Positions 1 to 64,000 of a DNA stretch of 64,000 nucleotides are shown piece after piece. A program made the position numbers and the translations under genes. Positions within the stretch are counted from its first letter, which is position 1. Every line of letters starts with the position of its first letter. The notes under the pieces were generated by a model that did no database searches, was not told the DNA's origin, and saw only the letters and a program-made list of their open reading frames with translations. The DNA is from Fictibacillus macauensis ZFHKF-1 (lineage in GTDB: Bacteria > Bacillota > Bacilli > Bacillales > Fictibacillaceae): assembly GCF_000269865.1 (NCBI RefSeq), contig NZ_AKKV01000042.1, positions 1 through 64,000 of the forward strand, in the 5' to 3' direction.

Positions 1-19
1 AAAAAGGCAATTTACGAAA

Positions 20-215
20 AGGTCAGTGATTCGCGACGCAAGATCACTCCATTCCCGACACAGGAGCACCCGATTCACGCGGAAGCATCCGTTAGCACGT
101 AAAGATACTCATTCCCGACACAGCAGCACCCGATTCACGCGCAACTAGGATCAGTCCGCGCATAAGAACCAAACTAGCGAACACGCTACGAAACAGAAGG
201 AATAGTGTGTCTCAA
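20..215. repeat. Degenerate GC-rich repeat array, right-hand end of an element entering from outside the window
   Basis: A 31-base stretch starting ATTCCCGACACAG at 51 recurs at 111 with one mismatch, an exact 60-base period. Units such as CCGATTCACGCG resemble decayed versions of the TTCGCGCGCAG units seen elsewhere in the window. The last part (about 183-213, ACAGAAGGAATAGTGTGTC) matches the end of the array at 41752-41782. No gene is evident from 1 to 396; the rest of that stretch is AT-rich leader for the first gene. Confidence 0.7.
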
Positions 216-396
216 ATGTATTTTCACAAAATGTATACGCTTACAATTTGAGGAAATTTGTCGATTTTCGCAACACCTATAAAAATAGGCCTTTTGCCCG
301 TTACATTATGGTAAAATTCAGTTTATGCTACTCACTGTTGAGGAATGTGTTACGATGGTGCATAGTAGCTTCATCATGCGGTAAGGAGGAACACTG

Positions 397-630
397 TTGT
401 TTCAATTCGAGGGTCAAGAAGCGTTATTGAATTTGTTCGTATATTTGCTTTTTTTAGGAATGACGTGGTGGGCTTTGTTAGCCGTTCGCTTCGATACATT
501 TATAAAAAAAGGAAAGGTCATTCAAGCGAGAATATTATTTATTCTAGTGACCATTGCCATCGCGAGCCTCGTAAGCAACTTCTTTCTTTCGTACTTAAAG
601 TATTCCACACAGTTAAAATACTTATTTTAA
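397..630 (+). CDS. ywzB: DUF1146 family small membrane protein YwzB
   Basis: The product is 77 residues with two hydrophobic helices (roughly residues 10-28 and 46-64) joined by a short basic segment containing RFDTFIKKGK. Length, topology and position two genes before murAA match YwzB of Bacillus, a DUF1146 membrane protein of unknown function. The start is TTG at 397, chosen because a strong TAAGGAGG lies seven bases upstream. It stands immediately upstream of ywmB and murAA in the conserved order and probably sits in the plasma membrane. Nothing in the sequence reveals a biochemical activity. Confidence 0.85.
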   Translation: MFQFEGQEALLNLFVYLLFLGMTWWALLAVRFDTFIKKGKVIQARILFILVTIAIASLVSNFFLSYLKYSTQLKYLF

Positions 631-781
631 ACCAATTCGTCGAAACAATCATTACAGCTTATAAAAATGATACGATGTTGCACACACTAAGAAGAAAGAA
701 AACGTCGGAATATGACGGTCGATTTTCTGAATAGCTCCTTCTTCTCTGGCAAGAATGAATGCTAGAAGAGAGGACGTGTGG

Positions 782-1534
782 ATGATGAAAAAATGGTTAT
801 GTATCTTTTTCTTGTTGTTAGGGAGCGTGCATGTATTGCCAAAGGCAGATGCCATTGGAAGCAACGTTTCTGAAGTTCATCGGCTCTTAGAGATGAAACG
901 TGCGCTCGATCAGTCCAAGCTTGCTATATCGAAGTGGTCTGTTTATACGAAAGGAACGGCAGGTTTCGTTCAAGGAAAGAAAGGGTACGTAGAAGTGGTA
1001 TCTAATCTTAAGCGACGTGCTGCGGGCTTTTCGTGGAGTGCCATCAATGAAAAAGAACATAACAAAGTAGTCGGGGTGCGAAAATCAAATGAAGGTCGTT
1101 TGGTTGAAAGGTTAACGCTCGTTAGCTACCCCCAAAAAGACAAGCTTGTGGCGTATCTTGTTTATAAAGTGGAAGGCAAGGGCTGGAATGGGAATGAATT
1201 TGCCCGTTTTCAATCCAATTTCCAAAATAAGGTCAATACTTATTTTACTGGAAAAAGCACAACTTTCTCTTGTATATCCGGGGTACATAATGGTACAATG
1301 GATGTTGGTTTGTATAATAGTGCGCTCAAGCTCATGACAACGTTCTCTGCTGTTCCAGTAGAGGAACTGAAAGAAGAGACGTTTGTATCAATTTCAGCAT
1401 ATAATAAAGAGTGGAATGATCAGCTCATTACCGCTCATCAAGCAATGAATTTACAGATCGCGATAAGAAGTGAAGGAATAGGCGGCAAAACAGTCGTCAC
1501 AATAGGAACACCAATAATTACGTCTGAATATTAA
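782..1534 (+). CDS. ywmB: YwmB family secreted protein
   Basis: The product is 250 residues with an N-terminal signal peptide (basic MMKKW start, hydrophobic core, likely cleavage after PKADA). The remainder matches YwmB in size and position: a family with a TATA-box-binding-protein-like fold and no established function, always next to murAA in Bacillaceae. The start is the first of two adjacent ATGs, preceded by GAGAGGA at good spacing; an upstream in-frame extension to 755 would put charged residues ahead of the signal peptide and was not used. The gene ends 30 bases before murAA, so co-transcription is likely. Confidence 0.85.
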   Translation: MMKKWLCIFFLLLGSVHVLPKADAIGSNVSEVHRLLEMKRALDQSKLAISKWSVYTKGTAGFVQGKKGYVEVVSNLKRRAAGFSWSAINEKEHNKVVGVRKSNEGRLVERLTLVSYPQKDKLVAYLVYKVEGKGWNGNEFARFQSNFQNKVNTYFTGKSTTFSCISGVHNGTMDVGLYNSALKLMTTFSAVPVEELKEETFVSISAYNKEWNDQLITAHQAMNLQIAIRSEGIGGKTVVTIGTPIITSEY

Positions 1535-1564
1535 TATAGAAATTGGACGCGGAGGGGAATTTCG

Positions 1565-2884
1565 TTGGAAAAAATCATTGTCCGTGGTGGTAGGCGGTTA
1601 GAAGGCTCTGTTAAGGTAGAGGGAGCTAAGAATGCCGTACTTCCTGTCATCGCAGCATCCATTTTAGCCAGTAAAGGCACAAGCACGATTAAAGATGTGC
1701 CAACCCTTGCTGATGTATACACAATTAACGAGGTACTGCGTTATTTAAATATTGGAGTAACGTTTGAAAATGGGCAAATTGAAGTGGATGCTTCAGGTGC
1801 ATTAAAAACAGAAGCGCCATTCGAATATGTTCGTAAAATGCGTGCTTCATTCCTAGTAATGGGACCGTTGTTAGCGCGTGTTGGTTTAGCGCGTATCGCG
1901 CTGCCTGGTGGCTGTGCGATCGGATCTCGACCAATTGATCAGCATTTAAAGGGCTTTGAAGCAATGGGAGCACAAGTGAAAATAGGAAATGGCTTTATTG
2001 AAGCGAGCATTGATGGTCGTCTTCAAGGAGCGAAGATCTATTTAGACTTCCCAAGTGTAGGAGCAACAGAAAATATTATTATGGCAGCAGCGCTTGCTGA
2101 AGGTACAACAATCATCGAAAACGTCGCTAAAGAACCTGAAATCGTTTGTCTTGCGAACTACATTAACTCTATGGGTGGTAAAGTAGTTGGTGCAGGCACA
2201 GGAACGATTCGTATTGAAGGTGTAGAAGAGCTTGTTGGTGCTGAGCATGCCGTTGTTCCAGACCGTATTGAAGCAGGAACGTACATGGTAGCAGCTGCTA
2301 TTACAGAAGGTAACGTTCTTGTTGAAGGAGCGATTGCTGAACATCTTCGTCCTCTCATCGCTAAGATGGAGGAAATGGGCGTATCCATTACTGACGAAGA
2401 CAAAGGGCTACGCGTCATCGGTCCAAAAGAATTAAAGCCAGTTGACATTAAAACGATGCCACATCCTGGTTTCCCGACAGATTTACAATCACAAATGATG
2501 GCGCTCTTGCTTCGTGCAAACGGCTCAAGTGTGATTACGGAAACTGTTTTTGAAAATCGCTTCATGCACGTAGAAGAATTCCGCCGCATGAACGGTGATA
2601 TTAAAATCGAAGGTCGTTCTGCTGTTATTAACGGACCTGTTTCTCTTCAAGGAGCAGAAGTAGCTGCAACAGACTTGCGCGCAGGTGCTGCACTTGTACT
2701 TGCTGGGCTTGTCGCAGACGGTTACACACGCGTTACTGAACTGAAGCACATCGACCGTGGATATGTTCGTTTCACAGAAAAACTGTCTGCACTTGGTGCT
2801 GATATTGAACGTGTAAATGAAGAAGCACCTTCTGTATCTACAGAAGAAACTTCACAAGCGTCACTAAAATCAAATCTTGCTTAA
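1565..2884 (+). CDS. murAA: UDP-N-acetylglucosamine 1-carboxyvinyltransferase MurA
   Basis: MurA transfers enolpyruvate from phosphoenolpyruvate to UDP-GlcNAc, the first committed cytoplasmic step of peptidoglycan synthesis. The 439-residue product shows the two-fold inside-out barrel repeats, the N-terminal [11 protein letters not shown] substrate loop, and the catalytic-loop cysteine in [14 protein letters not shown], which is the fosfomycin target. The C-terminal 20 or so residues (rich in Glu, Ser and Thr) run slightly past the usual family end. The start is TTG with GGAGGGG upstream. The position between ywmB and spoIID identifies it as the MurAA paralogue rather than MurAB. A strong terminator follows. 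Confidence 0.95.
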
Positions 2885-2889
2885 GTTAG

Positions 2890-2932
2890 AAAGCCTTTCG
2901 CTCTTATTGTAATAAGAGTGAAAGGCTTTTTT
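2890..2932 (+). terminator. Terminator of murAA
   Basis: AAAGCCTTTCGCTCTTATT pairs with AATAAGAGTGAAAGGCTTT in a long perfect stem followed by a T run, five bases after the murAA stop. Confidence 0.9.
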
Positions 2933-3002
2933 GTGTTCTGTAACTTATTGAATGGTGAAGTCGACTAAAGGGATAAGCAGTAACGACTTGGAGGAACCTT
3001 TT

Positions 3003-4553
3003 GTGAAGCGGAATGAAACGATTTTTTGTATGTTAAATTCTTTAGAATTACAACGTGGCGGTATGACAAAGGCGGCGATGATGCAGGCGAGTATGTTTGC
3101 CGAATTAGGCTATGAAACGTTTCTTATTTCATTTAAGTTTAATCCCCATCATACTAAAATTGTTCAGCAACTAAAACAAAGTGGCAAATTGCATCGCGAT
3201 GTAACGGTGCGATCGATGTACGATGAATTAGAAAGAGCCTCAGAGCGCGATGGCGGGTTTCGAGAACCAAAGGAAATTGCCATCGTACAGGCTATGAAAG
3301 AAAATAAGCGGATCGTTGAAGCCATTCCGGCCAAGCGGTCTTATCGTGTGTTTGAAGAAGGTGTGGGCAAAACGTATATTCGCTATGCAGATAATGAGGA
3401 AGACGTCTTGTTCATTGACCATTTTATTGAAGGGCGCTATCGTACGAAACGTGAATACTATGATGAATATGGCTATGTAAAGCGTACAACCTACATGGAC
3501 TATGTAACGAATAAAGGGCGAGAGCTTGTCTATCAAAATAAAGAGGGCAAGCCTTTTTTAACGAAGTGGATTAATAAAGAAACAGACGAAGCGGATAAAA
3601 TCTATTGGTTCGGTGAGCAGAACATTCAGCAGGTATTTAAAAGTGACCTGGATTTAAAAAAACACTGGCTACAATCGCTCATTTCTAAATATAAGAATCC
3701 TGTGTTACTCTGTGATGCTCGGGCAGCCGATCCTGTGTTAGTCAATGTAGCCTATGAAGGTGCAGTGAAAATATGGCGTTTGCATAGTCATCATTTGCAA
3801 AAGGAAGTACCGAAAACGGTGTTTCCTAAAGTAAAACCAACACTTGATGTCATTGATACATTGGATGCGGCGCTTTTTTTAACAGCGCAACAAAAAAACG
3901 ACGTAGAAGCGCTTTTAGGAAAGCCGCTTCCGAATGCATCAGTAATTGGGAATTTTATAGAAAGTCCATCTCCAATCGTTTCTGATAAAGACCCTAATCT
4001 TGCTGTTATTATTGGTAGGTTTGCTAGTGGGAAGCGATTAGATCATGCCATTAAGGCGTTCTCACTTATTGTTCGTGATGTTCCACGGGCACGGTTAGAG
4101 CTATGGGGATATGGTGAAGAAGAAAAAGCACTAAAGCAACTTATTAAAAAAGAAGGGCTCACGGAGCATGTGACAATTAAAGGCTTTACGAGCGATCCGC
4201 AAACGATTTATCAAAAGGCACTCTTTTCTATTCTTGCGAGTAAAAGTGAAGGGTTTCCACTTAGTATTTTAGAAAGTATGGGGAATGGAACGCCGGTTGT
4301 CAGCTACGACATTCAGTATGGACCAGCCGAGATGATGACAGATGAAACAGGCATCCTCGTTCCGAATGGAGATATTAAAGCGCTGGCAGCAGCGATGAAA
4401 GAAATGTACAGTAGACCTGAGAAAGCAATGGCTTTTGGTGAGAGAGCGGCAGAGCGGGTGCGAACGATGTATAGCCGAGAGCAACACGTAGAGGCGTGGG
4501 AGCAGATCATCCAAACCGCCGTAGCGCGTAAAAATAAGGCGTTTCATTCATAG
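3003..4553 (+). CDS. Glycosyltransferase family 4 (TagE-like teichoic acid glucosyltransferase)
   Basis: The 516-residue product has a GT4 (GT-B) C-terminal half: the LAVIIGRFASGKRLDHAI donor-domain entry, then the EGFPLSILE motif whose two glutamates bind the nucleotide sugar. The N-terminal half, with QRGGMTKAAM and a long mixed segment, resembles poly(glycerol-phosphate) alpha-glucosyltransferases of the TagE type; the exact acceptor is inferred. The start chosen is GTG at 3003, with TTGGAGG eight bases upstream. An ATG at 2952 lacks a ribosome site and lies just behind the murAA terminator. The next gene is a CDP-glycerol glycerophosphotransferase, so the pair probably builds or decorates a wall polymer. 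It lies between murAA and spoIID, which I regard as an accessory insertion. Confidence 0.7.
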   Translation: MKRNETIFCMLNSLELQRGGMTKAAMMQASMFAELGYETFLISFKFNPHHTKIVQQLKQSGKLHRDVTVRSMYDELERASERDGGFREPKEIAIVQAMKENKRIVEAIPAKRSYRVFEEGVGKTYIRYADNEEDVLFIDHFIEGRYRTKREYYDEYGYVKRTTYMDYVTNKGRELVYQNKEGKPFLTKWINKETDEADKIYWFGEQNIQQVFKSDLDLKKHWLQSLISKYKNPVLLCDARAADPVLVNVAYEGAVKIWRLHSHHLQKEVPKTVFPKVKPTLDVIDTLDAALFLTAQQKNDVEALLGKPLPNASVIGNFIESPSPIVSDKDPNLAVIIGRFASGKRLDHAIKAFSLIVRDVPRARLELWGYGEEEKALKQLIKKEGLTEHVTIKGFTSDPQTIYQKALFSILASKSEGFPLSILESMGNGTPVVSYDIQYGPAEMMTDETGILVPNGDIKALAAAMKEMYSRPEKAMAFGERAAERVRTMYSREQHVEAWEQIIQTAVARKNKAFHS

Positions 4554-4563
4554 GAACCAATCA

Positions 4564-4593
4564 AAATCCTGAATCTATCCTTCAGGATTTTTT
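4564..4593 (+). terminator. Terminator of the GT4 gene
   Basis: AATCCTGAA and TTCAGGATT form a stem followed by TTTTT, ten bases behind the stop. Confidence 0.8.
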
Positions 4594-4650
4594 GTAACTT
4601 TTTCTCATGTTGTATCGACTATTAGTGTAAGAATAAACATTTTACATAGC

Positions 4651-4690
4651 AAGGAATGACTCTAGTAACGAGCCATTCCTTTATTTTTTT
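4651..4690 (+). terminator. Second hairpin before the teichoic acid gene
   Basis: AAGGAATG and CATTCCTT pair around an inner CTC/GAG, followed by TTATTTTTTT. It lies only 24 bases upstream of the next start codon, so it may act as an attenuator or a back-up terminator. Confidence 0.6.
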
Positions 4691-4713
4691 ACACAACAAG
4701 GGTGGGGACTAAA

Positions 4714-6840
4714 ATGAAAAAGGTATCGGTTATTATTCCAGTGTACCGTACGCTGGAATTTCTAGAAGAATGTTTAGAATCAGTGAGGAAGCAGACGTAC
4801 AATGCATTAGAAATCATTGTAGTAAGTGATGGAGCAGATGAGGAAAGTCGCCGCATCATAAGGTCTTATGCCGCTAAAGATTCACGCATTCATGCGATTT
4901 TTTCGGAAGAACGTAAAGGGGTAGGTCATGCGCGTAATGTGGGCTTAGATACAGCAACGGGTGACTTTGTATATTTTTTAGATAGCGATGATTGTTTGCC
5001 GCATGCTACAATTCAGTGTCTTGTAGAACATATTGGTGACTATGAAATGTTATCCGGTCGTTTAAAGAAAATGACGGTAAAGCCGGTGTTAGGAGAGGAA
5101 GAGGAGCAGCATCATAAAGTGCTCCGAAATCGCAATCGTGCGCGCTTATTTCGTAATAATTCTGTGCTTAATCGTCTTATTTCTCGTCCCTTTATTGAAA
5201 AGCATACTCTGCGTTTTTCACAGGAAGTGGAAGGGTATAGCGACTTAGCATTTCTTGTGCCAGCACTCATTCACATCGAGTACGTACCGTATGTAACCGG
5301 ATGTGTTTACTACAAACGGAAGCGCAATGATCCAATTACAAATCCAGCCCTTTCTCAACGAGAGCGTCAAATAAAGGTTGCTGATTTTCTTTGTATGTTT
5401 AATCTGTTAAAAGAACAATACCGAGAGCACCAAGAAGTGACGACCTTTCTCGATCGCCAGTTTTTAAACTATTACCGTAAAACAGTCATTATGCTGCTCG
5501 AAGATCCAGAGCAAGTGGATCAGATGTTTGCCAATGTGGCGCATGCGGTGAAACAAGTGGATCAGCTCGCAATGGGTACGACGAATCCAATTGTCAAAGC
5601 AGAGCTGCAACAGCTCTATAAAGAAAAACAACGTACGTATCGCTTTTTAATACGCTTGCATCATTTTTTGCGTCAAGCAAAGCGTGCCTTGAAAAGTAAG
5701 CGAAAAGCCTTTATCTTTTTGTACCGCCAATGGTTTTTGAAAATGCCGGTAAAGAAAAAGCTAATCGTCTTTGAGAGCTTTCTTGGGAAGAACTATTCGG
5801 ATAGCCCCAAAAATATTTATGAAGAATTACAGCGCTCAAAGCAAGGGTATCAATGTGTATGGGTCTTTAATGAAAAGCGCCGTATTCCGGGAAAAGCTAA
5901 GCAAGTCAAACGCTTTAGTCTGCGCTATTATTACTACACGGCCCGCGCAAAATACTGGGTGACAAATTCACGGTTACCTATGCATTTGGACAAGCGTCCT
6001 GACAATGTTTATTTGCAAACGTGGCACGGAACGCCGTTAAAGAAACTCGTATTTGATATGAATGAAGTGTATTCAGCCAATCCTGATTATAAAAAGCATT
6101 TCTATACGCAATCAAGACGGTGGGATTATTTAATTGCGGCCAATCACTATTCTTCCGAAATTTTTCGCAGAGCCTTTAAGTTTGATAAACAAATGTTAGA
6201 GTACGGCTATCCGCGTAATGATGTATTGCATGACAAAGATCGTGATCAACAAGCGTATCGCTTAAAGCAAAAACTCGGCATTCCTCTTGATAAAAAAGTC
6301 ATTTTATATGCACCGACATGGCGCGATGATGATTTTTATGAGCCAGGAAAGTATAAGTTTCAGCTTCGCCTTGATTTGCAGCGAATGAAGGAAAAACTCG
6401 GCGATACATATGTTATTTTATTACGCATGCATTATTTTATCGCTGATCATGTTGATACATCGGGAGCAGAAGGGTTTGCGTACAACTTCTCAACGTACAA
6501 TGACATTGCGGATTTGTATTTACTATCAGATGTTTTGATTACTGATTACTCTTCTGTCTTTTTTGATTATGCGAACTTAAAGCGTCCGATTTTATTTTAT
6601 ACGTATGATTTAGAAAAGTACCGCGATACATTACGTGGCTTTTACATCAATATTGAGGAAGAAGTACCAGGTCCGCTTTTGCGTGACAGCGAAGCCGTCA
6701 TTGCTACGCTTTTGAATCTGGATGAGACGGTCAAGGCGTATGAAGCGAACTATGAGCGGTTTTATGAGAAGTTTTGTGGTTGGGAACAAGGGAATGCAAC
6801 GAAAAAGGTGATTGACCATGTTTTTGGATCATCTCTCTAA
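4714..6840 (+). CDS. Bifunctional GT2 / CDP-glycerol glycerophosphotransferase (TagF-like)
   Basis: The 708-residue product is a fusion. Residues 1 to about 250 are a GT2 (GT-A) glycosyltransferase: VSVIIPVYRT at the N-terminus, then a LDSDD metal/nucleotide motif near residue 90. Residues about 350-700 are a CDP-glycerol:glycerophosphate glycerophosphotransferase domain, with the hallmark QTWHGTPLKKL and later ITDYSSVFFDYA-LKRPI-FY segments. This enzyme class polymerises glycerol-phosphate units for teichoic acid at the inner membrane face. The start is ATG at 4714 behind GGTGGGG. Together with the preceding GT4 gene it suggests synthesis and sugar substitution of a strain-specific wall polymer. 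Confidence 0.85.
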   Translation: MKKVSVIIPVYRTLEFLEECLESVRKQTYNALEIIVVSDGADEESRRIIRSYAAKDSRIHAIFSEERKGVGHARNVGLDTATGDFVYFLDSDDCLPHATIQCLVEHIGDYEMLSGRLKKMTVKPVLGEEEEQHHKVLRNRNRARLFRNNSVLNRLISRPFIEKHTLRFSQEVEGYSDLAFLVPALIHIEYVPYVTGCVYYKRKRNDPITNPALSQRERQIKVADFLCMFNLLKEQYREHQEVTTFLDRQFLNYYRKTVIMLLEDPEQVDQMFANVAHAVKQVDQLAMGTTNPIVKAELQQLYKEKQRTYRFLIRLHHFLRQAKRALKSKRKAFIFLYRQWFLKMPVKKKLIVFESFLGKNYSDSPKNIYEELQRSKQGYQCVWVFNEKRRIPGKAKQVKRFSLRYYYYTARAKYWVTNSRLPMHLDKRPDNVYLQTWHGTPLKKLVFDMNEVYSANPDYKKHFYTQSRRWDYLIAANHYSSEIFRRAFKFDKQMLEYGYPRNDVLHDKDRDQQAYRLKQKLGIPLDKKVILYAPTWRDDDFYEPGKYKFQLRLDLQRMKEKLGDTYVILLRMHYFIADHVDTSGAEGFAYNFSTYNDIADLYLLSDVLITDYSSVFFDYANLKRPILFYTYDLEKYRDTLRGFYINIEEEVPGPLLRDSEAVIATLLNLDETVKAYEANYERFYEKFCGWEQGNATKKVIDHVFGSSL

Positions 6841-6867
6841 GCACTGTACATACAGTGCTTTTTTTGT
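6840..6867 (+). terminator. Terminator of the tagF-like gene
   Basis: AGCACTGTA and TACAGTGCT form a nine-base-pair stem followed by seven T. Confidence 0.9.
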
Positions 6868-7090
6868 TTTTATAGGTCTTCCCCGCTTTTTATCCTATGG
6901 ATTTACTAGGAATAAGCATGGCTAAGGTAATGGATAAGGTATATTTTTACTTTTTAATGAGGAAAATTCACAGAAATTGGTACATAAAGACTAGTATAAA
7001 AAAGGACGTTAGGCATATATAATCAAAATCTTAAGAATAGTTTGAATTATTGTTAATTTTATGTAAAAATTACTATGCACTACCAAATAA

Positions 7091-8719
<1,629 letters not shown>

Positions 8720-8720
8720 A

Positions 8721-8757
8721 AACGAGCGAGCTGCCTAGTGTGCAGCTCGCTTGTTTT
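8721..8757 (+). terminator. Terminator of the neutral protease gene
   Basis: ACGAGCGAGCTGC pairs with GCAGCTCGCTTGT around a seven-base loop, ending in TTTT. Confidence 0.85.
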
Positions 8758-8873
8758 GTAAGGTTGAAAACGACGAAGCTCTCGCGGCATCCTTCTGCAT
8801 CTACTAGTTCTATGAAGCGCCCTTTTCTCATAGAGTAGAGAGAAACTATTAAGAAGTGGAGGACGATCATGAG

Positions 8874-9890
8874 ATGTTGAAGAATAAGAAGCCACTTGTT
8901 GTGATTATTACTCTTTTTATCGTTAGCTTTGTGTTAATTCCTACTTTTCTCGTGCTACCATACTCGTCTGCCTCTTCTTCGAGCTCAAAAGTAGAGTTGG
9001 TGAAAACGTTGAAAGGAATGAAAAAAAAGGTTGTTCATGAGTCAGCTCCCACATCCAACCTTTCAATTCCTGTTTTTCGTTCAACGGAGAAAAAGATAGA
9101 GAAAGTAAAGATGGAGGAGTATGTAAAGGGTGTGGTAGCTTCGGAAATGCCCGCACAATTTGAAATGGAGGCACTGAAGGCACAGGCATTATCGGCGCGG
9201 ACGTATGTTGCAAAAGCATTAGAACGACACACTACATCACTACCAAAAGGTGCCTTAGTAACCGATTCGACAAGCGATCAAGTGTACAAAAATGAGCAAG
9301 AATTAAAGGCGCTTTGGAAAGGAACATACAAAGAAAAAATGAAACGCATTACAGAAGCGGTACAGGCAACGGAAGGGAAAATAGTAACCTATGACGGAAA
9401 GCCGATCACAGCAAGCTTTTTTTCTACGAGTAATGGATACACCGAAGATAGCGCCGATTATTGGGGAGATAAGCTACCTTATTTACAAAGTGTAAGCAGT
9501 CCTTGGGATCGTTCAGCAGAAAAATTTACCGCAAAAGTAGATTTGCCACTAAAAGAAGTAGAAAGAAAGCTAGGGGTGTCCCTTCGTGAAGAGGGAGCCG
9601 TTGGGACCATTACAAAACGAACAAAAGGTAAAAGAATTGCAAAAATCGTCATTGATCACCACGAATTTAGCGGAAAAGAAATACGTGAAAAGCTAGCCTT
9701 ACGCTCTACTGATTTTACGCTGATGAAGCGTGGTGACATCGTGACGGTGATAACGAAAGGTTTTGGTCATGGCGTTGGCATGAGTCAATATGGGGCCAAT
9801 GGAATGGCCGCAGATGGAAAGTCATACAAAGAAATTGTAAAACACTACTATAAAGGCGTAACCATAGCTACGTATAAACCGAATGAATAG
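8874..9890 (+). CDS. spoIID: Stage II sporulation protein D
   Basis: SpoIID is a membrane-anchored lytic transglycosylase that cuts peptidoglycan during engulfment, working with SpoIIM and SpoIIP in the mother cell. The 338-residue product has one N-terminal membrane helix (after MLKNKK). The SpoIID domain contains SEMPAQFEMEALKAQALSAR, with the conserved catalytic Glu, and a C-terminal GFGHGVGMSQYGANGMA signature. The start is the ATG at 8874, with GTGGAGG about ten bases upstream. The position between murAA and spoIIQ is the normal one, apart from the inserted wall-polymer and protease genes. Expression by sigma-E is expected, but I could not place a convincing sigma-E promoter. Confidence 0.95.
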   Translation: MLKNKKPLVVIITLFIVSFVLIPTFLVLPYSSASSSSSKVELVKTLKGMKKKVVHESAPTSNLSIPVFRSTEKKIEKVKMEEYVKGVVASEMPAQFEMEALKAQALSARTYVAKALERHTTSLPKGALVTDSTSDQVYKNEQELKALWKGTYKEKMKRITEAVQATEGKIVTYDGKPITASFFSTSNGYTEDSADYWGDKLPYLQSVSSPWDRSAEKFTAKVDLPLKEVERKLGVSLREEGAVGTITKRTKGKRIAKIVIDHHEFSGKEIREKLALRSTDFTLMKRGDIVTVITKGFGHGVGMSQYGANGMAADGKSYKEIVKHYYKGVTIATYKPNE

Positions 9891-9933
9891 AAAAGCCCTT
9901 CTACACAAATAATAAAAATTTTTCGGAACCTCC

Positions 9934-9963
9934 GTATATATTTCTGAAAAAGTGTTCAGAATG
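9934..9963 (+). promoter_or_regulatory. Sigma-F promoter of spoIIQ
   Basis: GTATA at 9934, a 15-base spacer and GTTCAGAATG at 9954 match the sigma-F consensus (GYATA, 15, GGNNANAHTR) with one mismatch. It ends 21 bases before the spoIIQ start, consistent with forespore-specific transcription of spoIIQ. Confidence 0.7.
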
Positions 9964-9984
9964 ATTGCTGAGGTGATGATTAAA

Positions 9985-10809
9985 ATGAAAGATGAAGAAA
10001 AACAACCCAAAAAAACCGTCCCGCTAAAAGGCAGGAAGATGGGTAAATTCATGAAAAGACGTTGGGTGTATCCAGCCGTATATTTAGGATTTGCAGCCAT
10101 CGTTCTAATCTCTGTACTGTGGTATCAAAATGAATCAGCTAAACCAAAAACAGCACCAAACACACCGTATGAAAAGCAAGAAGCAGTACCGGCTAGCATG
10201 ACAAAAGAAGTATTCAAGATGCCAGCGAAAGACGTTGTCATTAAGAAACAATTTTACAATGCAGAAGCCTCCGCTAAAGAAAAAGAAGCAGCTCTCGTAT
10301 TTTATAATAATATCTACTATCAAAATAAAGGCATCGATATTGGAACAGAGAGCGGCAATTCCTTTGATGTAACAGCAGCTATGAGCGGTAACGTTGTAAA
10401 AGCAGCAAAAGATCCTGAACTCGGATTCGTTGTTGAAGTCAAGCATTCTAACGGTGTCATTACCCACTATTCTTCACTTGCTAGTATTAAAGTGAAAGAA
10501 GGGGACCGTATTAAGCAAGGTGATATGGTTGGAACAGCTGGGAAGAACAGCTACGATAAAGATGCAAAAGTACACGCTCATTTTGAAATTCGTAAAGACG
10601 GCATGGAGATTGATCCTGTAAGTGCTTGGGAACAGTCGACAGCTCAAATTCAAAAATTAGCTGACAGCATGAAAAAGGACGAGAAAAAGCAAAATGAAGC
10701 TACTTCAACAACAGAGAAATCTCAAAAAAATCGTAGCGACAATGCTACTGAAAAAGACACAGAAAAAGAGTCTTCCTCTACGAGTGAAAATAAGACAAAC
10801 GACAATTAA
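9985..10809 (+). CDS. spoIIQ: Stage II sporulation protein Q
   Basis: SpoIIQ is the forespore membrane protein that pairs with SpoIIIAH across the septum during engulfment. The 274-residue product has a basic N-terminus, one membrane helix at roughly residues 24-43, an extracytoplasmic LytM/M23-like domain, and a low-complexity Lys/Glu/Ser/Thr tail of about 50 residues. As in known SpoIIQ proteins, the first metal-binding His of the LytM motif is replaced (NKGIDIG instead of H-x-G-x-D) while HAHFEI is kept, so peptidase activity is not expected. The start is ATG at 9985, spaced correctly from GAGGTG. A sigma-F promoter precedes it and a bidirectional terminator follows. Confidence 0.95.
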   Translation: MKDEEKQPKKTVPLKGRKMGKFMKRRWVYPAVYLGFAAIVLISVLWYQNESAKPKTAPNTPYEKQEAVPASMTKEVFKMPAKDVVIKKQFYNAEASAKEKEAALVFYNNIYYQNKGIDIGTESGNSFDVTAAMSGNVVKAAKDPELGFVVEVKHSNGVITHYSSLASIKVKEGDRIKQGDMVGTAGKNSYDKDAKVHAHFEIRKDGMEIDPVSAWEQSTAQIQKLADSMKKDEKKQNEATSTTEKSQKNRSDNATEKDTEKESSSTSENKTNDN

Positions 10810-10811
10810 GT

Positions 10812-10851
10812 AAAACGACCTTGTCATCAGAAGCGATGATAAGGTCGTTTT
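10812..10851. terminator. Bidirectional terminator between spoIIQ and the M23 gene
   Basis: AAAACGACCTT and AAGGTCGTTTT form a stem extended by TCATC/GATGA, with A and T tracts on both sides. It serves two convergent genes. Confidence 0.9.
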
Positions 10852-10854
10852 GCG

Positions 10855-11643
10855 TTATTTTTTACAAGGAGGAGCGACACGTCCGTCGGATCCAGTGAAT
10901 ATATACGCATCTGGCACATAACGGTCCTTACCGACTTTATTCCAAATTTTGCTCGTTCCATACGTTCCTTTAACAGTGTCACCTGTCGTTTGGCAAGAGA
11001 TTTTTACTTTAGCACCATTTTTGAATGAAGCTGTTACTTTGCTTTTGGTTGAAGCTTTTTGGTGAGCATTTAGCGCTTTCATGTTTTTGGGAAGTTTGAC
11101 CGTACCTGTAGCACTGCCGTTGCTACATTTATTTTTACTCGTGTACGTGCGCTCACCCCAATAATGGATTTGTGCTCCGTTCCAACGAATTTTCATCACG
11201 TTGCCGTTATAGCGTTGTTCGTAATGAAGATGTGCACCGTAAGAGCCACCCGTGTTGCCGACTTTTCCGATAGCTTGTCCAAAGGTTACTTTTTGGCCAC
11301 GCTTTACAGAAAAATGATTCAAGTGAGCATAATATGTTTTCCAACCACCACCATGATTAATGACAATAAATTTTCCGTAGCTACGATTACCAAGGTTTTC
11401 AACACGATCGACGGTTCCAGGAGCAGAGGCGACAACAACATCATTCTCGTCGTTCGCACGATTTAAATCAACGGAATTAGCTGGACTGTGGTTGGTCCGC
11501 GTTTGTCCTGCCCATTTTTGACCACATGGAAATGGTACTTGAAACAACGGCGCTGCTTCTGCTTTTTCAGCACCAAAGTAGCCAAGAACACTCGAAATAA
11601 TGAGAATAGCTACTGCAAAAATAGATAGTTTAATCCCTTTCAT
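10855..11643 (-). CDS. Secreted M23 peptidase with C-terminal SH3-like domain
   Basis: The 262-residue product has a signal peptide ending near KAEA, then an M23 (beta-lytic/LytM) zinc peptidase domain. The ligands are seen in NHSPANSVDLNR (His and Asp) and GAHLHYEQ (the H-x-H motif). Residues about 190-262 form a cysteine-containing SH3-like module (VKISCQTTGDTV, APPCKK end) likely to bind peptidoglycan. It should cut peptide cross-bridges in cell walls outside the cell. It stands on the opposite strand between spoIIQ and spoIIID, where related genomes lack such a gene as far as I recall, so I read it as an insertion. AAAGGGTG precedes the ATG. Confidence 0.85.
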   Translation of the reverse strand: MKGIKLSIFAVAILIISSVLGYFGAEKAEAAPLFQVPFPCGQKWAGQTRTNHSPANSVDLNRANDENDVVVASAPGTVDRVENLGNRSYGKFIVINHGGGWKTYYAHLNHFSVKRGQKVTFGQAIGKVGNTGGSYGAHLHYEQRYNGNVMKIRWNGAQIHYWGERTYTSKNKCSNGSATGTVKLPKNMKALNAHQKASTKSKVTASFKNGAKVKISCQTTGDTVKGTYGTSKIWNKVGKDRYVPDAYIFTGSDGRVAPPCKK

Positions 11644-12041
11644 TCAAAAACACCCTTTCTTTTTACATCCTAATAAATAACATCTTTATCATAATGTAGA
11701 AGGGAGCGTTTGCACCGTGCTAAAAGACATGTTTTTTAAAAGTTTTAACGCAGTAATAAGTAGGGATTTTGCCATATTGAAATGAAGGATCAACATATGA
11801 AACAGATAGAATCATCACGCTTGCTCTTCTTTTAGGCATATAACGCTTCACTCCATAATAAGATGTTACAAACCTACAATTCTTTAGAGGGTGAGCGGTG
11901 AGAAGACGTAGTATGGCTGCGATGAAAAGGGGACGGGACACTTTAAACATCATCCGAGAAGACACACAAGGACATGTCGCGTAGCTTGAACATAGAAGTC
12001 TCAATCGCATCTCTCACATCCAATTTGGGGAGGCGAGTGGT
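11644..12041. other. Intergenic region between the M23 gene and spoIIID
   Basis: This 398-base stretch has no ORF with a ribosome site. It should hold the divergent promoters of the M23 peptidase gene and spoIIID, but no confident sigma-E match was found. Confidence 0.5.
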
Positions 12042-12308
12042 GTGCACGATTACATCAAAGAACGAACCATCAAGATAGGAAGGTATATCGTGGAGACAAG
12101 AAAGACAGTGCGTATGATCGCAAAAGAATTTGGGGTTTCGAAAAGTACTGTACACAAAGATTTAACCGAACGATTACCTGAGATTAATCCAGACTTGGCG
12201 AACAATGTGAAAGAAATTTTAGAGTACCATAAATCAATTCGTCATTTAAGAGGAGGCGAAGCAACACGCGTAAAGTACAAAAAAGGAACAGAAGAAGTCG
12301 TTCAATAG
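12042..12308 (+). CDS. spoIIID: Sporulation transcriptional regulator SpoIIID
   Basis: SpoIIID is the small mother-cell DNA-binding protein that acts between sigma-E and sigma-K. The 88-residue product is nearly identical to the known protein in its core: MHDYIKERTIKIGRYIVET, then the helix-turn-helix IAKEFGVSKSTVHKDLTERL, then a basic C-terminus RHLRGGEATRVKYKK. The start is GTG at 12042 behind GGGGAGGCG. The gene precedes mbl, as in other Bacillaceae. Length is normal. Confidence 0.97.
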   Translation: MHDYIKERTIKIGRYIVETRKTVRMIAKEFGVSKSTVHKDLTERLPEINPDLANNVKEILEYHKSIRHLRGGEATRVKYKKGTEEVVQ

Positions 12309-12493
12309 AATGATGTTCGGCGTGCATTTATGTGCACGCTGATCTTCGTTTTATAATAAAAATATGAAAAAGTTAACATAATTTATCCCTGTCCCACAAA
12401 AATTATGATAGAATATTCTAATGGATAGAACTTCGAAAATTTACTATTATTACTAATGATATGTTATATGCATAACAGGGAGGATTTTTAAAA

Positions 12494-13495
12494 ATGTTTT
12501 CACGGGATGTCGGTATTGATCTCGGTACAGCTAACGTACTGATATATGTTAAAGGTAAAGGAATTGTATTGGACGAGCCATCGGTCGTTGCCATTGATAC
12601 GAATACAGGAAAAGCACTTGCTGTAGGAGAAGAAGCCTTTAAAATGGTCGGAAGAACACCAGGAAATATCGTAGCAATCCGTCCATTAAAAGATGGCGTA
12701 ATTGCCGACTTTGAGGTAACAGAGCAAATGCTGCGCCATTTTATTAACAAGATTAACGTTAAAGGCATGTTTGCTAAACCGAGAATTTTAATTTGTACAC
12801 CGTCAAACATTACGTCTGTTGAGCAAAAAGCGATCCGTGAAGCGGCTATGAAGTGCGGCGGGAAAGCGGTTTATCTAGAAGAAGAACCGAAAGTGGCTGC
12901 TGTTGGGGCAGGCATGGACATTTTCCAACCGAGTGGAAACATGGTCGTTGATATCGGTGGTGGAACAACAGATATCGCCGTACTATCTATGGGTGATATC
13001 GTAACAGCCTCCTCCTTGAAAATGGCTGGAGATAAGCTCGACGGCGAAATTTTAAACTATATTAAGAAAACGTATAAGCTCTTAATTGGAGAACGTACAG
13101 CAGAGAATATTAAGCTAAACGTAGCAACTGTATACCCAGGCGCACGTGACGAAGAAATGGACATCCGCGGTCGTGATATGGTGACCGGACTTCCACGCAC
13201 CGTTACGATTCGTTCTGAAGAAATTACCCATGCCCTCCAAGAGCCTGTTATGATGATGGTGCAGGCAGCGAAAAGCGTCCTTGAAAAAACACCACCAGAA
13301 CTGTCTGCTGATATTATTGATCGAGGCATTATCCTAACCGGCGGTGGCGCATTGCTACACGGGATCGATCAACTATTTGCTCAAGAACTTAAAGTACCAA
13401 TCGTCATTGCCGAAGAGCCAATGAAAGCAGTCGCAAACGGTACAGGCCTCATGTTAGAACATATTGATAAGCTACCAAAGCGTAAATTTAAATAA
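12494..13495 (+). CDS. mbl: MreB-like rod-shape protein Mbl
   Basis: Mbl is an actin-like ATPase that forms membrane-associated filaments and guides lateral wall synthesis by the elongasome. The 333-residue product has the actin-fold phosphate loops GIDLGTANVLIYVKG and VVDIGGGTTDIAVLS, and the adenosine loop LTGGGALLHGIDQL. The position after spoIIID distinguishes it from mreB and mreBH. The start is ATG with GGGAGGA upstream. A terminator and then a large GC-rich repeat array follow it. Confidence 0.95.
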   Translation: MFSRDVGIDLGTANVLIYVKGKGIVLDEPSVVAIDTNTGKALAVGEEAFKMVGRTPGNIVAIRPLKDGVIADFEVTEQMLRHFINKINVKGMFAKPRILICTPSNITSVEQKAIREAAMKCGGKAVYLEEEPKVAAVGAGMDIFQPSGNMVVDIGGGTTDIAVLSMGDIVTASSLKMAGDKLDGEILNYIKKTYKLLIGERTAENIKLNVATVYPGARDEEMDIRGRDMVTGLPRTVTIRSEEITHALQEPVMMMVQAAKSVLEKTPPELSADIIDRGIILTGGGALLHGIDQLFAQELKVPIVIAEEPMKAVANGTGLMLEHIDKLPKRKFK

Positions 13496-13506
13496 AAAGT
13501 TTCGAA

Positions 13507-13538
13507 AAGATCTACAGAGAATGTAGGTCTTTTTTTTG
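13507..13538 (+). terminator. Terminator of mbl
   Basis: AGATCTACA and TGTAGGTCT form a stem with one wobble, followed by eight T. The repeat array begins directly behind it. Confidence 0.85.
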
Positions 13539-13595
13539 TGAGTGAGGATAATGCGGGGGAGTGGGCGTGTGAGGGTTGCGCATTGGTGCGTGCGG

Positions 13596-13863
13596 GGGGT
13601 GCGCGCAGAGGTGTTTGAATCGCGGGGAGAGGGATTCGGTTCGCGCGCAGAAGGATTCGATTCGCGCGCAGGAGTGTTTGAATCGCGCGCAGAAGCATCC
13701 CGTTCGCGCGCAGGAGCATCCGATTCGCGCGCAGGAGTGCCCGATTCGCGCGCAGGAGCCCTCGATTCGCGCGCAGGAGTGCCCGATTCGCGCGCAGAAG
13801 CCCTCGATTCGCGCGCAGAGGCATCCCGTTCGCGCGCAGGAGCATCCGATTCGCGCGCAGAGG
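13596..13863. repeat. Tandem array of about 21-bp units, core TTCGCGCGCAG (array B1)
   Basis: I count twelve GCGCGCAG cores, mostly spaced 21 bases, separated by ten variable bases drawn from a few variants such as GAGCATCCGA and GAGTGCCCGA. The period is a multiple of three, so several frames on both strands stay open and give heptapeptide-repeat pseudo-ORFs. No ribosome site or coding constraint supports any of them. Confidence 0.9.
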
Positions 13864-14002
13864 AGACAAATCAAGCTCAAAAGTCAGTGGAATGGATTGA
13901 AAAAGAGAAAAATTCTGCACTGTGGCCTCAAAAGATCCAAAAATAAGATGAAATTCACCGAAACTTCCTCCTTAATCTCAAAATAAACGCAAAAAGCTAA
14001 TC
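13861..14002. repeat. Spacer of array B, copy 1
   Basis: This AT-richer segment of about 140 bases begins ACAAATCAAGCTCAAAAGTC. It is repeated with about 90 percent identity by eye at 14160-14300. Confidence 0.85.
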
Positions 14003-14158
14003 GCGCGCAGAGGCATCTCGTTCGCGCGCAGAAGCACCCGTTCGCGCGCAGGAGTGCCCGATTCGCGCGCAGAAGCATCCCGTTCGCGCGCAGGAGTGCC
14101 CGATTCGCGCGCAGAAGCATCCCGTTCGCGCGCAGAAGCCCTCGATTCGCGCGCAGGA
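14003..14158. repeat. Tandem array B2, core TTCGCGCGCAG
   Basis: Eight GCGCGCAG cores at about 21-base spacing lie between the two copies of the B spacer. Confidence 0.9.
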
Positions 14159-14159
14159 G

Positions 14160-14300
14160 AGACAAATCAAGCTCAAAAGTCAGAGGAATGAATTGAAAAA
14201 GAGAAAAATTCTGCACTGTGGCCTCAAAAGAGCCAAAAATAAGATGAAATTCACCGAAACTTCCTCCTTGATCTCAAAATAAGCGCAAGAAAAGCAATCC
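14160..14300. repeat. Spacer of array B, copy 2
   Basis: Second copy of the segment at 13861-14002, including the blocks AAAATTCTGCACTGTGGCCT and GAAATTCACCGAAACTTCCT. Confidence 0.85.
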
Positions 14301-14600
14301 CGCGTCCTCCGCCATTACCCGCGCCCCGCTCAATTCCGCGTGCCCGCTCAAATCACGCGCCTTCTCAATCATCCCGCGCCGGTGCCCTTGCCCGCGCCCC
14401 GCTCGGATCCCGCGTGCCCAGCTCAAATCACGCGCCTTCTCAATCATCCCACGCCGGTGCCCTTGCCTGCGCCGCGCTCGGATCCCGCGTGCCCAGCTCA
14501 AATCACGCACCTTCTCAATCATCCCGCGTCCTCCGCCATTACCCGCGCCCCGCTCAAATCACGCACCTTCTCAATCATCCCGCGCTGCCGCCCGCACCCG
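14300..14600. repeat. Distinct 75-bp tandem repeat
   Basis: The block CTCAAATCACGC(G/A)CCTTCTC starts at 14347, 14422, 14497 and 14552, giving periods of 75, 75 and 55 bases. A second block, CCGCCATTACCCGCGCCCCG, appears near 14310 and 14534. GC content is much higher than in flanking genes. The units share no TTCGCGCGCAG core with array B. The stretch from 14600 to 14760 is AT-rich and leads into the flhO promoter. Confidence 0.85.
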
Positions 14601-14760
14601 CACCCCCATCCCAAAAAAATCGCCCACTAAACAAGACGAGATATTCCCCAATTCAAAACAACGATTTCTCCACCCACCTCAAATAAATAGAAGTCCCCTC
14701 TGCTAAATTTCACTTCACTATCGTCACAGCGTGTGTATCGTTTGATTTTTTCTATTAATG

Positions 14761-14787
14761 TAAAAACTAGCTGAGAAACGCCGATAT
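14761..14787 (+). promoter_or_regulatory. Sigma-D promoter of flhO
   Basis: TAAA at 14761, exactly 15 bases, then GCCGATAT at 14780 is a perfect match to the sigma-D (flagellar) consensus. It lies 33 bases upstream of the flhO start. Confidence 0.9.
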
Positions 14788-14819
14788 ACTTAATAACAAT
14801 ATAGGACGGAGTGTGTATG

Positions 14820-15614
14820 ATGCTAAGAGGCTTTTACACAGCGGGTGCGGGAATGATTGCCCAGCAAAGACGCTATGAAATGATCAGTAACAATGTTGCT
14901 AATGTGAATACACCAGGCTATAAAGAAGATCAAGGGACGTTACGGGCATTCCCGAAGATGTTACTGCATGCAATTGAGCGCTCGCCGCAAGGGGGACATC
15001 GTCAAACGCCAATTGGTACGTTAGCGACAGGGGTCTATATGCAAGAGGGCGTGCTAAACTTCGCTCAAGGAGACCTCCGCGAAACGGCTATTGCGACAGA
15101 TGCTGCTTTGCAGGAAGTGGCAGGAGCTACCCGTGGGACGTTAGTATACAAAATACAAACAGCAGATGGGCAAGAGCGCTATACACGCAATGGGCATTTT
15201 GCAATGACGCGTGATGGCTTTCTTGGGACGCAAGATGGTCAGTATGTAGTGGATGAGCGCGGCCGACGCATTGCGATCAACAATGCTTCTATTAAAATTG
15301 CTGCAGATGGAACGGTGACGAATGAAGATGGCACGACACAACGAATTGCCGTCGTTGAGATCAATCAACCGAATAGACTCGTTAAAGAAGGGACTGGCTT
15401 ATTGCGATTAACAGAAGGCGGACAAGCAAGACAAGCGACACCCCTACGACAATACGAAGTGAAGCAAGGCTTTATTGAGCGCTCAAACGTTGATCCGCAG
15501 CGTGCCATGACAGACATGATGGGTGCTTATCGAACGTTTGAAGCGAATCAAAAAGTGTTACAAACGTATGACCGCAGCATGGAGAAAGCGGTAAATGAGG
15601 TTGGTAGAGTATAA
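14820..15614 (+). CDS. flhO: Flagellar basal-body rod-type protein FlhO
   Basis: FlhO belongs to the FlgE/F/G rod-hook family and forms part of the flagellar distal rod. The 264-residue product shows the family N-terminus with NNVANVNTPGYKE and the C-terminal helix ERSNVDPQRAMTDMMGAYRTFEANQKVLQTYD, which pair to form the coiled-coil core of the rod. Two adjacent ATGs (14817 and 14820) follow GGACGGAG; the second is better spaced. A perfect sigma-D promoter stands upstream and flhP follows after 17 bases. Confidence 0.93.
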   Translation: MLRGFYTAGAGMIAQQRRYEMISNNVANVNTPGYKEDQGTLRAFPKMLLHAIERSPQGGHRQTPIGTLATGVYMQEGVLNFAQGDLRETAIATDAALQEVAGATRGTLVYKIQTADGQERYTRNGHFAMTRDGFLGTQDGQYVVDERGRRIAINNASIKIAADGTVTNEDGTTQRIAVVEINQPNRLVKEGTGLLRLTEGGQARQATPLRQYEVKQGFIERSNVDPQRAMTDMMGAYRTFEANQKVLQTYDRSMEKAVNEVGRV

Positions 15615-15631
15615 GAAAGGGGGAGAATCTC

Positions 15632-16438
15632 TTGAATAGTAGCATGATTAATGCAGGTGTAACGATGAGTGAGTTACAGAAGCGGCTAGATACACTTGCT
15701 CATAATATGGCTAATAGCCAAAGTACAGGCTTTAAGAAGCGCGATACGTCATTTACAGATTTATTAGCGCAGCAAGTGTACAATCGTTACAATCAAAAAG
15801 GGGAAGCGGGAAGACTGACGCCAACGGGTATTCGTGTAGGTAGCGGCGCACGTGTGAGCGATACCTCCCTTAATATGAAACAAGGTGTTCTTCAAACGAC
15901 GAATCGTTCACTCGATGTTGCATTAGCAGTGCCAAGTCACTTTTTCCAAGTACAAGGAGATGACGGGGTTATTGAATATACGCGCGATGGTGCCTTTTAT
16001 TTAAGGCCAACAGGAGCGAATACATTGCAGCTTGTTACGTCGGATGGAAAGAAAGTCCTTGGTAACAAAGGAGCCATTACAATTCCATCTCAATATAAAG
16101 AAATTTCTATTGGACAAAACGGAAATATTTCGGTAACGTTAAAGGATGGAAGAGTCATCAATAATGGCAATCTTGCCGTTGTGGATGCGATCAATCCTCA
16201 GCTGCTGCAAGCAGTGGGGCATAATTTTAGAATTCCGCCTGATGTATTTGCACGACAAGTAATGCGAGGCGTAGTCAATCAAGACATCGCAATTCAACAA
16301 GGAGCGCTTGAAATGTCAAACGTAGACATGGGTGACGAAATGACAGATCTCATGGAAACGCAACGCTCGTATCAGTTTAACGCTCGTACCATTACTACGT
16401 CTGATCAAATGATGGGACTCATCAACGGAATTCGATAA
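15632..16438 (+). CDS. flhP: Flagellar hook-basal body protein FlhP
   Basis: This 268-residue paralogue of FlhO carries the rod/hook signatures LAHNMANSQSTGFKKRDTSF near the N-terminus and SNVDMGDEMTDLMETQRSYQFNARTI at the C-terminus. With FlhO it forms the distal rod of the flagellum and is exported by the flagellar type III machinery. The start is TTG at 15632, 17 bases after flhO, with AAGGGGGAG upstream. An internal ATG four codons later is possible. Expression is probably from the sigma-D promoter at 14761. Confidence 0.93.
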   Translation: MNSSMINAGVTMSELQKRLDTLAHNMANSQSTGFKKRDTSFTDLLAQQVYNRYNQKGEAGRLTPTGIRVGSGARVSDTSLNMKQGVLQTTNRSLDVALAVPSHFFQVQGDDGVIEYTRDGAFYLRPTGANTLQLVTSDGKKVLGNKGAITIPSQYKEISIGQNGNISVTLKDGRVINNGNLAVVDAINPQLLQAVGHNFRIPPDVFARQVMRGVVNQDIAIQQGALEMSNVDMGDEMTDLMETQRSYQFNARTITTSDQMMGLINGIR

Positions 16439-16453
16439 TAGGTGATGAATCGA

Positions 16454-16741
16454 ATGACGAATGAAATCAAGAGTGCTGAATTCCATAAGTCTAACCATAC
16501 GAAAGAAACAAAGGAAGGAGCCGACCTAGAAGTGCAAGAAAAAGGGGAGGCTATTTCTCGTGGCAAGAAACGCCGTTTTCCAATCTGGCTTCGTGTCCTT
16601 TTAACGCTTGTATTTATGGCTATTTTCTTAGTAATCGGTACAATGATTGGCTATTCCATCGTCGGACATGGCGATGTTTCGGATGTGTTTAAAAAAGAAA
16701 CGTGGACACACATCTCAGATATTATAAATAAAAAAAATTAA
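16454..16741 (+). CDS. EpuA family membrane protein
   Basis: The 95-residue product is hydrophilic for about 40 residues. It then has a basic anchor KKRRFPIWLRVLL, one membrane helix ending IGTMIGYSIVGHGD, and the conserved tail DVFKKETWTHISDI. This matches the EpuA family, often mislabelled DNA-directed RNA polymerase subunit beta in databases. Its function is unknown to me. It lies 15 bases after flhP. Several starts are possible; ATG at 16454 fits the AGGTGATG site best. Confidence 0.75.
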   Translation: MTNEIKSAEFHKSNHTKETKEGADLEVQEKGEAISRGKKRRFPIWLRVLLTLVFMAIFLVIGTMIGYSIVGHGDVSDVFKKETWTHISDIINKKN

Positions 16742-16763
16742 AGAGGGCGCTAGGCCCTCTTTC
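16740..16763 (+). terminator. Terminator of the flhO operon
   Basis: AAGAGGGC and GCCCTCTT form a stem with a short loop, followed by T and C residues. Confidence 0.75.
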
Positions 16764-16795
16764 TTCTATTTAGGGCAAAGGAGAAGGTGGAGAAC

Positions 16796-17758
16796 ATGAC
16801 GCTTGATCATTCTTCAGATGGCATATATGAACGTTTCCCACTCACAATTGGAAGTGTTGAGCAATGGATTTGCATTGCGGGGAAAAAGCGTCATGCACCA
16901 CTTTTACTTCTTCTGCACGGTGGGCCTGGTGCTGCACAAATGGGATACATCCGCCATTTTCAACAAGCGTTAGAAAACCATTTTATCGTAGTGAACTGGG
17001 ATCAACGAGGGGCGGGACGCTCGTATCATAAGCATCTTTCAGCAAGTGACCTTACAGCGCATCAACTCATAGAAGACACAATCGAGCTGACATGCTACCT
17101 CAAAGAGCGATTCAAACAAGAGCGCATTTACTTACTCGGCCATTCTTGGGGCGGTCTATTAGGAATGGCAACCATTGCACGCGCACCACAGCTGTATCAC
17201 CATTATTTTAGCGTTTCGCAAGTATTGAATATTAATGAAGCAGAGCGACAGTCCTATGAACAGCTACTACGGCTTGCTAACGAACGGCAAGATGCTGTAG
17301 GTGCTCAAGCATTACATAGCATTGGTCCACCTCCATGGTCCAAGGCACGGCACGTGCGCACGTATAACAAGTATATTAATGCGTATGACGCGCGAGAGCA
17401 TCATGGCCATTTAGGATGGTCCATCTTTTGGCGAGCATTGCGCAGTAAAGAATATCGTTTGCGTGATTGGATTTCTTTATGGAAGGGCTATACATTTAGC
17501 ATGAAAGCATTAGCGGATGATCTTGCTCATTTTCACGTGCATGATGTGACATCTGTACAAACGCCGGTAACGTTTATGTTTGGAACCTATGATTTAGTCG
17601 TGCCCTCTCCACCTGTATATGCTTTTTATGAGCAGTTACAGGCTCCAGATAAAGAATGGATTTGGTTTAAGCAGTCTGCTCATTCGTTGCCTTTAGAAGA
17701 ACCTCAAAAACTTGCAGGCGTCGTTTATGCTGCACACCAACGTCGGAGTGTGCTATAA
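16796..17758 (+). CDS. Alpha/beta hydrolase, proline iminopeptidase-like (S33)
   Basis: The 320-residue product is a cytoplasmic alpha/beta hydrolase. It has the HGGPG oxyanion-hole motif, DQRGAGRS, the nucleophile elbow GHSWGG, an acid in [10 protein letters not shown], and the catalytic His in [12 protein letters not shown]. This set is typical of prolyl aminopeptidase-like S33 enzymes, but the true substrate cannot be told. An ATG at 16796 was chosen; a GTG at 16787 is too close to AAGGAG. It is placed between the flagellar operon and fabZ and probably uses its own promoter. Confidence 0.8.
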
Positions 17759-17766
17759 AGGGCTTT

Positions 17767-17795
17767 TTGTATATCATTACGGAATGCGGTATAAT
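17767..17795 (+). promoter_or_regulatory. Sigma-A promoter of fabZ
   Basis: TTGTAT, 17 bases and a perfect TATAAT (17790-17795) lie 40 bases upstream of the fabZ start. Confidence 0.7.
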
Positions 17796-17834
17796 ACGAA
17801 ACAGAATAGTCGAACGCATGAAAGGGGTTTTCCT

Positions 17835-18263
17835 ATGAAATTAACGATTGATGAAATTAAAGAAATTATTCCGCACCGTCATCCGTTTTTGCTTTTAGAC
17901 ACGATTGAGGAATTAGAGCCTGGTAAGCGTGCCGTTGGTAAAAAGAATATTACAGCCAATGAAGATGTTTTTAATGGTCATTTTCCTGAATACCCTGTAT
18001 TTCCAGGTGTTCTAACATTAGAAGCATGCGCACAAACCGGTGCAGTAGCGCTTTTATCGCTACCAGAGTATAAAGGAAAACTTGCTTTTTTTGCCGGTGC
18101 AAACAATGTGAGATGGAAACGTCAAGTTCGCCCAGGTGATACGCTGATGATGGACGTTGAGCTTCTTTCAATTCGTCGTGGAATCGGAAAAGGAAAAGTG
18201 GTAGCAACCGTTGATGGAGAAAAGGCAATGGAAGCAGAAATTACGTTTGCAGTAGGTAAATAA
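17835..18263 (+). CDS. fabZ: 3-hydroxyacyl-[acyl-carrier-protein] dehydratase FabZ
   Basis: FabZ removes water from 3-hydroxyacyl-ACP in each round of type II fatty acid elongation. The 142-residue product has a hot-dog fold with the N-terminal [11 protein letters not shown], the catalytic His in [14 protein letters not shown] and the catalytic Glu in [11 protein letters not shown]. The start is ATG at 17835 behind AAAGGGG; the longer reading to 17712 would overlap the preceding hydrolase gene and its own promoter. Length is normal. Confidence 0.95.
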
Positions 18264-18328
18264 TCTTAATGGAATGGAAACGAACTAGACGTTATGTTTA
18301 GTTCTTTTTTTATGAAAAAAAATAAAAG

Positions 18329-18345
18329 TGTAAAGATTCTGTAAA
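18329..18345 (+). promoter_or_regulatory. Putative WalR (or PhoP) binding box
   Basis: TGTAAAGATTCTGTAAA is an exact match to the WalR direct repeat TGTWAH-N5-TGTWAH. On the other strand it reads TTTACA-N5-TTTACA, which also resembles PhoP boxes. It lies about 30 bases upstream of an extended -10 element, TGGTATAAT. Confidence 0.5.
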
Positions 18346-18370
18346 TAGTGACAATTTTGTAACAAAAGCT

Positions 18371-18379
18371 GGTATAATA
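18371..18379 (+). promoter_or_regulatory. Extended -10 promoter element of the 22-residue peptide gene
   Basis: TGGTATAAT is an extended -10 (TGN plus a perfect TATAAT). No good -35 is present; a weak GTGACA lies 19 bases upstream, which fits activator dependence. Confidence 0.5.
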
Positions 18380-18446
18380 GTAATAGAAACCTTCTTAAAG
18401 AAGGACAACATCCCAATCTATGGGCCAATCGAAGGGGGAGCTTTCC

Positions 18447-18515
18447 ATGAAGAAAAAAACATTTATCGTAAAAGTTATAGTTTCTCTTGTCGTAATTATG
18501 GTGATGACAGCATGA
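18447..18515 (+). CDS. Possible 22-residue hydrophobic peptide
   Basis: ATG at 18447 follows AAGGGGGAG at good spacing and encodes MKKKTFIVKVIVSLVVIMVM plus TA. The peptide has three lysines and then a membrane helix or signal-like core. A promoter-like element and a possible WalR box stand upstream, and a terminator hairpin follows at 18577. I do not recognise it. It could be a small membrane peptide, a leader peptide or a toxin-like peptide; transcription seems better supported than any function. Confidence 0.5.
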   Translation: MKKKTFIVKVIVSLVVIMVMTA

Positions 18516-18576
18516 TCCTTACATCTGCTCATATGGAGAAGGATGTTGCCTGACTTGATTGTAAGATTAAGAAGGA

Positions 18577-18604
18577 GTGTGCTCAAGGGAGCATGCTTTT
18601 TTTA
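18577..18604 (+). terminator. Terminator after the small peptide gene
   Basis: GTGTGCTC and GAGCATGC pair with one wobble, followed by seven T. Confidence 0.7.
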
Positions 18605-18610
18605 ATACAA

Positions 18611-18638
18611 GAAAACGAGCGACAGCAGGTGTCGCTCG
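18611..18638 (-). terminator. Terminator of asnB
   Basis: CGAGCGACA and TGTCGCTCG form a nine-base-pair stem; read on the minus strand it ends in TTTTC, ten bases past the asnB stop. Confidence 0.7.
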
Positions 18639-18648
18639 AACGTTGTAG

Positions 18649-20469
18649 TTAGACTAGCTTAATATGATAATCTTTTAACCACGTGTTAATTTGAATTAAG
18701 TATTCCATTAACTTAATTGCTTGACCTTCTTCAATATCGGTTTTACCTTCTACAATAGAAGAGATATGGTCACGATCGATGAGATCCGTAACAGGAGAGT
18801 TAGTGTTTGAAAGAATATCCATAAGCCATTTTCGAATGGAATTATAGTAAATTGGATCTTGAGCAAATGGATAAGCAGATTTACGACGGTAACGAACGTC
18901 TTCAGGTAAATAATCCTTAAAGGCGCGACGTAAAATACCTTTTTCGATATTGTCGACACTCTTCATCTCCCAAGGTACATTCCATAAGTATTCTACAAGA
19001 CGATAGTCACAGAAAGGCACACGTACTTCAAATCCCACTTGCATACTCATGCGGTCTTTGCGATCGAGCATGAATGGTAGGAAACGTGTAATAAATTGAT
19101 ACGACATTTGACGCTGTTTCGCACCAAGTTCGCTTTCTCCATGTAGCTTCGGTACTTCAGCTAATGTTTCTTGATATCTTCTGTTTAAATATTCCATTGG
19201 CTGAATTTGCTGAGCAGCTTCTTTTGATAAGAAGTCAGCATAAAATCCACGACTTTGTAACCAAGGGAAGGTATGTCCGTTTAAATACTCATCTTGGTGG
19301 AACCATGGATAGCCAGAGAATACTTCATCTGCTGATTCCCCTGAAAGTGCTACGGTCGCATCCTTTTTCATTTCTTTAAAAAGTAAATAAAGTGATGTTT
19401 CCATTTCTCCTGCACCTGGTAAATCACGAGCGTAAAGCGGTTTTAGGAAGTTATCAAGTAAGGCTTCCGGTCCTAGCACCGTAGAATGGTGCTCTGTACC
19501 AACATGATCAGCCACTTTTAATACCCATGGTTGGTCACGATCACGGTGCAATAAATCTTGTTTATAGTGATCGGCGCTATTTTGAAAATCTAGAGAATAA
19601 GAATGAAGAATTTTGCCAGCTTCATGATAGTCTTTACCAGCCATTGCTGTAAGACCACTAGAATCAAGACCACCAGATAGCATCGTTACGAGTGGTAAGT
19701 CAGAAATAAGCTGGCGTGTGACTGTATCTTCAAGTAAGCTTTGAATTTTTTCCGTTGTTGTCGCAAGATCATCACGATGCTCTTTGCTGACAAGGTTCCA
19801 ATAGCGACGAACATTTTTGTTATTACTTGTAAAAGTAACGGTATGTCCCGCACGAACTTCCGTTACGTCTTTAAAGACACCTACCCCAGGAGTACGCATA
19901 GGTCCGAGTGCGAATATTTCCGCAAGACCTTCTTTTGTGACTTCGGGCTCGATGGCAGGATGAGCGAGCAATACTTTTAATTCTGATCCGAAAATAATGG
20001 AGTTACCTCGTTGTGCATAAAATAACGGTTTTACACCTAGATGGTCACGACCGAGGAATAACTTTTGACGTTTCTCATCCCAAATCGCAAAGGCGAAAAT
20101 CCCATTAAGATGATCCACACATGCTTCTCCCCACTCGATATAAGTATGAAGAAGTACTTCTGTATCCGAATTCGTGCGGAATTTATGACCGCGTTCTTGT
20201 AATTCTTTCTTTAATTCTAAGAAATTATAAATTTCGCCATTAAAGGTTAGGGCTAATGTTTGTTCGCCTTCACCATGAAGCATAGGTTGTAGTCCGCCCT
20301 CAGGATCGATAACAATGAGGCGGCGATGACCGAAAGCTGCTTTCGTTGAAAAATAAAAACCGTCTGCATCCGGCCCGCGATGTTCAATAGAATCTGTCAT
20401 ATTTCGAAGAATAGACTGTTGATGTGAAAGATCTTCTGACCAGTTAACCCAGCCTGCAATACCACACAT
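18649..20469 (-). CDS. asnB: Asparagine synthetase (glutamine-hydrolysing)
   Basis: The enzyme makes asparagine from aspartate, glutamine and ATP through a beta-aspartyl-AMP intermediate. The 606-residue product begins MCGIAGWV, so the N-terminal nucleophile Cys of the class II glutamine amidotransferase domain is exposed only if the ATG at 20467-20469 is used. AAGGAGTGG lies just upstream. The synthetase half has the pyrophosphate-binding loop SGGLDSSGLTAMA and ESADEVFSGYPWF. The 606-residue length is a little below the roughly 630 common for the B. subtilis AsnB type. It is monocistronic, with a terminator downstream. Confidence 0.93.
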   Translation of the reverse strand: MCGIAGWVNWSEDLSHQQSILRNMTDSIEHRGPDADGFYFSTKAAFGHRRLIVIDPEGGLQPMLHGEGEQTLALTFNGEIYNFLELKKELQERGHKFRTNSDTEVLLHTYIEWGEACVDHLNGIFAFAIWDEKRQKLFLGRDHLGVKPLFYAQRGNSIIFGSELKVLLAHPAIEPEVTKEGLAEIFALGPMRTPGVGVFKDVTEVRAGHTVTFTSNNKNVRRYWNLVSKEHRDDLATTTEKIQSLLEDTVTRQLISDLPLVTMLSGGLDSSGLTAMAGKDYHEAGKILHSYSLDFQNSADHYKQDLLHRDRDQPWVLKVADHVGTEHHSTVLGPEALLDNFLKPLYARDLPGAGEMETSLYLLFKEMKKDATVALSGESADEVFSGYPWFHQDEYLNGHTFPWLQSRGFYADFLSKEAAQQIQPMEYLNRRYQETLAEVPKLHGESELGAKQRQMSYQFITRFLPFMLDRKDRMSMQVGFEVRVPFCDYRLVEYLWNVPWEMKSVDNIEKGILRRAFKDYLPEDVRYRRKSAYPFAQDPIYYNSIRKWLMDILSNTNSPVTDLIDRDHISSIVEGKTDIEEGQAIKLMEYLIQINTWLKDYHIKLV

Positions 20470-21110
20470 AGTTACCACTCCTTACGTTTAAGTTATAATG
20501 CATGGAAAAGCGTAGCATATATTAACGTTAACGTGAACGTGAAAAAATACTCATCTCTTACTTTCCTACTTTTCCTATTGCCACATCTCCATAAAGACAT
20601 TCAATAGGTCGTTATGAGGATAAAATTGGAATAAAACCGCCTAAACAGGGTGGTTATCTCTAATTTTAATGATGGACGTTCTCTTGAAAACGTTGTTAAA
20701 TCCTCGATTTCTTCCTTCTCTTAGTTCAATATGCATGAAAGACAGGAACACGCCACCTAAGCAATCTAGTATTTGGGAAATAGGTAGGTCAATCACCTGT
20801 TACCCAACTTTTTATAATTCTAAAGTTCCACCCTCTTTATTCCTATTTTGGCGAAATAGAATCTACTGTATCTACTCTTACCCGCTTTCCAGAAAAAAAC
20901 ATCCTTCTACTGAAAAAATTTTTAATAAAAAAGGATTAAAATCTAGTGCAGTGGGAATAATAAAAGTACCCCCTTTTTAATAGAATCTTTATTAACCCCC
21001 CGCTTCGGATTGAGGCGGCTTTTTTTTGTGAAAAATGTGAATTGCTAGATTGAGAGGGAATGATAAAGGTGTGTAAAAGGAATCTGATATAACTTTATGC
21101 ATAGAAGATT
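20470..21110. other. Long intergenic region upstream of asnB
   Basis: About 640 bases contain no convincing gene. The left part should hold the asnB promoter. A strong hairpin at 21000-21028 suggests that an unidentified plus-strand transcript ends here. An ORF at 20669-20980 lacks a ribosome site and has a non-coding look. Confidence 0.5.
21000..21028 (+). terminator. Orphan terminator hairpin
   Basis: CCGCTTC and GAGGCGG pair around GGATT, followed by eight T. No supported gene lies directly upstream on the plus strand, so a small RNA or a very small gene is possible. Confidence 0.6.
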
Positions 21111-21262
21111 ATGAAACGTCGATTGCATTTATATTTAACAACAAAAATTGGAGAGCAAATTCCTATTGATACAGATGTGTTTGGATTTAGTAAGAAGAGA
21201 TTATAGAACATGTACTTGAATACTTGGTCTTGAATCGCAGTAAAAGAAGAAGAAACAAAAAA
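21111..21262 (+). pseudogene. Possible frameshifted small gene remnant
   Basis: From ATG 21111 the frame reads MKRRLHLYLTTKIGEQIPID and continues to GFSKKRL before a TAG at 21204. Shifting frame near 21194 continues as EEIIEHVLEYLVLNRSKRRR, which looks like the natural helical end of a short protein. No clear ribosome site is present. I do not recognise the family; this is an inference from composition only. Confidence 0.3.
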
Positions 21263-21308
21263 GACCTCAACCTCATTGTAATTAATGATAGTTGGGTCTT
21301 TTTTTGTG
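21256..21308 (-). terminator. Terminator of the rap-phr operon
   Basis: AAAAAGACC...CAAC and GTTG.GGTCTTTTTTT form a stem with A and T tracts on both sides. On the minus strand it follows the phr stop by about 40 bases. Confidence 0.8.
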
Positions 21309-21344
21309 ACTAGTATATCTGCCAATCTCTTATTTATATCTCTA

Positions 21345-21730
21345 TTAAAAAACTTCCCCGTGCTGTTCAGCAGTAGCACCCTTAGAGAAAACTTCCCCAT
21401 GTTGGTTAGTAGTAGCACCCTTAGAGAAAACTTCCCCATGTTGGTTAGTAGTAGCACCTTTAGAGAAAACTTCTCCATGTTGATTAGTAGTAGCACCTTT
21501 AGAGAAAACTTCCCCATGTTGGTTAGTAGTAGCACCTTTAGAGAAAACTTCTCCATGTTGGTTAGTAGTAGCGCCCTTAGAGAAAACTTCTCCATGTTGG
21601 TTAGTAGTAGCGCCCTTAGAGAAAACTTCCCCATGTTGGTTAGTAGTAGCGCCCTTAGAGAAAACTTCCCCATGTTGGTTAGTAGTAGCGCCCTTAGAGA
21701 AAACTTCCCCATGTTGGTTAGAAATGATTG
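21345..21730 (-). repeat. 39-bp in-frame tandem repeat inside phr
   Basis: Nine units of 39 bases differ only at a few mostly synonymous positions (for example GGC/GGT in the KGA codon and GGG/GGA in HGE). Such near identity suggests recent expansion by slippage or recombination, and copy number may vary between strains. Confidence 0.9.
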
Positions 21731-21815
21731 GACTAGCTTGTGCTGTTCCAGTAGATAGTGCTAGCGCACCAACAGTTAGTGTACAAATGCTGAGAGCAGA
21801 TAGTTTCTTTTTCAT
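21345..21815 (-). CDS. Phr-type pheromone precursor with ten tandem peptide copies
   Basis: The 156-residue product has a typical Sec signal (MKKKLSALS start, AQA-S cleavage site near residue 27) and then almost nothing but repeats. There are nine 13-residue units, NQHGEVFSKGATT (the last with ATA), and a final EQHGEVF that ends the protein. QHGEVF is invariant in all ten copies and is the C-terminus of the protein, so it is the likely mature signal, with SKGATT as linker; this is inference. The start overlaps the rap stop (ATGA), and AAGGAG lies in the end of rap. Known Phr precursors normally carry one mature peptide, which is secreted, trimmed, re-imported by Opp and inhibits the partner Rap protein. 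Confidence 0.88.
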   Translation of the reverse strand: MKKKLSALSICTLTVGALALSTGTAQASPIISNQHGEVFSKGATTNQHGEVFSKGATTNQHGEVFSKGATTNQHGEVFSKGATTNQHGEVFSKGATTNQHGEVFSKGATTNQHGEVFSKGATTNQHGEVFSKGATTNQHGEVFSKGATAEQHGEVF

Positions 21816-22900
21816 TTTAACGCTCCTTTTTCTATAATTTTTTGTTTTGCATCGTAGGCAATCTCGAAATAGTGACATGATCGCTCTTTATCCGTTTTAA
21901 GATAATAAATCGCAGCTTCTTCAGCATATTGCTGAATAAAAGCCCATAATTCTTCTTTTTCAAAGTATTGTAAGGCTTCTAACAAAGTCGATTCTGATAT
22001 CTTCGAGCGGAACATACGAAGCAAGAGTAAGTGATGTTTATATTCATCACTGCTATTTTGAGAGCAATGAATTAAACCTTCATCAATTAGTTGTTCAGCA
22101 TATTCCTTATCACCCATTTTGTAATGACTTAAAGCTAACAGATAGGCTGTTTTATGAGGGCGGAACTGATGCTGATATACTTCGCTTAAATGTCGGATCG
22201 CTGCGGGTAATAGGTTTTGCTCAGAATAGAGAAATCCAAGGTTAAAGCGAAACCAAGATACAAGCTCTTGATCGTTATGCTTTATAACAAGATCTAATCC
22301 TGAGAAAAAATGCTCTTCTGCTTGCGCGTATTCTTTTAACATGACACAAGCTAGTCCCATTATATTTTCACAGCCAGCTTTTAAAATTTCTACATTTTCA
22401 GTTTCGAACAAATCGGCCGCTTTTGATGCGCTATGTAGTGCCAATAAGGGTTGATTAATTTGATAGTAATAACCTGCCACCTTATAATAAAACTCTGCGC
22501 GATCGTCGCCTTCTTCTTCTGGTAGCTTCATAAGAAGCACTTTCGCTCTGTCGAATTGTTGATGAGCTTCATCGTAGTTTTCCAGCATCATTTCATAGAT
22601 GGCTTTAAAGAAATGATAGTAGTAGGAAAGAAAGGTTTCGGTTGCTTGTAGCGTTTCGATGGTTTCAAGTAGCTGTGATGCGACTTCCATGTTTTCCAAT
22701 AGGAGCTGGTAGCGAAATTCGAGCAGGGTGTAATACATGAACAGTGTCTTATTATGAGCGATCTCCATGGTCCGAAGCCGGTCGTCGATCTCATCCTTTA
22801 GCTGCCCGGCTTTTGTGAAGTCGCGAACGCGAATTTCAAAATACCAGTTTGAAAGTAAAGGCCAGAGTGTCTGTTCCTTGCTGAGTGTCTCAATGCCCAT
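21812..22900 (-). CDS. rap: Rap family response-regulator aspartate phosphatase / TPR pheromone receptor
   Basis: The 362-residue, all-helical product has the Rap architecture: an N-terminal three-helix bundle (with LSNWYFEIRVRDFTKAGQLK) and then tetratricopeptide repeats, such as AGYYYQINQPLLALHSASKA and FRFNLGFLYSEQNLLPAAIR, that form the Phr pocket. There is no N-terminal helix-turn-helix, which separates it from PlcR, NprR and Rgg receptors. Rap proteins dephosphorylate Spo0F or block response regulators such as ComA. The chosen ATG at 22900 follows AGGAAGGAG; the ATG at 22918 is itself part of that site. The phr gene overlaps its stop codon by four bases, the classic cassette order. Which regulator it targets cannot be told from sequence. 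Confidence 0.9.
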   Translation of the reverse strand: MGIETLSKEQTLWPLLSNWYFEIRVRDFTKAGQLKDEIDDRLRTMEIAHNKTLFMYYTLLEFRYQLLLENMEVASQLLETIETLQATETFLSYYYHFFKAIYEMMLENYDEAHQQFDRAKVLLMKLPEEEGDDRAEFYYKVAGYYYQINQPLLALHSASKAADLFETENVEILKAGCENIMGLACVMLKEYAQAEEHFFSGLDLVIKHNDQELVSWFRFNLGFLYSEQNLLPAAIRHLSEVYQHQFRPHKTAYLLALSHYKMGDKEYAEQLIDEGLIHCSQNSSDEYKHHLLLLRMFRSKISESTLLEALQYFEKEELWAFIQQYAEEAAIYYLKTDKERSCHYFEIAYDAKQKIIEKGALK

Positions 22901-23060
22901 AAGATGCTCCTTCCTCATCTTGCGATAAATAATTTAATCTAATAATAACATAATTTGGAACAAAAACTTATTGGGAAAATACATCGAAAACAGTGTCGTT
23001 ATGATGGGATAATATGTTCGGTTTTCCCAAAAATCGTATTGTTTTAGAGAAATAAATACA

Positions 23061-23098
23061 AAAAACGGGAAAATAAGGTGCTTATTTTCCCGTTTTTT
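23061..23098. terminator. Terminator downstream of the motor-like operon
   Basis: AAAACGGGAAAATAAG and CTTATTTTCCCGTTTT form a 16-base-pair perfect stem with a GTG loop, T-tailed on both strands. Confidence 0.9.
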
Positions 23099-23119
23099 CA
23101 ATTGTAGAATAGCGTTTTA

Positions 23120-23812
23120 TTAGTTGCGATCAACAATTTGTTTAAGTTTATTTTGCCATTTTTTATCATCGAGAATAATTTGAAAGGAAATGCGACGATT
23201 TTTGTGAAGAGCGGTAGCAGAGGATCCTTTGGCAATTGGTTTAAATTCACTATAGCCAGTCGCTGCTAAATATTGCGCATAAGGCATGCGACCAAGCTTC
23301 GGATTCGCCTGTGCTAAATACTTTACAACAGAAACGGCGCGTTCGGTTGAAAGCGACCAGTTATCATAAGGAACTGAATCGGTATGACCTTCAATTAAAA
23401 TAATGTAGAGAAACTTGCTCATCTCTTTTTCATCAATAATCGCAGCGAGCGCATTGGCGAGCGGTATTAACACTTTTTTTCCGGAAGCACTAACGGTGGC
23501 GCTGCCAGTGTCAAAAAGAATATTCCCTTCTAAGGAAATGGTATTGTTCGGGCCGCGGACAATTTTATCTTTGCCTACATTTTTTTCAAGCTGCTGCTGA
23601 ATTTTATCAGAAATCGTTTTTTTAACATGAGCGGCTTGCTGTAACTCGTGTTTTACTTGACGTTGATCATACGCATTATAAATGCTTTGTACATAGGCAA
23701 GGATGGCTACAAAAAGCATGATGAGCACCATCATCGACATCATGTCGGTAAAGCTCGGCCAATAAATCTCTTCGTTTACGGGATCTTCATAACGCCGTTT
23801 TCGTCCTCGCAT
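23120..23812 (-). CDS. MotB/ZorB-like OmpA-domain membrane protein
   Basis: The 230-residue product starts with a short basic cytoplasmic segment (MRGRKRRYEDP). It then has one membrane helix (about residues 20-45) carrying the conserved aspartate in WPSFTDMMSMMVLIMLF, the proton- or sodium-conducting position in MotB and ZorB. The rest is a coiled linker and a C-terminal OmpA/MotB peptidoglycan-binding domain with ILFDTGSATVS, IEGHTDSVPYDNW and HKNRRISF. The start at 23812 is set by the neighbour, whose stop lies four bases upstream. It should form an ion-driven complex with the MotA-like partner. It is not the flagellar MotB, since the partner is far larger than MotA. Confidence 0.85.
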   Translation of the reverse strand: MRGRKRRYEDPVNEEIYWPSFTDMMSMMVLIMLFVAILAYVQSIYNAYDQRQVKHELQQAAHVKKTISDKIQQQLEKNVGKDKIVRGPNNTISLEGNILFDTGSATVSASGKKVLIPLANALAAIIDEKEMSKFLYIILIEGHTDSVPYDNWSLSTERAVSVVKYLAQANPKLGRMPYAQYLAATGYSEFKPIAKGSSATALHKNRRISFQIILDDKKWQNKLKQIVDRN

Positions 23813-23816
23813 GTCC

Positions 23817-25373
23817 TCACCGCCTTCTTGGATCGGTTGGCGGAATAAGCGCCTCTGTCGTATCGCGGGCCGAATAAACAGTTTGGCGATCCATAGCAGT
23901 TTGATACATGCGCTGTAGTAAGTGATGCATATCATCAAGCGTTCGTGTAGAAGTCGATAACTCTCGTGTAATACCGTGATAAATGGTTTCTATCATTCTT
24001 GCAAGCTCGCGGCGATCATCATCGCGGTTCGTAGGTTGCTGAAGCTGGCGTTCTCGTTCCAAAATAGTTCGTAGCTGTTCGGGGAGATCGCGTTTTAACT
24101 GTTCTAGCATGTGATAGAAGCTCTTTTCTAACTGACCAACAGAAGAAGCAAAGTCATTGGCTGCGCGCCCATAATCTCCTTGTTTTTCCGCATAGCGATA
24201 ATACCATTCCTCTTGCTTTTGCTGAAGGCGACCTTCAAGTGCCTCGTGCACAGAGGAATAATGTTGCAATTGTTCTTGTGCGATCCGAAGCAGTTGTTGA
24301 CCAAATTCCTCAGAGCGCCGTCCAGCGTCAACAAGTGCTTGATCAGACCGTTTTAAGAGCATTTCGAATTTTTGTTGTCCGGCTTGCTGTTGTTCACTCA
24401 CTTTTTTAATCTGTTGTTCAAATGTAGAAATTTGTCCAGTAAGTGCGGCTACACTGCTTTCAGAAGAACGTGCAATATTCTCTTGCTTTTCGGCAGCTTC
24501 GCGAAATCGAGCGCCAAAATGTTCAAGTGCCCCAGCTGAAGCAGCGAATGAATGAGTATAGTCACGCTGTGTTTCAAAAATGGTTTTTACATCGGTGACC
24601 GATTGCTGTAAGCCTGAGGTAAGCTCTGTCAAAACAGCGCCAAAGTGACCAATCGTCGAATGAAAGCTTTCTTCAATTTTTGTGGCAAGGCGATCGAGTA
24701 AGCGTTCAACAGAGTCTTGAGGCTTCTCTTGTAACAGAAGGGTACGAAACGTATGATCCAAATACGCTTCACAATCTGTCATAATTTTTCCATGTAAATA
24801 AGAAAGTGAAGTGCCTCTGGAAAAAAAGCCGGTAGAAAGGACCGTTAACAAAAGCGCAGCGCTCACGCCAGCAATACTCGTAATAAAAGCTGTACTCATC
24901 CCTTGGAACGGTGCAGTTAAGGACGTAATAATAGAATTCATCGTCACCCCCGCTGAAGCGCCACCTCCAAGCGCAAAGAGTGTTGATTGCATAGAAAATA
25001 AGGCCATTGTTAGACCGACAAACGTTCCTAATACGCCTAATATAATTGTAAAGGACGGTAGTTGTTGCAGCAGTCGTTGAACATTTCCGACCGGAACACG
25101 CCACAACCCAACAATCACTAGTTTCTCTTTTAAATAATATTTTTCAATTAATGCTTGCGTATTGGGCTCAATACCTGAGCGCTCATGCTGACGATAGTCA
25201 TCGCACACTTTTTGAAGCCAAGGCGAATGTGGTGCTTGCAGGCGACCGGATGCTATGTCATCTAGTTCACGAAGCCATTTCCGCAAGCTGCTGCTCGTTT
25301 GTAGGTGGCCAATCATGCCAATGAAGGTAAGACAGGCGATGATTCCTACAACAATCATTGTTACTGTATCCAT
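23817..25373 (-). CDS. MotA/ExbB/ZorA-like channel protein with long coiled-coil tail
   Basis: The 518-residue product has a first membrane helix at about residues 5-22, a cytoplasmic segment, and a MotA/TolQ/ExbB core with two more helices. These contain FTIILGVLGTFVGLTMALF and TSIAGVSAALLLTVLSTGFF, the ring-forming ion channel part. Residues about 215-500 are charged and helical, with long Gln/Glu-rich coiled-coil stretches. That layout (short channel, long cytoplasmic tail, OmpA partner) is the one described for ZorA of Zorya antiphage systems and related orphan motors, and differs from flagellar MotA. No zorC, zorD or zorE lies nearby. The start is ATG at 25373 behind AAAGGAGAGGGG. It forms a two-gene operon with the ZorB-like gene. 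Confidence 0.82.
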   Translation of the reverse strand: MDTVTMIVVGIIACLTFIGMIGHLQTSSSLRKWLRELDDIASGRLQAPHSPWLQKVCDDYRQHERSGIEPNTQALIEKYYLKEKLVIVGLWRVPVGNVQRLLQQLPSFTIILGVLGTFVGLTMALFSMQSTLFALGGGASAGVTMNSIITSLTAPFQGMSTAFITSIAGVSAALLLTVLSTGFFSRGTSLSYLHGKIMTDCEAYLDHTFRTLLLQEKPQDSVERLLDRLATKIEESFHSTIGHFGAVLTELTSGLQQSVTDVKTIFETQRDYTHSFAASAGALEHFGARFREAAEKQENIARSSESSVAALTGQISTFEQQIKKVSEQQQAGQQKFEMLLKRSDQALVDAGRRSEEFGQQLLRIAQEQLQHYSSVHEALEGRLQQKQEEWYYRYAEKQGDYGRAANDFASSVGQLEKSFYHMLEQLKRDLPEQLRTILERERQLQQPTNRDDDRRELARMIETIYHGITRELSTSTRTLDDMHHLLQRMYQTAMDRQTVYSARDTTEALIPPTDPRRR

Positions 25374-25636
25374 ATGCTTGCTCCCCTCTCCTTTACATGG
25401 AAAGCATATTCGGACGCGTTCTAGGCTAGTACAAAAAAACAAGACTGGGTCTAAAGCTCTAGTATTGTTGCAAAAAAATTAAATTTATTGGCCTATTTTC
25501 AACAAAACATTACAAACTTTTTAAAATTCAATTGCGATTTCTGAATTGTAAGATTAAACTGATAAATAGGGAGTTTACAGATGCAGCCTGTAATCACCTT
25601 TTTTTAGAAAAAATATAGTGAAAAGGGGATAGCTGA

Positions 25637-28600
25637 ATGAAGAAAAAAGTCGCATTAATGACCGCGATCGCTATGACGCTTACAAGTGGTGTAGCGAGCG
25701 CGCAGGGGACATTACCATCTAAAAGTAAAATAAAAGCAGCCGGTGGCACTAAGCCAACTGGTCTTAACTTAAAGAAGCAAACGAAGGAAGAAGAGAACTA
25801 TAGTAAGAATGATACAGTTCGTGTTGTTGTAGAACTTGAGCAAAAGCCTGCCATCCAATATGCCCAAGAAAAGAACATGCGCTATAGCGCCTTAAGCGCC
25901 TCTGAAAAATCCTCTCTTAAAGAAAAAATCACAAAAGAGCAAGATACTATCAAAGAAGATATTGAAAAGAAAGACATCGCTGTAAAGTATAAAGAAAACT
26001 TTACAACGGTTATTAATGGTTTTAGTGGTGAAATGAAGTATGGTGACATTAAAGATATTAAGAAATTAGAAGGCGTAAAAGACGTACATATTTCACATGA
26101 ATATAAACGTCCAGAAACGTTTAAAGGCGCAAAGCCTGAAATGATTTATAGCAAAGATTTAATCAATGCAAAAGAAACATGGAAAGATTACGGTTATAAA
26201 GGACAAGGCGAAGTCGTTGCGGTCATCGATACAGGCATCGATTCTACACACCGTGATATGAAGCTAAGCGAAGGTACGAAAGTAAAGCTTACTTCCGGTA
26301 AAGTAGACAGCCTTAAGCAATCTAAGAAATTAAAAGGAAAATATTACACTGAAAAAGTACCTTATGGGTATAACTATGCCGATCATGATAGCGAAATCCG
26401 TGACCTTGGTCCAGGCGCAAGCATGCATGGTATGCACGTTGCAGGTACAGTTGGTGCCAATGGTGATGAAGATAACGGTGGAATTAAAGGGGTTGCGCCA
26501 GAAGCTCAACTATTAGCAATGAAAGTATTTGGTAACGATCCTGGGATGCCATCTACATTCAGCGATATTTATGTAAAAGCAATTGATGATGCGATTGCCC
26601 TTGGAGCAGACGTTATTAACATGAGTTTAGGTTCAACAGCGGCATTCGTTCGTCCGGATGAGCCTGAACAAAAAGCGATTGTTAATGCCGTAAACAATGG
26701 TATTTTATGTGCCATTTCTGCAGGTAACTCAGCGCATGCAGGTAATGGTGCTGGAAGTCCGCTTCCTTCTAATCCTGATACAGGCGTTGTTGGTTCACCG
26801 GGTCTAGCGGATAAGTCACTTCAAGTCGCTTCCTACGAAAATAGCAAGCTATCACTTGATGGTATGGGGCTTATGATTGACGGTAAAGATACAGGTACGA
26901 TTGCGTATCAAAAGCAATCTTCTCCAAACCCAATTGAAGTATTTAATAAAGAAAAGAAAGAAGTTATTTACGTTGGCGACGGTAGCCCAGATGGCTATAA
27001 AGGAAAAAGCGTTAAAGATAAAGTAGTATTTGCTGTGCGTAACGGTAGTTTCAACTATACAATGATCCAAAAAGAAGCAGAAAAGCAAGGAGCTGCGGGT
27101 CTAATCGTTCGTGGGAAAGTAGAGCATGGCGACTATGTAAACATGGCGCTTGATAACCCGAAAATTCCGCTCGTTTCACTAAGCATTGCACAAGGAAATC
27201 AGTTAGAAGGTATGGCGAAGGAAGGCAAGAAAATTGAAGTAGCATTTGAAGGAAAAGCGGTAAGTTTACCAAATCCAAATGCAGGAAAGATGTCTGACTT
27301 CACGTCTTGGGGTACAACACCAAGCCTTGATTTCAAGCCGGAAATTACAGCACCAGGTGGAAAAATCTACTCCACACTAAACGATGATAAGTACGGTGTA
27401 ATGAGTGGAACATCAATGGCTGCTCCACACGTAGCTGGCGGTGCGGCACTCGTAATGGAACGTGTTGATAAAGACTTTAACCAAAAAGGTGCCAATCGCG
27501 TAACGCTTGCGAAAAACATCTTAATGAATACATCTCGTCCACAAATGGACCAAGGATTGTTTAATAAGTCTGGAAAAACAGGCAACTTCTACTCACCACG
27601 TCGTGAGGGTGCAGGTCTTATGGACTTACATGCAGCAATGAAAACACCGGTCATCGTTACAGAAACGAAATCAGGTGAAGGAAAAGCGGCATTGAAAGAA
27701 GTAGGCGACAAATTTAGCTTTACGCTTCAATTGAAAAACTACAGCAAAAAAGATGCAGAATATAAAGTTGCTGGTAACGTTCAAACGGATCTTGCGATTG
27801 AAGGAATGAACTTACTTGAAGCAGATGGTATTTTCAAAAAAGGGACACGCGATAGCGATGATCCGAACAAAGCACAGTTCCCAATCTCCTTTATGGATGG
27901 ATCGAAGAAAGTAGATTCAGTAAAAGTGAAAGCAAATAGCACAGCGAAAGTAACAGTTTCTGTAGACTTAAAAGATACAGTTGACTGGATTAACAATGAA
28001 CCACTTAAGAAGATCTTCAAAAACGGTAACTTCGTAGAAGGATTTGTTCGTTTTGTTGACGTAAAAGGCAAAAATCCTAACTTAGCGGTTCCTTATGTTG
28101 GTTTCCACGGTAAATGGGATCAAGCACCAATTATCGATGCACCACTTTACGACCAAGATCAGTCTTTCTACAAAGCAACTGGACTTGCAACAGAAAAGGG
28201 TAGTACATTTACACACCTTGGTGAGGACGTTAAAGGTGACGTGAATAAAGATAAAGTGTCCTTCTCTCCAAATGGAGATGGATCGTATGATAAGATGTTC
28301 CCTGTTCTATCCTTCTTGCGCAACGCGAAGAATGTAGAATACTCTATTCTAGATCGCAACAAAAAGAAAGTACGTACGATTGAAACACAACAAGATGTGA
28401 TTAAAAACTACTATGATGGTGGTAAAGAGCCAGGCTACAATACTGTGACAGATGCAGCATGGGATGGCACGGTAAACGGTAAAACAGTGAAAGACGGTCT
28501 CTACTACTATGAAGTAAAAGCAGTGGTGGATTATAAAGGAGCAAAAGAACAAAAACTATTGCTACCATTCTATGTAGATACGAAGTCTCCTGAAGTGTCA

Positions 28601-29389
28601 GCTAAATGGGATAACACTAGCAAAACGGTATCTTGGAATGCAAAAGATAACGGAACAGGCGTTGCTTACACAGATATTTTAGTAGATGGCAAAAGTGTTC
28701 TTTCTAAGAAACTTGCACCATCAGAAAAAGAATACAAGCTTGAAGATGTATCAAGCAATGCAAAAATCGAAGTCGTATCTTATGACTATGCAGGAAATAC
28801 GGCTCGTTATATGGCAAACGGTAATAAAGATAAAAACGTACCAGCAGTTGATGTAGAAACGCCAAAAGCATTAACAACAACAACGTCCAAAACGGTTGAA
28901 GTAAAAGGAAGTGTTACGGACGAATCTGGTTTAAAATCATTCTCCATTGATGGAAAGCCAGCAAAAATCTCTTACGATGAAAAAACAAAGAAATATATGT
29001 TTTCACAAACGCTTACGTTTTCAAAAGATGACGTCCATGCGTTTAAAGTAGAAGCTGTTGATACGTACGGCAACCGTGTTGCATTCCGTCGTCAAGTCAT
29101 CGTTGATTCTACACAACCGACGATGAAAGTAACAGCACCGACTACAACAACAGCAAAGACTGCTACTCTTAAAGTAGCGCTTTGGGACAATTACGATGAA
29201 ATGAAGTTTTATGTAAACGATGATGCGAAATATCGTCATACATTTAAAGAGCCTTACGAAATGAGAACTCTTAAACACACGTATAGCGAAAAAGTATCAT
29301 TGAAAAAAGGTAAAAACACATTTAACTTAAAATTAGTCGATCTTGGCGGAAACATTGTTCGTAAAACCGTTACGATTACAAAAAAATAA
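25637..29389 (+). CDS. Large secreted subtilase (S8), cell-envelope proteinase type
   Basis: The 1250-residue product has a signal peptide ending near SAQ, an I9-type inhibitory propeptide (about 55-155), and a subtilisin domain with catalytic Asp198 (VIDTGIDSTH), His264 (MHGMHVAGT) and Ser593 (SGTSMAAPHVAG). A PA domain is inserted at about 420-540. A lactocepin-type Fn3-like domain (about 690-830) and several Ig-like modules follow, with repeated YTDILVDGKS and LKSFSIDGKP-type strands. It lacks an LPXTG sorting signal, so it is presumably released or held non-covalently. Vpr of B. subtilis is a shorter relative with the same front half. The start is ATG behind AAAAGGGGATAG. It is monocistronic. 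Confidence 0.9.
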   Translation: MKKKVALMTAIAMTLTSGVASAQGTLPSKSKIKAAGGTKPTGLNLKKQTKEEENYSKNDTVRVVVELEQKPAIQYAQEKNMRYSALSASEKSSLKEKITKEQDTIKEDIEKKDIAVKYKENFTTVINGFSGEMKYGDIKDIKKLEGVKDVHISHEYKRPETFKGAKPEMIYSKDLINAKETWKDYGYKGQGEVVAVIDTGIDSTHRDMKLSEGTKVKLTSGKVDSLKQSKKLKGKYYTEKVPYGYNYADHDSEIRDLGPGASMHGMHVAGTVGANGDEDNGGIKGVAPEAQLLAMKVFGNDPGMPSTFSDIYVKAIDDAIALGADVINMSLGSTAAFVRPDEPEQKAIVNAVNNGILCAISAGNSAHAGNGAGSPLPSNPDTGVVGSPGLADKSLQVASYENSKLSLDGMGLMIDGKDTGTIAYQKQSSPNPIEVFNKEKKEVIYVGDGSPDGYKGKSVKDKVVFAVRNGSFNYTMIQKEAEKQGAAGLIVRGKVEHGDYVNMALDNPKIPLVSLSIAQGNQLEGMAKEGKKIEVAFEGKAVSLPNPNAGKMSDFTSWGTTPSLDFKPEITAPGGKIYSTLNDDKYGVMSGTSMAAPHVAGGAALVMERVDKDFNQKGANRVTLAKNILMNTSRPQMDQGLFNKSGKTGNFYSPRREGAGLMDLHAAMKTPVIVTETKSGEGKAALKEVGDKFSFTLQLKNYSKKDAEYKVAGNVQTDLAIEGMNLLEADGIFKKGTRDSDDPNKAQFPISFMDGSKKVDSVKVKANSTAKVTVSVDLKDTVDWINNEPLKKIFKNGNFVEGFVRFVDVKGKNPNLAVPYVGFHGKWDQAPIIDAPLYDQDQSFYKATGLATEKGSTFTHLGEDVKGDVNKDKVSFSPNGDGSYDKMFPVLSFLRNAKNVEYSILDRNKKKVRTIETQQDVIKNYYDGGKEPGYNTVTDAAWDGTVNGKTVKDGLYYYEVKAVVDYKGAKEQKLLLPFYVDTKSPEVSAKWDNTSKTVSWNAKDNGTGVAYTDILVDGKSVLSKKLAPSEKEYKLEDVSSNAKIEVVSYDYAGNTARYMANGNKDKNVPAVDVETPKALTTTTSKTVEVKGSVTDESGLKSFSIDGKPAKISYDEKTKKYMFSQTLTFSKDDVHAFKVEAVDTYGNRVAFRRQVIVDSTQPTMKVTAPTTTTAKTATLKVALWDNYDEMKFYVNDDAKYRHTFKEPYEMRTLKHTYSEKVSLKKGKNTFNLKLVDLGGNIVRKTVTITKK

Positions 29390-29433
29390 GCAGTAATTCA
29401 TCTAGAGGCTGGGACATAAGCAGCCTTAACACA

Positions 29434-29480
29434 TAAAAAAATGGCTTCATCATCCGTTGCGGTGATCAGGCCATTTTTTT
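29434..29480 (+). terminator. Terminator of the subtilase gene (member of a repeated hairpin family)
   Basis: AAATGGCTTCATCATC pairs imperfectly with GGTGATCAGGCCATTT and is followed by seven T. Nearly the same hairpin recurs at 40752, 50758 and 63401, each time directly before a GCGCGCAG array. Confidence 0.85.
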
Positions 29481-29507
29481 ATGTCATCGAATGCATGAAG
29501 CTCTTCT

Positions 29508-29590
29508 GTAATCGCGCGCAGGAGCCTCCGATTCGCGCAGATCAAGTCCGTTCGCGCGCAGGAGTCCCCGATTCGCGCGCAGACCAGATA
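29508..29590. repeat. Short array of TTCGCGCGCAG units (array C)
   Basis: Four units are present (one missing a GC pair) at about 21-base spacing. The following 290 bases up to the lipoprotein start contain no gene; a stretch GAAAAATAGAGCAAAAGAAGAG resembles the tail after arrays E and F. Confidence 0.85.
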
Positions 29591-29881
29591 AATCGCCTCC
29601 AACAACGTAGGTAAGGGATGAAAAATAGAGCAAAAGAAGAGATCATCTCGTAAATGCGCTCAAAAATGAGAAGAACTAGCGTAAAAGCTCTTTAATAATT
29701 ACGAAAAGAGTGAAGCGCAACAGAATTGACTCGGCACACAAACAAGTCAATCAAGTCAGAAGAAGTATTGTATCCCAAGGCTTTTTTTCTCCGGTGAATA
29801 GGTACAAAGGAGTAGTCGTATATTGCTATTAAGCTAAATAATGGTAAAATTAAAGAAAAAGAGATGGGGGGCCATTCTGCG

Positions 29882-30364
29882 TTGCGTATAAACTATGTAG
29901 GTATTCCGTTACTTGCCCTTTTGCTGTTCATGACTGGTTGTAGCTCATCACAAAAAGAACCTGCCATGAAACTATTTGATTCTGAAACCGAGGCTATTGC
30001 GTATGGGATGAAGCAATCTCCGCAAATAACAGAGATTATCGGGGAATCAAAATATGTAGACAATGAGAAAATTCTTATTTACTCGTTTAAGAACAACAAT
30101 GACATTGGCATTGGTACAGCAAGCATGATTTCTAAAGGCAATCAAGTAGGCTGGGTTTTAAATGGAAATGGCTTTACAATTAATCCTGATGCTAATGCTG
30201 TCATTAAAAGTCATAATGGTTATAAATATGATTTATACGCAGGAATGACAAAAAATAAGAATAAAACGATCGAAACCACGACAGATGAACACGTAACCCC
30301 TCATATGAATCGCAAAACCAATATATACTATTTGCTCGTTCCTCATCCGACAAAAGCAGACTAA
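29882..30364 (+). CDS. Small lipoprotein of unknown function
   Basis: The 160-residue product has a lipoprotein signal peptide with lipobox FMTGC, so the Cys at about residue 19 should be lipidated and the protein anchored on the outer face of the membrane. The remainder (SETEAIAYGMKQ, NNDIGIGTASMI, repeated short beta strands) does not match a family I can name. The start is TTG at 29882 with GATGGGGGG upstream; an ATG at 29864 lies inside that ribosome site. A terminator at 30364 is shared with the convergent repressor gene. Confidence 0.65.
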   Translation: MRINYVGIPLLALLLFMTGCSSSQKEPAMKLFDSETEAIAYGMKQSPQITEIIGESKYVDNEKILIYSFKNNNDIGIGTASMISKGNQVGWVLNGNGFTINPDANAVIKSHNGYKYDLYAGMTKNKNKTIETTTDEHVTPHMNRKTNIYYLLVPHPTKAD

Positions 30365-30396
30365 AAAAAGACGAGAGCGGACGTCTCTCGTCTTTG
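30364..30396. terminator. Bidirectional terminator between lipoprotein and ROK repressor
   Basis: AAAGACGAGAG and CTCTCGTCTTT form an 11-base-pair stem with A and T tracts on the two sides. Confidence 0.85.
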
Positions 30397-30416
30397 CTAA
30401 GCGCTTACATGGCGGG

Positions 30417-31601
30417 TTATTCAAATAGATCTTGCAACACGAGAGCAACAGCACCAAGCACGGTTCCTTTTTCACCGAGTGTAGAAAGTGTAATCGTTGT
30501 TTGCTTCGCTTGCTCGGTTAGCGCCATTTTAGCAACGGTTTCTCTTACGGCGTTAAGGAGGAAGTCACCTGCATTGGCTACCCCGCCACCTATAATAATA
30601 TGTTCAGGATTTAAAATATGAATAAGGTTCGTTAAGCCGATGCCTAAGTAATTTCCCGTCGTTTGCAGGACATGAATACTTAATTCGTCACCTTGTTTAG
30701 CGGCTTCGTACACAAGCTGTCCATCAATTCCTTGCAAATCCCCATCCATCATTTCTTTTAATACACTTTCACGACCAATCGCTATTTCTTTTTGCGCGCG
30801 CTCTGCTATGGCTGGTCCGGCTGCTAACGTTTGTAAACACCCGTAATTACCACAGCTACAAGGTTTACCACCAATATCAATGGTCATATGGCCAATTTCT
30901 CCTGCAATAAAGTGATGACCTTGTACAATTTTACCATTTGCAATCATGCCAGCACCGATGCCGTTTCCAACGTTCACAGCTGCAATGTGACTTAAACGGT
31001 TGGCTTCACCAAACCAAACTTCCCCAAGTGCGAGTGCTTTAGCGTCATTTTCAACCATTACCGTCAACCCGAACGTCGCTTCTAATACATCTTTTATGTT
31101 GACGTCTCTTATATTTAAATTAGGCGCATAAAGTGCACGACCATTGTGGCTATCGACGACGCCGTGCATGCCAACACCAATACCGATTAGTTTATCTTCC
31201 TGTACAAACACTTTCTGAATTTCTTCGATCATCATGGCAAGTAAGTCGTCATTCGTGAGCGGAAAGGGCAACACGCGCTTGAAGGACGTTAAAATATGAC
31301 CTTCAAGATTCGTTAAGACCGTTGTAATATCCGTAGGACCTGCGTCTACACCAATCACGTAAAAGGAATTGCTATTAATGATGAGCATCGTTGGCTTCCG
31401 TCCACCTTTGGAGGCACCTTGCTCGCTTTCCATAATTAAGCCATCGCTAATTAACTCTTTAACGATTGAGCTCACAGTTGGTGGTGTAAGGGATGTATCT
31501 TTGGCGATTTGAGCTCGTGAAATAGGACCTTCTAAGCGAACTTTATTTAAAATGATGGTCCGATTTAGTGATTTCATGAGTTGAAACGTTCCACGCTGCA
31601 T
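30417..31601 (-). CDS. ROK family transcriptional repressor of the galactose operon
   Basis: The 394-residue product has an N-terminal winged helix-turn-helix (ISRAQIAKDTSLTPPTVSSI) and a ROK sugar-kinase-like domain. The ROK domain has VGVDAGPTDITTVLTNLEG, IGIGVGMHGVVD and the zinc motif GKPCSCGNYGCLQ. Members such as XylR and NagC bind DNA and release it on binding sugar. It is divergent from galT and the galactoside genes, so it is probably their repressor, with galactose or a galactoside as inducer. That is inference from position. AT-rich near-palindromes (TTTAATTAATTAAT near 31620 and TTTAATTTAA near 31714) may be its operators. Confidence 0.82.
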   Translation of the reverse strand: MQRGTFQLMKSLNRTIILNKVRLEGPISRAQIAKDTSLTPPTVSSIVKELISDGLIMESEQGASKGGRKPTMLIINSNSFYVIGVDAGPTDITTVLTNLEGHILTSFKRVLPFPLTNDDLLAMMIEEIQKVFVQEDKLIGIGVGMHGVVDSHNGRALYAPNLNIRDVNIKDVLEATFGLTVMVENDAKALALGEVWFGEANRLSHIAAVNVGNGIGAGMIANGKIVQGHHFIAGEIGHMTIDIGGKPCSCGNYGCLQTLAAGPAIAERAQKEIAIGRESVLKEMMDGDLQGIDGQLVYEAAKQGDELSIHVLQTTGNYLGIGLTNLIHILNPEHIIIGGGVANAGDFLLNAVRETVAKMALTEQAKQTTITLSTLGEKGTVLGAVALVLQDLFE

Positions 31602-31686
31602 ATCAACACCTCAAATAAATTTAATTAATTAATAGTATACAGGACTTCATGAAATAAGAGGAGTATTTCTTTGCAAACGCTTTAAT

Positions 31687-31715
31687 TTATGATACGCTTT
31701 GTACAACTTTATAAT
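31687..31715 (+). promoter_or_regulatory. Sigma-A promoter of the gal operon
   Basis: TTATGA, 17 bases and a perfect TATAAT (31710-31715) lie 79 bases upstream of the galT start. The -35 is poor. Confidence 0.5.
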
Positions 31716-31745
31716 TTAATTTAACAAAGTATTTACCATTGCAAA

Positions 31746-31759
31746 TGAATGCGGTTACA
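31746..31759 (+). promoter_or_regulatory. Candidate cre (CcpA) site
   Basis: TGAATGCGGTTACA differs from the consensus TGWAANCGNTNWCA at one position. It lies between the gal promoter and galT, where CcpA binding would block transcription in good carbon sources. A weaker match, TGCAAACGCTTTAA, lies at 31673-31686. Confidence 0.6.
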
Positions 31760-31793
31760 AAAGGAGCGTTCCATACGAAAGGAGTGTTTAATT

Positions 31794-32780
31794 ATGGCAG
31801 AGTTACGCTACAATCCACTATTAAAAGATTGGACGATGGTAGCAAGCAGTCGGCAAAATCGTCCTCATATGCCTAAAGACTATTGCCCATTTTGTCCTGG
31901 ATCTGGTAAGGTACCGGATCATTATGATGTGCATGTTTATCACAATGACTTTCCGGTGCTATCGCCAGAGCCACCTACACCGGATGCCGTTGGTGGAGGG
32001 ATTTACGAAACAAGAGAAGCATATGGTGCGTGCGAAGTTATTTTATATTCGCCAGGTCATCATGATACGATCCCAGATTTATCGCGCAATCATATGAATA
32101 AGCTCGTTGATTTATGGAGCCAGACGTATGAATCCTTGCTGCAAGACGCTAAGCATGAGTATGTCATGATTTTTGAAAACCGTGGCGAAGAGGTGGGTGT
32201 GACAATGCCACATCCACACGGACAAATCTACGCCTATCCGTTTATTCCATTAAAGGTAAAAACGGAACTTGCCTCGTGTAAAGAACATTATGAAAGGCAT
32301 CACCGCAATTTATTTGATGACATCATACAAGAAGAGAAGCGATTTGGTGAACGAATTGTCGCAGAAACCGCTCACTTTCTTGCGTTTATTCCTTTTTTCA
32401 CCGACTATCCATTTGGTGTTTACGTTGTCAGTAAAGCGAAAAAAACAAGTCTGACACAGTTTACAGAGCAAGAAAAATATGAGCTTGGCTATTTACTTCA
32501 GGATGTTGTTGGAGGAATGGATCTCCTATATGATCGCGTCTTTCCATATATGATGACGATGCATGGTAAACCCAATAATGAAGAGGAATCGTATGATGAC
32601 TTTTATCGTTTTCATGTTGAGTTTTATCCACCCTTACGTGCGCCTGATAAAATCAAATACAATGCTTCTTCAGAAACAGGCGGCTGGGCAGCGGCTAATC
32701 CAACAGCAGTAGAAGAAAATGCCCGCGTGCTTCGTCAATGTATTGAACGCTATCGCAACGAAAGGGGAGAGGAAAAATGA
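31794..32780 (+). CDS. galT: Galactose-1-phosphate uridylyltransferase
   Basis: GalT exchanges UMP between UDP-glucose and galactose-1-phosphate in the Leloir pathway. The 328-residue product is a class I (HIT superfamily) enzyme, with the zinc-site CPFCPGSG and the catalytic HPHGQ loop preceded by VGVTMPHPHG. This differs from the class II GalT (GalT2) found in B. subtilis. The start is ATG at 31794 behind AAAGGAG; it overlaps galK by four bases (ATGA). Confidence 0.93.
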   Translation: MAELRYNPLLKDWTMVASSRQNRPHMPKDYCPFCPGSGKVPDHYDVHVYHNDFPVLSPEPPTPDAVGGGIYETREAYGACEVILYSPGHHDTIPDLSRNHMNKLVDLWSQTYESLLQDAKHEYVMIFENRGEEVGVTMPHPHGQIYAYPFIPLKVKTELASCKEHYERHHRNLFDDIIQEEKRFGERIVAETAHFLAFIPFFTDYPFGVYVVSKAKKTSLTQFTEQEKYELGYLLQDVVGGMDLLYDRVFPYMMTMHGKPNNEEESYDDFYRFHVEFYPPLRAPDKIKYNASSETGGWAAANPTAVEENARVLRQCIERYRNERGEEK

Positions 32781-33967
32781 CAACGACAGCTACGATTGTA
32801 CAGCGTTTCGCAACCTATTTTCCGGGAAATAGCGACAAGGCTCGACTTTTCTTTGCGCCGGGTCGCGTCAATTTAATTGGTGAACATACAGACTATAATG
32901 GCGGTTACGTTTTTCCAACAGCCATTACACTCGGTACGCATATGGTAGTTGCGCCTCGAACAGATGGTACGTATCACTTCGTTAGTGAGCAGTTTTCGAA
33001 AAAAATAGAGATGGATGCAACGAAGCCACTGTTATACCGAGAAGAAGATGAGTGGGGCAATTATCCGAAAGGGATCTTACGAGAACTGCAGCAAGTAGGC
33101 GTTCCTTTGCATGGTGCAGATGTATTGTATAGCAGTACGTTACCTCATGGCGCAGGACTTTCTTCTTCTGCTGCGATTGGTATGGTGAGTGCGTATGGAT
33201 TTTCGGAACTTGCTGGTGTTCACTTTGATCCGTTAACGCTCGCAAAGCTGTGTCAGCGTATGGAAAATGAATTTATGGGCGTAAACAGCGGCTTAATGGA
33301 TCAGTTTGCAATTGGCTTTGGTAAAAAGGATCACGCTCTTTTCTTACAATGTGCCACAAATGAGTATCAAAGCATCCCATTAACACTCGGAAACTATAAG
33401 CTTGTGATTACGAATACAAATAAACAAAGAACGCTTGCGACTTCAAAATATAACGAGCGTCGGCAAGAATGTGAGCGTGCGCTAGCCTTCTTACAAGAGA
33501 AAGAACCACACTTAGTAACACTAAGTGATGTGTCGCTAGCTCAGTGGAAAATGTGGGAAGACCTTTTTACGGATGATGTGTTAAAAAGAAGAGCGCGCCA
33601 TGTTATTACGGAAAATGATCGTGTGCAAAAAGCAGTAGCTGCGCTAGAATGCGAGGATCTAATTGGATTTGGACACTATATGATGAGCTCGCATGAATCA
33701 TTACGCGATGATTATGAAGTAACAGGTAGAGAACTAGATACGTTGTTTCAGTGTCAAAAAGCGCATCATGGTTGTATTGGAACGAGAATGACAGGCGCAG
33801 GCTTTGGCGGTTGTACGATTTCCATTGTTAAAGAGGATGAAACGGCATCCTTTCAGGAGGAAGTGGCCGCTCAATATGAAAAGCAAACAGGGCTAGTACC
33901 GACCTTTTATGTGTGTGATAGCGGTAATGGTGTAACAGAAATTCAAGTTGTGAGAGGTGATGAGTGA
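32777..33967 (+). CDS. galK: Galactokinase
   Basis: GalK phosphorylates galactose at C1 with ATP. The 396-residue product is a GHMP kinase with the family signature GRVNLIGEHTDYNGGYVFP, the ATP loop LPHGAGLSSSAAIG and the third motif MTGAGFGGCTIS. It is translationally coupled to galT upstream and galE downstream by stop/start overlaps. Confidence 0.95.
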   Translation: MTTTATIVQRFATYFPGNSDKARLFFAPGRVNLIGEHTDYNGGYVFPTAITLGTHMVVAPRTDGTYHFVSEQFSKKIEMDATKPLLYREEDEWGNYPKGILRELQQVGVPLHGADVLYSSTLPHGAGLSSSAAIGMVSAYGFSELAGVHFDPLTLAKLCQRMENEFMGVNSGLMDQFAIGFGKKDHALFLQCATNEYQSIPLTLGNYKLVITNTNKQRTLATSKYNERRQECERALAFLQEKEPHLVTLSDVSLAQWKMWEDLFTDDVLKRRARHVITENDRVQKAVAALECEDLIGFGHYMMSSHESLRDDYEVTGRELDTLFQCQKAHHGCIGTRMTGAGFGGCTISIVKEDETASFQEEVAAQYEKQTGLVPTFYVCDSGNGVTEIQVVRGDE

Positions 33968-34971
33968 TGGCCATATTAATTACAGGCGGCGCAGGCTATA
34001 TTGGTAGTCATACAGTCCGCCATTTTCAACAACAAGGTGAAAGTGTTGTAGTGTATGATCATTTAGGTCAAGGACATAAAGACGCTGTGTCTACAGATGT
34101 CCCCTTTTATGCAGGTGATCTTCATGATCAAGCAATGCTGCGATCGGTGTTTGGAGCACATGATATTACAGCGGTCATTCATTTTGCTGCTCATTCTCTT
34201 GTTGGTGAAAGTGTAACAGGGCCGCTGCGCTATTACGAAAATAATTTGGCAGGAACGATGAAGCTTCTAGAAGTAATGCTTGAGTTTGATGTAAAGCAAA
34301 TCGTTTTCTCTTCAACAGCCGCAGTGTATGGAGAACCGCAACGTATACCTATTAAAGAAGACAGTCCAACAAATCCGACGAATCCTTATGGTGAAACGAA
34401 GCTTGCGATGGAACGGTTGTTACACTGGAGCGAGCAAGCATACGGTATTCACTATGTGGCGCTTCGCTATTTTAATGCAGCAGGAGCGGATCCAGATGGG
34501 GAAATTGGGGAAGATCATACACCAGAATCACATTTAATTCCAATTGTCTTGCAAACCGCCTTAGGACAACGATCACACGTGGCTATTTTTGGAGATGATT
34601 ATGATACGCAAGACGGGACGTGCGTTCGTGACTATATTCACGTGATGGATTTAGCGCACGCCCACTATTTAGCGCTAAAAAAACTAGAAACAACAGCGAA
34701 GAGCGCTGTTTATAATCTGGGAAATGGCACGGGCTTTTCTGTAAAAGAAGTAATTGATATGTGTAAACAAGTCACAGAACGCACCATTCAAGTCGAACAG
34801 ACAGCGCGTCGAGCGGGCGATCCTGCCGTCTTAATTGCTTCTAGTGCTAAAGCGACTGAAGAACTAGGCTGGATTCCACAGTATCCCGATTTAAAAACCA
34901 TTGTTCAACATGCGTGGCAATGGCACGTTCATCATCCAACAGGCTATCAAAAAGGAAAAGATACGTTATGA
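33967..34971 (+). CDS. galE: UDP-glucose 4-epimerase
   Basis: GalE interconverts UDP-galactose and UDP-glucose. The 334-residue extended short-chain dehydrogenase shows the NAD-binding GGAGYIGSH at its N-terminus, the catalytic Ser/Thr in FSSTAAVYG, Tyr-x3-Lys in NPYGETK, and RYFNAAGADPDGEIGE. The ATG at 33967 overlaps the galK stop; a GTG one codon earlier is possible. The gene overlaps the next one by four bases. Confidence 0.95.
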   Translation: MAILITGGAGYIGSHTVRHFQQQGESVVVYDHLGQGHKDAVSTDVPFYAGDLHDQAMLRSVFGAHDITAVIHFAAHSLVGESVTGPLRYYENNLAGTMKLLEVMLEFDVKQIVFSSTAAVYGEPQRIPIKEDSPTNPTNPYGETKLAMERLLHWSEQAYGIHYVALRYFNAAGADPDGEIGEDHTPESHLIPIVLQTALGQRSHVAIFGDDYDTQDGTCVRDYIHVMDLAHAHYLALKKLETTAKSAVYNLGNGTGFSVKEVIDMCKQVTERTIQVEQTARRAGDPAVLIASSAKATEELGWIPQYPDLKTIVQHAWQWHVHHPTGYQKGKDTL

Positions 34972-36047
34972 GTATTGAAAAAGTCCGACAACTACTACAT
35001 GAAGAACAGCTAGATGGTCTTTTATTGCGCAAGCGACAAAATTTTTCATGGATTACGGGTGGCAGTCAAAATGAAATTGTTCTCACCTCACCAATTGGCG
35101 TAGCGGATGTGCTTGTTTTTCCCGATACGATTACGATTGTCACGACAAAACAAGAAGAGCGCAGAATCTTGGAAGAAGAGCTTGTTTCTTTTCCTTATGA
35201 GGTAAATATCGTGGCAGTTGACTGGTTTACGCCCACAGAACCGGTGATTCATGAGCTATGTCTCGGCAAAGAAATGGGGAGTGATGATTTCTTTCCACCT
35301 TTTCGTCTAATGAGTGAAGAACTATCCCGCATTCGCGCCGTGCTCACTGCAAAAGAACGAGAGCGATATCGTCGGTTATGTTTAGAAACAGCACAAATTG
35401 TGGAAGAAGTTTGTTACGCTCTAATGCCAGGTCAAAGTGAACATGACATTGCGAGTATGATCGGACAACGCGCACTGTCTTGCGGTATGAACGTGCAAGT
35501 ACTACTCGTTGCAACCGATGAGCGTATTTATAAATACCGTCATCCGCTGCCAACGAATAAGACGTTAGAAAAGCATGCATTGCTTGTGCTTTGTGCTGAG
35601 CGCGGTGGTCTCGTTGCCAACGTGACTCGCGTCGTACACTTTGGACCGTTACCAGCTCTCTTGCAGGAGCATAAAGAAAAGCTGGCGCGCATTGATACAG
35701 CCTTTGTTGCTACAACAGTTCCAGGAAAAACAATCGGCGAGGTTTTTTTGCAAGGAATCGGGCAATATGATGAAGAAGGACATAAAGAAGATTGGCGGTT
35801 GCTTCATCAAGGAGGGCAGACGGGCTTTGATTCGCGAGAGCTTATTGCGGACAAAGAAACAACCCGTGTGATTGAAGAACATATGGTGTTTACATGGAAC
35901 CCATCATTACCGGGGGTGAAATCAGAAGATACACTGCTTGTCACGAAAAATGGAAACGAAGTATTAACAGATACAAACAAGTGGCCGCGCATTCAAACAG
36001 TATGGGACGGTAACGTGTTTTATCGACCGGACATCCTGATCCGGTGA
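34968..36047 (+). CDS. M24 (creatinase/aminopeptidase P-like) protein with degraded metal site
   Basis: The 359-residue product has an N-terminal creatinase-like domain and a C-terminal pita-bread M24 domain starting near LTAKERERYRRL. Usual M24 metal ligands are partly missing. The region that should read like D-x-G-x-x-x-x-D-x-T-R is ERGGLVANVTRVV. The GHGIG segment is HQGGQTG, with the His kept. The glutamate of the FTxEPG region is replaced (VFTWNPSLPG), while SEDT keeps the last Glu. Dinuclear metalloprotease activity is therefore doubtful. It is translationally coupled to galE and lies before a beta-galactosidase, so it may have a role in galactoside use or be a relic. Function unknown. 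Confidence 0.7.
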   Translation: MSIEKVRQLLHEEQLDGLLLRKRQNFSWITGGSQNEIVLTSPIGVADVLVFPDTITIVTTKQEERRILEEELVSFPYEVNIVAVDWFTPTEPVIHELCLGKEMGSDDFFPPFRLMSEELSRIRAVLTAKERERYRRLCLETAQIVEEVCYALMPGQSEHDIASMIGQRALSCGMNVQVLLVATDERIYKYRHPLPTNKTLEKHALLVLCAERGGLVANVTRVVHFGPLPALLQEHKEKLARIDTAFVATTVPGKTIGEVFLQGIGQYDEEGHKEDWRLLHQGGQTGFDSRELIADKETTRVIEEHMVFTWNPSLPGVKSEDTLLVTKNGNEVLTDTNKWPRIQTVWDGNVFYRPDILIR

Positions 36048-36141
36048 TTATATGCAGTCTGTGGGGGGAATAGAAAAGGGAGAAGTGGCTAAGAATGCTA
36101 TTCCTCTTACAATGCTATATAAAGGAGATTATATAAAATTT

Positions 36142-38151
36142 ATGTATATAGGTGTAGATTATTATCCAGAACAATGGCCAAAGGAGCGCTGGCAAGAAGA
36201 TGTGTCGCTCATGAAAGAGCTAGGTGTCAATGTGGTGCGGCTTGCAGAGTTTGGTTGGCAGCTCATGGAACCAAAAGAAGGCGTATATGACTTTTCATTG
36301 TTTGATGAAGTGATCGACCTTATGAGCCAACACGACATTAAAGTGGTGCTTGGTACGCCGACCGCGACACCGCCAGCTTGGATGATTCATAACTATCCAG
36401 ACATTCTCCCAGTAGATGAGGAAGGTGTAACCATTTCATTTGGCGGCCGTCGTCATTATTCGGTGAATAGTAAACGGTATCGTGCCTTTTCTGTGAAAAT
36501 TGTAGAACAGCTTGCCAAACACTATGGCAGAAACGAAACTGTCATTGGCTGGCAAACAGATAATGAATACGGTCATGAAAAATCAGATCGCAGCTACGGT
36601 GAACAAGACCGTGTCGCGTTTCATGAATGGCTTAAAGACAAGTATGAAACGCTTGAACATGTAAATGAAGCATGGGGTACCGCCTTTTGGAGCCAAACGT
36701 ATACAGAGTGGGAGCAAATTCCGGCCCCTAAGAAGGTACTTCAAGAGCATAATCCAGGATTGCTTCTTGATTGGGATCGTTTTTGTAGCGATCAGTATAC
36801 ATCGTACAATAAAGAACAATGTGATGTGTTACGACACCATATTTCCGAAGATCAGTTTATTACACATAACTTTGTATTTAATGAACAAGCCATCAAGCAA
36901 CGCGACATGACAAAAGATTTGGATTTCGTTTCGTATGATAATTATCCTGTGTGGGGAGGATTAGCTGAGCCAATTCCTCCAGCAGCCATAGCCCAGCAAC
37001 ATGATTTATGTCGCGCCACGAAAGATGGAAAAGGCTATTGGGTCATGGAAGAGCTTGCCGGCGCTCAAGGATGGAGCCAAATTGGCTACTTGCCACGCCC
37101 AGGCCATATTAAGCTTTGGACGTATCAAGCAATTGCGCGCGGGGCCGAAGCGATTGTTTATTTCCGGTGGCGCGCAGCTCGTTATGGCACAGAACAATTT
37201 TGTCATGGCATTCTTGATCATGATGGCAAGCCGAGACGCAAATTTGAAGAAGTGAAGGAAGTTTTTCTAGAGCTTAAAGAGATGGGTGATGATTGGATTG
37301 CCTCGCATTATGAGCCCGAAGTCGGCGTCTATTATGATGTGGAAAATGCGTGGGCTTGGAAGATTCAACCTCAAAGCAGTGCGTTACGCTATAAAGAGGA
37401 ACTCGTTCGTTTTTATAACGGAGCCTATCGATTGAATGCAGCGACAACGATTGTACATCCGGAAAGTTCACTTGAAGGATTAAAAACCATTATTGTGCCG
37501 CTTTATTTCCTTAATAATTCGAGCTTTACTTCAAAGTTAAAAGAATACGTAAATGACGGCGGAACGGTTGTTTTAACATATCGTTCTGGCGTAAAGAATG
37601 AAGATAATGCGGTTACAGACCGCACGTTACCCGGTGAGCTTGCTGAACTAGCAGGTATTGAAGTTCATGAATATGAACCACTGCAAGAAGGTCAACAACA
37701 CCGCGTCGTTGGCACAGCGGGGCACATTGCAGATGTGATGTCTCCGGCTACTGTTTGGTGTGATTTAATTGAAACAACGACTGCAGAAGTGATTGCGAAA
37801 TACCGTGATGCCTTTTATGAAGGAACACCAGCCATTACGAAAAATAAATACGGCAAAGGGTTCGTTTATTACATCGGAACGGCTGTGGAAGACTATTATT
37901 TAGCCCGCTTATATCGGGATGTGTTTCGCGAAAGCAACGTCAAAACGTATGACATGCCAGAGGATGTGGAAATTATCATACGCAAAAAAGAAAACGGCAA
38001 ACGCTATCTCTGCGTATTGAACCATTCGACAACGGCAAGTCACCGCATTACCTTGCCTAAAGGAATATGGAAAGATGCCATCAGCGGTGAGAAATTCCAA
38101 GGTGATGTCCGCATGCCCTCTCTTGGCGCAACCTTGCTAATTGAACGATAA
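36142..38151 (+). CDS. Beta-galactosidase, glycoside hydrolase family 42
   Basis: The 669-residue cytoplasmic enzyme cleaves terminal beta-galactosides. The TIM barrel begins GVDYYPEQWPKERW. The acid/base Glu is about residue 142 (TDNEYGHE) and the nucleophile Glu about residue 303 (VMEELAG). A trimerisation domain and a small C-terminal beta domain follow. No signal peptide is present, so substrates such as lactose or galacto-oligosaccharides must be imported, yet no transporter lies in the operon. The ATG at 36142 is rather far (14 bases) from AAAGGAG; no better start was found. It is the last gene of the gal operon. Confidence 0.9.
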   Translation: MYIGVDYYPEQWPKERWQEDVSLMKELGVNVVRLAEFGWQLMEPKEGVYDFSLFDEVIDLMSQHDIKVVLGTPTATPPAWMIHNYPDILPVDEEGVTISFGGRRHYSVNSKRYRAFSVKIVEQLAKHYGRNETVIGWQTDNEYGHEKSDRSYGEQDRVAFHEWLKDKYETLEHVNEAWGTAFWSQTYTEWEQIPAPKKVLQEHNPGLLLDWDRFCSDQYTSYNKEQCDVLRHHISEDQFITHNFVFNEQAIKQRDMTKDLDFVSYDNYPVWGGLAEPIPPAAIAQQHDLCRATKDGKGYWVMEELAGAQGWSQIGYLPRPGHIKLWTYQAIARGAEAIVYFRWRAARYGTEQFCHGILDHDGKPRRKFEEVKEVFLELKEMGDDWIASHYEPEVGVYYDVENAWAWKIQPQSSALRYKEELVRFYNGAYRLNAATTIVHPESSLEGLKTIIVPLYFLNNSSFTSKLKEYVNDGGTVVLTYRSGVKNEDNAVTDRTLPGELAELAGIEVHEYEPLQEGQQHRVVGTAGHIADVMSPATVWCDLIETTTAEVIAKYRDAFYEGTPAITKNKYGKGFVYYIGTAVEDYYLARLYRDVFRESNVKTYDMPEDVEIIIRKKENGKRYLCVLNHSTTASHRITLPKGIWKDAISGEKFQGDVRMPSLGATLLIER

Positions 38152-38160
38152 GATTAAAAC

Positions 38161-38218
38161 AAGAAGACCTGTAGGGTAAAGAACTTTATTCTTCGCCGTA
38201 GACAGGTCTTCTTTTTTT
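38161..38218. terminator. Terminator of the gal operon
   Basis: AGAAGACCTGT and ACAGGTCTTCT form an 11-base-pair stem with a long partly paired loop, followed by seven T. Confidence 0.85.
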
Positions 38219-38223
38219 GTTCC

Positions 38224-38700
38224 TTATAAGTGGCGTGTTTTTTTATAGAAAATAAGGGTAGCGTGCTCATTTAACGGGTGGCTTTCTCCAGTGAGTTCAT
38301 AACCTACTTTTTCATAGAGATAACAACTCCCCTTCTCTTCTAAAATAGTAGCTAACTCCCACGTTTGTGCATGTGGAAACATCTCTTCGACTAAGCCGAT
38401 TGCTCTTTGCGCGATCCCTTTTCCTTGATCGGCCGGCAAGATAAATAGCGGACCCATCCAAAAGGCTCCTTTGTCTTTCCAACGGATATAGATGGCGCCG
38501 ACTAGTTGATGGGCAGCATATATTTTATAAAATTCACCGTCTTCTCGTTGGATGCGTTGATGAACGCGCTCAATGCTTTCATTGGCTGGGTTCGTGTCAT
38601 AATCTTTATACCGTTCTAACAAAGGCATAAAAGATGCTACTTGCATATCAAAAATGGCCCGTGCATCATGTTCAGTTGCTTTTTTTAAGGAAACGTCCAA
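38224..38700 (-). CDS. GNAT family N-acetyltransferase
   Basis: The 158-residue product has the GNAT fold: an N-terminal SLKKATEHDARAIFDMQ, a central beta strand pair VGAIYIRWKDKGAFWMGPLFI, and the acetyl-CoA loop LPADQGKGIAQRAI (Q-x-x-G-x-G/A pattern). The C-terminal strand reads YLYEKVGYELTGES. The substrate cannot be told. The start is TTG at 38700, chosen because AGGTGG precedes it. Confidence 0.8.
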   Translation of the reverse strand: MDVSLKKATEHDARAIFDMQVASFMPLLERYKDYDTNPANESIERVHQRIQREDGEFYKIYAAHQLVGAIYIRWKDKGAFWMGPLFILPADQGKGIAQRAIGLVEEMFPHAQTWELATILEEKGSCYLYEKVGYELTGESHPLNEHATLIFYKKTRHL

Positions 38701-38846
38701 ATTGCCACCTGCTTTTATGAAAGTTTATCGGAAATTGCACCATAATTCCTTTTATTTGTATATTTTTGCATAGAAAGGTAGACAGTTGTTTGTATTACTT
38801 TATAATAGAATAGAATATTCCAAAACTAGGAAACTACGGAGGGTTT

Positions 38847-39773
38847 ATGGACAGCGAACTAACATTAGAGTTGCGAGCAGTAACAAAAAAGTTAAAAGGG
38901 GTAAATGTTGTAGATCAGCTTTCTTTTTCTGTGAAAAAAGGAGAGATTTTTGGCTTGCTTGGCCCCAATGGTGCAGGAAAAACGACAGCTATTCGTATGA
39001 TGGTTGGCTTGATCTCGCTAAGTGAAGGCGAAATTTTTATTATGGGTAAAAATGTGACAACACAGTTTGAAGAAGCCATCATGCATGTAGGTGGGATTGT
39101 TGAGAACCCCCAACTATATGGCTATCTAACTGGCTATAAAAATTTAATGCAATATGCGCGCATGATGGGTGTCGACAAAGCGCGTGTAGATGAAGTTGTA
39201 CAAATTGTCGAGCTAAGTGATGCCATTCATAAAAAGGTAAAAACATATTCTCTCGGAATGAGACAACGACTTGGTGTTGCCCAAGCTATTTTACACCGTC
39301 CGCGCCTACTCATTTTAGATGAGCCTACCAATGGCTTAGATCCTCAAGGAATGCGCGATCTGCGCCGTTATTTACGAAAACTAGCAGATGAAGGAACGAC
39401 GGTTCTCGTTTCAAGTCATATATTAGCAGAGATGGAGCTTATGTGTGATCGCGTGGCCGTAATTCAAAAAGGAAAGCTGATTTCTATTGCAGAAGTAGGA
39501 AATGTGGTGGAGGCAAATAAGACGAAAACGCACATAGGAATCGAAGGCTCGCTAGAAAAAGCGCGCGACCTTCTGCAAGCGCAGCATCCAAATGTGAACG
39601 TGCTTCATTCCGAGCAAGAGCTAATTCTTGAAGTAAGTTCTCCTGCAGAAATCGGTGCTGTGAATAAAACACTCGTTACCGCCGGATTCATAGTACACCG
39701 CATCGAAACGAAGAAACAGTCACTAGAAGATCAGTTTATTGAAATGACGTCAGACGGAGGTGCTGTAGTATGA
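38847..39773 (+). CDS. ABC transporter ATP-binding protein (BcrA/NatA type)
   Basis: The 308-residue subunit has Walker A GPNGAGKTT, signature YSLGMRQRLGVAQA, Walker B LLILDEPTNGLD and the switch His in VSSHILAE. The C-terminal 80 residues form the extra domain typical of drug or bacteriocin exporters. It overlaps the permease gene by four bases, so the two form one exporter. Substrate unknown; bacitracin-like peptides or sodium are typical of relatives. The start is ATG with CGGAGGGT upstream. Confidence 0.88.
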   Translation: MDSELTLELRAVTKKLKGVNVVDQLSFSVKKGEIFGLLGPNGAGKTTAIRMMVGLISLSEGEIFIMGKNVTTQFEEAIMHVGGIVENPQLYGYLTGYKNLMQYARMMGVDKARVDEVVQIVELSDAIHKKVKTYSLGMRQRLGVAQAILHRPRLLILDEPTNGLDPQGMRDLRRYLRKLADEGTTVLVSSHILAEMELMCDRVAVIQKGKLISIAEVGNVVEANKTKTHIGIEGSLEKARDLLQAQHPNVNVLHSEQELILEVSSPAEIGAVNKTLVTAGFIVHRIETKKQSLEDQFIEMTSDGGAVV

Positions 39774-40732
39774 GATTTCATAAACTAATCATCAATGAAT
39801 GGCTGAAGCTATTTAACCGCCCACGTACGTATATCTTTTTAGCGATTCCACTCTTATGTATCGTAGTGCTAGGGATTATGAGTAAGATGTATGAACAATC
39901 CGAAAGTCAACAAGGTGGCAAAGAGTGGCGTGAAACCATTCAAGCTAAGATTCTTATCGATAAAAAAGAACTACAAAAACAGAAGAAAGAGAAAGAAGAT
40001 CCGGTATTTATTGAAATGACGGAGAGCAGCATTAAGCAAAACGAATATGCATTAGAGCACAATATTTCTCCATTTGAAACGACAGTTTGGAAGTTTGTTA
40101 AAGACACGAGCTATATTAACTCCTTAATTGGCCTCTTTGTGCTTATTATTGCCAGTGAAAGTGTATCGAAAGAATTTTCGCAAGGGACAATTAAAATGCT
40201 GCTGATTCGCCCTTATCATCGCTGGAAAATTCTTTTATCAAAGCTAGTGACGGTCATTCTGTTTGCACTTAGCGCCTTTATGGTTGTACTAGTATTTTCT
40301 TGGCTAGTAGGAGGCCTATTGTATGGCTTTGGGGGCTTTGGACAGCCGTATGTTATAGAAGATCATGGTCAGGTAGCTACTGCGATCTATTCTCACTATG
40401 TGTTGAAAAGTATCGGTTTAGAAGTCATCGAGTTTGTCTTTTTAATTCTGTTAACCTTTATGATTTCTACCCTATTTAAAAGCAGTGCTCTTGCTATTAC
40501 AACATCCATATGTACACTTTTTATCGGTAACATCGGAGTTATACTACTATCAGCAAAAGCTTGGGCAAAATATATCTTTATCGCTCATATGGGTTTAACG
40601 GGCTACTTAGATGGAAGTGCTCCTTTTGAAGGTGTAACTCTTTCGTATTCCTTAATCGTACTGTCTCTCTATAGTGTACTCTTTTTAGCGATCATGTTTA
40701 TATTTTTCCAACGACGCGATGTGCGTTCTTAA
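39770..40732 (+). CDS. ABC-2 type transporter permease
   Basis: The 320-residue membrane protein has one N-terminal helix, a large charged extracellular loop (about residues 40-105, rich in Lys and Glu), and five further helices in the C-terminal two thirds. The motif SESVSKEFSQGTIKMLLIRPYHRW is typical of ABC-2 permeases that pair with NatA/BcrA-type ATPases. A terminator of the repeated hairpin family follows directly. Confidence 0.85.
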   Translation: MRFHKLIINEWLKLFNRPRTYIFLAIPLLCIVVLGIMSKMYEQSESQQGGKEWRETIQAKILIDKKELQKQKKEKEDPVFIEMTESSIKQNEYALEHNISPFETTVWKFVKDTSYINSLIGLFVLIIASESVSKEFSQGTIKMLLIRPYHRWKILLSKLVTVILFALSAFMVVLVFSWLVGGLLYGFGGFGQPYVIEDHGQVATAIYSHYVLKSIGLEVIEFVFLILLTFMISTLFKSSALAITTSICTLFIGNIGVILLSAKAWAKYIFIAHMGLTGYLDGSAPFEGVTLSYSLIVLSLYSVLFLAIMFIFFQRRDVRS

Positions 40733-40751
40733 GGAAAGACCCTAACTTATT

Positions 40752-40797
40752 AAAAATGGCTATATCATCAGTTCTGGTGATCAAGCCATTTTTTTTA
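40752..40797 (+). terminator. Terminator of the ABC operon (repeated hairpin family)
   Basis: AAAAATGGCTATATCATCAG and GGTGATCAAGCCATTTTT pair with a short loop and a T tail. It resembles the hairpins at 29434, 50758 and 63401. Confidence 0.85.
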
Positions 40798-40867
40798 TGG
40801 CATTTGTAGGTTCTTCTGTATGTAAGCAGCCTTCGGAGGTTGCAAGCCTTCGTCGTGAAAAGAGGAA

Positions 40868-41012
40868 GCGCGCAGGGGGATTCGGTTCGCGCGCAGCCCA
40901 GGTCGATTCGCGCGCGGGAGCCCTTGATTCGCGCGCAGAGACCTCCGATTCGCGCGCAGGGGCGTTGATTCGCGCGCAGGGACCTCCTGTTCGCGCGCAG
41001 GGACCCTCGAAT
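40868..41012. repeat. Tandem array of TTCGCGCGCAG units (array D1)
   Basis: About seven cores at roughly 18-21-base spacing are separated by short variants such as GACCTCCGA and GAGCCCTTGA. Confidence 0.9.
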
Positions 41013-41181
41013 CGCACACAAAGACCTCCAAATCACCTGCAAAGGCCCAAATGTCAGTAAATTGTATCAAAATTTCAAAAAAAGAGCTCAGAATCACCTA
41101 AAGCACATCAAATTTACGTAAAAAGCTCCAAATACCATGCGTAAGAAGGATCGAATCAGAGGCTGGGCTCCAAATCGCAAT
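41013..41181. repeat. Spacer of array D, copy 1
   Basis: This AT-rich segment of about 165 bases includes CCTCCAAATCACC, AAAGGCCCAAATGTCAGTAA and GTAAAAAGCTCCAAATA. It is nearly identical to 41412-41580 and clearly related to 51111-51275 and 51371-51535. Confidence 0.9.
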
Positions 41182-41411
41182 TCGCGCGCAGAGACCTCCG
41201 TTCGCGCGCAGGAGCTTTCGATTCGCGCGCATGGAGCTCCGATTCGCGCGCAGAGGACCTCGGTTCGCGCGCAGGAACCCTCGGTTCGCGCGCAGAGACC
41301 TTCTGTTCGCGCGCAGAGGATCTCAGTTCGCGCGCAGGGACCCCCGATTCGCGCGCAGAGACCCTCGATTCGCGCGCAGGGACCCTCGGTTCGCGCGCAG
41401 GGGCCTTCAAA
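41181..41411. repeat. Tandem array D2, core TTCGCGCGCAG
   Basis: About eleven cores at close to 21-base spacing lie between two copies of the D spacer. Overlapping long ORFs on both strands are by-products of the period and have no ribosome sites. Confidence 0.9.
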
Positions 41412-41580
41412 TCGCACACAAGGACCTCCAAATCACCTGCAAAGGCCCAAATGTCAGTAAATCGTATCAAAATTTCAAAAAAAGAGCTCAGAATCACACG
41501 TAAAGCACATCAAATTTACGTAAAAAGCTCCAAATAACATGCGCAAGAAGGATCGAATCAGAGGCTAAGCTCCAAATCGC
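41412..41580. repeat. Spacer of array D, copy 2
   Basis: Second copy of the 41013-41181 segment, with only scattered differences by eye. Confidence 0.9.
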
Positions 41581-41790
41581 AATTCGCGCGCAGAGACCTC
41601 AATTCGCGCGCAGGAGCCTCTGATTCGCGCACAGCCCAGCTCGAATCGCGCGCAGAATCCCGCGAATCGCGCACAGAGGACCTCGATTCGCGCGCAGCCC
41701 AGCGCGAATCCTACGCACACCAGCCCAATTCCGCGCACAAGACCACCCGAATACGCCACAAAACAGAGGGAATAGTGTGTCCTAACTCCT
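41580..41790. repeat. Array D3 and conserved right end
   Basis: About six decayed units are followed by a tail with ACGCCACAAAACAGAGGGAA and TAGTGTGTCC. The tail matches 183-213 at the start of the window (ACGCTACGAAACAGAAGGAA), which suggests a defined element end. Confidence 0.8.
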
Positions 41791-41865
41791 TTATTTTTGA
41801 ATATTTCGACTTTTCAACGGCATGTATTTCCTCTATAATGGCAGAAAGAGAAATGGGGGATGGGA

Positions 41866-42066
41866 ATGAAAGGAATTCACTGGTTAGCGCTGCTGCCGTT
41901 TGTTGGTTTATTCGGTGGTCTTGGATTTGCAAATAAAGTAGAGCCTTATGTAGCAGGAATGCCTTTTATTATGTTTTGGGTCGTCATGTGGGTTGTTTTA
42001 ACGTCTGTTGTGATGGCGTGCGTCTACAAGCTCGATCCAGCTAATAAGGAGGGTGCCGATGAATAG
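41866..42066 (+). CDS. DUF3311 small membrane protein, symporter partner
   Basis: The 66-residue product has two membrane helices (about residues 5-22 and 32-56) separated by KVEPYVAGMP. Length and pattern match DUF3311, whose members are encoded directly ahead of sodium:solute symporters. Here the gene overlaps the symporter start by eight bases. The ATG at 41866 is spaced correctly from GGGGG; the ATG at 41860 abuts it. It is probably an accessory subunit or assembly factor. Confidence 0.8.
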   Translation: MKGIHWLALLPFVGLFGGLGFANKVEPYVAGMPFIMFWVVMWVVLTSVVMACVYKLDPANKEGADE

Positions 42067-43537
42067 TTCACTCGTTATTTTAGGGCTTTTCTTAGTGCTT
42101 TCGCTTGTTCTTGGCATTGTAGCGAAAAAGGGTAAAGATATGAATTTAGAGCAATGGTCAGTTGGGGGCCGTGGCTTTGGTACATTGTTCGTTTTCTTAT
42201 TAATGGCTGGTGAAATTTACACGACGTTTACGTTTTTAGGTGGAAGCGGGTGGGCGTATAGTAAAGGAGGTCCGGCCCTTTATATTCTCGTGTACGGTGC
42301 TCTTGCGTATGCAATCTCGTATTTTCTTTTACCCGCTATTTGGAACTACGCCAATCAACATAAATTAGTCTCGCAATCGGATTTCTTTGTGAGTAAATTC
42401 AAAAGTCCGTATTTAGGTGTTTTCGTATCGCTTGTTGGTATTGTTGCGATGATTCCTTATCTCGTGCTTCAGCTAAAAGGCCTTGGCATTATCGTATCCG
42501 AAGCTTCCTACGGAAAAATTTCTTCTTCAACAGCTGTCTGGATTGGGGTACTGACCATCACTGTATATGTCATGATTTCTGGGATTCATGGCTCGGCATG
42601 GACCGCTGCCTTAAAAGATCTTATGATTCTTGGTATTGTTGTCTTTCTCGGCATTTATTTACCTCTTCATTATTATGGTGGTTTTCAGCCGATGTTTGCT
42701 TCTATCCAAGAAGTAAAGCCACAATTTTTAACGTTGCCGAGTGAAGGAATGAGCATTAGCTGGTTTATTTCAACCGTTTTGCTTACGGCATTTGGGTTTT
42801 ATATGTGGCCGCACACGTTTGCTTCTGCTTTTACAGCGAAAAGTGCAAAAGTATTTCGAAAAAATGCCGTCTTCATGCCGCTTTACTCACTCGTTTTATT
42901 ATTTGTTATGTTTGTAGGCTTTGCCGCTGTGTTAAAAGTGCCTGGGTTACAAGGCGCGGCGGGGGATCTCTCGCTCTTTAAGCTAACGCTTCAAACCTTT
43001 GATCCTTGGGTGATTGGGCTGATCGGTGCTGCTGGTCTTTTAACTGCTCTCGTTCCGGGTTCCATGATTTTAATGGCTGCAAGCACGCTGTTTGCCAAAA
43101 ATGTTTTCAAAGTAATCGTACCGAGTGCGACTGAAAAAAGAGTCGCTATCCTTGCTAAATGGCTCGTTCCTGTTATTGCCTTGATTGCGGTTTACTTTAC
43201 GTTACAAGGTGGCGAAGCGATTGTCATGTTGCTTCTCATGGGCTATAGCCTCGTCACGCAGCTATTTCCACCGCTGTTGTTCTCATTGGGCAAAACGCCC
43301 CTTGTGAATAAATATGGAGCGTTTGCTGGTGTGGCAAGCGGCGTGGCGATTGTTGCGTATGTGTATATAACAGGAACGACGATTGCACAATGGGTGCCGA
43401 TGTTGCCGCAAGTCATTAAAGATCTAAACATCGGAATCATCGCGCTGTTCGTTAATCTCTTACTGATGTTTACGGTCAGCATCATCACACGCACTGCCTC
43501 ACAATCCACACTAAAAGAGATGAATCGAACAACCTAG
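42059..43537 (+). CDS. Sodium:solute symporter (SSS family)
   Basis: The 492-residue protein has about 13 membrane helices and the SSS features LEQWSVGGRGFGTLFVFLLM in helix 1-2, and SGIHGSAWTAALKDLMILG. It imports an organic solute with sodium; the substrate is not evident, though relatives paired with DUF3311 carry monocarboxylates or similar compounds. The start ATG at 42059 lies behind AAGGAGGGTG inside the end of the DUF3311 gene, so translation is coupled. Confidence 0.88.
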   Translation: MNSSLVILGLFLVLSLVLGIVAKKGKDMNLEQWSVGGRGFGTLFVFLLMAGEIYTTFTFLGGSGWAYSKGGPALYILVYGALAYAISYFLLPAIWNYANQHKLVSQSDFFVSKFKSPYLGVFVSLVGIVAMIPYLVLQLKGLGIIVSEASYGKISSSTAVWIGVLTITVYVMISGIHGSAWTAALKDLMILGIVVFLGIYLPLHYYGGFQPMFASIQEVKPQFLTLPSEGMSISWFISTVLLTAFGFYMWPHTFASAFTAKSAKVFRKNAVFMPLYSLVLLFVMFVGFAAVLKVPGLQGAAGDLSLFKLTLQTFDPWVIGLIGAAGLLTALVPGSMILMAASTLFAKNVFKVIVPSATEKRVAILAKWLVPVIALIAVYFTLQGGEAIVMLLLMGYSLVTQLFPPLLFSLGKTPLVNKYGAFAGVASGVAIVAYVYITGTTIAQWVPMLPQVIKDLNIGIIALFVNLLLMFTVSIITRTASQSTLKEMNRTT

Positions 43538-43548
43538 AACATCAAACA

Positions 43549-43587
43549 AACCCCCGAAAGATCGCGATATGCAATCTTTCGGGGGCC
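43549..43587. terminator. Terminator between convergent symporter and acyltransferase genes
   Basis: CCCCCGAAAGAT and ATCTTTCGGGGG form a 12-base-pair stem. The minus-strand side ends in TTTGTTTG. Confidence 0.8.
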
Positions 43588-43593
43588 ATTTCG

Positions 43594-44178
43594 TTATTGG
43601 GCTTTGTTTAAATAGTTAATTTCATTGGTGGAGCGTGAAAGCCGTTCCGTAAAGGCGGCAAGTTCGTCTTTATTTTTCGATGAAACGTAAAACGGTTCTC
43701 CGAAAGTTAACGTTGCTTTGCGTGTTTTCCATAGCCCTTTAAGAGTGCCAGGTCCTTCATAAATAGCTGGTACGATTGGCATTTTTGCTAAGTTGGCAAT
43801 GGTTACGGCGCCGCGCTTTAAAGAGGCATCTTCAGCAGTGCGCGTTCCACTAGGGAAAATGCCGACGACGTGTCCTTCTTTTAATAATTTAACAGGCTTT
43901 TTAATACTACCTGGAGATGGATTTTCACGGTTAACCGGAAAGGCTTTAATGCTCGTAAGAAACCAGCCAATCAGACGTTTCGTAAACAATTCTTTTTTTG
44001 CCATAAAATGAACGGGTTTTGGTGATTTCGTACCTAATACGATAATTTCCACCCATCCCCGGTGATTACAAGCGATAATATAGCCGCCTTCAGTTGGTAG
44101 AAGCTCTTTGTTTCGTACTTCTATTTTTCCAAAAAGACGAAGAATGATTTTAGCAATTGTTGCAACAAACGTATACAT
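43594..44178 (-). CDS. 1-acyl-sn-glycerol-3-phosphate acyltransferase, YhdO-like PlsC
   Basis: PlsC adds the second acyl chain to lysophosphatidic acid in phospholipid synthesis at the membrane. The 194-residue product matches the short PlsC type (YhdO in B. subtilis). It has an N-terminal hydrophobic anchor, the catalytic block as NHRGWVE (His kept, the usual Asp of H-x4-D replaced by Glu), VHFMAKKELF, FPVNREN, and FPSGTRT in place of FPEGTRS. The Ser form of the last motif is shared by YhdO as I recall it. The Glu in motif one is unusual and could lower activity or shift the substrate. Confidence 0.82.
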   Translation of the reverse strand: MYTFVATIAKIILRLFGKIEVRNKELLPTEGGYIIACNHRGWVEIIVLGTKSPKPVHFMAKKELFTKRLIGWFLTSIKAFPVNRENPSPGSIKKPVKLLKEGHVVGIFPSGTRTAEDASLKRGAVTIANLAKMPIVPAIYEGPGTLKGLWKTRKATLTFGEPFYVSSKNKDELAAFTERLSRSTNEINYLNKAQ

Positions 44179-44405
44179 AGAATCCCCTTCTGTAACACCA
44201 GATTTTAATACCTGGTACTAATTATACAGAAAATGAGGGTAATACTACAAGTACAAATCCTTTAAAAACAGTAAATAATAAGGAAATAAGCGCCAAAGCA
44301 TGCTTTTCAAATCCATTGATTTATAATGAAAGGATAGGATCGAAGTGGGATAATCTACAGCCATTATTAAAGCCGTTTTCATTATAAAAAAAGGAGGGAG
44401 CTTTC

Positions 44406-44801
44406 ATGGCACCCATTGTATTGTTTGATGGCATATGTACGTTTTGTAACGGAGCCGTGCAGTTTTTATTGCGGCATGATCGTAAAGAGCGCATGCAGTT
44501 CGGTGCGCTTCAATCAGAAGAAGGACAGGCACTGCTGCAAACATATGGCTTGCCACAACAAGAATTTCAATCGTTACTTGTTATAAAAGATCATCGCATT
44601 TACAAAAAGTCAGATGCAGCGCTAGAGCTTGTGCAAGAGCTGGGCGTATGGTGGCAGCCGATGCGCCTTTTTCGGGTCGTTCCCCGACCGGTTCGCGATG
44701 CTGTGTACGATTTAATTGCACGAAACCGTTATAAGTGGTTTGGTAAAAACGAGCACTGCATGCTGCCGGCACCTAACGTTCGCCATCGCTTTTTAAAGTG
44801 A
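44406..44801 (+). CDS. yuxK: DCC family thiol-disulfide oxidoreductase-like protein (DUF393)
   Basis: The 131-residue product begins with the family signature VLFDGICTFCNGAVQFLLRHD, a thioredoxin-like fold with a CxxC pair. It continues with MQFGALQSEEGQALLQ and ends in RNRYKWFGK, all typical of DUF393/YuxK. Redox activity is assumed from the CxxC; the substrate is unknown. The start ATG follows AAAGGAGGGAG. Confidence 0.85.
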   Translation: MAPIVLFDGICTFCNGAVQFLLRHDRKERMQFGALQSEEGQALLQTYGLPQQEFQSLLVIKDHRIYKKSDAALELVQELGVWWQPMRLFRVVPRPVRDAVYDLIARNRYKWFGKNEHCMLPAPNVRHRFLK

Positions 44802-44820
44802 GTGGCCTTTGCTATGTAGG

Positions 44821-44982
44821 TTAGGCACATTGATTCAGTTCATTTAACTTTTGATCTAAGAGTTGGCTTAACTGTACAAGAAGCGGGTCTGTGAGGGTAT
44901 CAACACGGGTGCTCATGACATACATCGTTAAGCGAATCGCATCAATTTCTTGAGTTAACGAGCGTGTATTTGTTTGTACCAT
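44821..44982 (-). CDS. Spo0E-like aspartyl-phosphate phosphatase
   Basis: This 53-residue gene is read on the minus strand from ATG 44982 (GGGGGAATGG upstream) to a TAA at 44821. The product (start MVQTNTRSLTQEIDAIR) is two predicted helices with LSQLLDQKLNELN at the end. That matches the Spo0E family signature S-x-x-L-D, whose Asp region contacts phosphorylated Spo0A. Members dephosphorylate Spo0A and delay sporulation. With the Rap protein at 22 kb this window holds two candidate brakes on the phosphorelay. Confidence 0.8.
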   Translation of the reverse strand: MVQTNTRSLTQEIDAIRLTMYVMSTRVDTLTDPLLVQLSQLLDQKLNELNQCA

Positions 44983-45274
44983 GAACCATTCCCCCTATAC
45001 AGGTATCTATCAATTATTTTCTATCAGAATATTATATTAATTTCATTTTATACTATATATTGAAAAAAGTCTATTGAATTTTACCTATATATAGTATTTT
45101 TTTACGTATTTTTCAATGCGAAAAAGAGTGTAAAGACAGGAATGGTGTATCTTTTTGTAGAAATTTAGAGGGCGCACGCTATTTATGAAAAAAACTTTAG
45201 AAAGATAGTTAAATGAACAAGCCTTTTCCTCTGCACGACATATAGTGTCAGTACTTGAGGAAAGGAGTGGCTAG
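44983..45274. other. AT-rich intergenic region
   Basis: Nothing but promoters is expected for the divergent Spo0E-like and CHRD genes. A near-palindrome with TATATA blocks spans roughly 45050-45100. Confidence 0.4.
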
Positions 45275-45688
45275 ATGATGTTAAAACAATTTTTCAGTAG
45301 ACTAAAAGGCGAGCATGCAGTGCCAGCGGTTGCTACAAGAGCTAGCGGCAGTACAGAATTTGTGTTGAGCTCAAATGGGAACAAGCTTCATTTTCGCTTA
45401 CAAGTGAAAAATATGAAAAAGTTTACGCAAGCAAGAATTCACCTTGGCGATCATTGGAAAAATGGTCCAGCTGTTGCTTATTTATTTGGCAATACAAAGC
45501 CCGGAATTAGTGTAACATCTGGCATTATTACTGGACAACTAATGGCCGCCGACTTAATTGGCCCTCTTCAAGGAGCTTCGATTAGCGAGCTTCTAGAGGA
45601 GATTAAAGCCGGTCGAGCGTATGTGATTGTTTATAGTGAATTTTGTAGCAGCGGTGAGCTGCGCGGCCCAATTCATCCCCAATCTTAA
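45275..45688 (+). CDS. CHRD domain protein
   Basis: The 137-residue product is a single CHRD domain: LKGEHAVPAVATRASGSTEF at the start, then HLGDHWKNGPAVAYLF, and a C-terminal AYVIVYSEFCSSGELRGPI. CHRD domains occur in chordin and in many bacterial proteins of unknown role. There is no signal peptide, which is unusual because bacterial CHRD proteins are often secreted. The start ATG follows GAAAGGAGTGG; a second ATG one codon on is equally possible. Confidence 0.85.
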   Translation: MMLKQFFSRLKGEHAVPAVATRASGSTEFVLSSNGNKLHFRLQVKNMKKFTQARIHLGDHWKNGPAVAYLFGNTKPGISVTSGIITGQLMAADLIGPLQGASISELLEEIKAGRAYVIVYSEFCSSGELRGPIHPQS

Positions 45689-45697
45689 TAAATGATT

Positions 45698-45735
45698 ACA
45701 GGAATGGGGCACAGCCCCTGCACATCTCCTGTTTT
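45698..45735 (+). terminator. Terminator of the CHRD gene
   Basis: ACAGG.ATGGGG and CCCCTG...CCTGT pair in an interrupted stem, followed by TTTT. Confidence 0.55.
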
Positions 45736-45784
45736 GATTTTATAGAGATTGTGGCATAATGAACTACGAAAAGGGGTTGTAGCG

Positions 45785-46060
45785 ATGGATCATCGATTTA
45801 AAATTTCTCGTCGTGAAGCATGGCTCGGAACAGGTCTTGCTGTTTTGAACTTTGTATGGTGGTATGCCTTTGCTTATGGCCTTGGCAGCAAGCCGGTTAA
45901 GGAATATACATATATCTTAGGGCTTCCTGCATGGTTTTTTTATAGCTGTGTAGCGGGCTTTTTATTGTTTTCATTTCTCGTGTTTCTCATGGTAACGTTT
46001 CTGTTTAAAGAAGTACCTTTTGATGAACCCGAAGAGAAAGAGAAGGAGCGCGTGCGATGA
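45785..46060 (+). CDS. YhdT family small membrane protein, PanF partner (DUF997)
   Basis: The 91-residue product has two membrane helices (about residues 12-30 and 45-70), with the family pattern SRREAWLGTGLAVLNFVWWY and GLPAWFFYSCV. Its tail is acidic. YhdT proteins are encoded next to the sodium/pantothenate symporter PanF and are thought to be its small partner. Here the genes overlap by four bases. The ATG at 45785 has AAGGGG upstream. Confidence 0.85.
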   Translation: MDHRFKISRREAWLGTGLAVLNFVWWYAFAYGLGSKPVKEYTYILGLPAWFFYSCVAGFLLFSFLVFLMVTFLFKEVPFDEPEEKEKERVR

Positions 46061-47505
46061 ATGCTAACTGGCAAGTGATTGTTCCGCTCATTGCGTTTTT
46101 AGTGTTAATGTTTCTTGTTGGCATGTATACAGCAAGAGCGGCGCGCGGGAGCGAAGGCTTTTTACAAGATTATTTTCTAGGAGGTCGCCACTTAGGTGGA
46201 TTTGTACTGGCGCTAACGATGGTTGCCACGTACGGAAGTGCCTCAAGCTTTATTGGAGGACCAGGGATTGCTTACAATATGGGCCTTGGCTGGGTACTTC
46301 TTTCCATGGCACAGCTTGTGACGGGGTATTTTACACTTGCTGTGTTAGGAAAGAAATTTGCGATTATTGCCCGCAAAATTAATGCTGTAACGCTCATTGA
46401 TTTTCTAAAAGCGCGTTATGAAAGCAAATGGGTTGTTATTTTAGCAGCCGCAAGCATTAGTATTTTTTTATTTTCAGCAACAGCAGCCCAATGGGTGGGC
46501 GGTGGCCGTTTAATTGAATCGTTTACAGGTGTATCGTATGGAGTTGCTCTCTTTATCTTTTCTTTTTCAGTTCTCGTTTATGTGATTGCGGGTGGTTTTC
46601 GGGCTGTTGTGATTACCGATACGCTCATGGGTATTGTCATGTTTGTAGGGACACTTGTGATATTGGCAGGGACGATCATTGCCGGTCACGGTGTACCAAC
46701 TATTATTCACAAGCTTTCGATTGAAAACCCGAATCTCATTACGCCATTTGGAGCGGATCATTCGTTAAGTCCACTGTATGTATCTTCTTTTTGGTTATTA
46801 GTAGGAATTGGTGTGGTTGGCTTGCCGCAAATTGCGGTACGCGCCATGAGCTATCGCAACTCGAAAGCCATGCATCAAGCTATGATCATCGGGACTTTCG
46901 TCGTCGGTTTTATCATGCTTGGTATGCATTTAACCGGTGTATTTGCACGTGTAGTCATGCCGGGTATTACTGTGGGTGACAAAGTTATGCCACTATTAGC
47001 TTTAAAAGTATTACCAGAATGGCTTGCCGGCATCGTCCTTGCCGCGCCACTTGCGGCCGTCATGTCGACAGTAAATTCCATCTTATTAATTGTTAGCTCA
47101 TCGATTGTAAAAGACGTATACATTAACTACATTAAACCAGATGCAAGTGAAGCTCATATTAAGAAGTTAAGTTTTTCTGTGACTGCCGCTATTGGTGTTT
47201 TAGTGTTCTTGGCAGCCATTAAACCACCAGATTTATTAATTTGGTTAAACTTATTTTCATTTGGCGGCCTAGAAGCATCCTTTATTTGGCCAGTCGTTCT
47301 CGGTCTTTATTGGAAGAGAGGCAATGCCTCCGGAGCCTTAAGCTCCATTCTCGTTGGCGTGCTTTCCTACATTGCACTTGATCAATTTTATCCAAATGCT
47401 TTTGGTATGCACACGGTCGTTTTACCCGTGCTACTTTCCTTGATTGCCTATATTGTCGGCAGCTTATTATTTGCGAAAAAACATCCGCTCTCAGAACTTC
47501 TGTAG
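46057..47505 (+). CDS. panF: Sodium/pantothenate symporter
   Basis: The 482-residue protein has about 13 membrane helices and PanF-type SSS motifs: DYFLGGRHLGGFVLALTMVA, GSASSFIGGPGIAYNMGLGW, and a helix-9 region with APLAAVMSTVNSILLIVSSS. It imports pantothenate (vitamin B5) with sodium for coenzyme A synthesis. The call over generic SSS rests on these motifs and on the YhdT gene in front. Confidence 0.88.
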   Translation: MNANWQVIVPLIAFLVLMFLVGMYTARAARGSEGFLQDYFLGGRHLGGFVLALTMVATYGSASSFIGGPGIAYNMGLGWVLLSMAQLVTGYFTLAVLGKKFAIIARKINAVTLIDFLKARYESKWVVILAAASISIFLFSATAAQWVGGGRLIESFTGVSYGVALFIFSFSVLVYVIAGGFRAVVITDTLMGIVMFVGTLVILAGTIIAGHGVPTIIHKLSIENPNLITPFGADHSLSPLYVSSFWLLVGIGVVGLPQIAVRAMSYRNSKAMHQAMIIGTFVVGFIMLGMHLTGVFARVVMPGITVGDKVMPLLALKVLPEWLAGIVLAAPLAAVMSTVNSILLIVSSSIVKDVYINYIKPDASEAHIKKLSFSVTAAIGVLVFLAAIKPPDLLIWLNLFSFGGLEASFIWPVVLGLYWKRGNASGALSSILVGVLSYIALDQFYPNAFGMHTVVLPVLLSLIAYIVGSLLFAKKHPLSELL

Positions 47506-47518
47506 GGCGGATGTTTTG
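47480..47518 (+). terminator. Terminator of panF
   Basis: ACATCCGC and GCGGATGT form a stem around a loop that includes the panF stop, followed by TTTT. Confidence 0.65.
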
Positions 47519-47529
47519 CTGATGTAACT

Positions 47530-47856
47530 TTACTTCGAATCTATTAAAGCTGTGTTCACATGCCTGGTTCTTACAATGCCATAGAGTGAGATGAGCAAAT
47601 ACAAAAGAGCGCCAAGCATAAGCAGTGTAATGACAGGATAGTGCTTCGCTGAATAGATAAAATAATCGAACTGAGAAATTTGATCAGCGGTTGCTATAAC
47701 AGGGTTACCGTTCAGGAGCTTTGATAGTTTCGCGGTATATTGCCATTCAAAAGGATCTTCTACGAGTGCACTTCCCTGATACCAATTGACAAGCGTAAAA
47801 AGTACAAAAAGAAACAGTGAAAAGAGACAATGGACCATAAGCCATAAACGACTCAT
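47530..47856 (-). CDS. Small membrane protein, possibly DUF4306
   Basis: The 108-residue product has two membrane helices (about residues 5-24 and 74-94) around an extracellular loop with WYQGSALVEDPFEWQYTAKL. The W-Y-x-G-S and P-F/W-E-W-x-Y pattern reminds me of DUF4306 (YjdJ-like) proteins, but the match is from memory. Function is unknown. It is convergent with panF and has GGAGGTG before its ATG. Confidence 0.6.
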   Translation of the reverse strand: MSRLWLMVHCLFSLFLFVLFTLVNWYQGSALVEDPFEWQYTAKLSKLLNGNPVIATADQISQFDYFIYSAKHYPVITLLMLGALLYLLISLYGIVRTRHVNTALIDSK

Positions 47857-48025
47857 TGTACACCTCCTAATACAAATGATGTTAGTTAAACTGTACCATG
47901 CGAAAAATTCATCGTATAGTTAAAATATTCCTAAGTAAGGATGAGCATTTTGTTTTCGGTTTCATTCTGAGAGGTGTAGCGTTAAAATAGACGTATGTTG
48001 GATGATAAATGAAAGGACGTAATGC

Positions 48026-48979
48026 ATGTACGGGGAACCGCTTTTTTTACAGCCAGTTTTTAAAGATCGAATTTGGGGAGGCACGAAGCTGAAAGATGTA
48101 TTCGGCTACGACATTCCCTCTCATACAACAGGAGAATGCTGGGGCATTTCTGCGCATCCCAATGGACCGAGCACTATTTTAAATGGACCGCTGCAAGGAA
48201 TGACACTCGATCAAGCATGGCAAAAGCACCGAGGTCTTTTTGGTGGTCAGTCAGGTGAGGATTTTCCGCTATTAATTAAAATTTTAGATGCCAAGACAGA
48301 CTTGTCGGTTCAAGTGCATCCTGATGATGATTATGCGCAGCGCGTGGAAAACGAAGCATTTGGCAAAACCGAGTGCTGGTACATTATTGATTGTGAAGAA
48401 GGTGCCGAGCTTGTGTACGGCCATCATGCTAAATCGCGCGATGAATTTCAAACGCTCGTGAATGAAGGTAAGTGGAATGAGCTATTGCGCACTGTGAAAA
48501 TTAAACCAGGTGACTTTGTGTATGTGCCAAATGGGACGATTCATGCAATTGGTGCTGGAACGATGATTTTAGAAACACAGCAAAGCTCAGACGTTACCTA
48601 TCGCGTCTATGATTATGACCGCCGCGATGAGCATGGCAACAAACGCGAGCTCCATATTAAAAAGTCCATTGAAGTGGCGATGATTCCACATGAAGATGCG
48701 GATTTTGCGCCCGTGAAGCGCCAAGCAGGGGACCTTCATATTAAGAAATTAATTCAAGAAGCATATTTTACCGTGTATCATTGGCACATTAATGGTACGT
48801 CTCACGTGATGGATAACCCATTATACATGCTTGTCAGCGTCATTGATGGCGAAGGGGAAATTGAAACGCAAAATGGTGTTTCTTCTATTAAAAAAGGAGA
48901 TCATTTTATCATCCCATCAACTGTGAAAAAGTTTACGTTACGCGGCAATGCAACGATGATTGCTTCTAAGAGCAACTAA
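48026..48979 (+). CDS. manA: Mannose-6-phosphate isomerase, class I
   Basis: ManA interconverts mannose-6-phosphate and fructose-6-phosphate. The 317-residue cupin enzyme shows zinc ligands in LSVQVHPDD (Gln, His) and GKTECWYI (Glu), and a third His in GTIHAIGAG, plus the active-site block QSSDVTYRVYDYDR. The short length is typical of the Bacillus type. It is followed after 33 bases by a ROK fructokinase, a common pairing that feeds sugars into glycolysis. The ATG at 48026 follows GAAAGGACG. Confidence 0.93.
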   Translation: MYGEPLFLQPVFKDRIWGGTKLKDVFGYDIPSHTTGECWGISAHPNGPSTILNGPLQGMTLDQAWQKHRGLFGGQSGEDFPLLIKILDAKTDLSVQVHPDDDYAQRVENEAFGKTECWYIIDCEEGAELVYGHHAKSRDEFQTLVNEGKWNELLRTVKIKPGDFVYVPNGTIHAIGAGTMILETQQSSDVTYRVYDYDRRDEHGNKRELHIKKSIEVAMIPHEDADFAPVKRQAGDLHIKKLIQEAYFTVYHWHINGTSHVMDNPLYMLVSVIDGEGEIETQNGVSSIKKGDHFIIPSTVKKFTLRGNATMIASKSN

Positions 48980-49012
48980 GACACTACGGAAAAATGAAAG
49001 GAGCATCTCCAT

Positions 49013-49888
49013 ATGAAATTAGGATCGATTGAGGCTGGAGGGACGAAGTTTGTTTGTGGAATTGGTGACGATCTAGGAAATGTTCACGAAGAGATTACCA
49101 TTCCAACGAAAACTCCTGAAGAGACGATTCCACATGTTCTCGATTTTTTCCGTCATAAGGCAGTGAGTGCGATTGGAATCGGGTCTTTCGGGCCTGTGGA
49201 TTTAAATAGAAAAAGTGACACATACGGTTATATTACGAGCACGCCGAAACCTCATTGGTCGCAATTTGACCTTGTGGGTACTATCCAAAAGGCCATTTCC
49301 GTTCCGCTTGCCTTTGATACCGATGTGAATGCGGCTGCGCTTGGTGAATTGGAATGGGGTGCAGCCAAAGGGCTTGATAGCTGTTTATATATGACGGTTG
49401 GGACAGGAATTGGTGTTGGTGCGATTACTGAACGCAAGCTCGTCCACGGCTTAATGCATCCAGAGATGGGTCATATTTATACACGCCGTCATCCCGATGA
49501 TGACTTTGTCGGCAATTGTTCGTTTCATAAAGATTGCTTAGAAGGAATGGCTGCCGGTCCAGCATTAGAAAAACGCTGGGGTGTAGCGGGTAAAGAATTG
49601 AGCGATCATAAGCAAGCATGGGAATTTGAAGCGTATTATTTAGCACAAGCACTCGTTAATTATATGCTTACACTATCTCCAAAAAAAATCATTCTTGGTG
49701 GCGGTGTGATGAAGCAAACACAACTGTTTCCGCTCATTCATGATCATGTTTTAGAAGCGTTAAATGGGTATTTAAACCTTTCGGAGCTTACACCAGAAAA
49801 CATTGGTGACTACATCGTGCCACCGGCGCTTGGCGATCAGGCTGGCTTATGTGGTGGACTTGCTCTAGCAAAAACGGTCATGTTTTAA
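49013..49888 (+). CDS. ROK family fructokinase
   Basis: The 291-residue sugar kinase begins GSIEAGGTKFVCGIG (phosphate loop) and has the substrate loop DTDVNAAALGELEWGAAKG. The zinc-binding stretch HPDDDFVGNCSFHKDCLEGMAAGPA matches the GmuE/ScrK fructokinase branch. It phosphorylates fructose to fructose-6-phosphate with ATP. It stands behind manA, probably in one operon, and a strong terminator follows. There is no helix-turn-helix, so it is not a repressor. Confidence 0.88.
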   Translation: MKLGSIEAGGTKFVCGIGDDLGNVHEEITIPTKTPEETIPHVLDFFRHKAVSAIGIGSFGPVDLNRKSDTYGYITSTPKPHWSQFDLVGTIQKAISVPLAFDTDVNAAALGELEWGAAKGLDSCLYMTVGTGIGVGAITERKLVHGLMHPEMGHIYTRRHPDDDFVGNCSFHKDCLEGMAAGPALEKRWGVAGKELSDHKQAWEFEAYYLAQALVNYMLTLSPKKIILGGGVMKQTQLFPLIHDHVLEALNGYLNLSELTPENIGDYIVPPALGDQAGLCGGLALAKTVMF

Positions 49889-49893
49889 AGAAA

Positions 49894-49942
49894 GAAGCAC
49901 AATGGTATGCTATTTTTCTAGTATACGCATTGTGCTTTTTTT
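49894..49942 (+). terminator. Terminator of manA-fructokinase
   Basis: AAGCACAATG.GTATGC and GTATAC.GCATTGTGCTT form a long stem followed by seven T. Confidence 0.9.
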
Positions 49943-49980
49943 GATATAATTTTTAGAAATAAATGGAAGGTAGGCTTGTT

Positions 49981-50274
49981 ATGAAAAAAAGATTGCTAAT
50001 TCTGTTTTCTACATTGCTTCTTGCCTTTCTCTTGCTTCACATAACGCCGCACGCAGCAATTCGAAGTAACGCCGCTAGTGATTTGCATCTTATTGCAGCG
50101 GTGACTGCACCCATTGAACAAGGCTGGTATGAAGCCTCTGTTAAGGATCTTTCTATGAATGAAGAAGCATATCATATGACTTATGAACCCCATGATGACG
50201 CATTGCCTCAACATAATTATAAAGTGAAAAAAGTGGGCATTTTGTTTTTTGCACAACCTGTTGGTTATCACTAA
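49981..50274 (+). CDS. Small exported protein of unknown function
   Basis: The 97-residue product has a signal peptide or membrane anchor (MKKRLLILFSTLLLAFLLLH). A short secreted part follows, with LHLIAAVTAPIEQGWYEAS and a C-terminal VGILFFAQPVGYH. I do not recognise the family. The ATG at 49981 has GGAAGG upstream at a long spacing. No operon partner is evident. Confidence 0.6.
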   Translation: MKKRLLILFSTLLLAFLLLHITPHAAIRSNAASDLHLIAAVTAPIEQGWYEASVKDLSMNEEAYHMTYEPHDDALPQHNYKVKKVGILFFAQPVGYH

Positions 50275-50379
50275 GAATTAAGAAAGCTGTCATAATCTCT
50301 GCTTCTCTCATCGTATGTTTTTTCTATCTTTGTTGTAAAATAGGTAGGAATTTAACAAGAATGGGAGATTGGATACAGC

Positions 50380-50742
50380 ATGATCGTTACCATATTAGTA
50401 GCACTCGTAGCATTAGAGCATCTCTATATTTTATATTTAGAAATGTTTGCTTGGACGAGCCCGCGTGCGTTAAAAGCATTTGGCCTTTCAAAAGAGCTTG
50501 CAGAAGAAACGAAGGCAATGGCCGCTAACCAAGGATTGTATAATGGCTTTTTAGCTGCAGCACTTGCATGGAGCTTAGTGCACCCAAACCCGCAGTTTGC
50601 GCTCCAACTACAAACATTTTTCTTAGTATGTATCGTTATTGCAGCTTTTTATGGCTCATTAACAATCAAACGAAGCATTCTCATTGTGCAAGGAATTCCA
50701 GCATTACTAGCATTGCTTGCTGTCGTATACGCTACACCATAA
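50380..50742 (+). CDS. DUF1304 integral membrane protein
   Basis: The 120-residue protein has four membrane helices and matches DUF1304. Its features are ALEHLYILYLEMFAW in helix 1, the loop PRALKAFGLSKE, NQGLYNGFLAAALAW in helix 2, and a C-terminal FYGSLTIKRSILIVQGIPALLAL. The family has no established function. The start ATG is preceded by a weak GGGAGATTGG. Confidence 0.85.
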   Translation: MIVTILVALVALEHLYILYLEMFAWTSPRALKAFGLSKELAEETKAMAANQGLYNGFLAAALAWSLVHPNPQFALQLQTFFLVCIVIAAFYGSLTIKRSILIVQGIPALLALLAVVYATP

Positions 50743-50757
50743 GAGACACTAGAACAG

Positions 50758-50797
50758 GGCTTCATCATCAATTTTGGTGGTGAAGCCATTTTTTTAT
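50758..50797 (+). terminator. Terminator of the DUF1304 gene (repeated hairpin family)
   Basis: GGCTTCATCATC and GGTGGTGAAGCC pair around AATTTT, followed by seven T. It is nearly the same as the hairpin at 63401. Confidence 0.85.
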
Positions 50798-50929
50798 GTT
50801 GCTTGTTCGTTTAAGGATAGATTGTCTTGGATGCAAGTTTCCTGTCGTGAACGCGCAACGCCCCATATAGGTGTAAAAATAGGGTGCAAGCTCTTTAAAG
50901 AGTGCCGGGAGTGAGTTGTGTGCAGGGGT

Positions 50930-51110
50930 AGTTGGATCGCGATCAGGAGTGGTCGGATCGAGCGCAGAGACCCTCGATTCGCGAGCAGGGACCTCCTGTT
51001 CGCGCGCAGAGACCTCCGATTCGCGCGCAGAGACCCCCGGTTCGCGCGCAGGAGCCTTCGATTCGCGCGCAGAGACCTCCTGTTCGCGCGCAGGGACCTT
51101 TAATTCACAC
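50930..51110. repeat. Tandem array of TTCGCGCGCAG units (array E1)
   Basis: About eight units at 21-base spacing; the left ones are decayed (GGATCGCGATCAGGAG, TCGAGCGCAGAG). Variants GACCTCCTGTTCGCG and GACCTCCGATTCGCG alternate. The stretch 50800-50930 shows no gene. Confidence 0.9.
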
Positions 51111-51275
51111 GCAGTGACCTCCAAATCACCTTCAAAGGCCCGGATGTCGAGTATATCGTATTGAAATTTCAAAAAAGAACTCTAAATTACACATAAAGTA
51201 CATCAAATTCAAGTAAAAAGCTCCAAATAACATGTGGGAGAAGGACCGAATTAGAGGCTAAGCTCCGAATCGCGA
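51111..51275. repeat. Spacer of array E, copy 1
   Basis: It contains CCTCCAAATCACCTTCAAAG and GTAAAAAGCTCCAAATAACA and is related along its length to the spacers of array D, 10 kb away. Confidence 0.88.
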
Positions 51276-51370
51276 TTCGCGCGCAGGCGCACTCCGTTCG
51301 CGCGCAGGGACCTCCTGTTCGCGCGCAGGGACCTCCGATTCGCGCGCAGGGACCTTCAATTCACACGCAG
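51275..51370. repeat. Tandem array E2, core TTCGCGCGCAG
   Basis: Four cores and one decayed unit lie between two copies of the E spacer. Confidence 0.88.
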
Positions 51371-51562
51371 AGACCTCCCAATCACCTTCAAAGGCCCGGA
51401 TGTCGAGTACATCGTATCAAAATTTCAAAAAAAGAGCTCAAAATTACGCATAAAGCACATCAAATTCACGTAAAAAGCTCCAAATAACATGTGGAAGAAG
51501 GACCGAATTAGAGGCTAAGCTCCGAATCGCGATTCGCGCGCAGGCGCACTCAGTTCACGCGC
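51371..51562. repeat. Spacer of array E, copy 2, and last units
   Basis: Second copy of the E spacer, followed by GATTCGCGCGCAGGCGCACT and one decayed unit. The following bases to 51640 contain AAAAAGAGAGCAAATC, also seen after array F. Confidence 0.85.
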
Positions 51563-51649
51563 AAACAAAACAAATGGCCGCCTCTACGTGTGTGCAAGAA
51601 ATCAAAAAGAGAGCAAATCATGATCCAAGTTCTTTTGGATTGTTGAGCA

Positions 51650-52642
51650 TCATCCCTTGCCGACACTCTCGCTCACTAGGTTACTAAACTTGCGCAAATA
51701 ATGAAGATAGTTGCTTTGACCGTAATTGTAGCGTTTGTTATACATTTTAACGGCAACAAGGCGCTGTTCTGGAATGACGAGAAGAGTTGGACCGTTGACG
51801 CCGATGATTTGGAAGGAGCCAATCGGAACTTTTTCACCTATTTCACTTTTGCTAGCAGGTTTATGTTGAAGAAACCAGAACAAGCCATTTTGCGGTAAAC
51901 TTTCATCAGAATACGTTGGACTTTGTAGAGAGGTTGCGAGTGATATAACGTCTTTCGGTACGACTTGTACGTCATCAACAACGCCTTGATTTAGATGAAG
52001 CATGCCCCACTTTGCGAGATCACGGGTACTCACGTATAGGCCTCGTCCATTTTGTAGATTGCCAAGGGGAACTGTAGCTGGTTCATCTAAGCGATCGATG
52101 ATGGGTACGAGGTCATTCGAAGGGGCTTGAGGCCAGCGCGTATCATGCCATTGCAATGGCTGAAATACACGTTGTGCAAGCAACTGTGTAAACGGTATGC
52201 CATACAAACGGTCTAGAAGTTGTGCCATCATTTCAACGTTCACATCGCGATAGGCCCAGTTTGTACCAGGTGGAAACTCGCGAAAAAGGTGCCCATGTTC
52301 ATCTTCTTCTAAGCCGTGTGAATGCGTAAGTAGATGGCGTAGTGTAGTGTCGCCGAGCAGTTGTTCATCAACGTTTGGAAAATAGGGAGCGACGCGCTCG
52401 TCTAAGCTTTTGATTTTCTCATCATATAGAGCAAAAGCAACGGCAAGTCCTAAATAACTTTTTCGAACAGAGGCAACGTTAAAGAGTGAACGCTGATCAA
52501 TGGGACGGCTATTTTTACGAAAATCATGATAACCACTATAATGCTCAAGAATGATTTGCCCGTTGTGAATGAGTAGTAGTGCGCTAGCTGATGAGCGGTT
52601 GCGAATCTTAAGATCTTCAACAAAATTCAGTAACTGTTGCAT
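51650..52642 (-). CDS. Beta-lactamase-fold serine hydrolase (class C-like)
   Basis: The 330-residue cytoplasmic-looking protein has the serine beta-lactamase/penicillin-binding fold: SVRK as S-x-x-K near residue 70, and YRDVN at the place of Y-x-N. There is a HLLTHSHGLEED block and a C-terminal region with GVNGPTLLVIPEQ. No signal peptide is seen, which argues against a secreted beta-lactamase; esterase or peptidase roles are common in this family. The ATG at 52642 follows CAGGAGGG; the longer reading to 52726 runs through the upstream terminator. Confidence 0.82.
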   Translation of the reverse strand: MQQLLNFVEDLKIRNRSSASALLLIHNGQIILEHYSGYHDFRKNSRPIDQRSLFNVASVRKSYLGLAVAFALYDEKIKSLDERVAPYFPNVDEQLLGDTTLRHLLTHSHGLEEDEHGHLFREFPPGTNWAYRDVNVEMMAQLLDRLYGIPFTQLLAQRVFQPLQWHDTRWPQAPSNDLVPIIDRLDEPATVPLGNLQNGRGLYVSTRDLAKWGMLHLNQGVVDDVQVVPKDVISLATSLQSPTYSDESLPQNGLFWFLQHKPASKSEIGEKVPIGSFQIIGVNGPTLLVIPEQRLVAVKMYNKRYNYGQSNYLHYLRKFSNLVSESVGKG

Positions 52643-52678
52643 GGATTTCCCTCCTGTAATACTCGATAGTGTATCATG

Positions 52679-52723
52679 AAAAAAGAGGAGATTTCCCGTT
52701 ATTAGGAAAATCTCCTCTTTTTT
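52679..52723. terminator. Bidirectional terminator between yvrJ and serine hydrolase
   Basis: AAAAAAGAGGAGATTT and AAATCTCCTCTTTTTT form a perfect stem. On the minus strand it ends the yvrJ transcript. Confidence 0.85.
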
Positions 52724-52863
52724 CATGATCGTCTCAGTTGCTCAGCCATGGCGAGAATTGAGGTGTTAAGTGTATCGAGCTTCCCTTCAATCCGGTGCAA
52801 CAAGTATAAGGTGACGACGACTGGAAAGCCGACGTCACTTATAATGGAGAGCCAAGATTCCAT
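52723..52863 (-). CDS. yvrJ: YvrJ family small membrane protein
   Basis: The 46-residue product MESWLSIISDVGFPVVVTLY, then LLHRIEGKLDTLN and a short tail, matches YvrJ: one membrane helix containing GFP-VVT-YLL-RIE-KL. The ATG at 52863 follows GAAAGGAGGC. In B. subtilis yvrJ is linked to the sigO/rsoA genes. Here it is the last of three small genes opposite a small sigma factor gene, which supports a shared regulon. Function is unknown. Confidence 0.85.
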   Translation of the reverse strand: MESWLSIISDVGFPVVVTLYLLHRIEGKLDTLNTSILAMAEQLRRS

Positions 52864-52887
52864 GAGAAGTGCCTCCTTTCTATAAGA

Positions 52888-52923
52888 AGAAACCCGTGAT
52901 GTAGAGAAATCACGGGTTTCTTT
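52888..52923. terminator. Terminator of the DUF1659-DUF2922 genes
   Basis: AGAAACCCGTGAT and ATCACGGGTTTCT form a 13-base-pair stem. yvrJ starts beyond it on the minus strand and may be reached by read-through. Confidence 0.85.
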
Positions 52924-52928
52924 ATGGT

Positions 52929-53147
52929 TTATGAAAAAGCGACGTCGCTTGCGTTTCGTTCGACGAGACGTGCGCCTTTGGCTTTTACGTAATTGCCGCC
53001 TTTGGAGTTAAAGACGTTTTGCGCGATGATCGTCTCCATCGCCGCTTTAACAGCAGCGCCGTTCACCGGCTCTTTTGGTGAGTCAATTGACAGTGTGACG
53101 ACTTTTTCTTGTTCGTTAATAAATTGAAGCTCTAACGTTTTGGCCAT
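52929..53147 (-). CDS. DUF2922 family protein
   Basis: The 72-residue product begins MAKTLELQFINEQEKVVTLS and contains DSPKEPVNGAAVKAAMETII, the DUF2922 pattern. Such proteins are nearly always encoded beside DUF1659 and YvrJ, as here. No signal or membrane helix is present. AGGAGGAAC precedes the ATG. Role unknown. Confidence 0.88.
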   Translation of the reverse strand: MAKTLELQFINEQEKVVTLSIDSPKEPVNGAAVKAAMETIIAQNVFNSKGGNYVKAKGARLVERNASDVAFS

Positions 53148-53174
53148 GAGTTGTTCCTCCTCTTAAAAGAATGA

Positions 53175-53390
53175 TTAAGCAAGAATGCTGTTTGTGTCGT
53201 TACGTTCTACGCTAAACAATGGCAGTTTTTGTAGAGAAGCAATGGCGTTTGCTGTATCTACTAATTGTTGTGGCGAAGCGGTTGTTTTAATGTGCGGCAA
53301 GTTTTTACTTTTGAAAATTTGTTTTTCACCTTTCATGCCAGCGTCAAAGACGAGACGAAGATCGGAACCCATTAAGCTGATTGAAGCCAT
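53175..53390 (-). CDS. DUF1659 family protein
   Basis: The 71-residue product (MASISLMGSDLRLVFDAGMK start) ends ALQKLPLFSVERND-type sequence (SLQKLPLFSVERNDTNSIL), which is typical of DUF1659. The start at 53390 is set by GAAAGGAGGTG eight bases upstream. It is the first gene of the minus-strand group DUF1659-DUF2922-yvrJ and is divergent from the sigma factor gene. Confidence 0.88.
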   Translation of the reverse strand: MASISLMGSDLRLVFDAGMKGEKQIFKSKNLPHIKTTASPQQLVDTANAIASLQKLPLFSVERNDTNSILA

Positions 53391-53518
53391 GTGTATCACC
53401 TCCTTTCAATTCATAAGTAGCAGCTTACGTAAAAAAAGTAGCATCTCGTTAAAAAACTTTTTAGATATGGAAAAGAAGAAGGGGCTTCGTCGTCCGTTAC
53501 CTACCTGTTCTGCTAAAA

Positions 53519-53704
53519 ATGTCGAAATTACAGTTACTGGAATATGCAGTTTCTTGTAATGTCCATTTTGTTCCATTTGTAAAAATGACCTTGTCTAACG
53601 AACAAGCTATCGTAGAGATACCGGCGGAATATATGAAAAGGCCTTTTCCAAAAGGAATGCAAGAATGGAGTTTGAAACACTTGCGGAGCAGTTTGAACCA
53701 TTGA
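53519..53704 (+). CDS. Hypothetical 61-residue ORF overlapping the sigma factor gene
   Basis: The frame opens at ATG 53519 and ends at 53704, overlapping the sigma factor start by 40 bases. Its residues (VPFVKMTLSNEQAIVEIPAE and EWSLKHLRSSL) look protein-like, but there is no good ribosome site. A short partner of the sigma factor is possible. I do not recognise it. Confidence 0.3.
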   Translation: MSKLQLLEYAVSCNVHFVPFVKMTLSNEQAIVEIPAEYMKRPFPKGMQEWSLKHLRSSLNH

Positions 53705-54141
53705 TAAAATCACAAATTCGTAAACTCGGTGTGGCTCGTCAATTCGAAGAGTATTATCAAATAGGTCTCATTGCCCTATGGCAGGCTTCTACACGATTTA
53801 AGGAAGAAAAAGGAGATTTCGGTCCCTTTGCGTATCAAACCGTGCGAGGTATGATGCTCTCACATTTACGAAACGAGCGTAAACATCAGCAGGAAACAAC
53901 GCTTACGGCTGAACAAGCTGATGCAATCAGTGCACCATCTGTAAGCATGCCTTCGGATCTTGAAGAGTGGTCCTACTATTTAGCTCAATTAACTGCAAAC
54001 CAACAACAATGGGTGATAAAAAAAATCATCTATGGCATGAAAGAGTCTGAGATTGCTGAAGCAGCAGGAGTAACGATCGGGGCCGTTAAATCGTGGCGCA
54101 GACAAGCACTGACTCATTTACGAAAGTTACTACACGCATAA
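53665..54141 (+). CDS. Small sigma-70 family factor (YvrI/SigO-like)
   Basis: The 158-residue product has sigma region 2 in its first 75 residues (FEEYYQIGLIALWQASTRFK, FGPFAYQTVRGMMLSHLRNE). After a short linker it has region 4 with a helix-turn-helix (MKESEIAEAAGVTIGAVKSW). Region 3 is missing, as in very small sigma factors. The ATG at 53665 has AAAAGGAATG upstream. It faces DUF1659, DUF2922 and yvrJ, the same associations as YvrI (SigO) genes, so these are its likely targets together with itself. No anti-sigma factor is evident. Confidence 0.82.
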   Translation: MEFETLAEQFEPLIKSQIRKLGVARQFEEYYQIGLIALWQASTRFKEEKGDFGPFAYQTVRGMMLSHLRNERKHQQETTLTAEQADAISAPSVSMPSDLEEWSYYLAQLTANQQQWVIKKIIYGMKESEIAEAAGVTIGAVKSWRRQALTHLRKLLHA

Positions 54142-54188
54142 CAGAAAAGCGCTGTTCGATCACTTTTAAATAAAATTACACTATTTAA

Positions 54189-54203
54189 AATTTTCTGAAA
54201 AAA
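54189..54203 (+). promoter_or_regulatory. Candidate CodY box upstream of psuK
   Basis: AATTTTCTGAAAAAA matches AATTTTCWGAAAATT at 13 of 15 positions and directly abuts a TATAAT (54204-54209). CodY would link pseudouridine breakdown to branched-chain amino acid and GTP levels. Unverified. Confidence 0.4.
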
Positions 54204-54280
54204 TATAATGACAAACAAAAGTTGCGGAGGTAAACTGTTGTTGAGAAATTGGAAAAAGTAAGGGGATAGGGGTGGCTAAC

Positions 54281-55369
54281 ATGGAAAAAGAAGCACGAAT
54301 TATTGCGATGATTCAGCAAAACCCGTTTATTAGCCAACAAGTGATTGCCGATGAGCTGAGCATGTCGCGTTCAGCGGTGGCTGGGCATATTTCAAACTTA
54401 ATGAAAAGCGGCAGAATTAAAGGGCGAGCATACGTGCTCCCAGAAATGAAAGGCATTGTCTGCATTGGCGGCGCGCATCTTGATCGTAAAGCAAGCTGCA
54501 AGGCACCGATTCGCTATGAAACATCGAATCCCGTATCGGTGTCAGAAATGTGTGGAGGCGTTGTGCGTAATATTAGTGAAAATTTAGGGCGCCTAGGAAG
54601 CAATGTATCACTCATTAGCGCTGTCGGAAAAGACAAGGCAGGAGACATTGTTCTTGAGAAGACCGCGCAGGCAGGCGTAGATACCACGCAAGTAAAACGA
54701 CTGAGTCAGGAGGCAACCGGTACGTATACGGCCTTGCTGGATGCAAAAGGAGACTTGGCCGTCGCCATGGCGGATATGGCCATTTATGAGCAAATGACGA
54801 TTGCTTTTATTGAAGAAAAATGGTCACATATTGCTCATGCTGAATGGATGGTTCTTGATACGAATATACCAGAAGATACGCTGCACTATTGCATTGATCG
54901 CGCCGCTCAGGAAAGTATTCCAGTCGTTATTGATCCGGTTTCGAGTGCAAAAGCGAAAAAGCTACATCAGCGTCTGAAACATATTCATACGATTTTACCG
55001 AACCGAGAAGAAGCGGAAGTGTTAGCAGGCATGCCAATTAACGCAATCGCTGATTGTGAGCAAGCAGCGCAGCGCATGCTACGAATGGGTGTGCGCAATG
55101 TAATTATTACACTTGGTGGTGATGGTGCATATGTAGCCTCCAAAACGGTCAAGCAACATCTTCCCGTTCAAGCAACAACAGTTGTAGATGTTACTGGTGC
55201 AGGCGATGCGTTTAGTGCGGGTGTATTATACGGCTTATCTCATAATAAAGACTTACTAGAAGCATGTCGGTACGGCATGACGATTGCTGCATTAACTGTT
55301 CAAACGAGTACATCTGTTCATGTACATCTTTCAAAAGAAAAGATTCACAATCATGTCGTTGCGTTGTAA
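54281..55369 (+). CDS. psuK: Pseudouridine kinase with N-terminal helix-turn-helix (PfkB family)
   Basis: PsuK phosphorylates pseudouridine to pseudouridine 5'-phosphate for the next enzyme, PsuG. The 362-residue product has an N-terminal winged helix (QQVIADELSMSRSAVAGHIS) and then a PfkB kinase. The kinase entry is VCIGGAHLDRKA and the C-terminal signature is VDVTGAGDAFSAGVLYGL, with the catalytic Asp. The fused HTH suggests that it also binds DNA. The ATG at 54281 was chosen; a GTG at 54272 with AAGGGG upstream is a real alternative. psuG follows after 21 bases. Confidence 0.9.
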   Translation: MEKEARIIAMIQQNPFISQQVIADELSMSRSAVAGHISNLMKSGRIKGRAYVLPEMKGIVCIGGAHLDRKASCKAPIRYETSNPVSVSEMCGGVVRNISENLGRLGSNVSLISAVGKDKAGDIVLEKTAQAGVDTTQVKRLSQEATGTYTALLDAKGDLAVAMADMAIYEQMTIAFIEEKWSHIAHAEWMVLDTNIPEDTLHYCIDRAAQESIPVVIDPVSSAKAKKLHQRLKHIHTILPNREEAEVLAGMPINAIADCEQAAQRMLRMGVRNVIITLGGDGAYVASKTVKQHLPVQATTVVDVTGAGDAFSAGVLYGLSHNKDLLEACRYGMTIAALTVQTSTSVHVHLSKEKIHNHVVAL

Positions 55370-55390
55370 GTAAAAAGGGGGAACAGAGAA

Positions 55391-56323
55391 ATGAAGCCAT
55401 TTTTAAGCTATACAGACGAAGTAAAGAAAGCGCTTACAGAAGGATTGCCTGTTGTTGCTTTAGAGTCGACGATTATTTCTCACGGCATGCCGTATCCACA
55501 AAATGTAGAAATGGCACTAGAGGTTGAACAAATTATACGCGATCAAGGTGCCATACCAGCAACCATTGGAATTATGAATGGTGTGATTAAAATCGGCTTA
55601 ACGCGCGAAGAGTTAGAAGAGTTTGCTACAAATCCCTACGTGGAAAAAGTGAGTCGGCGCGATTTGCCAGCCGTCGTTGCGAGTGGGAAAATTGGCGCAA
55701 CAACGGTAGCTGCTACGATGATTGCTGCTAAACTTGCAGGCATTGCGGTTTTTGCAACGGGAGGTATCGGCGGGGTGCATCGTGGTGGTGAAGTTTCGAT
55801 GGATATTTCAGCAGATTTAACAGAGTTAGCACAAAGTGATGTGGCGGTCGTATGTGCTGGGGTCAAGTCCATTTTAGATATTGGTCGTACATTAGAATAT
55901 TTAGAAACGCAAGGCGTTCCCGTTTTAGGGTATCAGACGAGTGACTTTCCATCGTTCTTTGCCCGCGAAAGTGGCTTTGGTGTGGACGTTACGTGTCAAA
56001 CGGCAGAAGAGGCGGCACAGCTACTGCACACGAAATGGGCATTAGGCTTACAAGGAGGAGCGGTCATTGCTAATCCGGTGCCAACGGGTTATGCTATGGC
56101 TTTTCATGAGATTGAACAAGTGATCGTTCAAGCATTAAACGATGCGGACGAACAGCAGATTGCGGGCAAAGCGGTTACGCCATTTTTACTAAATGCACTG
56201 AAGGAACGGACAGGCGGAGCAAGCCTTGCCACAAATATAGCACTCGTAAAACATAATGCATTTGTAGCGGCCGAGATTGCCATTGCCTATAGCGCATTGA
56301 AAACAACACATCAACTAGCCTAA
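55391..56323 (+). CDS. psuG: Pseudouridine-5'-phosphate glycosidase
   Basis: PsuG breaks the C-C bond of pseudouridine 5'-phosphate to give uracil and ribose 5-phosphate. The 310-residue product has the family landmarks [25 protein letters not shown] (active-site Lys region nearby), [12 protein letters not shown], and [11 protein letters not shown]. It is co-transcribed with psuK and a terminator follows. Length is normal. Confidence 0.95.
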
Positions 56324-56329
56324 ATGAAC

Positions 56330-56360
56330 AAGCATCCGAGTAATCTCGGGTGCTTTTTTT
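56330..56360 (+). terminator. Terminator of psuKG
   Basis: AGCATCCGAG and CTCGGGTGCT form a stem with a TAAT loop, followed by seven T. Confidence 0.9.
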
Positions 56361-56541
56361 GCGCTTTAAAATCCGGTACGCACGGGGGGCGGCTACCCAC
56401 ACCAAAAAGGGTGACGAGAATAGTATGCAATATGAATAATGCCAAAGAATGTTTGTAAAAGAGATAAAGGACAGACAGGCGTCTAAGAACAAAGTGATTC
56501 TTTGGTTATTCTCCGATCAATTTTATAGTAGGAGGTTAATA

Positions 56542-58071
56542 ATGAGTAATTCGAAAAAAAAATCAAAATCGCATGATTATAGAAAAGATCGTCATGCTAG
56601 CAAATCACACCGTAAACACAGAAAAAGTAAAGAAAGAACGAAAGAAGCATCGAAAACATATTGTTCAAATACGAAGTGGGAATATTACAAACCAGCCAAA
56701 ACAGACTACGGTTGTGGAGGATATAGTAGTAAGTGCAAAACCATCGTAGATTCTGGTGGAGAAAGCTACAATGGGTCGTATGGTGAAAATGGGCGGTACC
56801 AGGCAGAGGATGAGCAGTCAGGTGGTCATCATGTTGCGTCACATGACGATGATTGGGCTAAGCGTTTATATGGAAATCACATGAATGCTACGACTCATCA
56901 AGAAGTTAATGCTGGAGAACAGTGGGAAACCGATCCAAGAGCTTTCACTGGCGATGAATGGGGAGGCGACACGTCCTTTAGCACTGGTGAGTGGAACGGA
57001 GGCAAAACCTTTGTCGGTGACGAATGGGACGGAGGCACATCCTTTAGCGGAGGCGAGTGGGATGGCGGCCAAACCATTGGCAGAGACGAATGGGGAGGCG
57101 ACACATCCTTTAGCGGAGGCGATTGGGACGGAGGCAAAACCTTTGTCGGTGACGAATGGGATGGCGGCACATCCTTTAGCGGAGGCGATTGGGACGGAGG
57201 CAAAACCTTTGTCGGTGACGAATGGGATGGCGGCACATCCTTTAGCGGAGGCGAATGGAATGGAGGCAAAACCTTTGTCGGTGACGAATGGGGAGGCGGC
57301 CAAACCATCGGCAGAGACGAGTGGGGAGGCGACACGTCCTTTAGCACTGGCGAGTGGGACGGAGGCAAAACCATTGGCAGAGACGAGTGGGGAGGCGACA
57401 CGTCCTTTAGCACTGGCGAATGGGACGGTGGCCAAACCATCGGCAGAGACGAGTGGGGAGGCGACACGTCCTTTAGCACTGGCGAGTGGGACGGCGGCCA
57501 AACCATTGGTGGAGACGAATGGGGAGGCGACACGTCTTTAAGCACTGGCGAGTGGGACGGCGGCCAAACCATCGGCGGAGACGAATGGGGAGGCGACACG
57601 TCCTATAGCACTGGCGAACGGGAAGGAGACTCATCGTATACAGGTGATGAATGGTCGTATTCAAAAGGTGAAACGTACAAAAGGAAACAAGGCGGACCAA
57701 AATATGGTGGCCAATTTTATAAATCAGGTTCTCGCAAGACATCTAATGAGTCTCTCTTAAAAAGAGCGCATGAGTTCGACGATCGTGCGTATAAAGCGTT
57801 AAAAGAGGCTGCTAGTTATCAAGAAGAGGGAATAGAGTTAGCAAGAAAATACGTTAATCTTGAGTATAAAAACAAACCAAATAGTGATTCGTATTGCTTG
57901 AAGGCCTATGAAGACGTACGCAAGCTGATTGCTCAAGTAGACCGTGATCGTACGGATGCTCTTAAAGAGATGCAATCAGCGCTAAAAGAACTAGATCGTG
58001 CATATCGCAATGATCAACGGTTAGAACAAGCGAAAAGAAAGTACGACCGTTGTCAAAATAAAAAATACTAA
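56542..58071 (+). CDS. Large repeat protein with DEW-type 22-residue tandem repeats
   Basis: The 509-residue product has three parts. Residues 1 to about 70 are very basic (Lys, Arg, His, Ser-rich) with a few Cys (TYCSN, YGCGGYSSKC). Residues about 137-370 are roughly ten copies of a 22-residue unit of the form (G/R)DEWGGDTSFSTGEWDGGQTI, itself two 11-residue halves each with an EW/DW-x-GG core. The last 130 residues are charged and predicted helical (ARKYVNLEYKNK, LKEMQSALKELDRAYR). There is no signal peptide. I do not recognise it. The basic head, Gly/Trp/Asp repeats and Cys suggest a spore-coat or surface structural protein, which is inference. The start follows a strong TAGGAGG. Alternative ORFs in other frames are artefacts of the repeat. 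Confidence 0.75.
   Translation: MSNSKKKSKSHDYRKDRHASKSHRKHRKSKERTKEASKTYCSNTKWEYYKPAKTDYGCGGYSSKCKTIVDSGGESYNGSYGENGRYQAEDEQSGGHHVASHDDDWAKRLYGNHMNATTHQEVNAGEQWETDPRAFTGDEWGGDTSFSTGEWNGGKTFVGDEWDGGTSFSGGEWDGGQTIGRDEWGGDTSFSGGDWDGGKTFVGDEWDGGTSFSGGDWDGGKTFVGDEWDGGTSFSGGEWNGGKTFVGDEWGGGQTIGRDEWGGDTSFSTGEWDGGKTIGRDEWGGDTSFSTGEWDGGQTIGRDEWGGDTSFSTGEWDGGQTIGGDEWGGDTSLSTGEWDGGQTIGGDEWGGDTSYSTGEREGDSSYTGDEWSYSKGETYKRKQGGPKYGGQFYKSGSRKTSNESLLKRAHEFDDRAYKALKEAASYQEEGIELARKYVNLEYKNKPNSDSYCLKAYEDVRKLIAQVDRDRTDALKEMQSALKELDRAYRNDQRLEQAKRKYDRCQNKKY
56950..57655 (+). repeat. 66-bp coding tandem repeat (33-bp half units)
   Basis: GGAGGCGACACGTCCTTTAG and related blocks recur at multiples of 33 bases. Blocks are shuffled, and one half unit is missing near 57290, which points to recombination within the array. 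Confidence 0.85.
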
Positions 58072-58079
58072 TTATATGA

Positions 58080-58118
58080 AGCTGTTTGCGGGGAACGCCC
58101 TACTCAAACAGCTTTTTC
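58080..58118 (+). terminator. Terminator of the DEW-repeat gene
   Basis: AGCTGTTTG and CAAACAGCT form a nine-base-pair stem followed by TTTTT. Confidence 0.85.
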
Positions 58119-58201
58119 TAGTGCCCAAATCTTAGGTATACAACTTCCCAATTAAGCCGTCCTACATATACTGCTAGCGTACGAGGAAAGGGGGAGAGGC
58201 G

Positions 58202-58663
58202 ATGACGATGCTACCTATTCCATCAACTTGGGGTATTAGCGCAAATGTAGGGGGAATGCCGCTAATTTGGGGGACGATGTATTTAGCGACACTTCAAGGT
58301 AATCAGCTAACGGGTTCTATTAATTTTCGCGGAGCGCCCATCCCGTTGTCTGGTTACTATAGCGAAAGTACACAGCAAGTGATGCTTGAATCGCCGTATG
58401 CAGAATTTACGGGTACCGTTTTTTTATACGAAGATCCTAGCATTAATATTCGTCACTTTGTTATTAACGGACGTGTCATCATGAAGCCATCGTCTCAACA
58501 AGCTGGGCAAGGAGGAACATGGATTGCCTCCACTGATATTTATGTTCCGGGTCTTAGTAGTCAGCCACAACAGTATGAATCTCAGTTACCACCTGTGGGT
58601 GCTTTTACTACATCAGACTACTTATCACATCCCGATCAACGAAAAGAAAAACCCGCTGAATGA
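58202..58663 (+). CDS. Unknown beta-rich protein
   Basis: The 153-residue product has no signal or membrane helix and looks beta-stranded: GTMYLATLQGNQLTGSINFR, MLESPYAEFTGTVFLY and HFVINGRVIMK. It has a disordered Gln/Pro/Ser tail. I do not recognise it. The start ATG follows GAAAGGGGGAG. Being next to the repeat protein gene and of similar structural look, it could belong to the same surface or spore structure; that is a guess. Confidence 0.6.
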   Translation: MTMLPIPSTWGISANVGGMPLIWGTMYLATLQGNQLTGSINFRGAPIPLSGYYSESTQQVMLESPYAEFTGTVFLYEDPSINIRHFVINGRVIMKPSSQQAGQGGTWIASTDIYVPGLSSQPQQYESQLPPVGAFTTSDYLSHPDQRKEKPAE

Positions 58664-58683
58664 CTACCATCAGCGGGTTTGTT
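58648..58683. terminator. Bidirectional terminator between the unknown gene and brnQ
   Basis: AAACCCGCTGA and TCAGCGGGTTT form an 11-base-pair stem that overlaps the end of the 58202 gene. Confidence 0.85.
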
Positions 58684-58689
58684 CTATGA

Positions 58690-60042
58690 TTAGGAAATTT
58701 TTTCTTTACTCATTTTTGCTTGTCCTTCTTGGTGAAGAAGTAAGGATAAAATATATCCAATGACACCACCGACTAAGGCAGGCACTACCCATCCAAGCCC
58801 CGTACTATAAAACGGTAGTATGTTAGCAAAGACATTTGTTACGGATGAAACAGGAATTTCGGCAGCTTTTAATCCGTCAAACACACTAACGATAAATGTG
58901 AACAATAGGCTTAGTTGATAGACGAGACGACGACCTTTAAATAAAGAATGCGCAAAGGTTAAGAAAATCAACATAATCGCAATCGGATAAATCGCTGTAA
59001 GAACAGGCACAGAGATTTTTATCAATTGATTAAGGCCGATATTAGCTACAAGTGCACTAAAGACGGACAAGACGACGGCAATGACTCTATAGGAGATCTT
59101 CGGAAATACTTTATGAAAATAAGCTGCACAAGACGTAATGAGCCCAACACTTGTTGTTAAACAAGCAATAACAATCATCAGTCCTAAGAATACATTTCCT
59201 AATGAGCCGAAGTAGTAATTTGCGACAGCGGCAAGAACTTCACCACCGTTACTAAAGTGACCGAGCTTCGAAACACTTGATGCACCCATGTACGATAATG
59301 CTGAATACACAATAACAAGAACGAGAGCAGCAATCCCCGAAGCTTTTGCACACGTAATGGCAATGGAACGTTTATTTGTTCCTTGCTTCGTTTTAATTGC
59401 ATTAATAATAATAATTCCGAAAACGAAGGCAGCGAGCGTATCCATCGTTAAGTAACCTTGTTGAAAACCAGTAAAGAAAGAATGGTTTAAAAATTCTTTC
59501 GTTGGTGCTTGAATCGCACCGATCGGACGAATGATGGCCGCAAGTACAAGTACACCGATAAATGTAAGCTTTAGTGGCGTTAATACTTTCCCAACAACAT
59601 CCACAATCTTAGTTGGATTTAACGAGAGAACGCAAGATAATCCGAAGAAAACAATGGTGAAAATGGCAAGTGGTAAATGACCTGCATTTTCATTCAAAAA
59701 AGGCTTTACCCCAATTTCAAACGAAACACTTCCAGCACGGGGAAGTGCAAATAGCGGTCCAATCGATAAATACAAAATAAAAGTATAAATAGCACTAAAC
59801 CAAGGGTGCACACGATTTCCTAGTGATTGAAGATCTTCACTGCCGGAAATACCAAAAGCAAAAACACCTAAAAGAGGCATTGCAACCCCTGTAATGAGAA
59901 AGCCAATCGTAGCCTCCCAAACGTTGGAACCAGCCGATTGACCAAGCATAGCTGGAAAGATTAAGTTACCTGCACCGAAAAATAGGGCAAATAACATAAG
60001 ACCTATGACCAGTGTTTGCGAAGATTGTTTATTAGTAGACAC
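58690..60042 (-). CDS. brnQ: Branched-chain amino acid:cation symporter BrnQ
   Basis: The 450-residue protein has twelve membrane helices and the LIVCS family motifs: LFALFFGAGNLIFPAMLGQSAG near the start, GPLFALPRAGSVSFEIGV, and GFQQGYLTMDTLAAFVFGI. It imports leucine, isoleucine and valine with sodium or protons. GGAGGGTTT precedes the ATG. A CodY-like box lies 20 bases upstream of the start, as expected for such a gene. Confidence 0.93.
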   Translation of the reverse strand: MSTNKQSSQTLVIGLMLFALFFGAGNLIFPAMLGQSAGSNVWEATIGFLITGVAMPLLGVFAFGISGSEDLQSLGNRVHPWFSAIYTFILYLSIGPLFALPRAGSVSFEIGVKPFLNENAGHLPLAIFTIVFFGLSCVLSLNPTKIVDVVGKVLTPLKLTFIGVLVLAAIIRPIGAIQAPTKEFLNHSFFTGFQQGYLTMDTLAAFVFGIIIINAIKTKQGTNKRSIAITCAKASGIAALVLVIVYSALSYMGASSVSKLGHFSNGGEVLAAVANYYFGSLGNVFLGLMIVIACLTTSVGLITSCAAYFHKVFPKISYRVIAVVLSVFSALVANIGLNQLIKISVPVLTAIYPIAIMLIFLTFAHSLFKGRRLVYQLSLLFTFIVSVFDGLKAAEIPVSSVTNVFANILPFYSTGLGWVVPALVGGVIGYILSLLLHQEGQAKMSKEKIS

Positions 60043-60062
60043 GATAAAACCCTCCGAATAAG

Positions 60063-60077
60063 AATATTATGAAAATT
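60063..60077 (-). promoter_or_regulatory. Candidate CodY box of brnQ
   Basis: AATATTATGAAAATT matches AATTTTCWGAAAATT at 13 of 15 positions (the motif is palindromic). A position close to the start codon fits repression of branched-chain amino acid uptake when these amino acids are plentiful. Confidence 0.5.
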
Positions 60078-60376
60078 TAGAACGACCAATGTCGTTTGCT
60101 GTCGAAGTCATTAATGAATAATAACAAACTCTCATAAAATTTCAAGAGATATACGTAAAAAATTTAATTTTTTTCAAAATTACAACTTCAACGTAATAAA
60201 GTGATGAAGAGATGAAATGATGACAAAAGTCCCCTCATAGCTTGTCCTACAACGAAAGTCCTTATGAATCACCATAAATATGAAAAAATGAACTGGAGGA
60301 TATTAACAGCTAAAATTTTTTTGCTCATAAGATAAATCGTATCTACTTTTTCCCTGAGTTAGGTGAAAAATAACAT
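60078..60376. other. Intergenic region between brnQ and argS
   Basis: No ORF or RNA gene is supported in these 300 bases; brnQ promoter elements are expected at the left edge. AT-rich tracts (AATTTAATTTTTTTCAAAAT near 60160) may hold a further CodY-like site. Confidence 0.4.
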
Positions 60377-60417
60377 AAAAGCAGTAAATCACACCTTATG
60401 CGGTTTGATTTACTGCA
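60377..60417 (-). terminator. Terminator of argS
   Basis: GCAGTAAATCA and TGATTTACTGC form an 11-base-pair stem; the minus-strand side runs into TTTTATG, seven bases past the argS stop. Confidence 0.8.
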
Positions 60418-60423
60418 TTGTCT

Positions 60424-62109
60424 TTATAATTCTTCAGGTGCCTGCACGCCGAGCAGTCGTAAGCTTTCTTTTAACACAATCGTTACACTTTTCACAAGAG
60501 CGAGACGGTTGTCGCGCTCGGAGTCTTCTGTAAGAATGCGAACAGCGCTGTAATAAGCATTAAAAAGGTGGGCGAGTTGAATGGCGTACTTGGCTAGTTG
60601 TGATGGCTCATAGTGACTAAAGCTATTTTGGACGATGACCGGAAATAGAGAGAGGTGCTTCACAATAGAAAAGCTGTGATCATCGCAAAGTCCTGATGTA
60701 GATGGAGCAGATGTTACTTTTCGTAAGAGCGAACAAGCTCTAGCATGTGTATATTGAAGGTAAAGGGCGGTGTCACCTTCAAAGGCAAGCATAGTTTGTA
60801 AGGAAAATTCAACATTGCCAAGACGATCATTTTTTAAATCATGAAAGATCAGACTTCCGACCCCGATTTGTTTGGCAACGACTTCTTTATTAGGCAAGGT
60901 GGGGTTTTTTAATTCGATCGTTTGGCGTGCGAGTGAAATCGCCTCAGCAATCACCTCTTCTAACAAGATGATTTTCCCTTTTCGCGTGGACATTTTTTTC
61001 CCTTCTTTTAAAATAAAGCCGAACGGAATATGAATCATCTCTTTTGCCCAAGTGTAGCCCATTTTCTCTAACACAAGCATCACTTGTTGAAAATGTAAGC
61101 TTTGTTCAGGACCAACAACATATAAGCTTTTCTTAAAATGATACGTTTTGTAACGATCAATAGCAGCTGCCAAATCACGCACAGCATATGTGGAGGCACC
61201 GTCTCTTTTGACAATAAGACAAGGCGGTAAACCGTGCTCCTCTAAGGAAACAACTTCAGCGCCATCTGACAAGGTTAAGAGTCCTTTTGCTCGTAGTTGG
61301 TTTACAACGCCTGCTATTTTATCGTTATAAAAGGCTTCGCCGTTATAAGAATGAAAAGAGATAGACAATAAATCATATGTCTTCTGAAACGATTGGATGG
61401 ATTCATCACGAAACCATTTCCAGAGCTGTAAGGCTTGCTCGTCACCATCTTCAAGCTTTTTAAACCAAAGGCGCGCCTCATCGTTGAGCGCAGGATTGGT
61501 TTGTGCTTTTTCATGAAACATTACATAAAGTGCTAGCAGTTCGATAATAGGTTGCTTACGAACACGGTCTTCGTCACCCCAGTGTAAATAGGCCGTAATT
61601 AACTTGCCAAATTGTGTGCCCCAATCACCAAGATAGTTAATGCGAATTGGCACGTAGCCATTTTTTTCAGCAAGATGACTTAGGCTTGCGCCAATGACCG
61701 TTGAGCGTAGATGACCCATTGAAAACGGCTTGGCAATGTTCGGTGACGATAAATCAATCGTCACAGTAGCACCGTTACCAGCATCATGATCACCATAATG
61801 TTCGCCTTCGCGTAAAATGCGCGATAGTACCTCAGCACTAAAGGATAAACGGTGAAAAAAGACGTTTACATACGGCCCATGCGCTTCTACTTTTTCAAAG
61901 GCAGGATGCGAAATCGCCTCAGCAAGCTCTTGGGCTATATCGACAGGAGAAATCTTCAGTTCTTTAGCAAGAGTGAAGCAAGGAAAGGCTGCATCACCTA
62001 GCTCTTTGCGGCGTGGTGTTTCAAGCAAGTTCGTAATGTGTTGTAGTGAAAGCTTACCTTGGAGCGCGGTATGAAGCGCTTGTGCAAACGTGAGTTGATA
62101 GGATTCCAT
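60424..62109 (-). CDS. argS: Arginyl-tRNA synthetase
   Basis: ArgS charges tRNA-Arg. The 561-residue class I enzyme has an N-terminal additional domain and the HIGH-type motif in SPNIAKPFSMGHLRST. The KMSKS loop appears as GKKMSTRKG, and the C-terminal anticodon-binding helix bundle ends ESLRLLGVQAPEEL. ATG at 62109 is preferred because AAGGGA lies about ten bases upstream; ATG 62118 would be only two bases from it. A T-box leader controls it (see 62137-62378). Confidence 0.95.
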   Translation of the reverse strand: MESYQLTFAQALHTALQGKLSLQHITNLLETPRRKELGDAAFPCFTLAKELKISPVDIAQELAEAISHPAFEKVEAHGPYVNVFFHRLSFSAEVLSRILREGEHYGDHDAGNGATVTIDLSSPNIAKPFSMGHLRSTVIGASLSHLAEKNGYVPIRINYLGDWGTQFGKLITAYLHWGDEDRVRKQPIIELLALYVMFHEKAQTNPALNDEARLWFKKLEDGDEQALQLWKWFRDESIQSFQKTYDLLSISFHSYNGEAFYNDKIAGVVNQLRAKGLLTLSDGAEVVSLEEHGLPPCLIVKRDGASTYAVRDLAAAIDRYKTYHFKKSLYVVGPEQSLHFQQVMLVLEKMGYTWAKEMIHIPFGFILKEGKKMSTRKGKIILLEEVIAEAISLARQTIELKNPTLPNKEVVAKQIGVGSLIFHDLKNDRLGNVEFSLQTMLAFEGDTALYLQYTHARACSLLRKVTSAPSTSGLCDDHSFSIVKHLSLFPVIVQNSFSHYEPSQLAKYAIQLAHLFNAYYSAVRILTEDSERDNRLALVKSVTIVLKESLRLLGVQAPEEL

Positions 62110-62136
62110 GTGTCGCATCTTCCCTTCTCAATATAA

Positions 62137-62378
62137 TAAAAAAAAGCCCGTCTCTATTGAAAGAGACGGGCATACCCGCGGTACCACTCTTGTTGTTCAG
62201 TACTGAACCCACTTTAAAAAATGAATAACGACATCACCCGATCTACTCTACGACAATGTTCAAGTAGACATCTCAGAAGTGCGCTTCCAACAAGAGACGA
62301 ATCGCGCAGGCTTTCACCATCCCTGGCTCGCTTTGCATGTCTACTCATTCTACTCATTGTACTCTCTTCATCATTGAT
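62137..62378 (-). ncRNA. T-box riboswitch leader of argS (Arg specifier CGC)
   Basis: Read on the minus strand, the leader has a Stem I with the distal AGCGAGCCAGGGATGGTGAA type segment. It then has the specifier loop GGAAG-CGC-ACTTCTGAG, in which CGC (62281-62283) is an arginine codon at the position used in other T-boxes. The T-box bulge AAGAGTGGTACCGCGGG is at 62175-62191. It ends in a terminator with stem GCCCGTCTCT/AGAGACGGGC and a T run (62137-62171). Uncharged tRNA-Arg would bind both the specifier and the bulge and allow read-through into argS. Confidence 0.92.
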
Positions 62379-62385
62379 TTTTGAT

Positions 62386-62414
62386 AGTATACGGTAAAAA
62401 GCCGGAAATGTAAA
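62386..62414 (-). promoter_or_regulatory. Sigma-A promoter of argS
   Basis: On the minus strand TTTACA (62409-62414), 17 bases and TATACT (62386-62391) form a good promoter just ahead of the T-box leader. Confidence 0.75.
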
Positions 62415-62442
62415 TATATAACTAAATTGTATGGAATGAGTG

Positions 62443-62586
62443 TTAAGAAGCGAATAATGTAAATAGAACATTGGCAATGATGACACCGAGCGTTACAAGA
62501 ACTGAAAATGGAAAGCTACCTACGAACGGCCGATGGAGCAATTCAGTTGCTTCATCCGCTTTTTGATGCTGCTTTTTAACGTCCAA
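62443..62586 (-). CDS. Small single-pass membrane protein
   Basis: This 47-residue gene starts with TTG at 62586 behind a strong AGGGGGTGG and ends at 62443. The product has a charged head (MDVKKQHQKADEATELLHRP) and one membrane helix (FPFSVLVTLGVIIANVLFTL). I do not know a function. Its end lies about 30 bases upstream of the argS promoter on the same strand. Confidence 0.6.
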   Translation of the reverse strand: MDVKKQHQKADEATELLHRPFVGSFPFSVLVTLGVIIANVLFTLFAS

Positions 62587-62732
62587 TTATAGCCACCCCC
62601 TATTTTGCTGTTATATTGATTCTTCCGTAGTTTGGCCATTTCCTTGTTTTTAAAAACTTTGACGTCAAAAAGGAATTGTGTCGAGTTATACAGAATCCTT
62701 ACAATAGGAGAGGCGATAAGGAGTGAGGGGTA

Positions 62733-63398
62733 ATGGATTACATAGAAGCCTTGTATGAAGAAGTAAGAGGCATGCAAAATCCTGCTGAAGCTGTCAAAAT
62801 GGCAAGCTATATGAAAAATAAGTTCACATTTGCAGGATTAAGGGCGCCAATTTTGAATCATATTGTAAAAAAACACGTAAAAATGTATGGTCGTCCCGAT
62901 TTAAAGATTGAAACAGTCGTAAAAAAATGCTGGGGCTATCAACTACGTGAAATGCAATACATAGGTCTTTACGTAATTGATTTATTAAAAAAAGATTTTC
63001 AAGAAGAAGATCTTACTCACTTAGAGTATATTGTTACAAAAAAGTCTTGGTGGGACACGATTGATCATATTGCTAAGCATCATCTCGGCCACTATGTACA
63101 AAGTTTTCCAGAGACAAAGAACGAGGTGATCGAGCGGTGGATTAACGCATCGAATATGTGGATGAACCGCAGTGCCATCTTGCATCAATTAAGCTATAAA
63201 GAGCGCACAGACGAAGAACGATTAACGTATGTTATTGAAAAGAAAATAGACGATCCAGAATTTTTCATCCGCAAAGCAATCGGCTGGGCATTGCGCGAAT
63301 ATGCCAAAACGAATCCAGACTGGGTGCGCACATTCGTAGAAAAGCATCCTGACCTTTCCCCCCTGAGTCGAAAAGAAGCATTAAAGCATATAAAATAA
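62733..63398 (+). CDS. DNA alkylation repair protein (AlkD-like HEAT-repeat glycosylase)
   Basis: The 221-residue all-helical product matches the AlkD family of HEAT-like DNA glycosylases, which remove N3- and N7-alkylated purines. Seen features are FAGLRAPILNHIVKKHVK near the N-terminus, KKCWGYQLREMQYIGLYVID, the KKSWWDTIDHIAKHHLG segment (Trp and Asp of the active cleft), and RKAIGWALREYAKTNPDWV near the C-terminus. The start ATG follows GAGGGG. A repeated-family terminator and array F follow. Confidence 0.88.
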   Translation: MDYIEALYEEVRGMQNPAEAVKMASYMKNKFTFAGLRAPILNHIVKKHVKMYGRPDLKIETVVKKCWGYQLREMQYIGLYVIDLLKKDFQEEDLTHLEYIVTKKSWWDTIDHIAKHHLGHYVQSFPETKNEVIERWINASNMWMNRSAILHQLSYKERTDEERLTYVIEKKIDDPEFFIRKAIGWALREYAKTNPDWVRTFVEKHPDLSPLSRKEALKHIK

Positions 63399-63400
63399 AT

Positions 63401-63447
63401 AAAAATGGCTTTATCATCAATTTTGGTGATGAAAGCCATTTTTTTAT
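63401..63447 (+). terminator. Terminator of the AlkD-like gene (repeated hairpin family)
   Basis: AAAAATGGCTTTATCATCA and TGATGAAAGCCATTTTT pair around ATTTTGG with a T tail. It is the fourth member of the hairpin family that precedes GCGCGCAG arrays. Confidence 0.85.
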
Positions 63448-63559
63448 ATCGCTTGTGTTCAAGTTGGCTGATAGGAATGCGAGGGCAGGTGAAAGGGAGT
63501 GAACGCTTGAACGCAACGAAAAATTCAGTGGGCAAGCCCTTCAATGATGGCAAAAAGAG

Positions 63560-63893
63560 TAGTTCGCGCACTGGAGTACCTGATTCGCGCACAGGAGCAT
63601 TTGATTCGCGCTCAGAAGCATTCGTTCGCGCTGGGGCACGCGTTCGCGCGCAGGAGCACTCGGTTCACGCGCAAGGGAATCCGATTCGCGCTGGGGCACG
63701 CGTTCGCGCGCAGGAGCACTCGGTTCACGCGCAAGGGAATCCGATTCGCGCTGGGGCAAGCGTTCGCGCGCAGGAGCACTCGGTTCGCGCGCAGGAGCAC
63801 TCGATTCGCGCGCAGAAGTACTTGATTCGCGCGCAGAAGCACCTGATTCGCGCGCAGAAGCATCCGATTCGCGCGCAGGCAAGGCAAATGGAC
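63560..63893. repeat. Tandem array of TTCGCGCGCAG units with a 60-bp higher-order repeat (array F)
   Basis: Blocks starting at 63631, 63691 and 63751 (TCGCGCTGGGGCA and on through CGGTTCACGCGCAAGGGAAT) repeat with an exact 60-base period. At the right, 21-base units GATTCGCGCGCAGAAG follow. The tail to 64000 shows AAAAAGAGAGCAAATT, as after array E, and no gene. Confidence 0.9.
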
Positions 63894-64000
63894 CCTCATA
63901 CCATGTAAAAGGGAGGAAAAAGAGAGCAAATTAAGAGCCAAGTCTTTGAAAACGACGAAAAATTGAGTGGAAATAGGTTGCAAACTCTTCAATAATTGCA

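Follow-up and report, generated by a model that had tools for sequence, protein, structure and literature searches.

A probable Rap-Phr quorum-sensing cassette whose precursor carries ten copies of one candidate pheromone

The window examined here, a 64,000-nucleotide stretch of the Fictibacillus macauensis ZFHKF-1 genome, contains a Rap-type receptor gene followed by the gene for a secreted peptide precursor in which the hexapeptide QHGEVF occurs ten times (Table 1). The ten-copy precursor and its Rap-type neighbor are real features of the sequence. The whole explanation proposed here, that the two genes make up a quorum-sensing cassette of the Rap-Phr type in which the pheromone has been amplified, is one that we hold with good confidence. 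A sequence-only reading of this DNA had already assigned the pair to the Rap-Phr class, and the assignment was upheld by HG-type pheromones encoded at the same place in relatives, by their common C-terminal register, and by a change in the receptor pocket.

Table 1. Features of the rap-phr region (positions in the window)
Feature	Position	Strand	Remarks
rap (RRNPPA receptor)	21812..22918	-	longest frame 368 aa; probable true start 22900 (362 aa)
phr, secreted pheromone precursor, 156 aa	21345..21815	-	ATGA overlap with rap; position common to relatives' Phr precursors
Sec-type signal peptide MKKKLSALSICTLTVGALALSTGTAQA	21735..21815	-	by eye and crude hydropathy rule; cut likely after AQA
Pheromone array: ten QHGEVF, in nine 39-nt units NQHGEVFSKGAT(T/A) and a last EQHGEVF	21348..21719	-	
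Ribosome-binding site AAAGGAG of phr, within rap 3' end	21823..21829	-	sequence inspection
Hairpin with U-rich 3' arm, ~40 bases after phr stop	21255..21307	-	possible intrinsic terminator
Terminator-like hairpin between MotB-like gene and rap	23060..23098	-	consensus scan; weak alone

The precursor gene is a small ORF directly downstream of rap, and the two frames share an ATGA at 21812-21815, as the sequence-only reading had stated. The rap frame ends in GCGTTAAAATGA, the ATG of which is the phr start, and AAAGGAG sits 7 bases before it. Translation of 21345-21827 (minus strand) gave MKKKLSALSICTLTVGALALSTGTAQA-SPIIS-(NQHGEVFSKGATT)x8-NQHGEVFSKGATA-EQHGEVF-stop, with a Sec signal peptide recognized by inspection and a simple hydropathy rule. 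The translation confirmed that QHGEVF is invariant in all ten copies and forms the last residues of the protein. Nine units had been described as identical; nine are present, but the ninth ends in A and the other eight in T. Weak Pfam and NCBIfam matches of the precursor fell below the cut-offs and were taken as chance.

The sequence around the cassette was searched for transcription signals. The hairpin downstream of phr folded stably (21235-21320, minus strand; -21 kcal/mol, z -3.69, with 0/200 shuffles as good) and was not listed by the consensus terminator scan. Terminator-like sites numbered 2 against 1.2 expected. No sigma-70-like promoter was found before rap on its strand; of seven sites, one was on the minus strand, and it lay after phr. 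A sigma-H promoter in or before rap was rejected, as the best score (13/15) equaled the median best score of 200 shuffles. Directly upstream of rap, at 23120-25382 (minus), is a MotA/MotB-like gene pair, which matched ZorB1 (9.5e-35) and ZorA2 (2e-11) in a PADLOC scan that covered only this pair and Rap. A mobile element was likewise rejected. The cassette DNA had no match in plasmids, the unit pattern had none in viral contigs, and at the protein level the matches, in 245 plasmid and 28 phage records, were all below 60% identity.

The receptor combines a RapH_N three-helix bundle (Pfam 5e-14, 52.5 bits with a cut-off of 27) with TPR repeats (TPR_12, 2.1e-7), and no DNA-binding HTH family appeared among its 12 Pfam rows. 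In NCBIfam no family scored above cut-off. Nine distinct Rap sequences from the PDB matched the protein. RapH was best (2.6e-25); the others were 6t3h (an unnamed Rap), RapI, Rap3T, RapF (three), Rap105 and RapJ. Eight of the matches ran from about residue 20 to beyond residue 350; that of Rap105 covered only 20-270. Met7, encoded at 22900, is invariant in ten aligned Raps and is preceded by GGAAGGAG, so translation probably starts there rather than at 22918.

Relatives were surveyed in six other genomes of the genus and in 34 genomes of the family, 22/34 of which had a Rap at E 1e-40 or better. The six genus genomes contain two other Rap groups. One (L010-L015) is accompanied by single-copy EHGVIRD precursors that start at the ATGA junction. 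For the second (L004-L009), as for its members elsewhere in the family (L019, L020, L032), no convincing Phr was found; short ORFs of L006 and L009 passed the crude signal rule but look spurious and were discarded. The nearest Raps are those of Fictibacillus nanhaiensis (L016/L067) and F. phosphorivorans (L017/L082), with 49% and 46% identity. Each is followed by one MKK...GHGETF precursor at the same -4 (ATGA) junction, with the same pheromone core as the window. These precursors hold one copy with a C-terminal tail, whereas the window precursor holds ten. The flanks of the two Raps (up to 3 kb) had no match to the window's neighbors. The next two Raps, from F. gelatini, gave two GHGETL and one EHGETW. 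In a maximum-likelihood tree of 36 Raps, the window Rap grouped with the two GHGETF Raps (support 100/98).

QHGEVF shares the C-terminal register x-H-G-x-x-hydrophobic with EHGETW, GHGETL, EHGEQI, EHGKMI and GHGQGI. The EHGVIRD, EHGRTF, DHGSGR and THGSIP precursors differ after HG or have a tail, and for this reason we infer the exact mature ends. Nine related viral contigs were also found, four with EHGDHGG, AHGDHGG or EHGDGGG at the C-terminus, three with NRGDTW, and two with several mixed units. The HG core extends to the B. cereus group, where PhrI (YAHGKDI) and PhrF1 (YTHGEPWG, even HGE) contain it; these two and the BXA0205 GHTGG peptide are single copy as printed in PMC4147580. HG-type relatives at the same place, the common C-terminal register and a corresponding change in the pocket of the receptor together make it very probable that QHGEVF is the pheromone.

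Other searches for relatives were less productive. Scans of genome and viral contigs with the single protein found none, probably because this method reaches close relatives only. Four neighbors of the cassette, including an S8 protease, were absent from the ~0.6-4 kb flanks available at 14 loci with Raps of relatives, and synteny therefore lends no support. The QHGEVF DNA pattern matched 391/397 genomes of the order searched, mostly once, presumably within CTP synthase, and was uninformative as a search for relatives. In the literature text that could be searched, HGEVF matched only in one paper, on CTP synthase. The six-residue identity between Phr and CTP synthase was treated as coincidence.

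The pocket change concerns one of two contacts described for RapF, in which Asp194 holds the conserved Arg2 of Phr and Asn227 holds the peptide backbone (PMC3601957). The Asn is retained as Asn226 in the window Rap; it does not vary in two alignments, one of 10 Raps and one of 26, and its column is N in 164/191 Raps. The Asp194 column holds Met193 instead of the acidic residue that goes with an Arg2-type peptide in B. subtilis-group pairs. Among 191 aligned Rap ORFs, Asp or Glu was present in this column in 3/39 Raps with an HG-type precursor compared with 108/116 Raps with another precursor, where pairing was made per ORF and the HG class was defined by a simple text match to HG or HDG beyond residue 20. 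Raps without a recognized Phr had Asp or Glu in 26/36 cases. Of the three exceptions among the HG rows, two may not have HG as the pheromone, since SRNAT stands at the end of L189 and KHEH is repeated in L203. L064, with THGSIP, is as far as seen a real exception. Fisher's test on the contrast gave p 5.7e-24, a value that overstates independence because the HG Raps mostly form one clade in the tree and the contrast is largely one clade-level difference. What the numbers show is a strong difference between classes and not 39 events that happened independently. In the HG rows 11 different non-acidic residues occupy this column, as would fit the loss of a salt bridge. Loss of the acidic residue marks the HG subclass and not the whole Rap family. 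An HG pheromone together with a missing Arg-anchoring Asp thus suggests a simple sequence rule for receptor-peptide pairing in this branch.

To place the ten copies in context, pheromone copies were counted behind other Raps. The survey drew on the genus and family searches, on an order-wide RapH_N search, and on viral, phage and named contigs. The order-wide search matched 121/397 genomes (86 over cut-off), from which 30 and then 115 further loci were taken, leaving aside some short or broken frames among those listed and every unlisted match. The 213 Rap-profile ORFs obtained represent 191 different sequences. Genomes with numerous Raps contribute disproportionately, and a few entries are not Raps in the strict sense. 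One of these is an HTH-bearing, NprR-like gene of the same genome as the window (L002, G000:C5:59636-60697; HTH by eye, TPR), which is followed by a small signal-peptide-like ORF. Copy number was taken as the highest count that any 5-mer reached, tolerating one mismatch, in the closest signal-like ORF downstream. No such ORF was present for 36 Raps. One copy was counted for 123, two for 20, three for seven, and four, five, six, nine and ten for one Rap each, the last being the window. The two-copy rows include at least two artefacts (L003 and L166 look spurious), and loose pseudo-repeats such as that of L090 went uncounted. The phages phi105 and phi3T, used as controls, came out as two, as published.

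Ten is therefore the maximum among the 191 Rap ORFs. The principle of multi-copy Phr precursors is already published, and the interest of this case comes from how long and how uniform the array is. Internal repeats, some identical and some varied, have been reported (Even-Tov 2016, PMC5199041), up to six copies were found in a study in which 5/311 large Rap precursors had repeats (Felipe-Ruiz 2022, PMC9765709), and up to eight copies are mentioned elsewhere (Felipe-Ruiz 2024, PMC11343458). Ten copies extend that stated maximum relative to our survey and to the published main texts, whose figures and supplements may hold more. Among the literature matches listed, no paper joined Fictibacillus, Rap, Phr and quorum sensing. 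Phr105 of phage phi105 resembles the window precursor in having identical pheromone copies in one precursor behind rap; it differs in having two copies of ERPVGT, an Arg/Pro-type peptide, with a 4-aa spacer (PMC11343458). Unlike the window Rap, Rap105 retains the Asp anchor in the Asp194 column of our alignment. PhrI1 of Bacillus thuringiensis 407 also has tandem identical units with IGDTGGAPARPDYVN in a 96-aa precursor, but the peptide is another one and three to four units appear in the printed part of the table (PMC4147580, Table 2).

The sequence-only reading had also proposed a search for other multi-copy Phr precursors, and the survey yielded several. The longest is L111, from a genome of the same bacterial family (G029), in which nine HDGIIKDS units (167-508) lie behind a distant Rap. 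Its 39-bp period is that of the window, but the core is AHDGIIKDS, the spacers alternate, there is a 78-bp superunit, and the Rap is 29.5% identical to the window's. With a different core and so distant a Rap, this array presumably arose separately. In three further Rap-associated precursors (L225, L235, L229) the GKHDFHQ units number three to six, and their spacers alternate.

The length of the window precursor raises the alternative that it is a long secreted or wall-associated repeat protein and no source of pheromone. At 156 aa it is long for a Phr, and the strict level of RRNPP_detector admits only 10-100 aa (PMC10075063); 100-aa length filters of this kind would miss such precursors. But no wall-anchor motif is visible by eye, the position and start are those of relatives' Phr genes, and a second long array (the nine copies of L111) stands behind another Rap of the same family. 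The Phr position and the single-copy relatives make a wall-retained structural protein unlikely, and we give the repeat-protein alternative very little weight.

Tandem Repeats Finder reported a period of 39 bp with 9.6 copies, 95% matches, 0% indels and a score of 634 at 21349-21721, and the array is far beyond chance. The nine full units are 90-100% identical in pairwise comparisons (mean 95%) and units 1-3 are identical, so the array looks young. In the QHGEVF core 4/18 nucleotide columns vary over the ten copies, and all four changes are third-position synonymous. For the commonest core, 10/54 possible single changes and 6/18 transitions are synonymous, and the chance that four transitions are all synonymous without constraint is ~1 in 81 (one third to the fourth power). 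In the six-residue spacer, 2/3 variable columns are synonymous. The signal of selection on the core is modest and comes from four columns.

A young array could also mean that only the C-terminal copy functions, the other nine being neutral products of slippage or unequal exchange that are degraded. The near identity of the units agrees with this, as does the single copy found for 123/191 surveyed Raps. In its codons (CAG, CAC, TTT) the terminal copy has also diverged further than any other, which would be expected if it is the oldest. Against it, QHGEVF is kept in 10/10 copies while four columns vary synonymously. Synthetic fragments of Phr105 and Phr3T with internal copies were processed to active peptide, those of Phr105 by B. 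subtilis supernatant proteases including WprA (PMC11343458). In addition, many HG-type relatives have a tail after their sole copy (EHGRTFSLSQKL and the like), so C-terminal trimming seems normal in the HG group. We consider it rather unlikely that the nine internal copies are without function.

In the explanation proposed here, the amplified cassette would work as follows. Translation of rap and of the phr precursor would be coupled, and the precursor would be exported by Sec and cut by signal peptidase after AQA. Extracellular proteases, probably subtilases, would trim it to QHGEVF or to a form extended slightly at the N-terminus. One cut would free the last copy, and each of the nine internal copies would need one cut before Q and one after F. 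Cleavage after Phe suits subtilases, for which 11 Peptidase_S8 matches were obtained in the genome. A secreted S8 subtilase of 1250 aa is encoded within the window at 25637-29389 (plus; Peptidase_S8 5.8e-52, fn3_5 6.6e-18) and is a possible Phr-processing enzyme. We do not claim this link because the gene is absent from the ~0.6-4 kb flanks of relatives' Raps and the genome offers so many Peptidase_S8 matches. Once imported, QHGEVF would bind the TPR pocket of Rap and relieve its hold on a response regulator. We infer release, import, binding, the direction of the effect and its target. The array, as a tandem amplification of one ancestral HG-type pheromone, would increase the ratio of signal to receptor by up to tenfold for each operon translated.

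Gain and copy-number tunability, both raised by the sequence-only reading, are treated here as hypotheses. Unequal exchange between near-identical 39-bp units might quickly alter how many pheromones each precursor holds, such that lineages differ in signal-to-receptor ratio while signal identity is unchanged. We regard such an evolvable gain control as a speculative and somewhat improbable role for the array. Were it correct, L111, with its nine copies and 39-bp period behind a distantly related Rap from this family, would count as another case that arose independently. The copy number of the 373-bp array was read from a 55-contig draft assembly (3.74 Mb), and no second strain of the species was found. 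Since all ten copies are identical, nature here supplies a clean test of whether quorum-sensing gain is set by the number of pheromone copies.

The output of the receptor may differ from the classical one. The residue aligned with Gln47 of RapH is Lys57, so we felt that the window Rap should not be filed as a Spo0F phosphatase and that a phosphatase output is doubtful. Gln is found here in all Raps known to dephosphorylate Spo0F, Gln or Glu appears to be required, and catalytically dead RapH still blocks Spo0F (PMC3035606). The window Rap may therefore act by steric blocking of Spo0F or another response regulator and not by Spo0F dephosphorylation, a reading compatible with the amplified cassette and to which we assign an even chance. 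In that case a process other than sporulation may be what the amplified signal tunes. The two sister Raps have Ser and Pro in this column, F. gelatini and other relatives keep Gln, and over the survey the column is Gln in 115/191 Raps and Glu in 12. The alignment with RapH, however, has a 2-residue gap near Lys57, and Rap3T has His in this column of our alignment yet represses sporulation (PMC11343458). Possible targets are also numerous, with 27 receiver-domain matches in the genome, among them a protein 78% identical to B. subtilis Spo0F.

Two other kinds of repeat were seen in the window. Arrays of a 21-bp TCGCGCGCAG-type repeat occur in five places (13601-14304, 29512-29582, 40868-41710, 50958-51378 and 63563-63879). 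A 540-aa ORF at 56449-58071 (plus) has a long region of 11/22-aa repeats (EWDGGKTFVGDEWDGGTSFSGG and variants) encoded by 33/66-bp DNA repeats.
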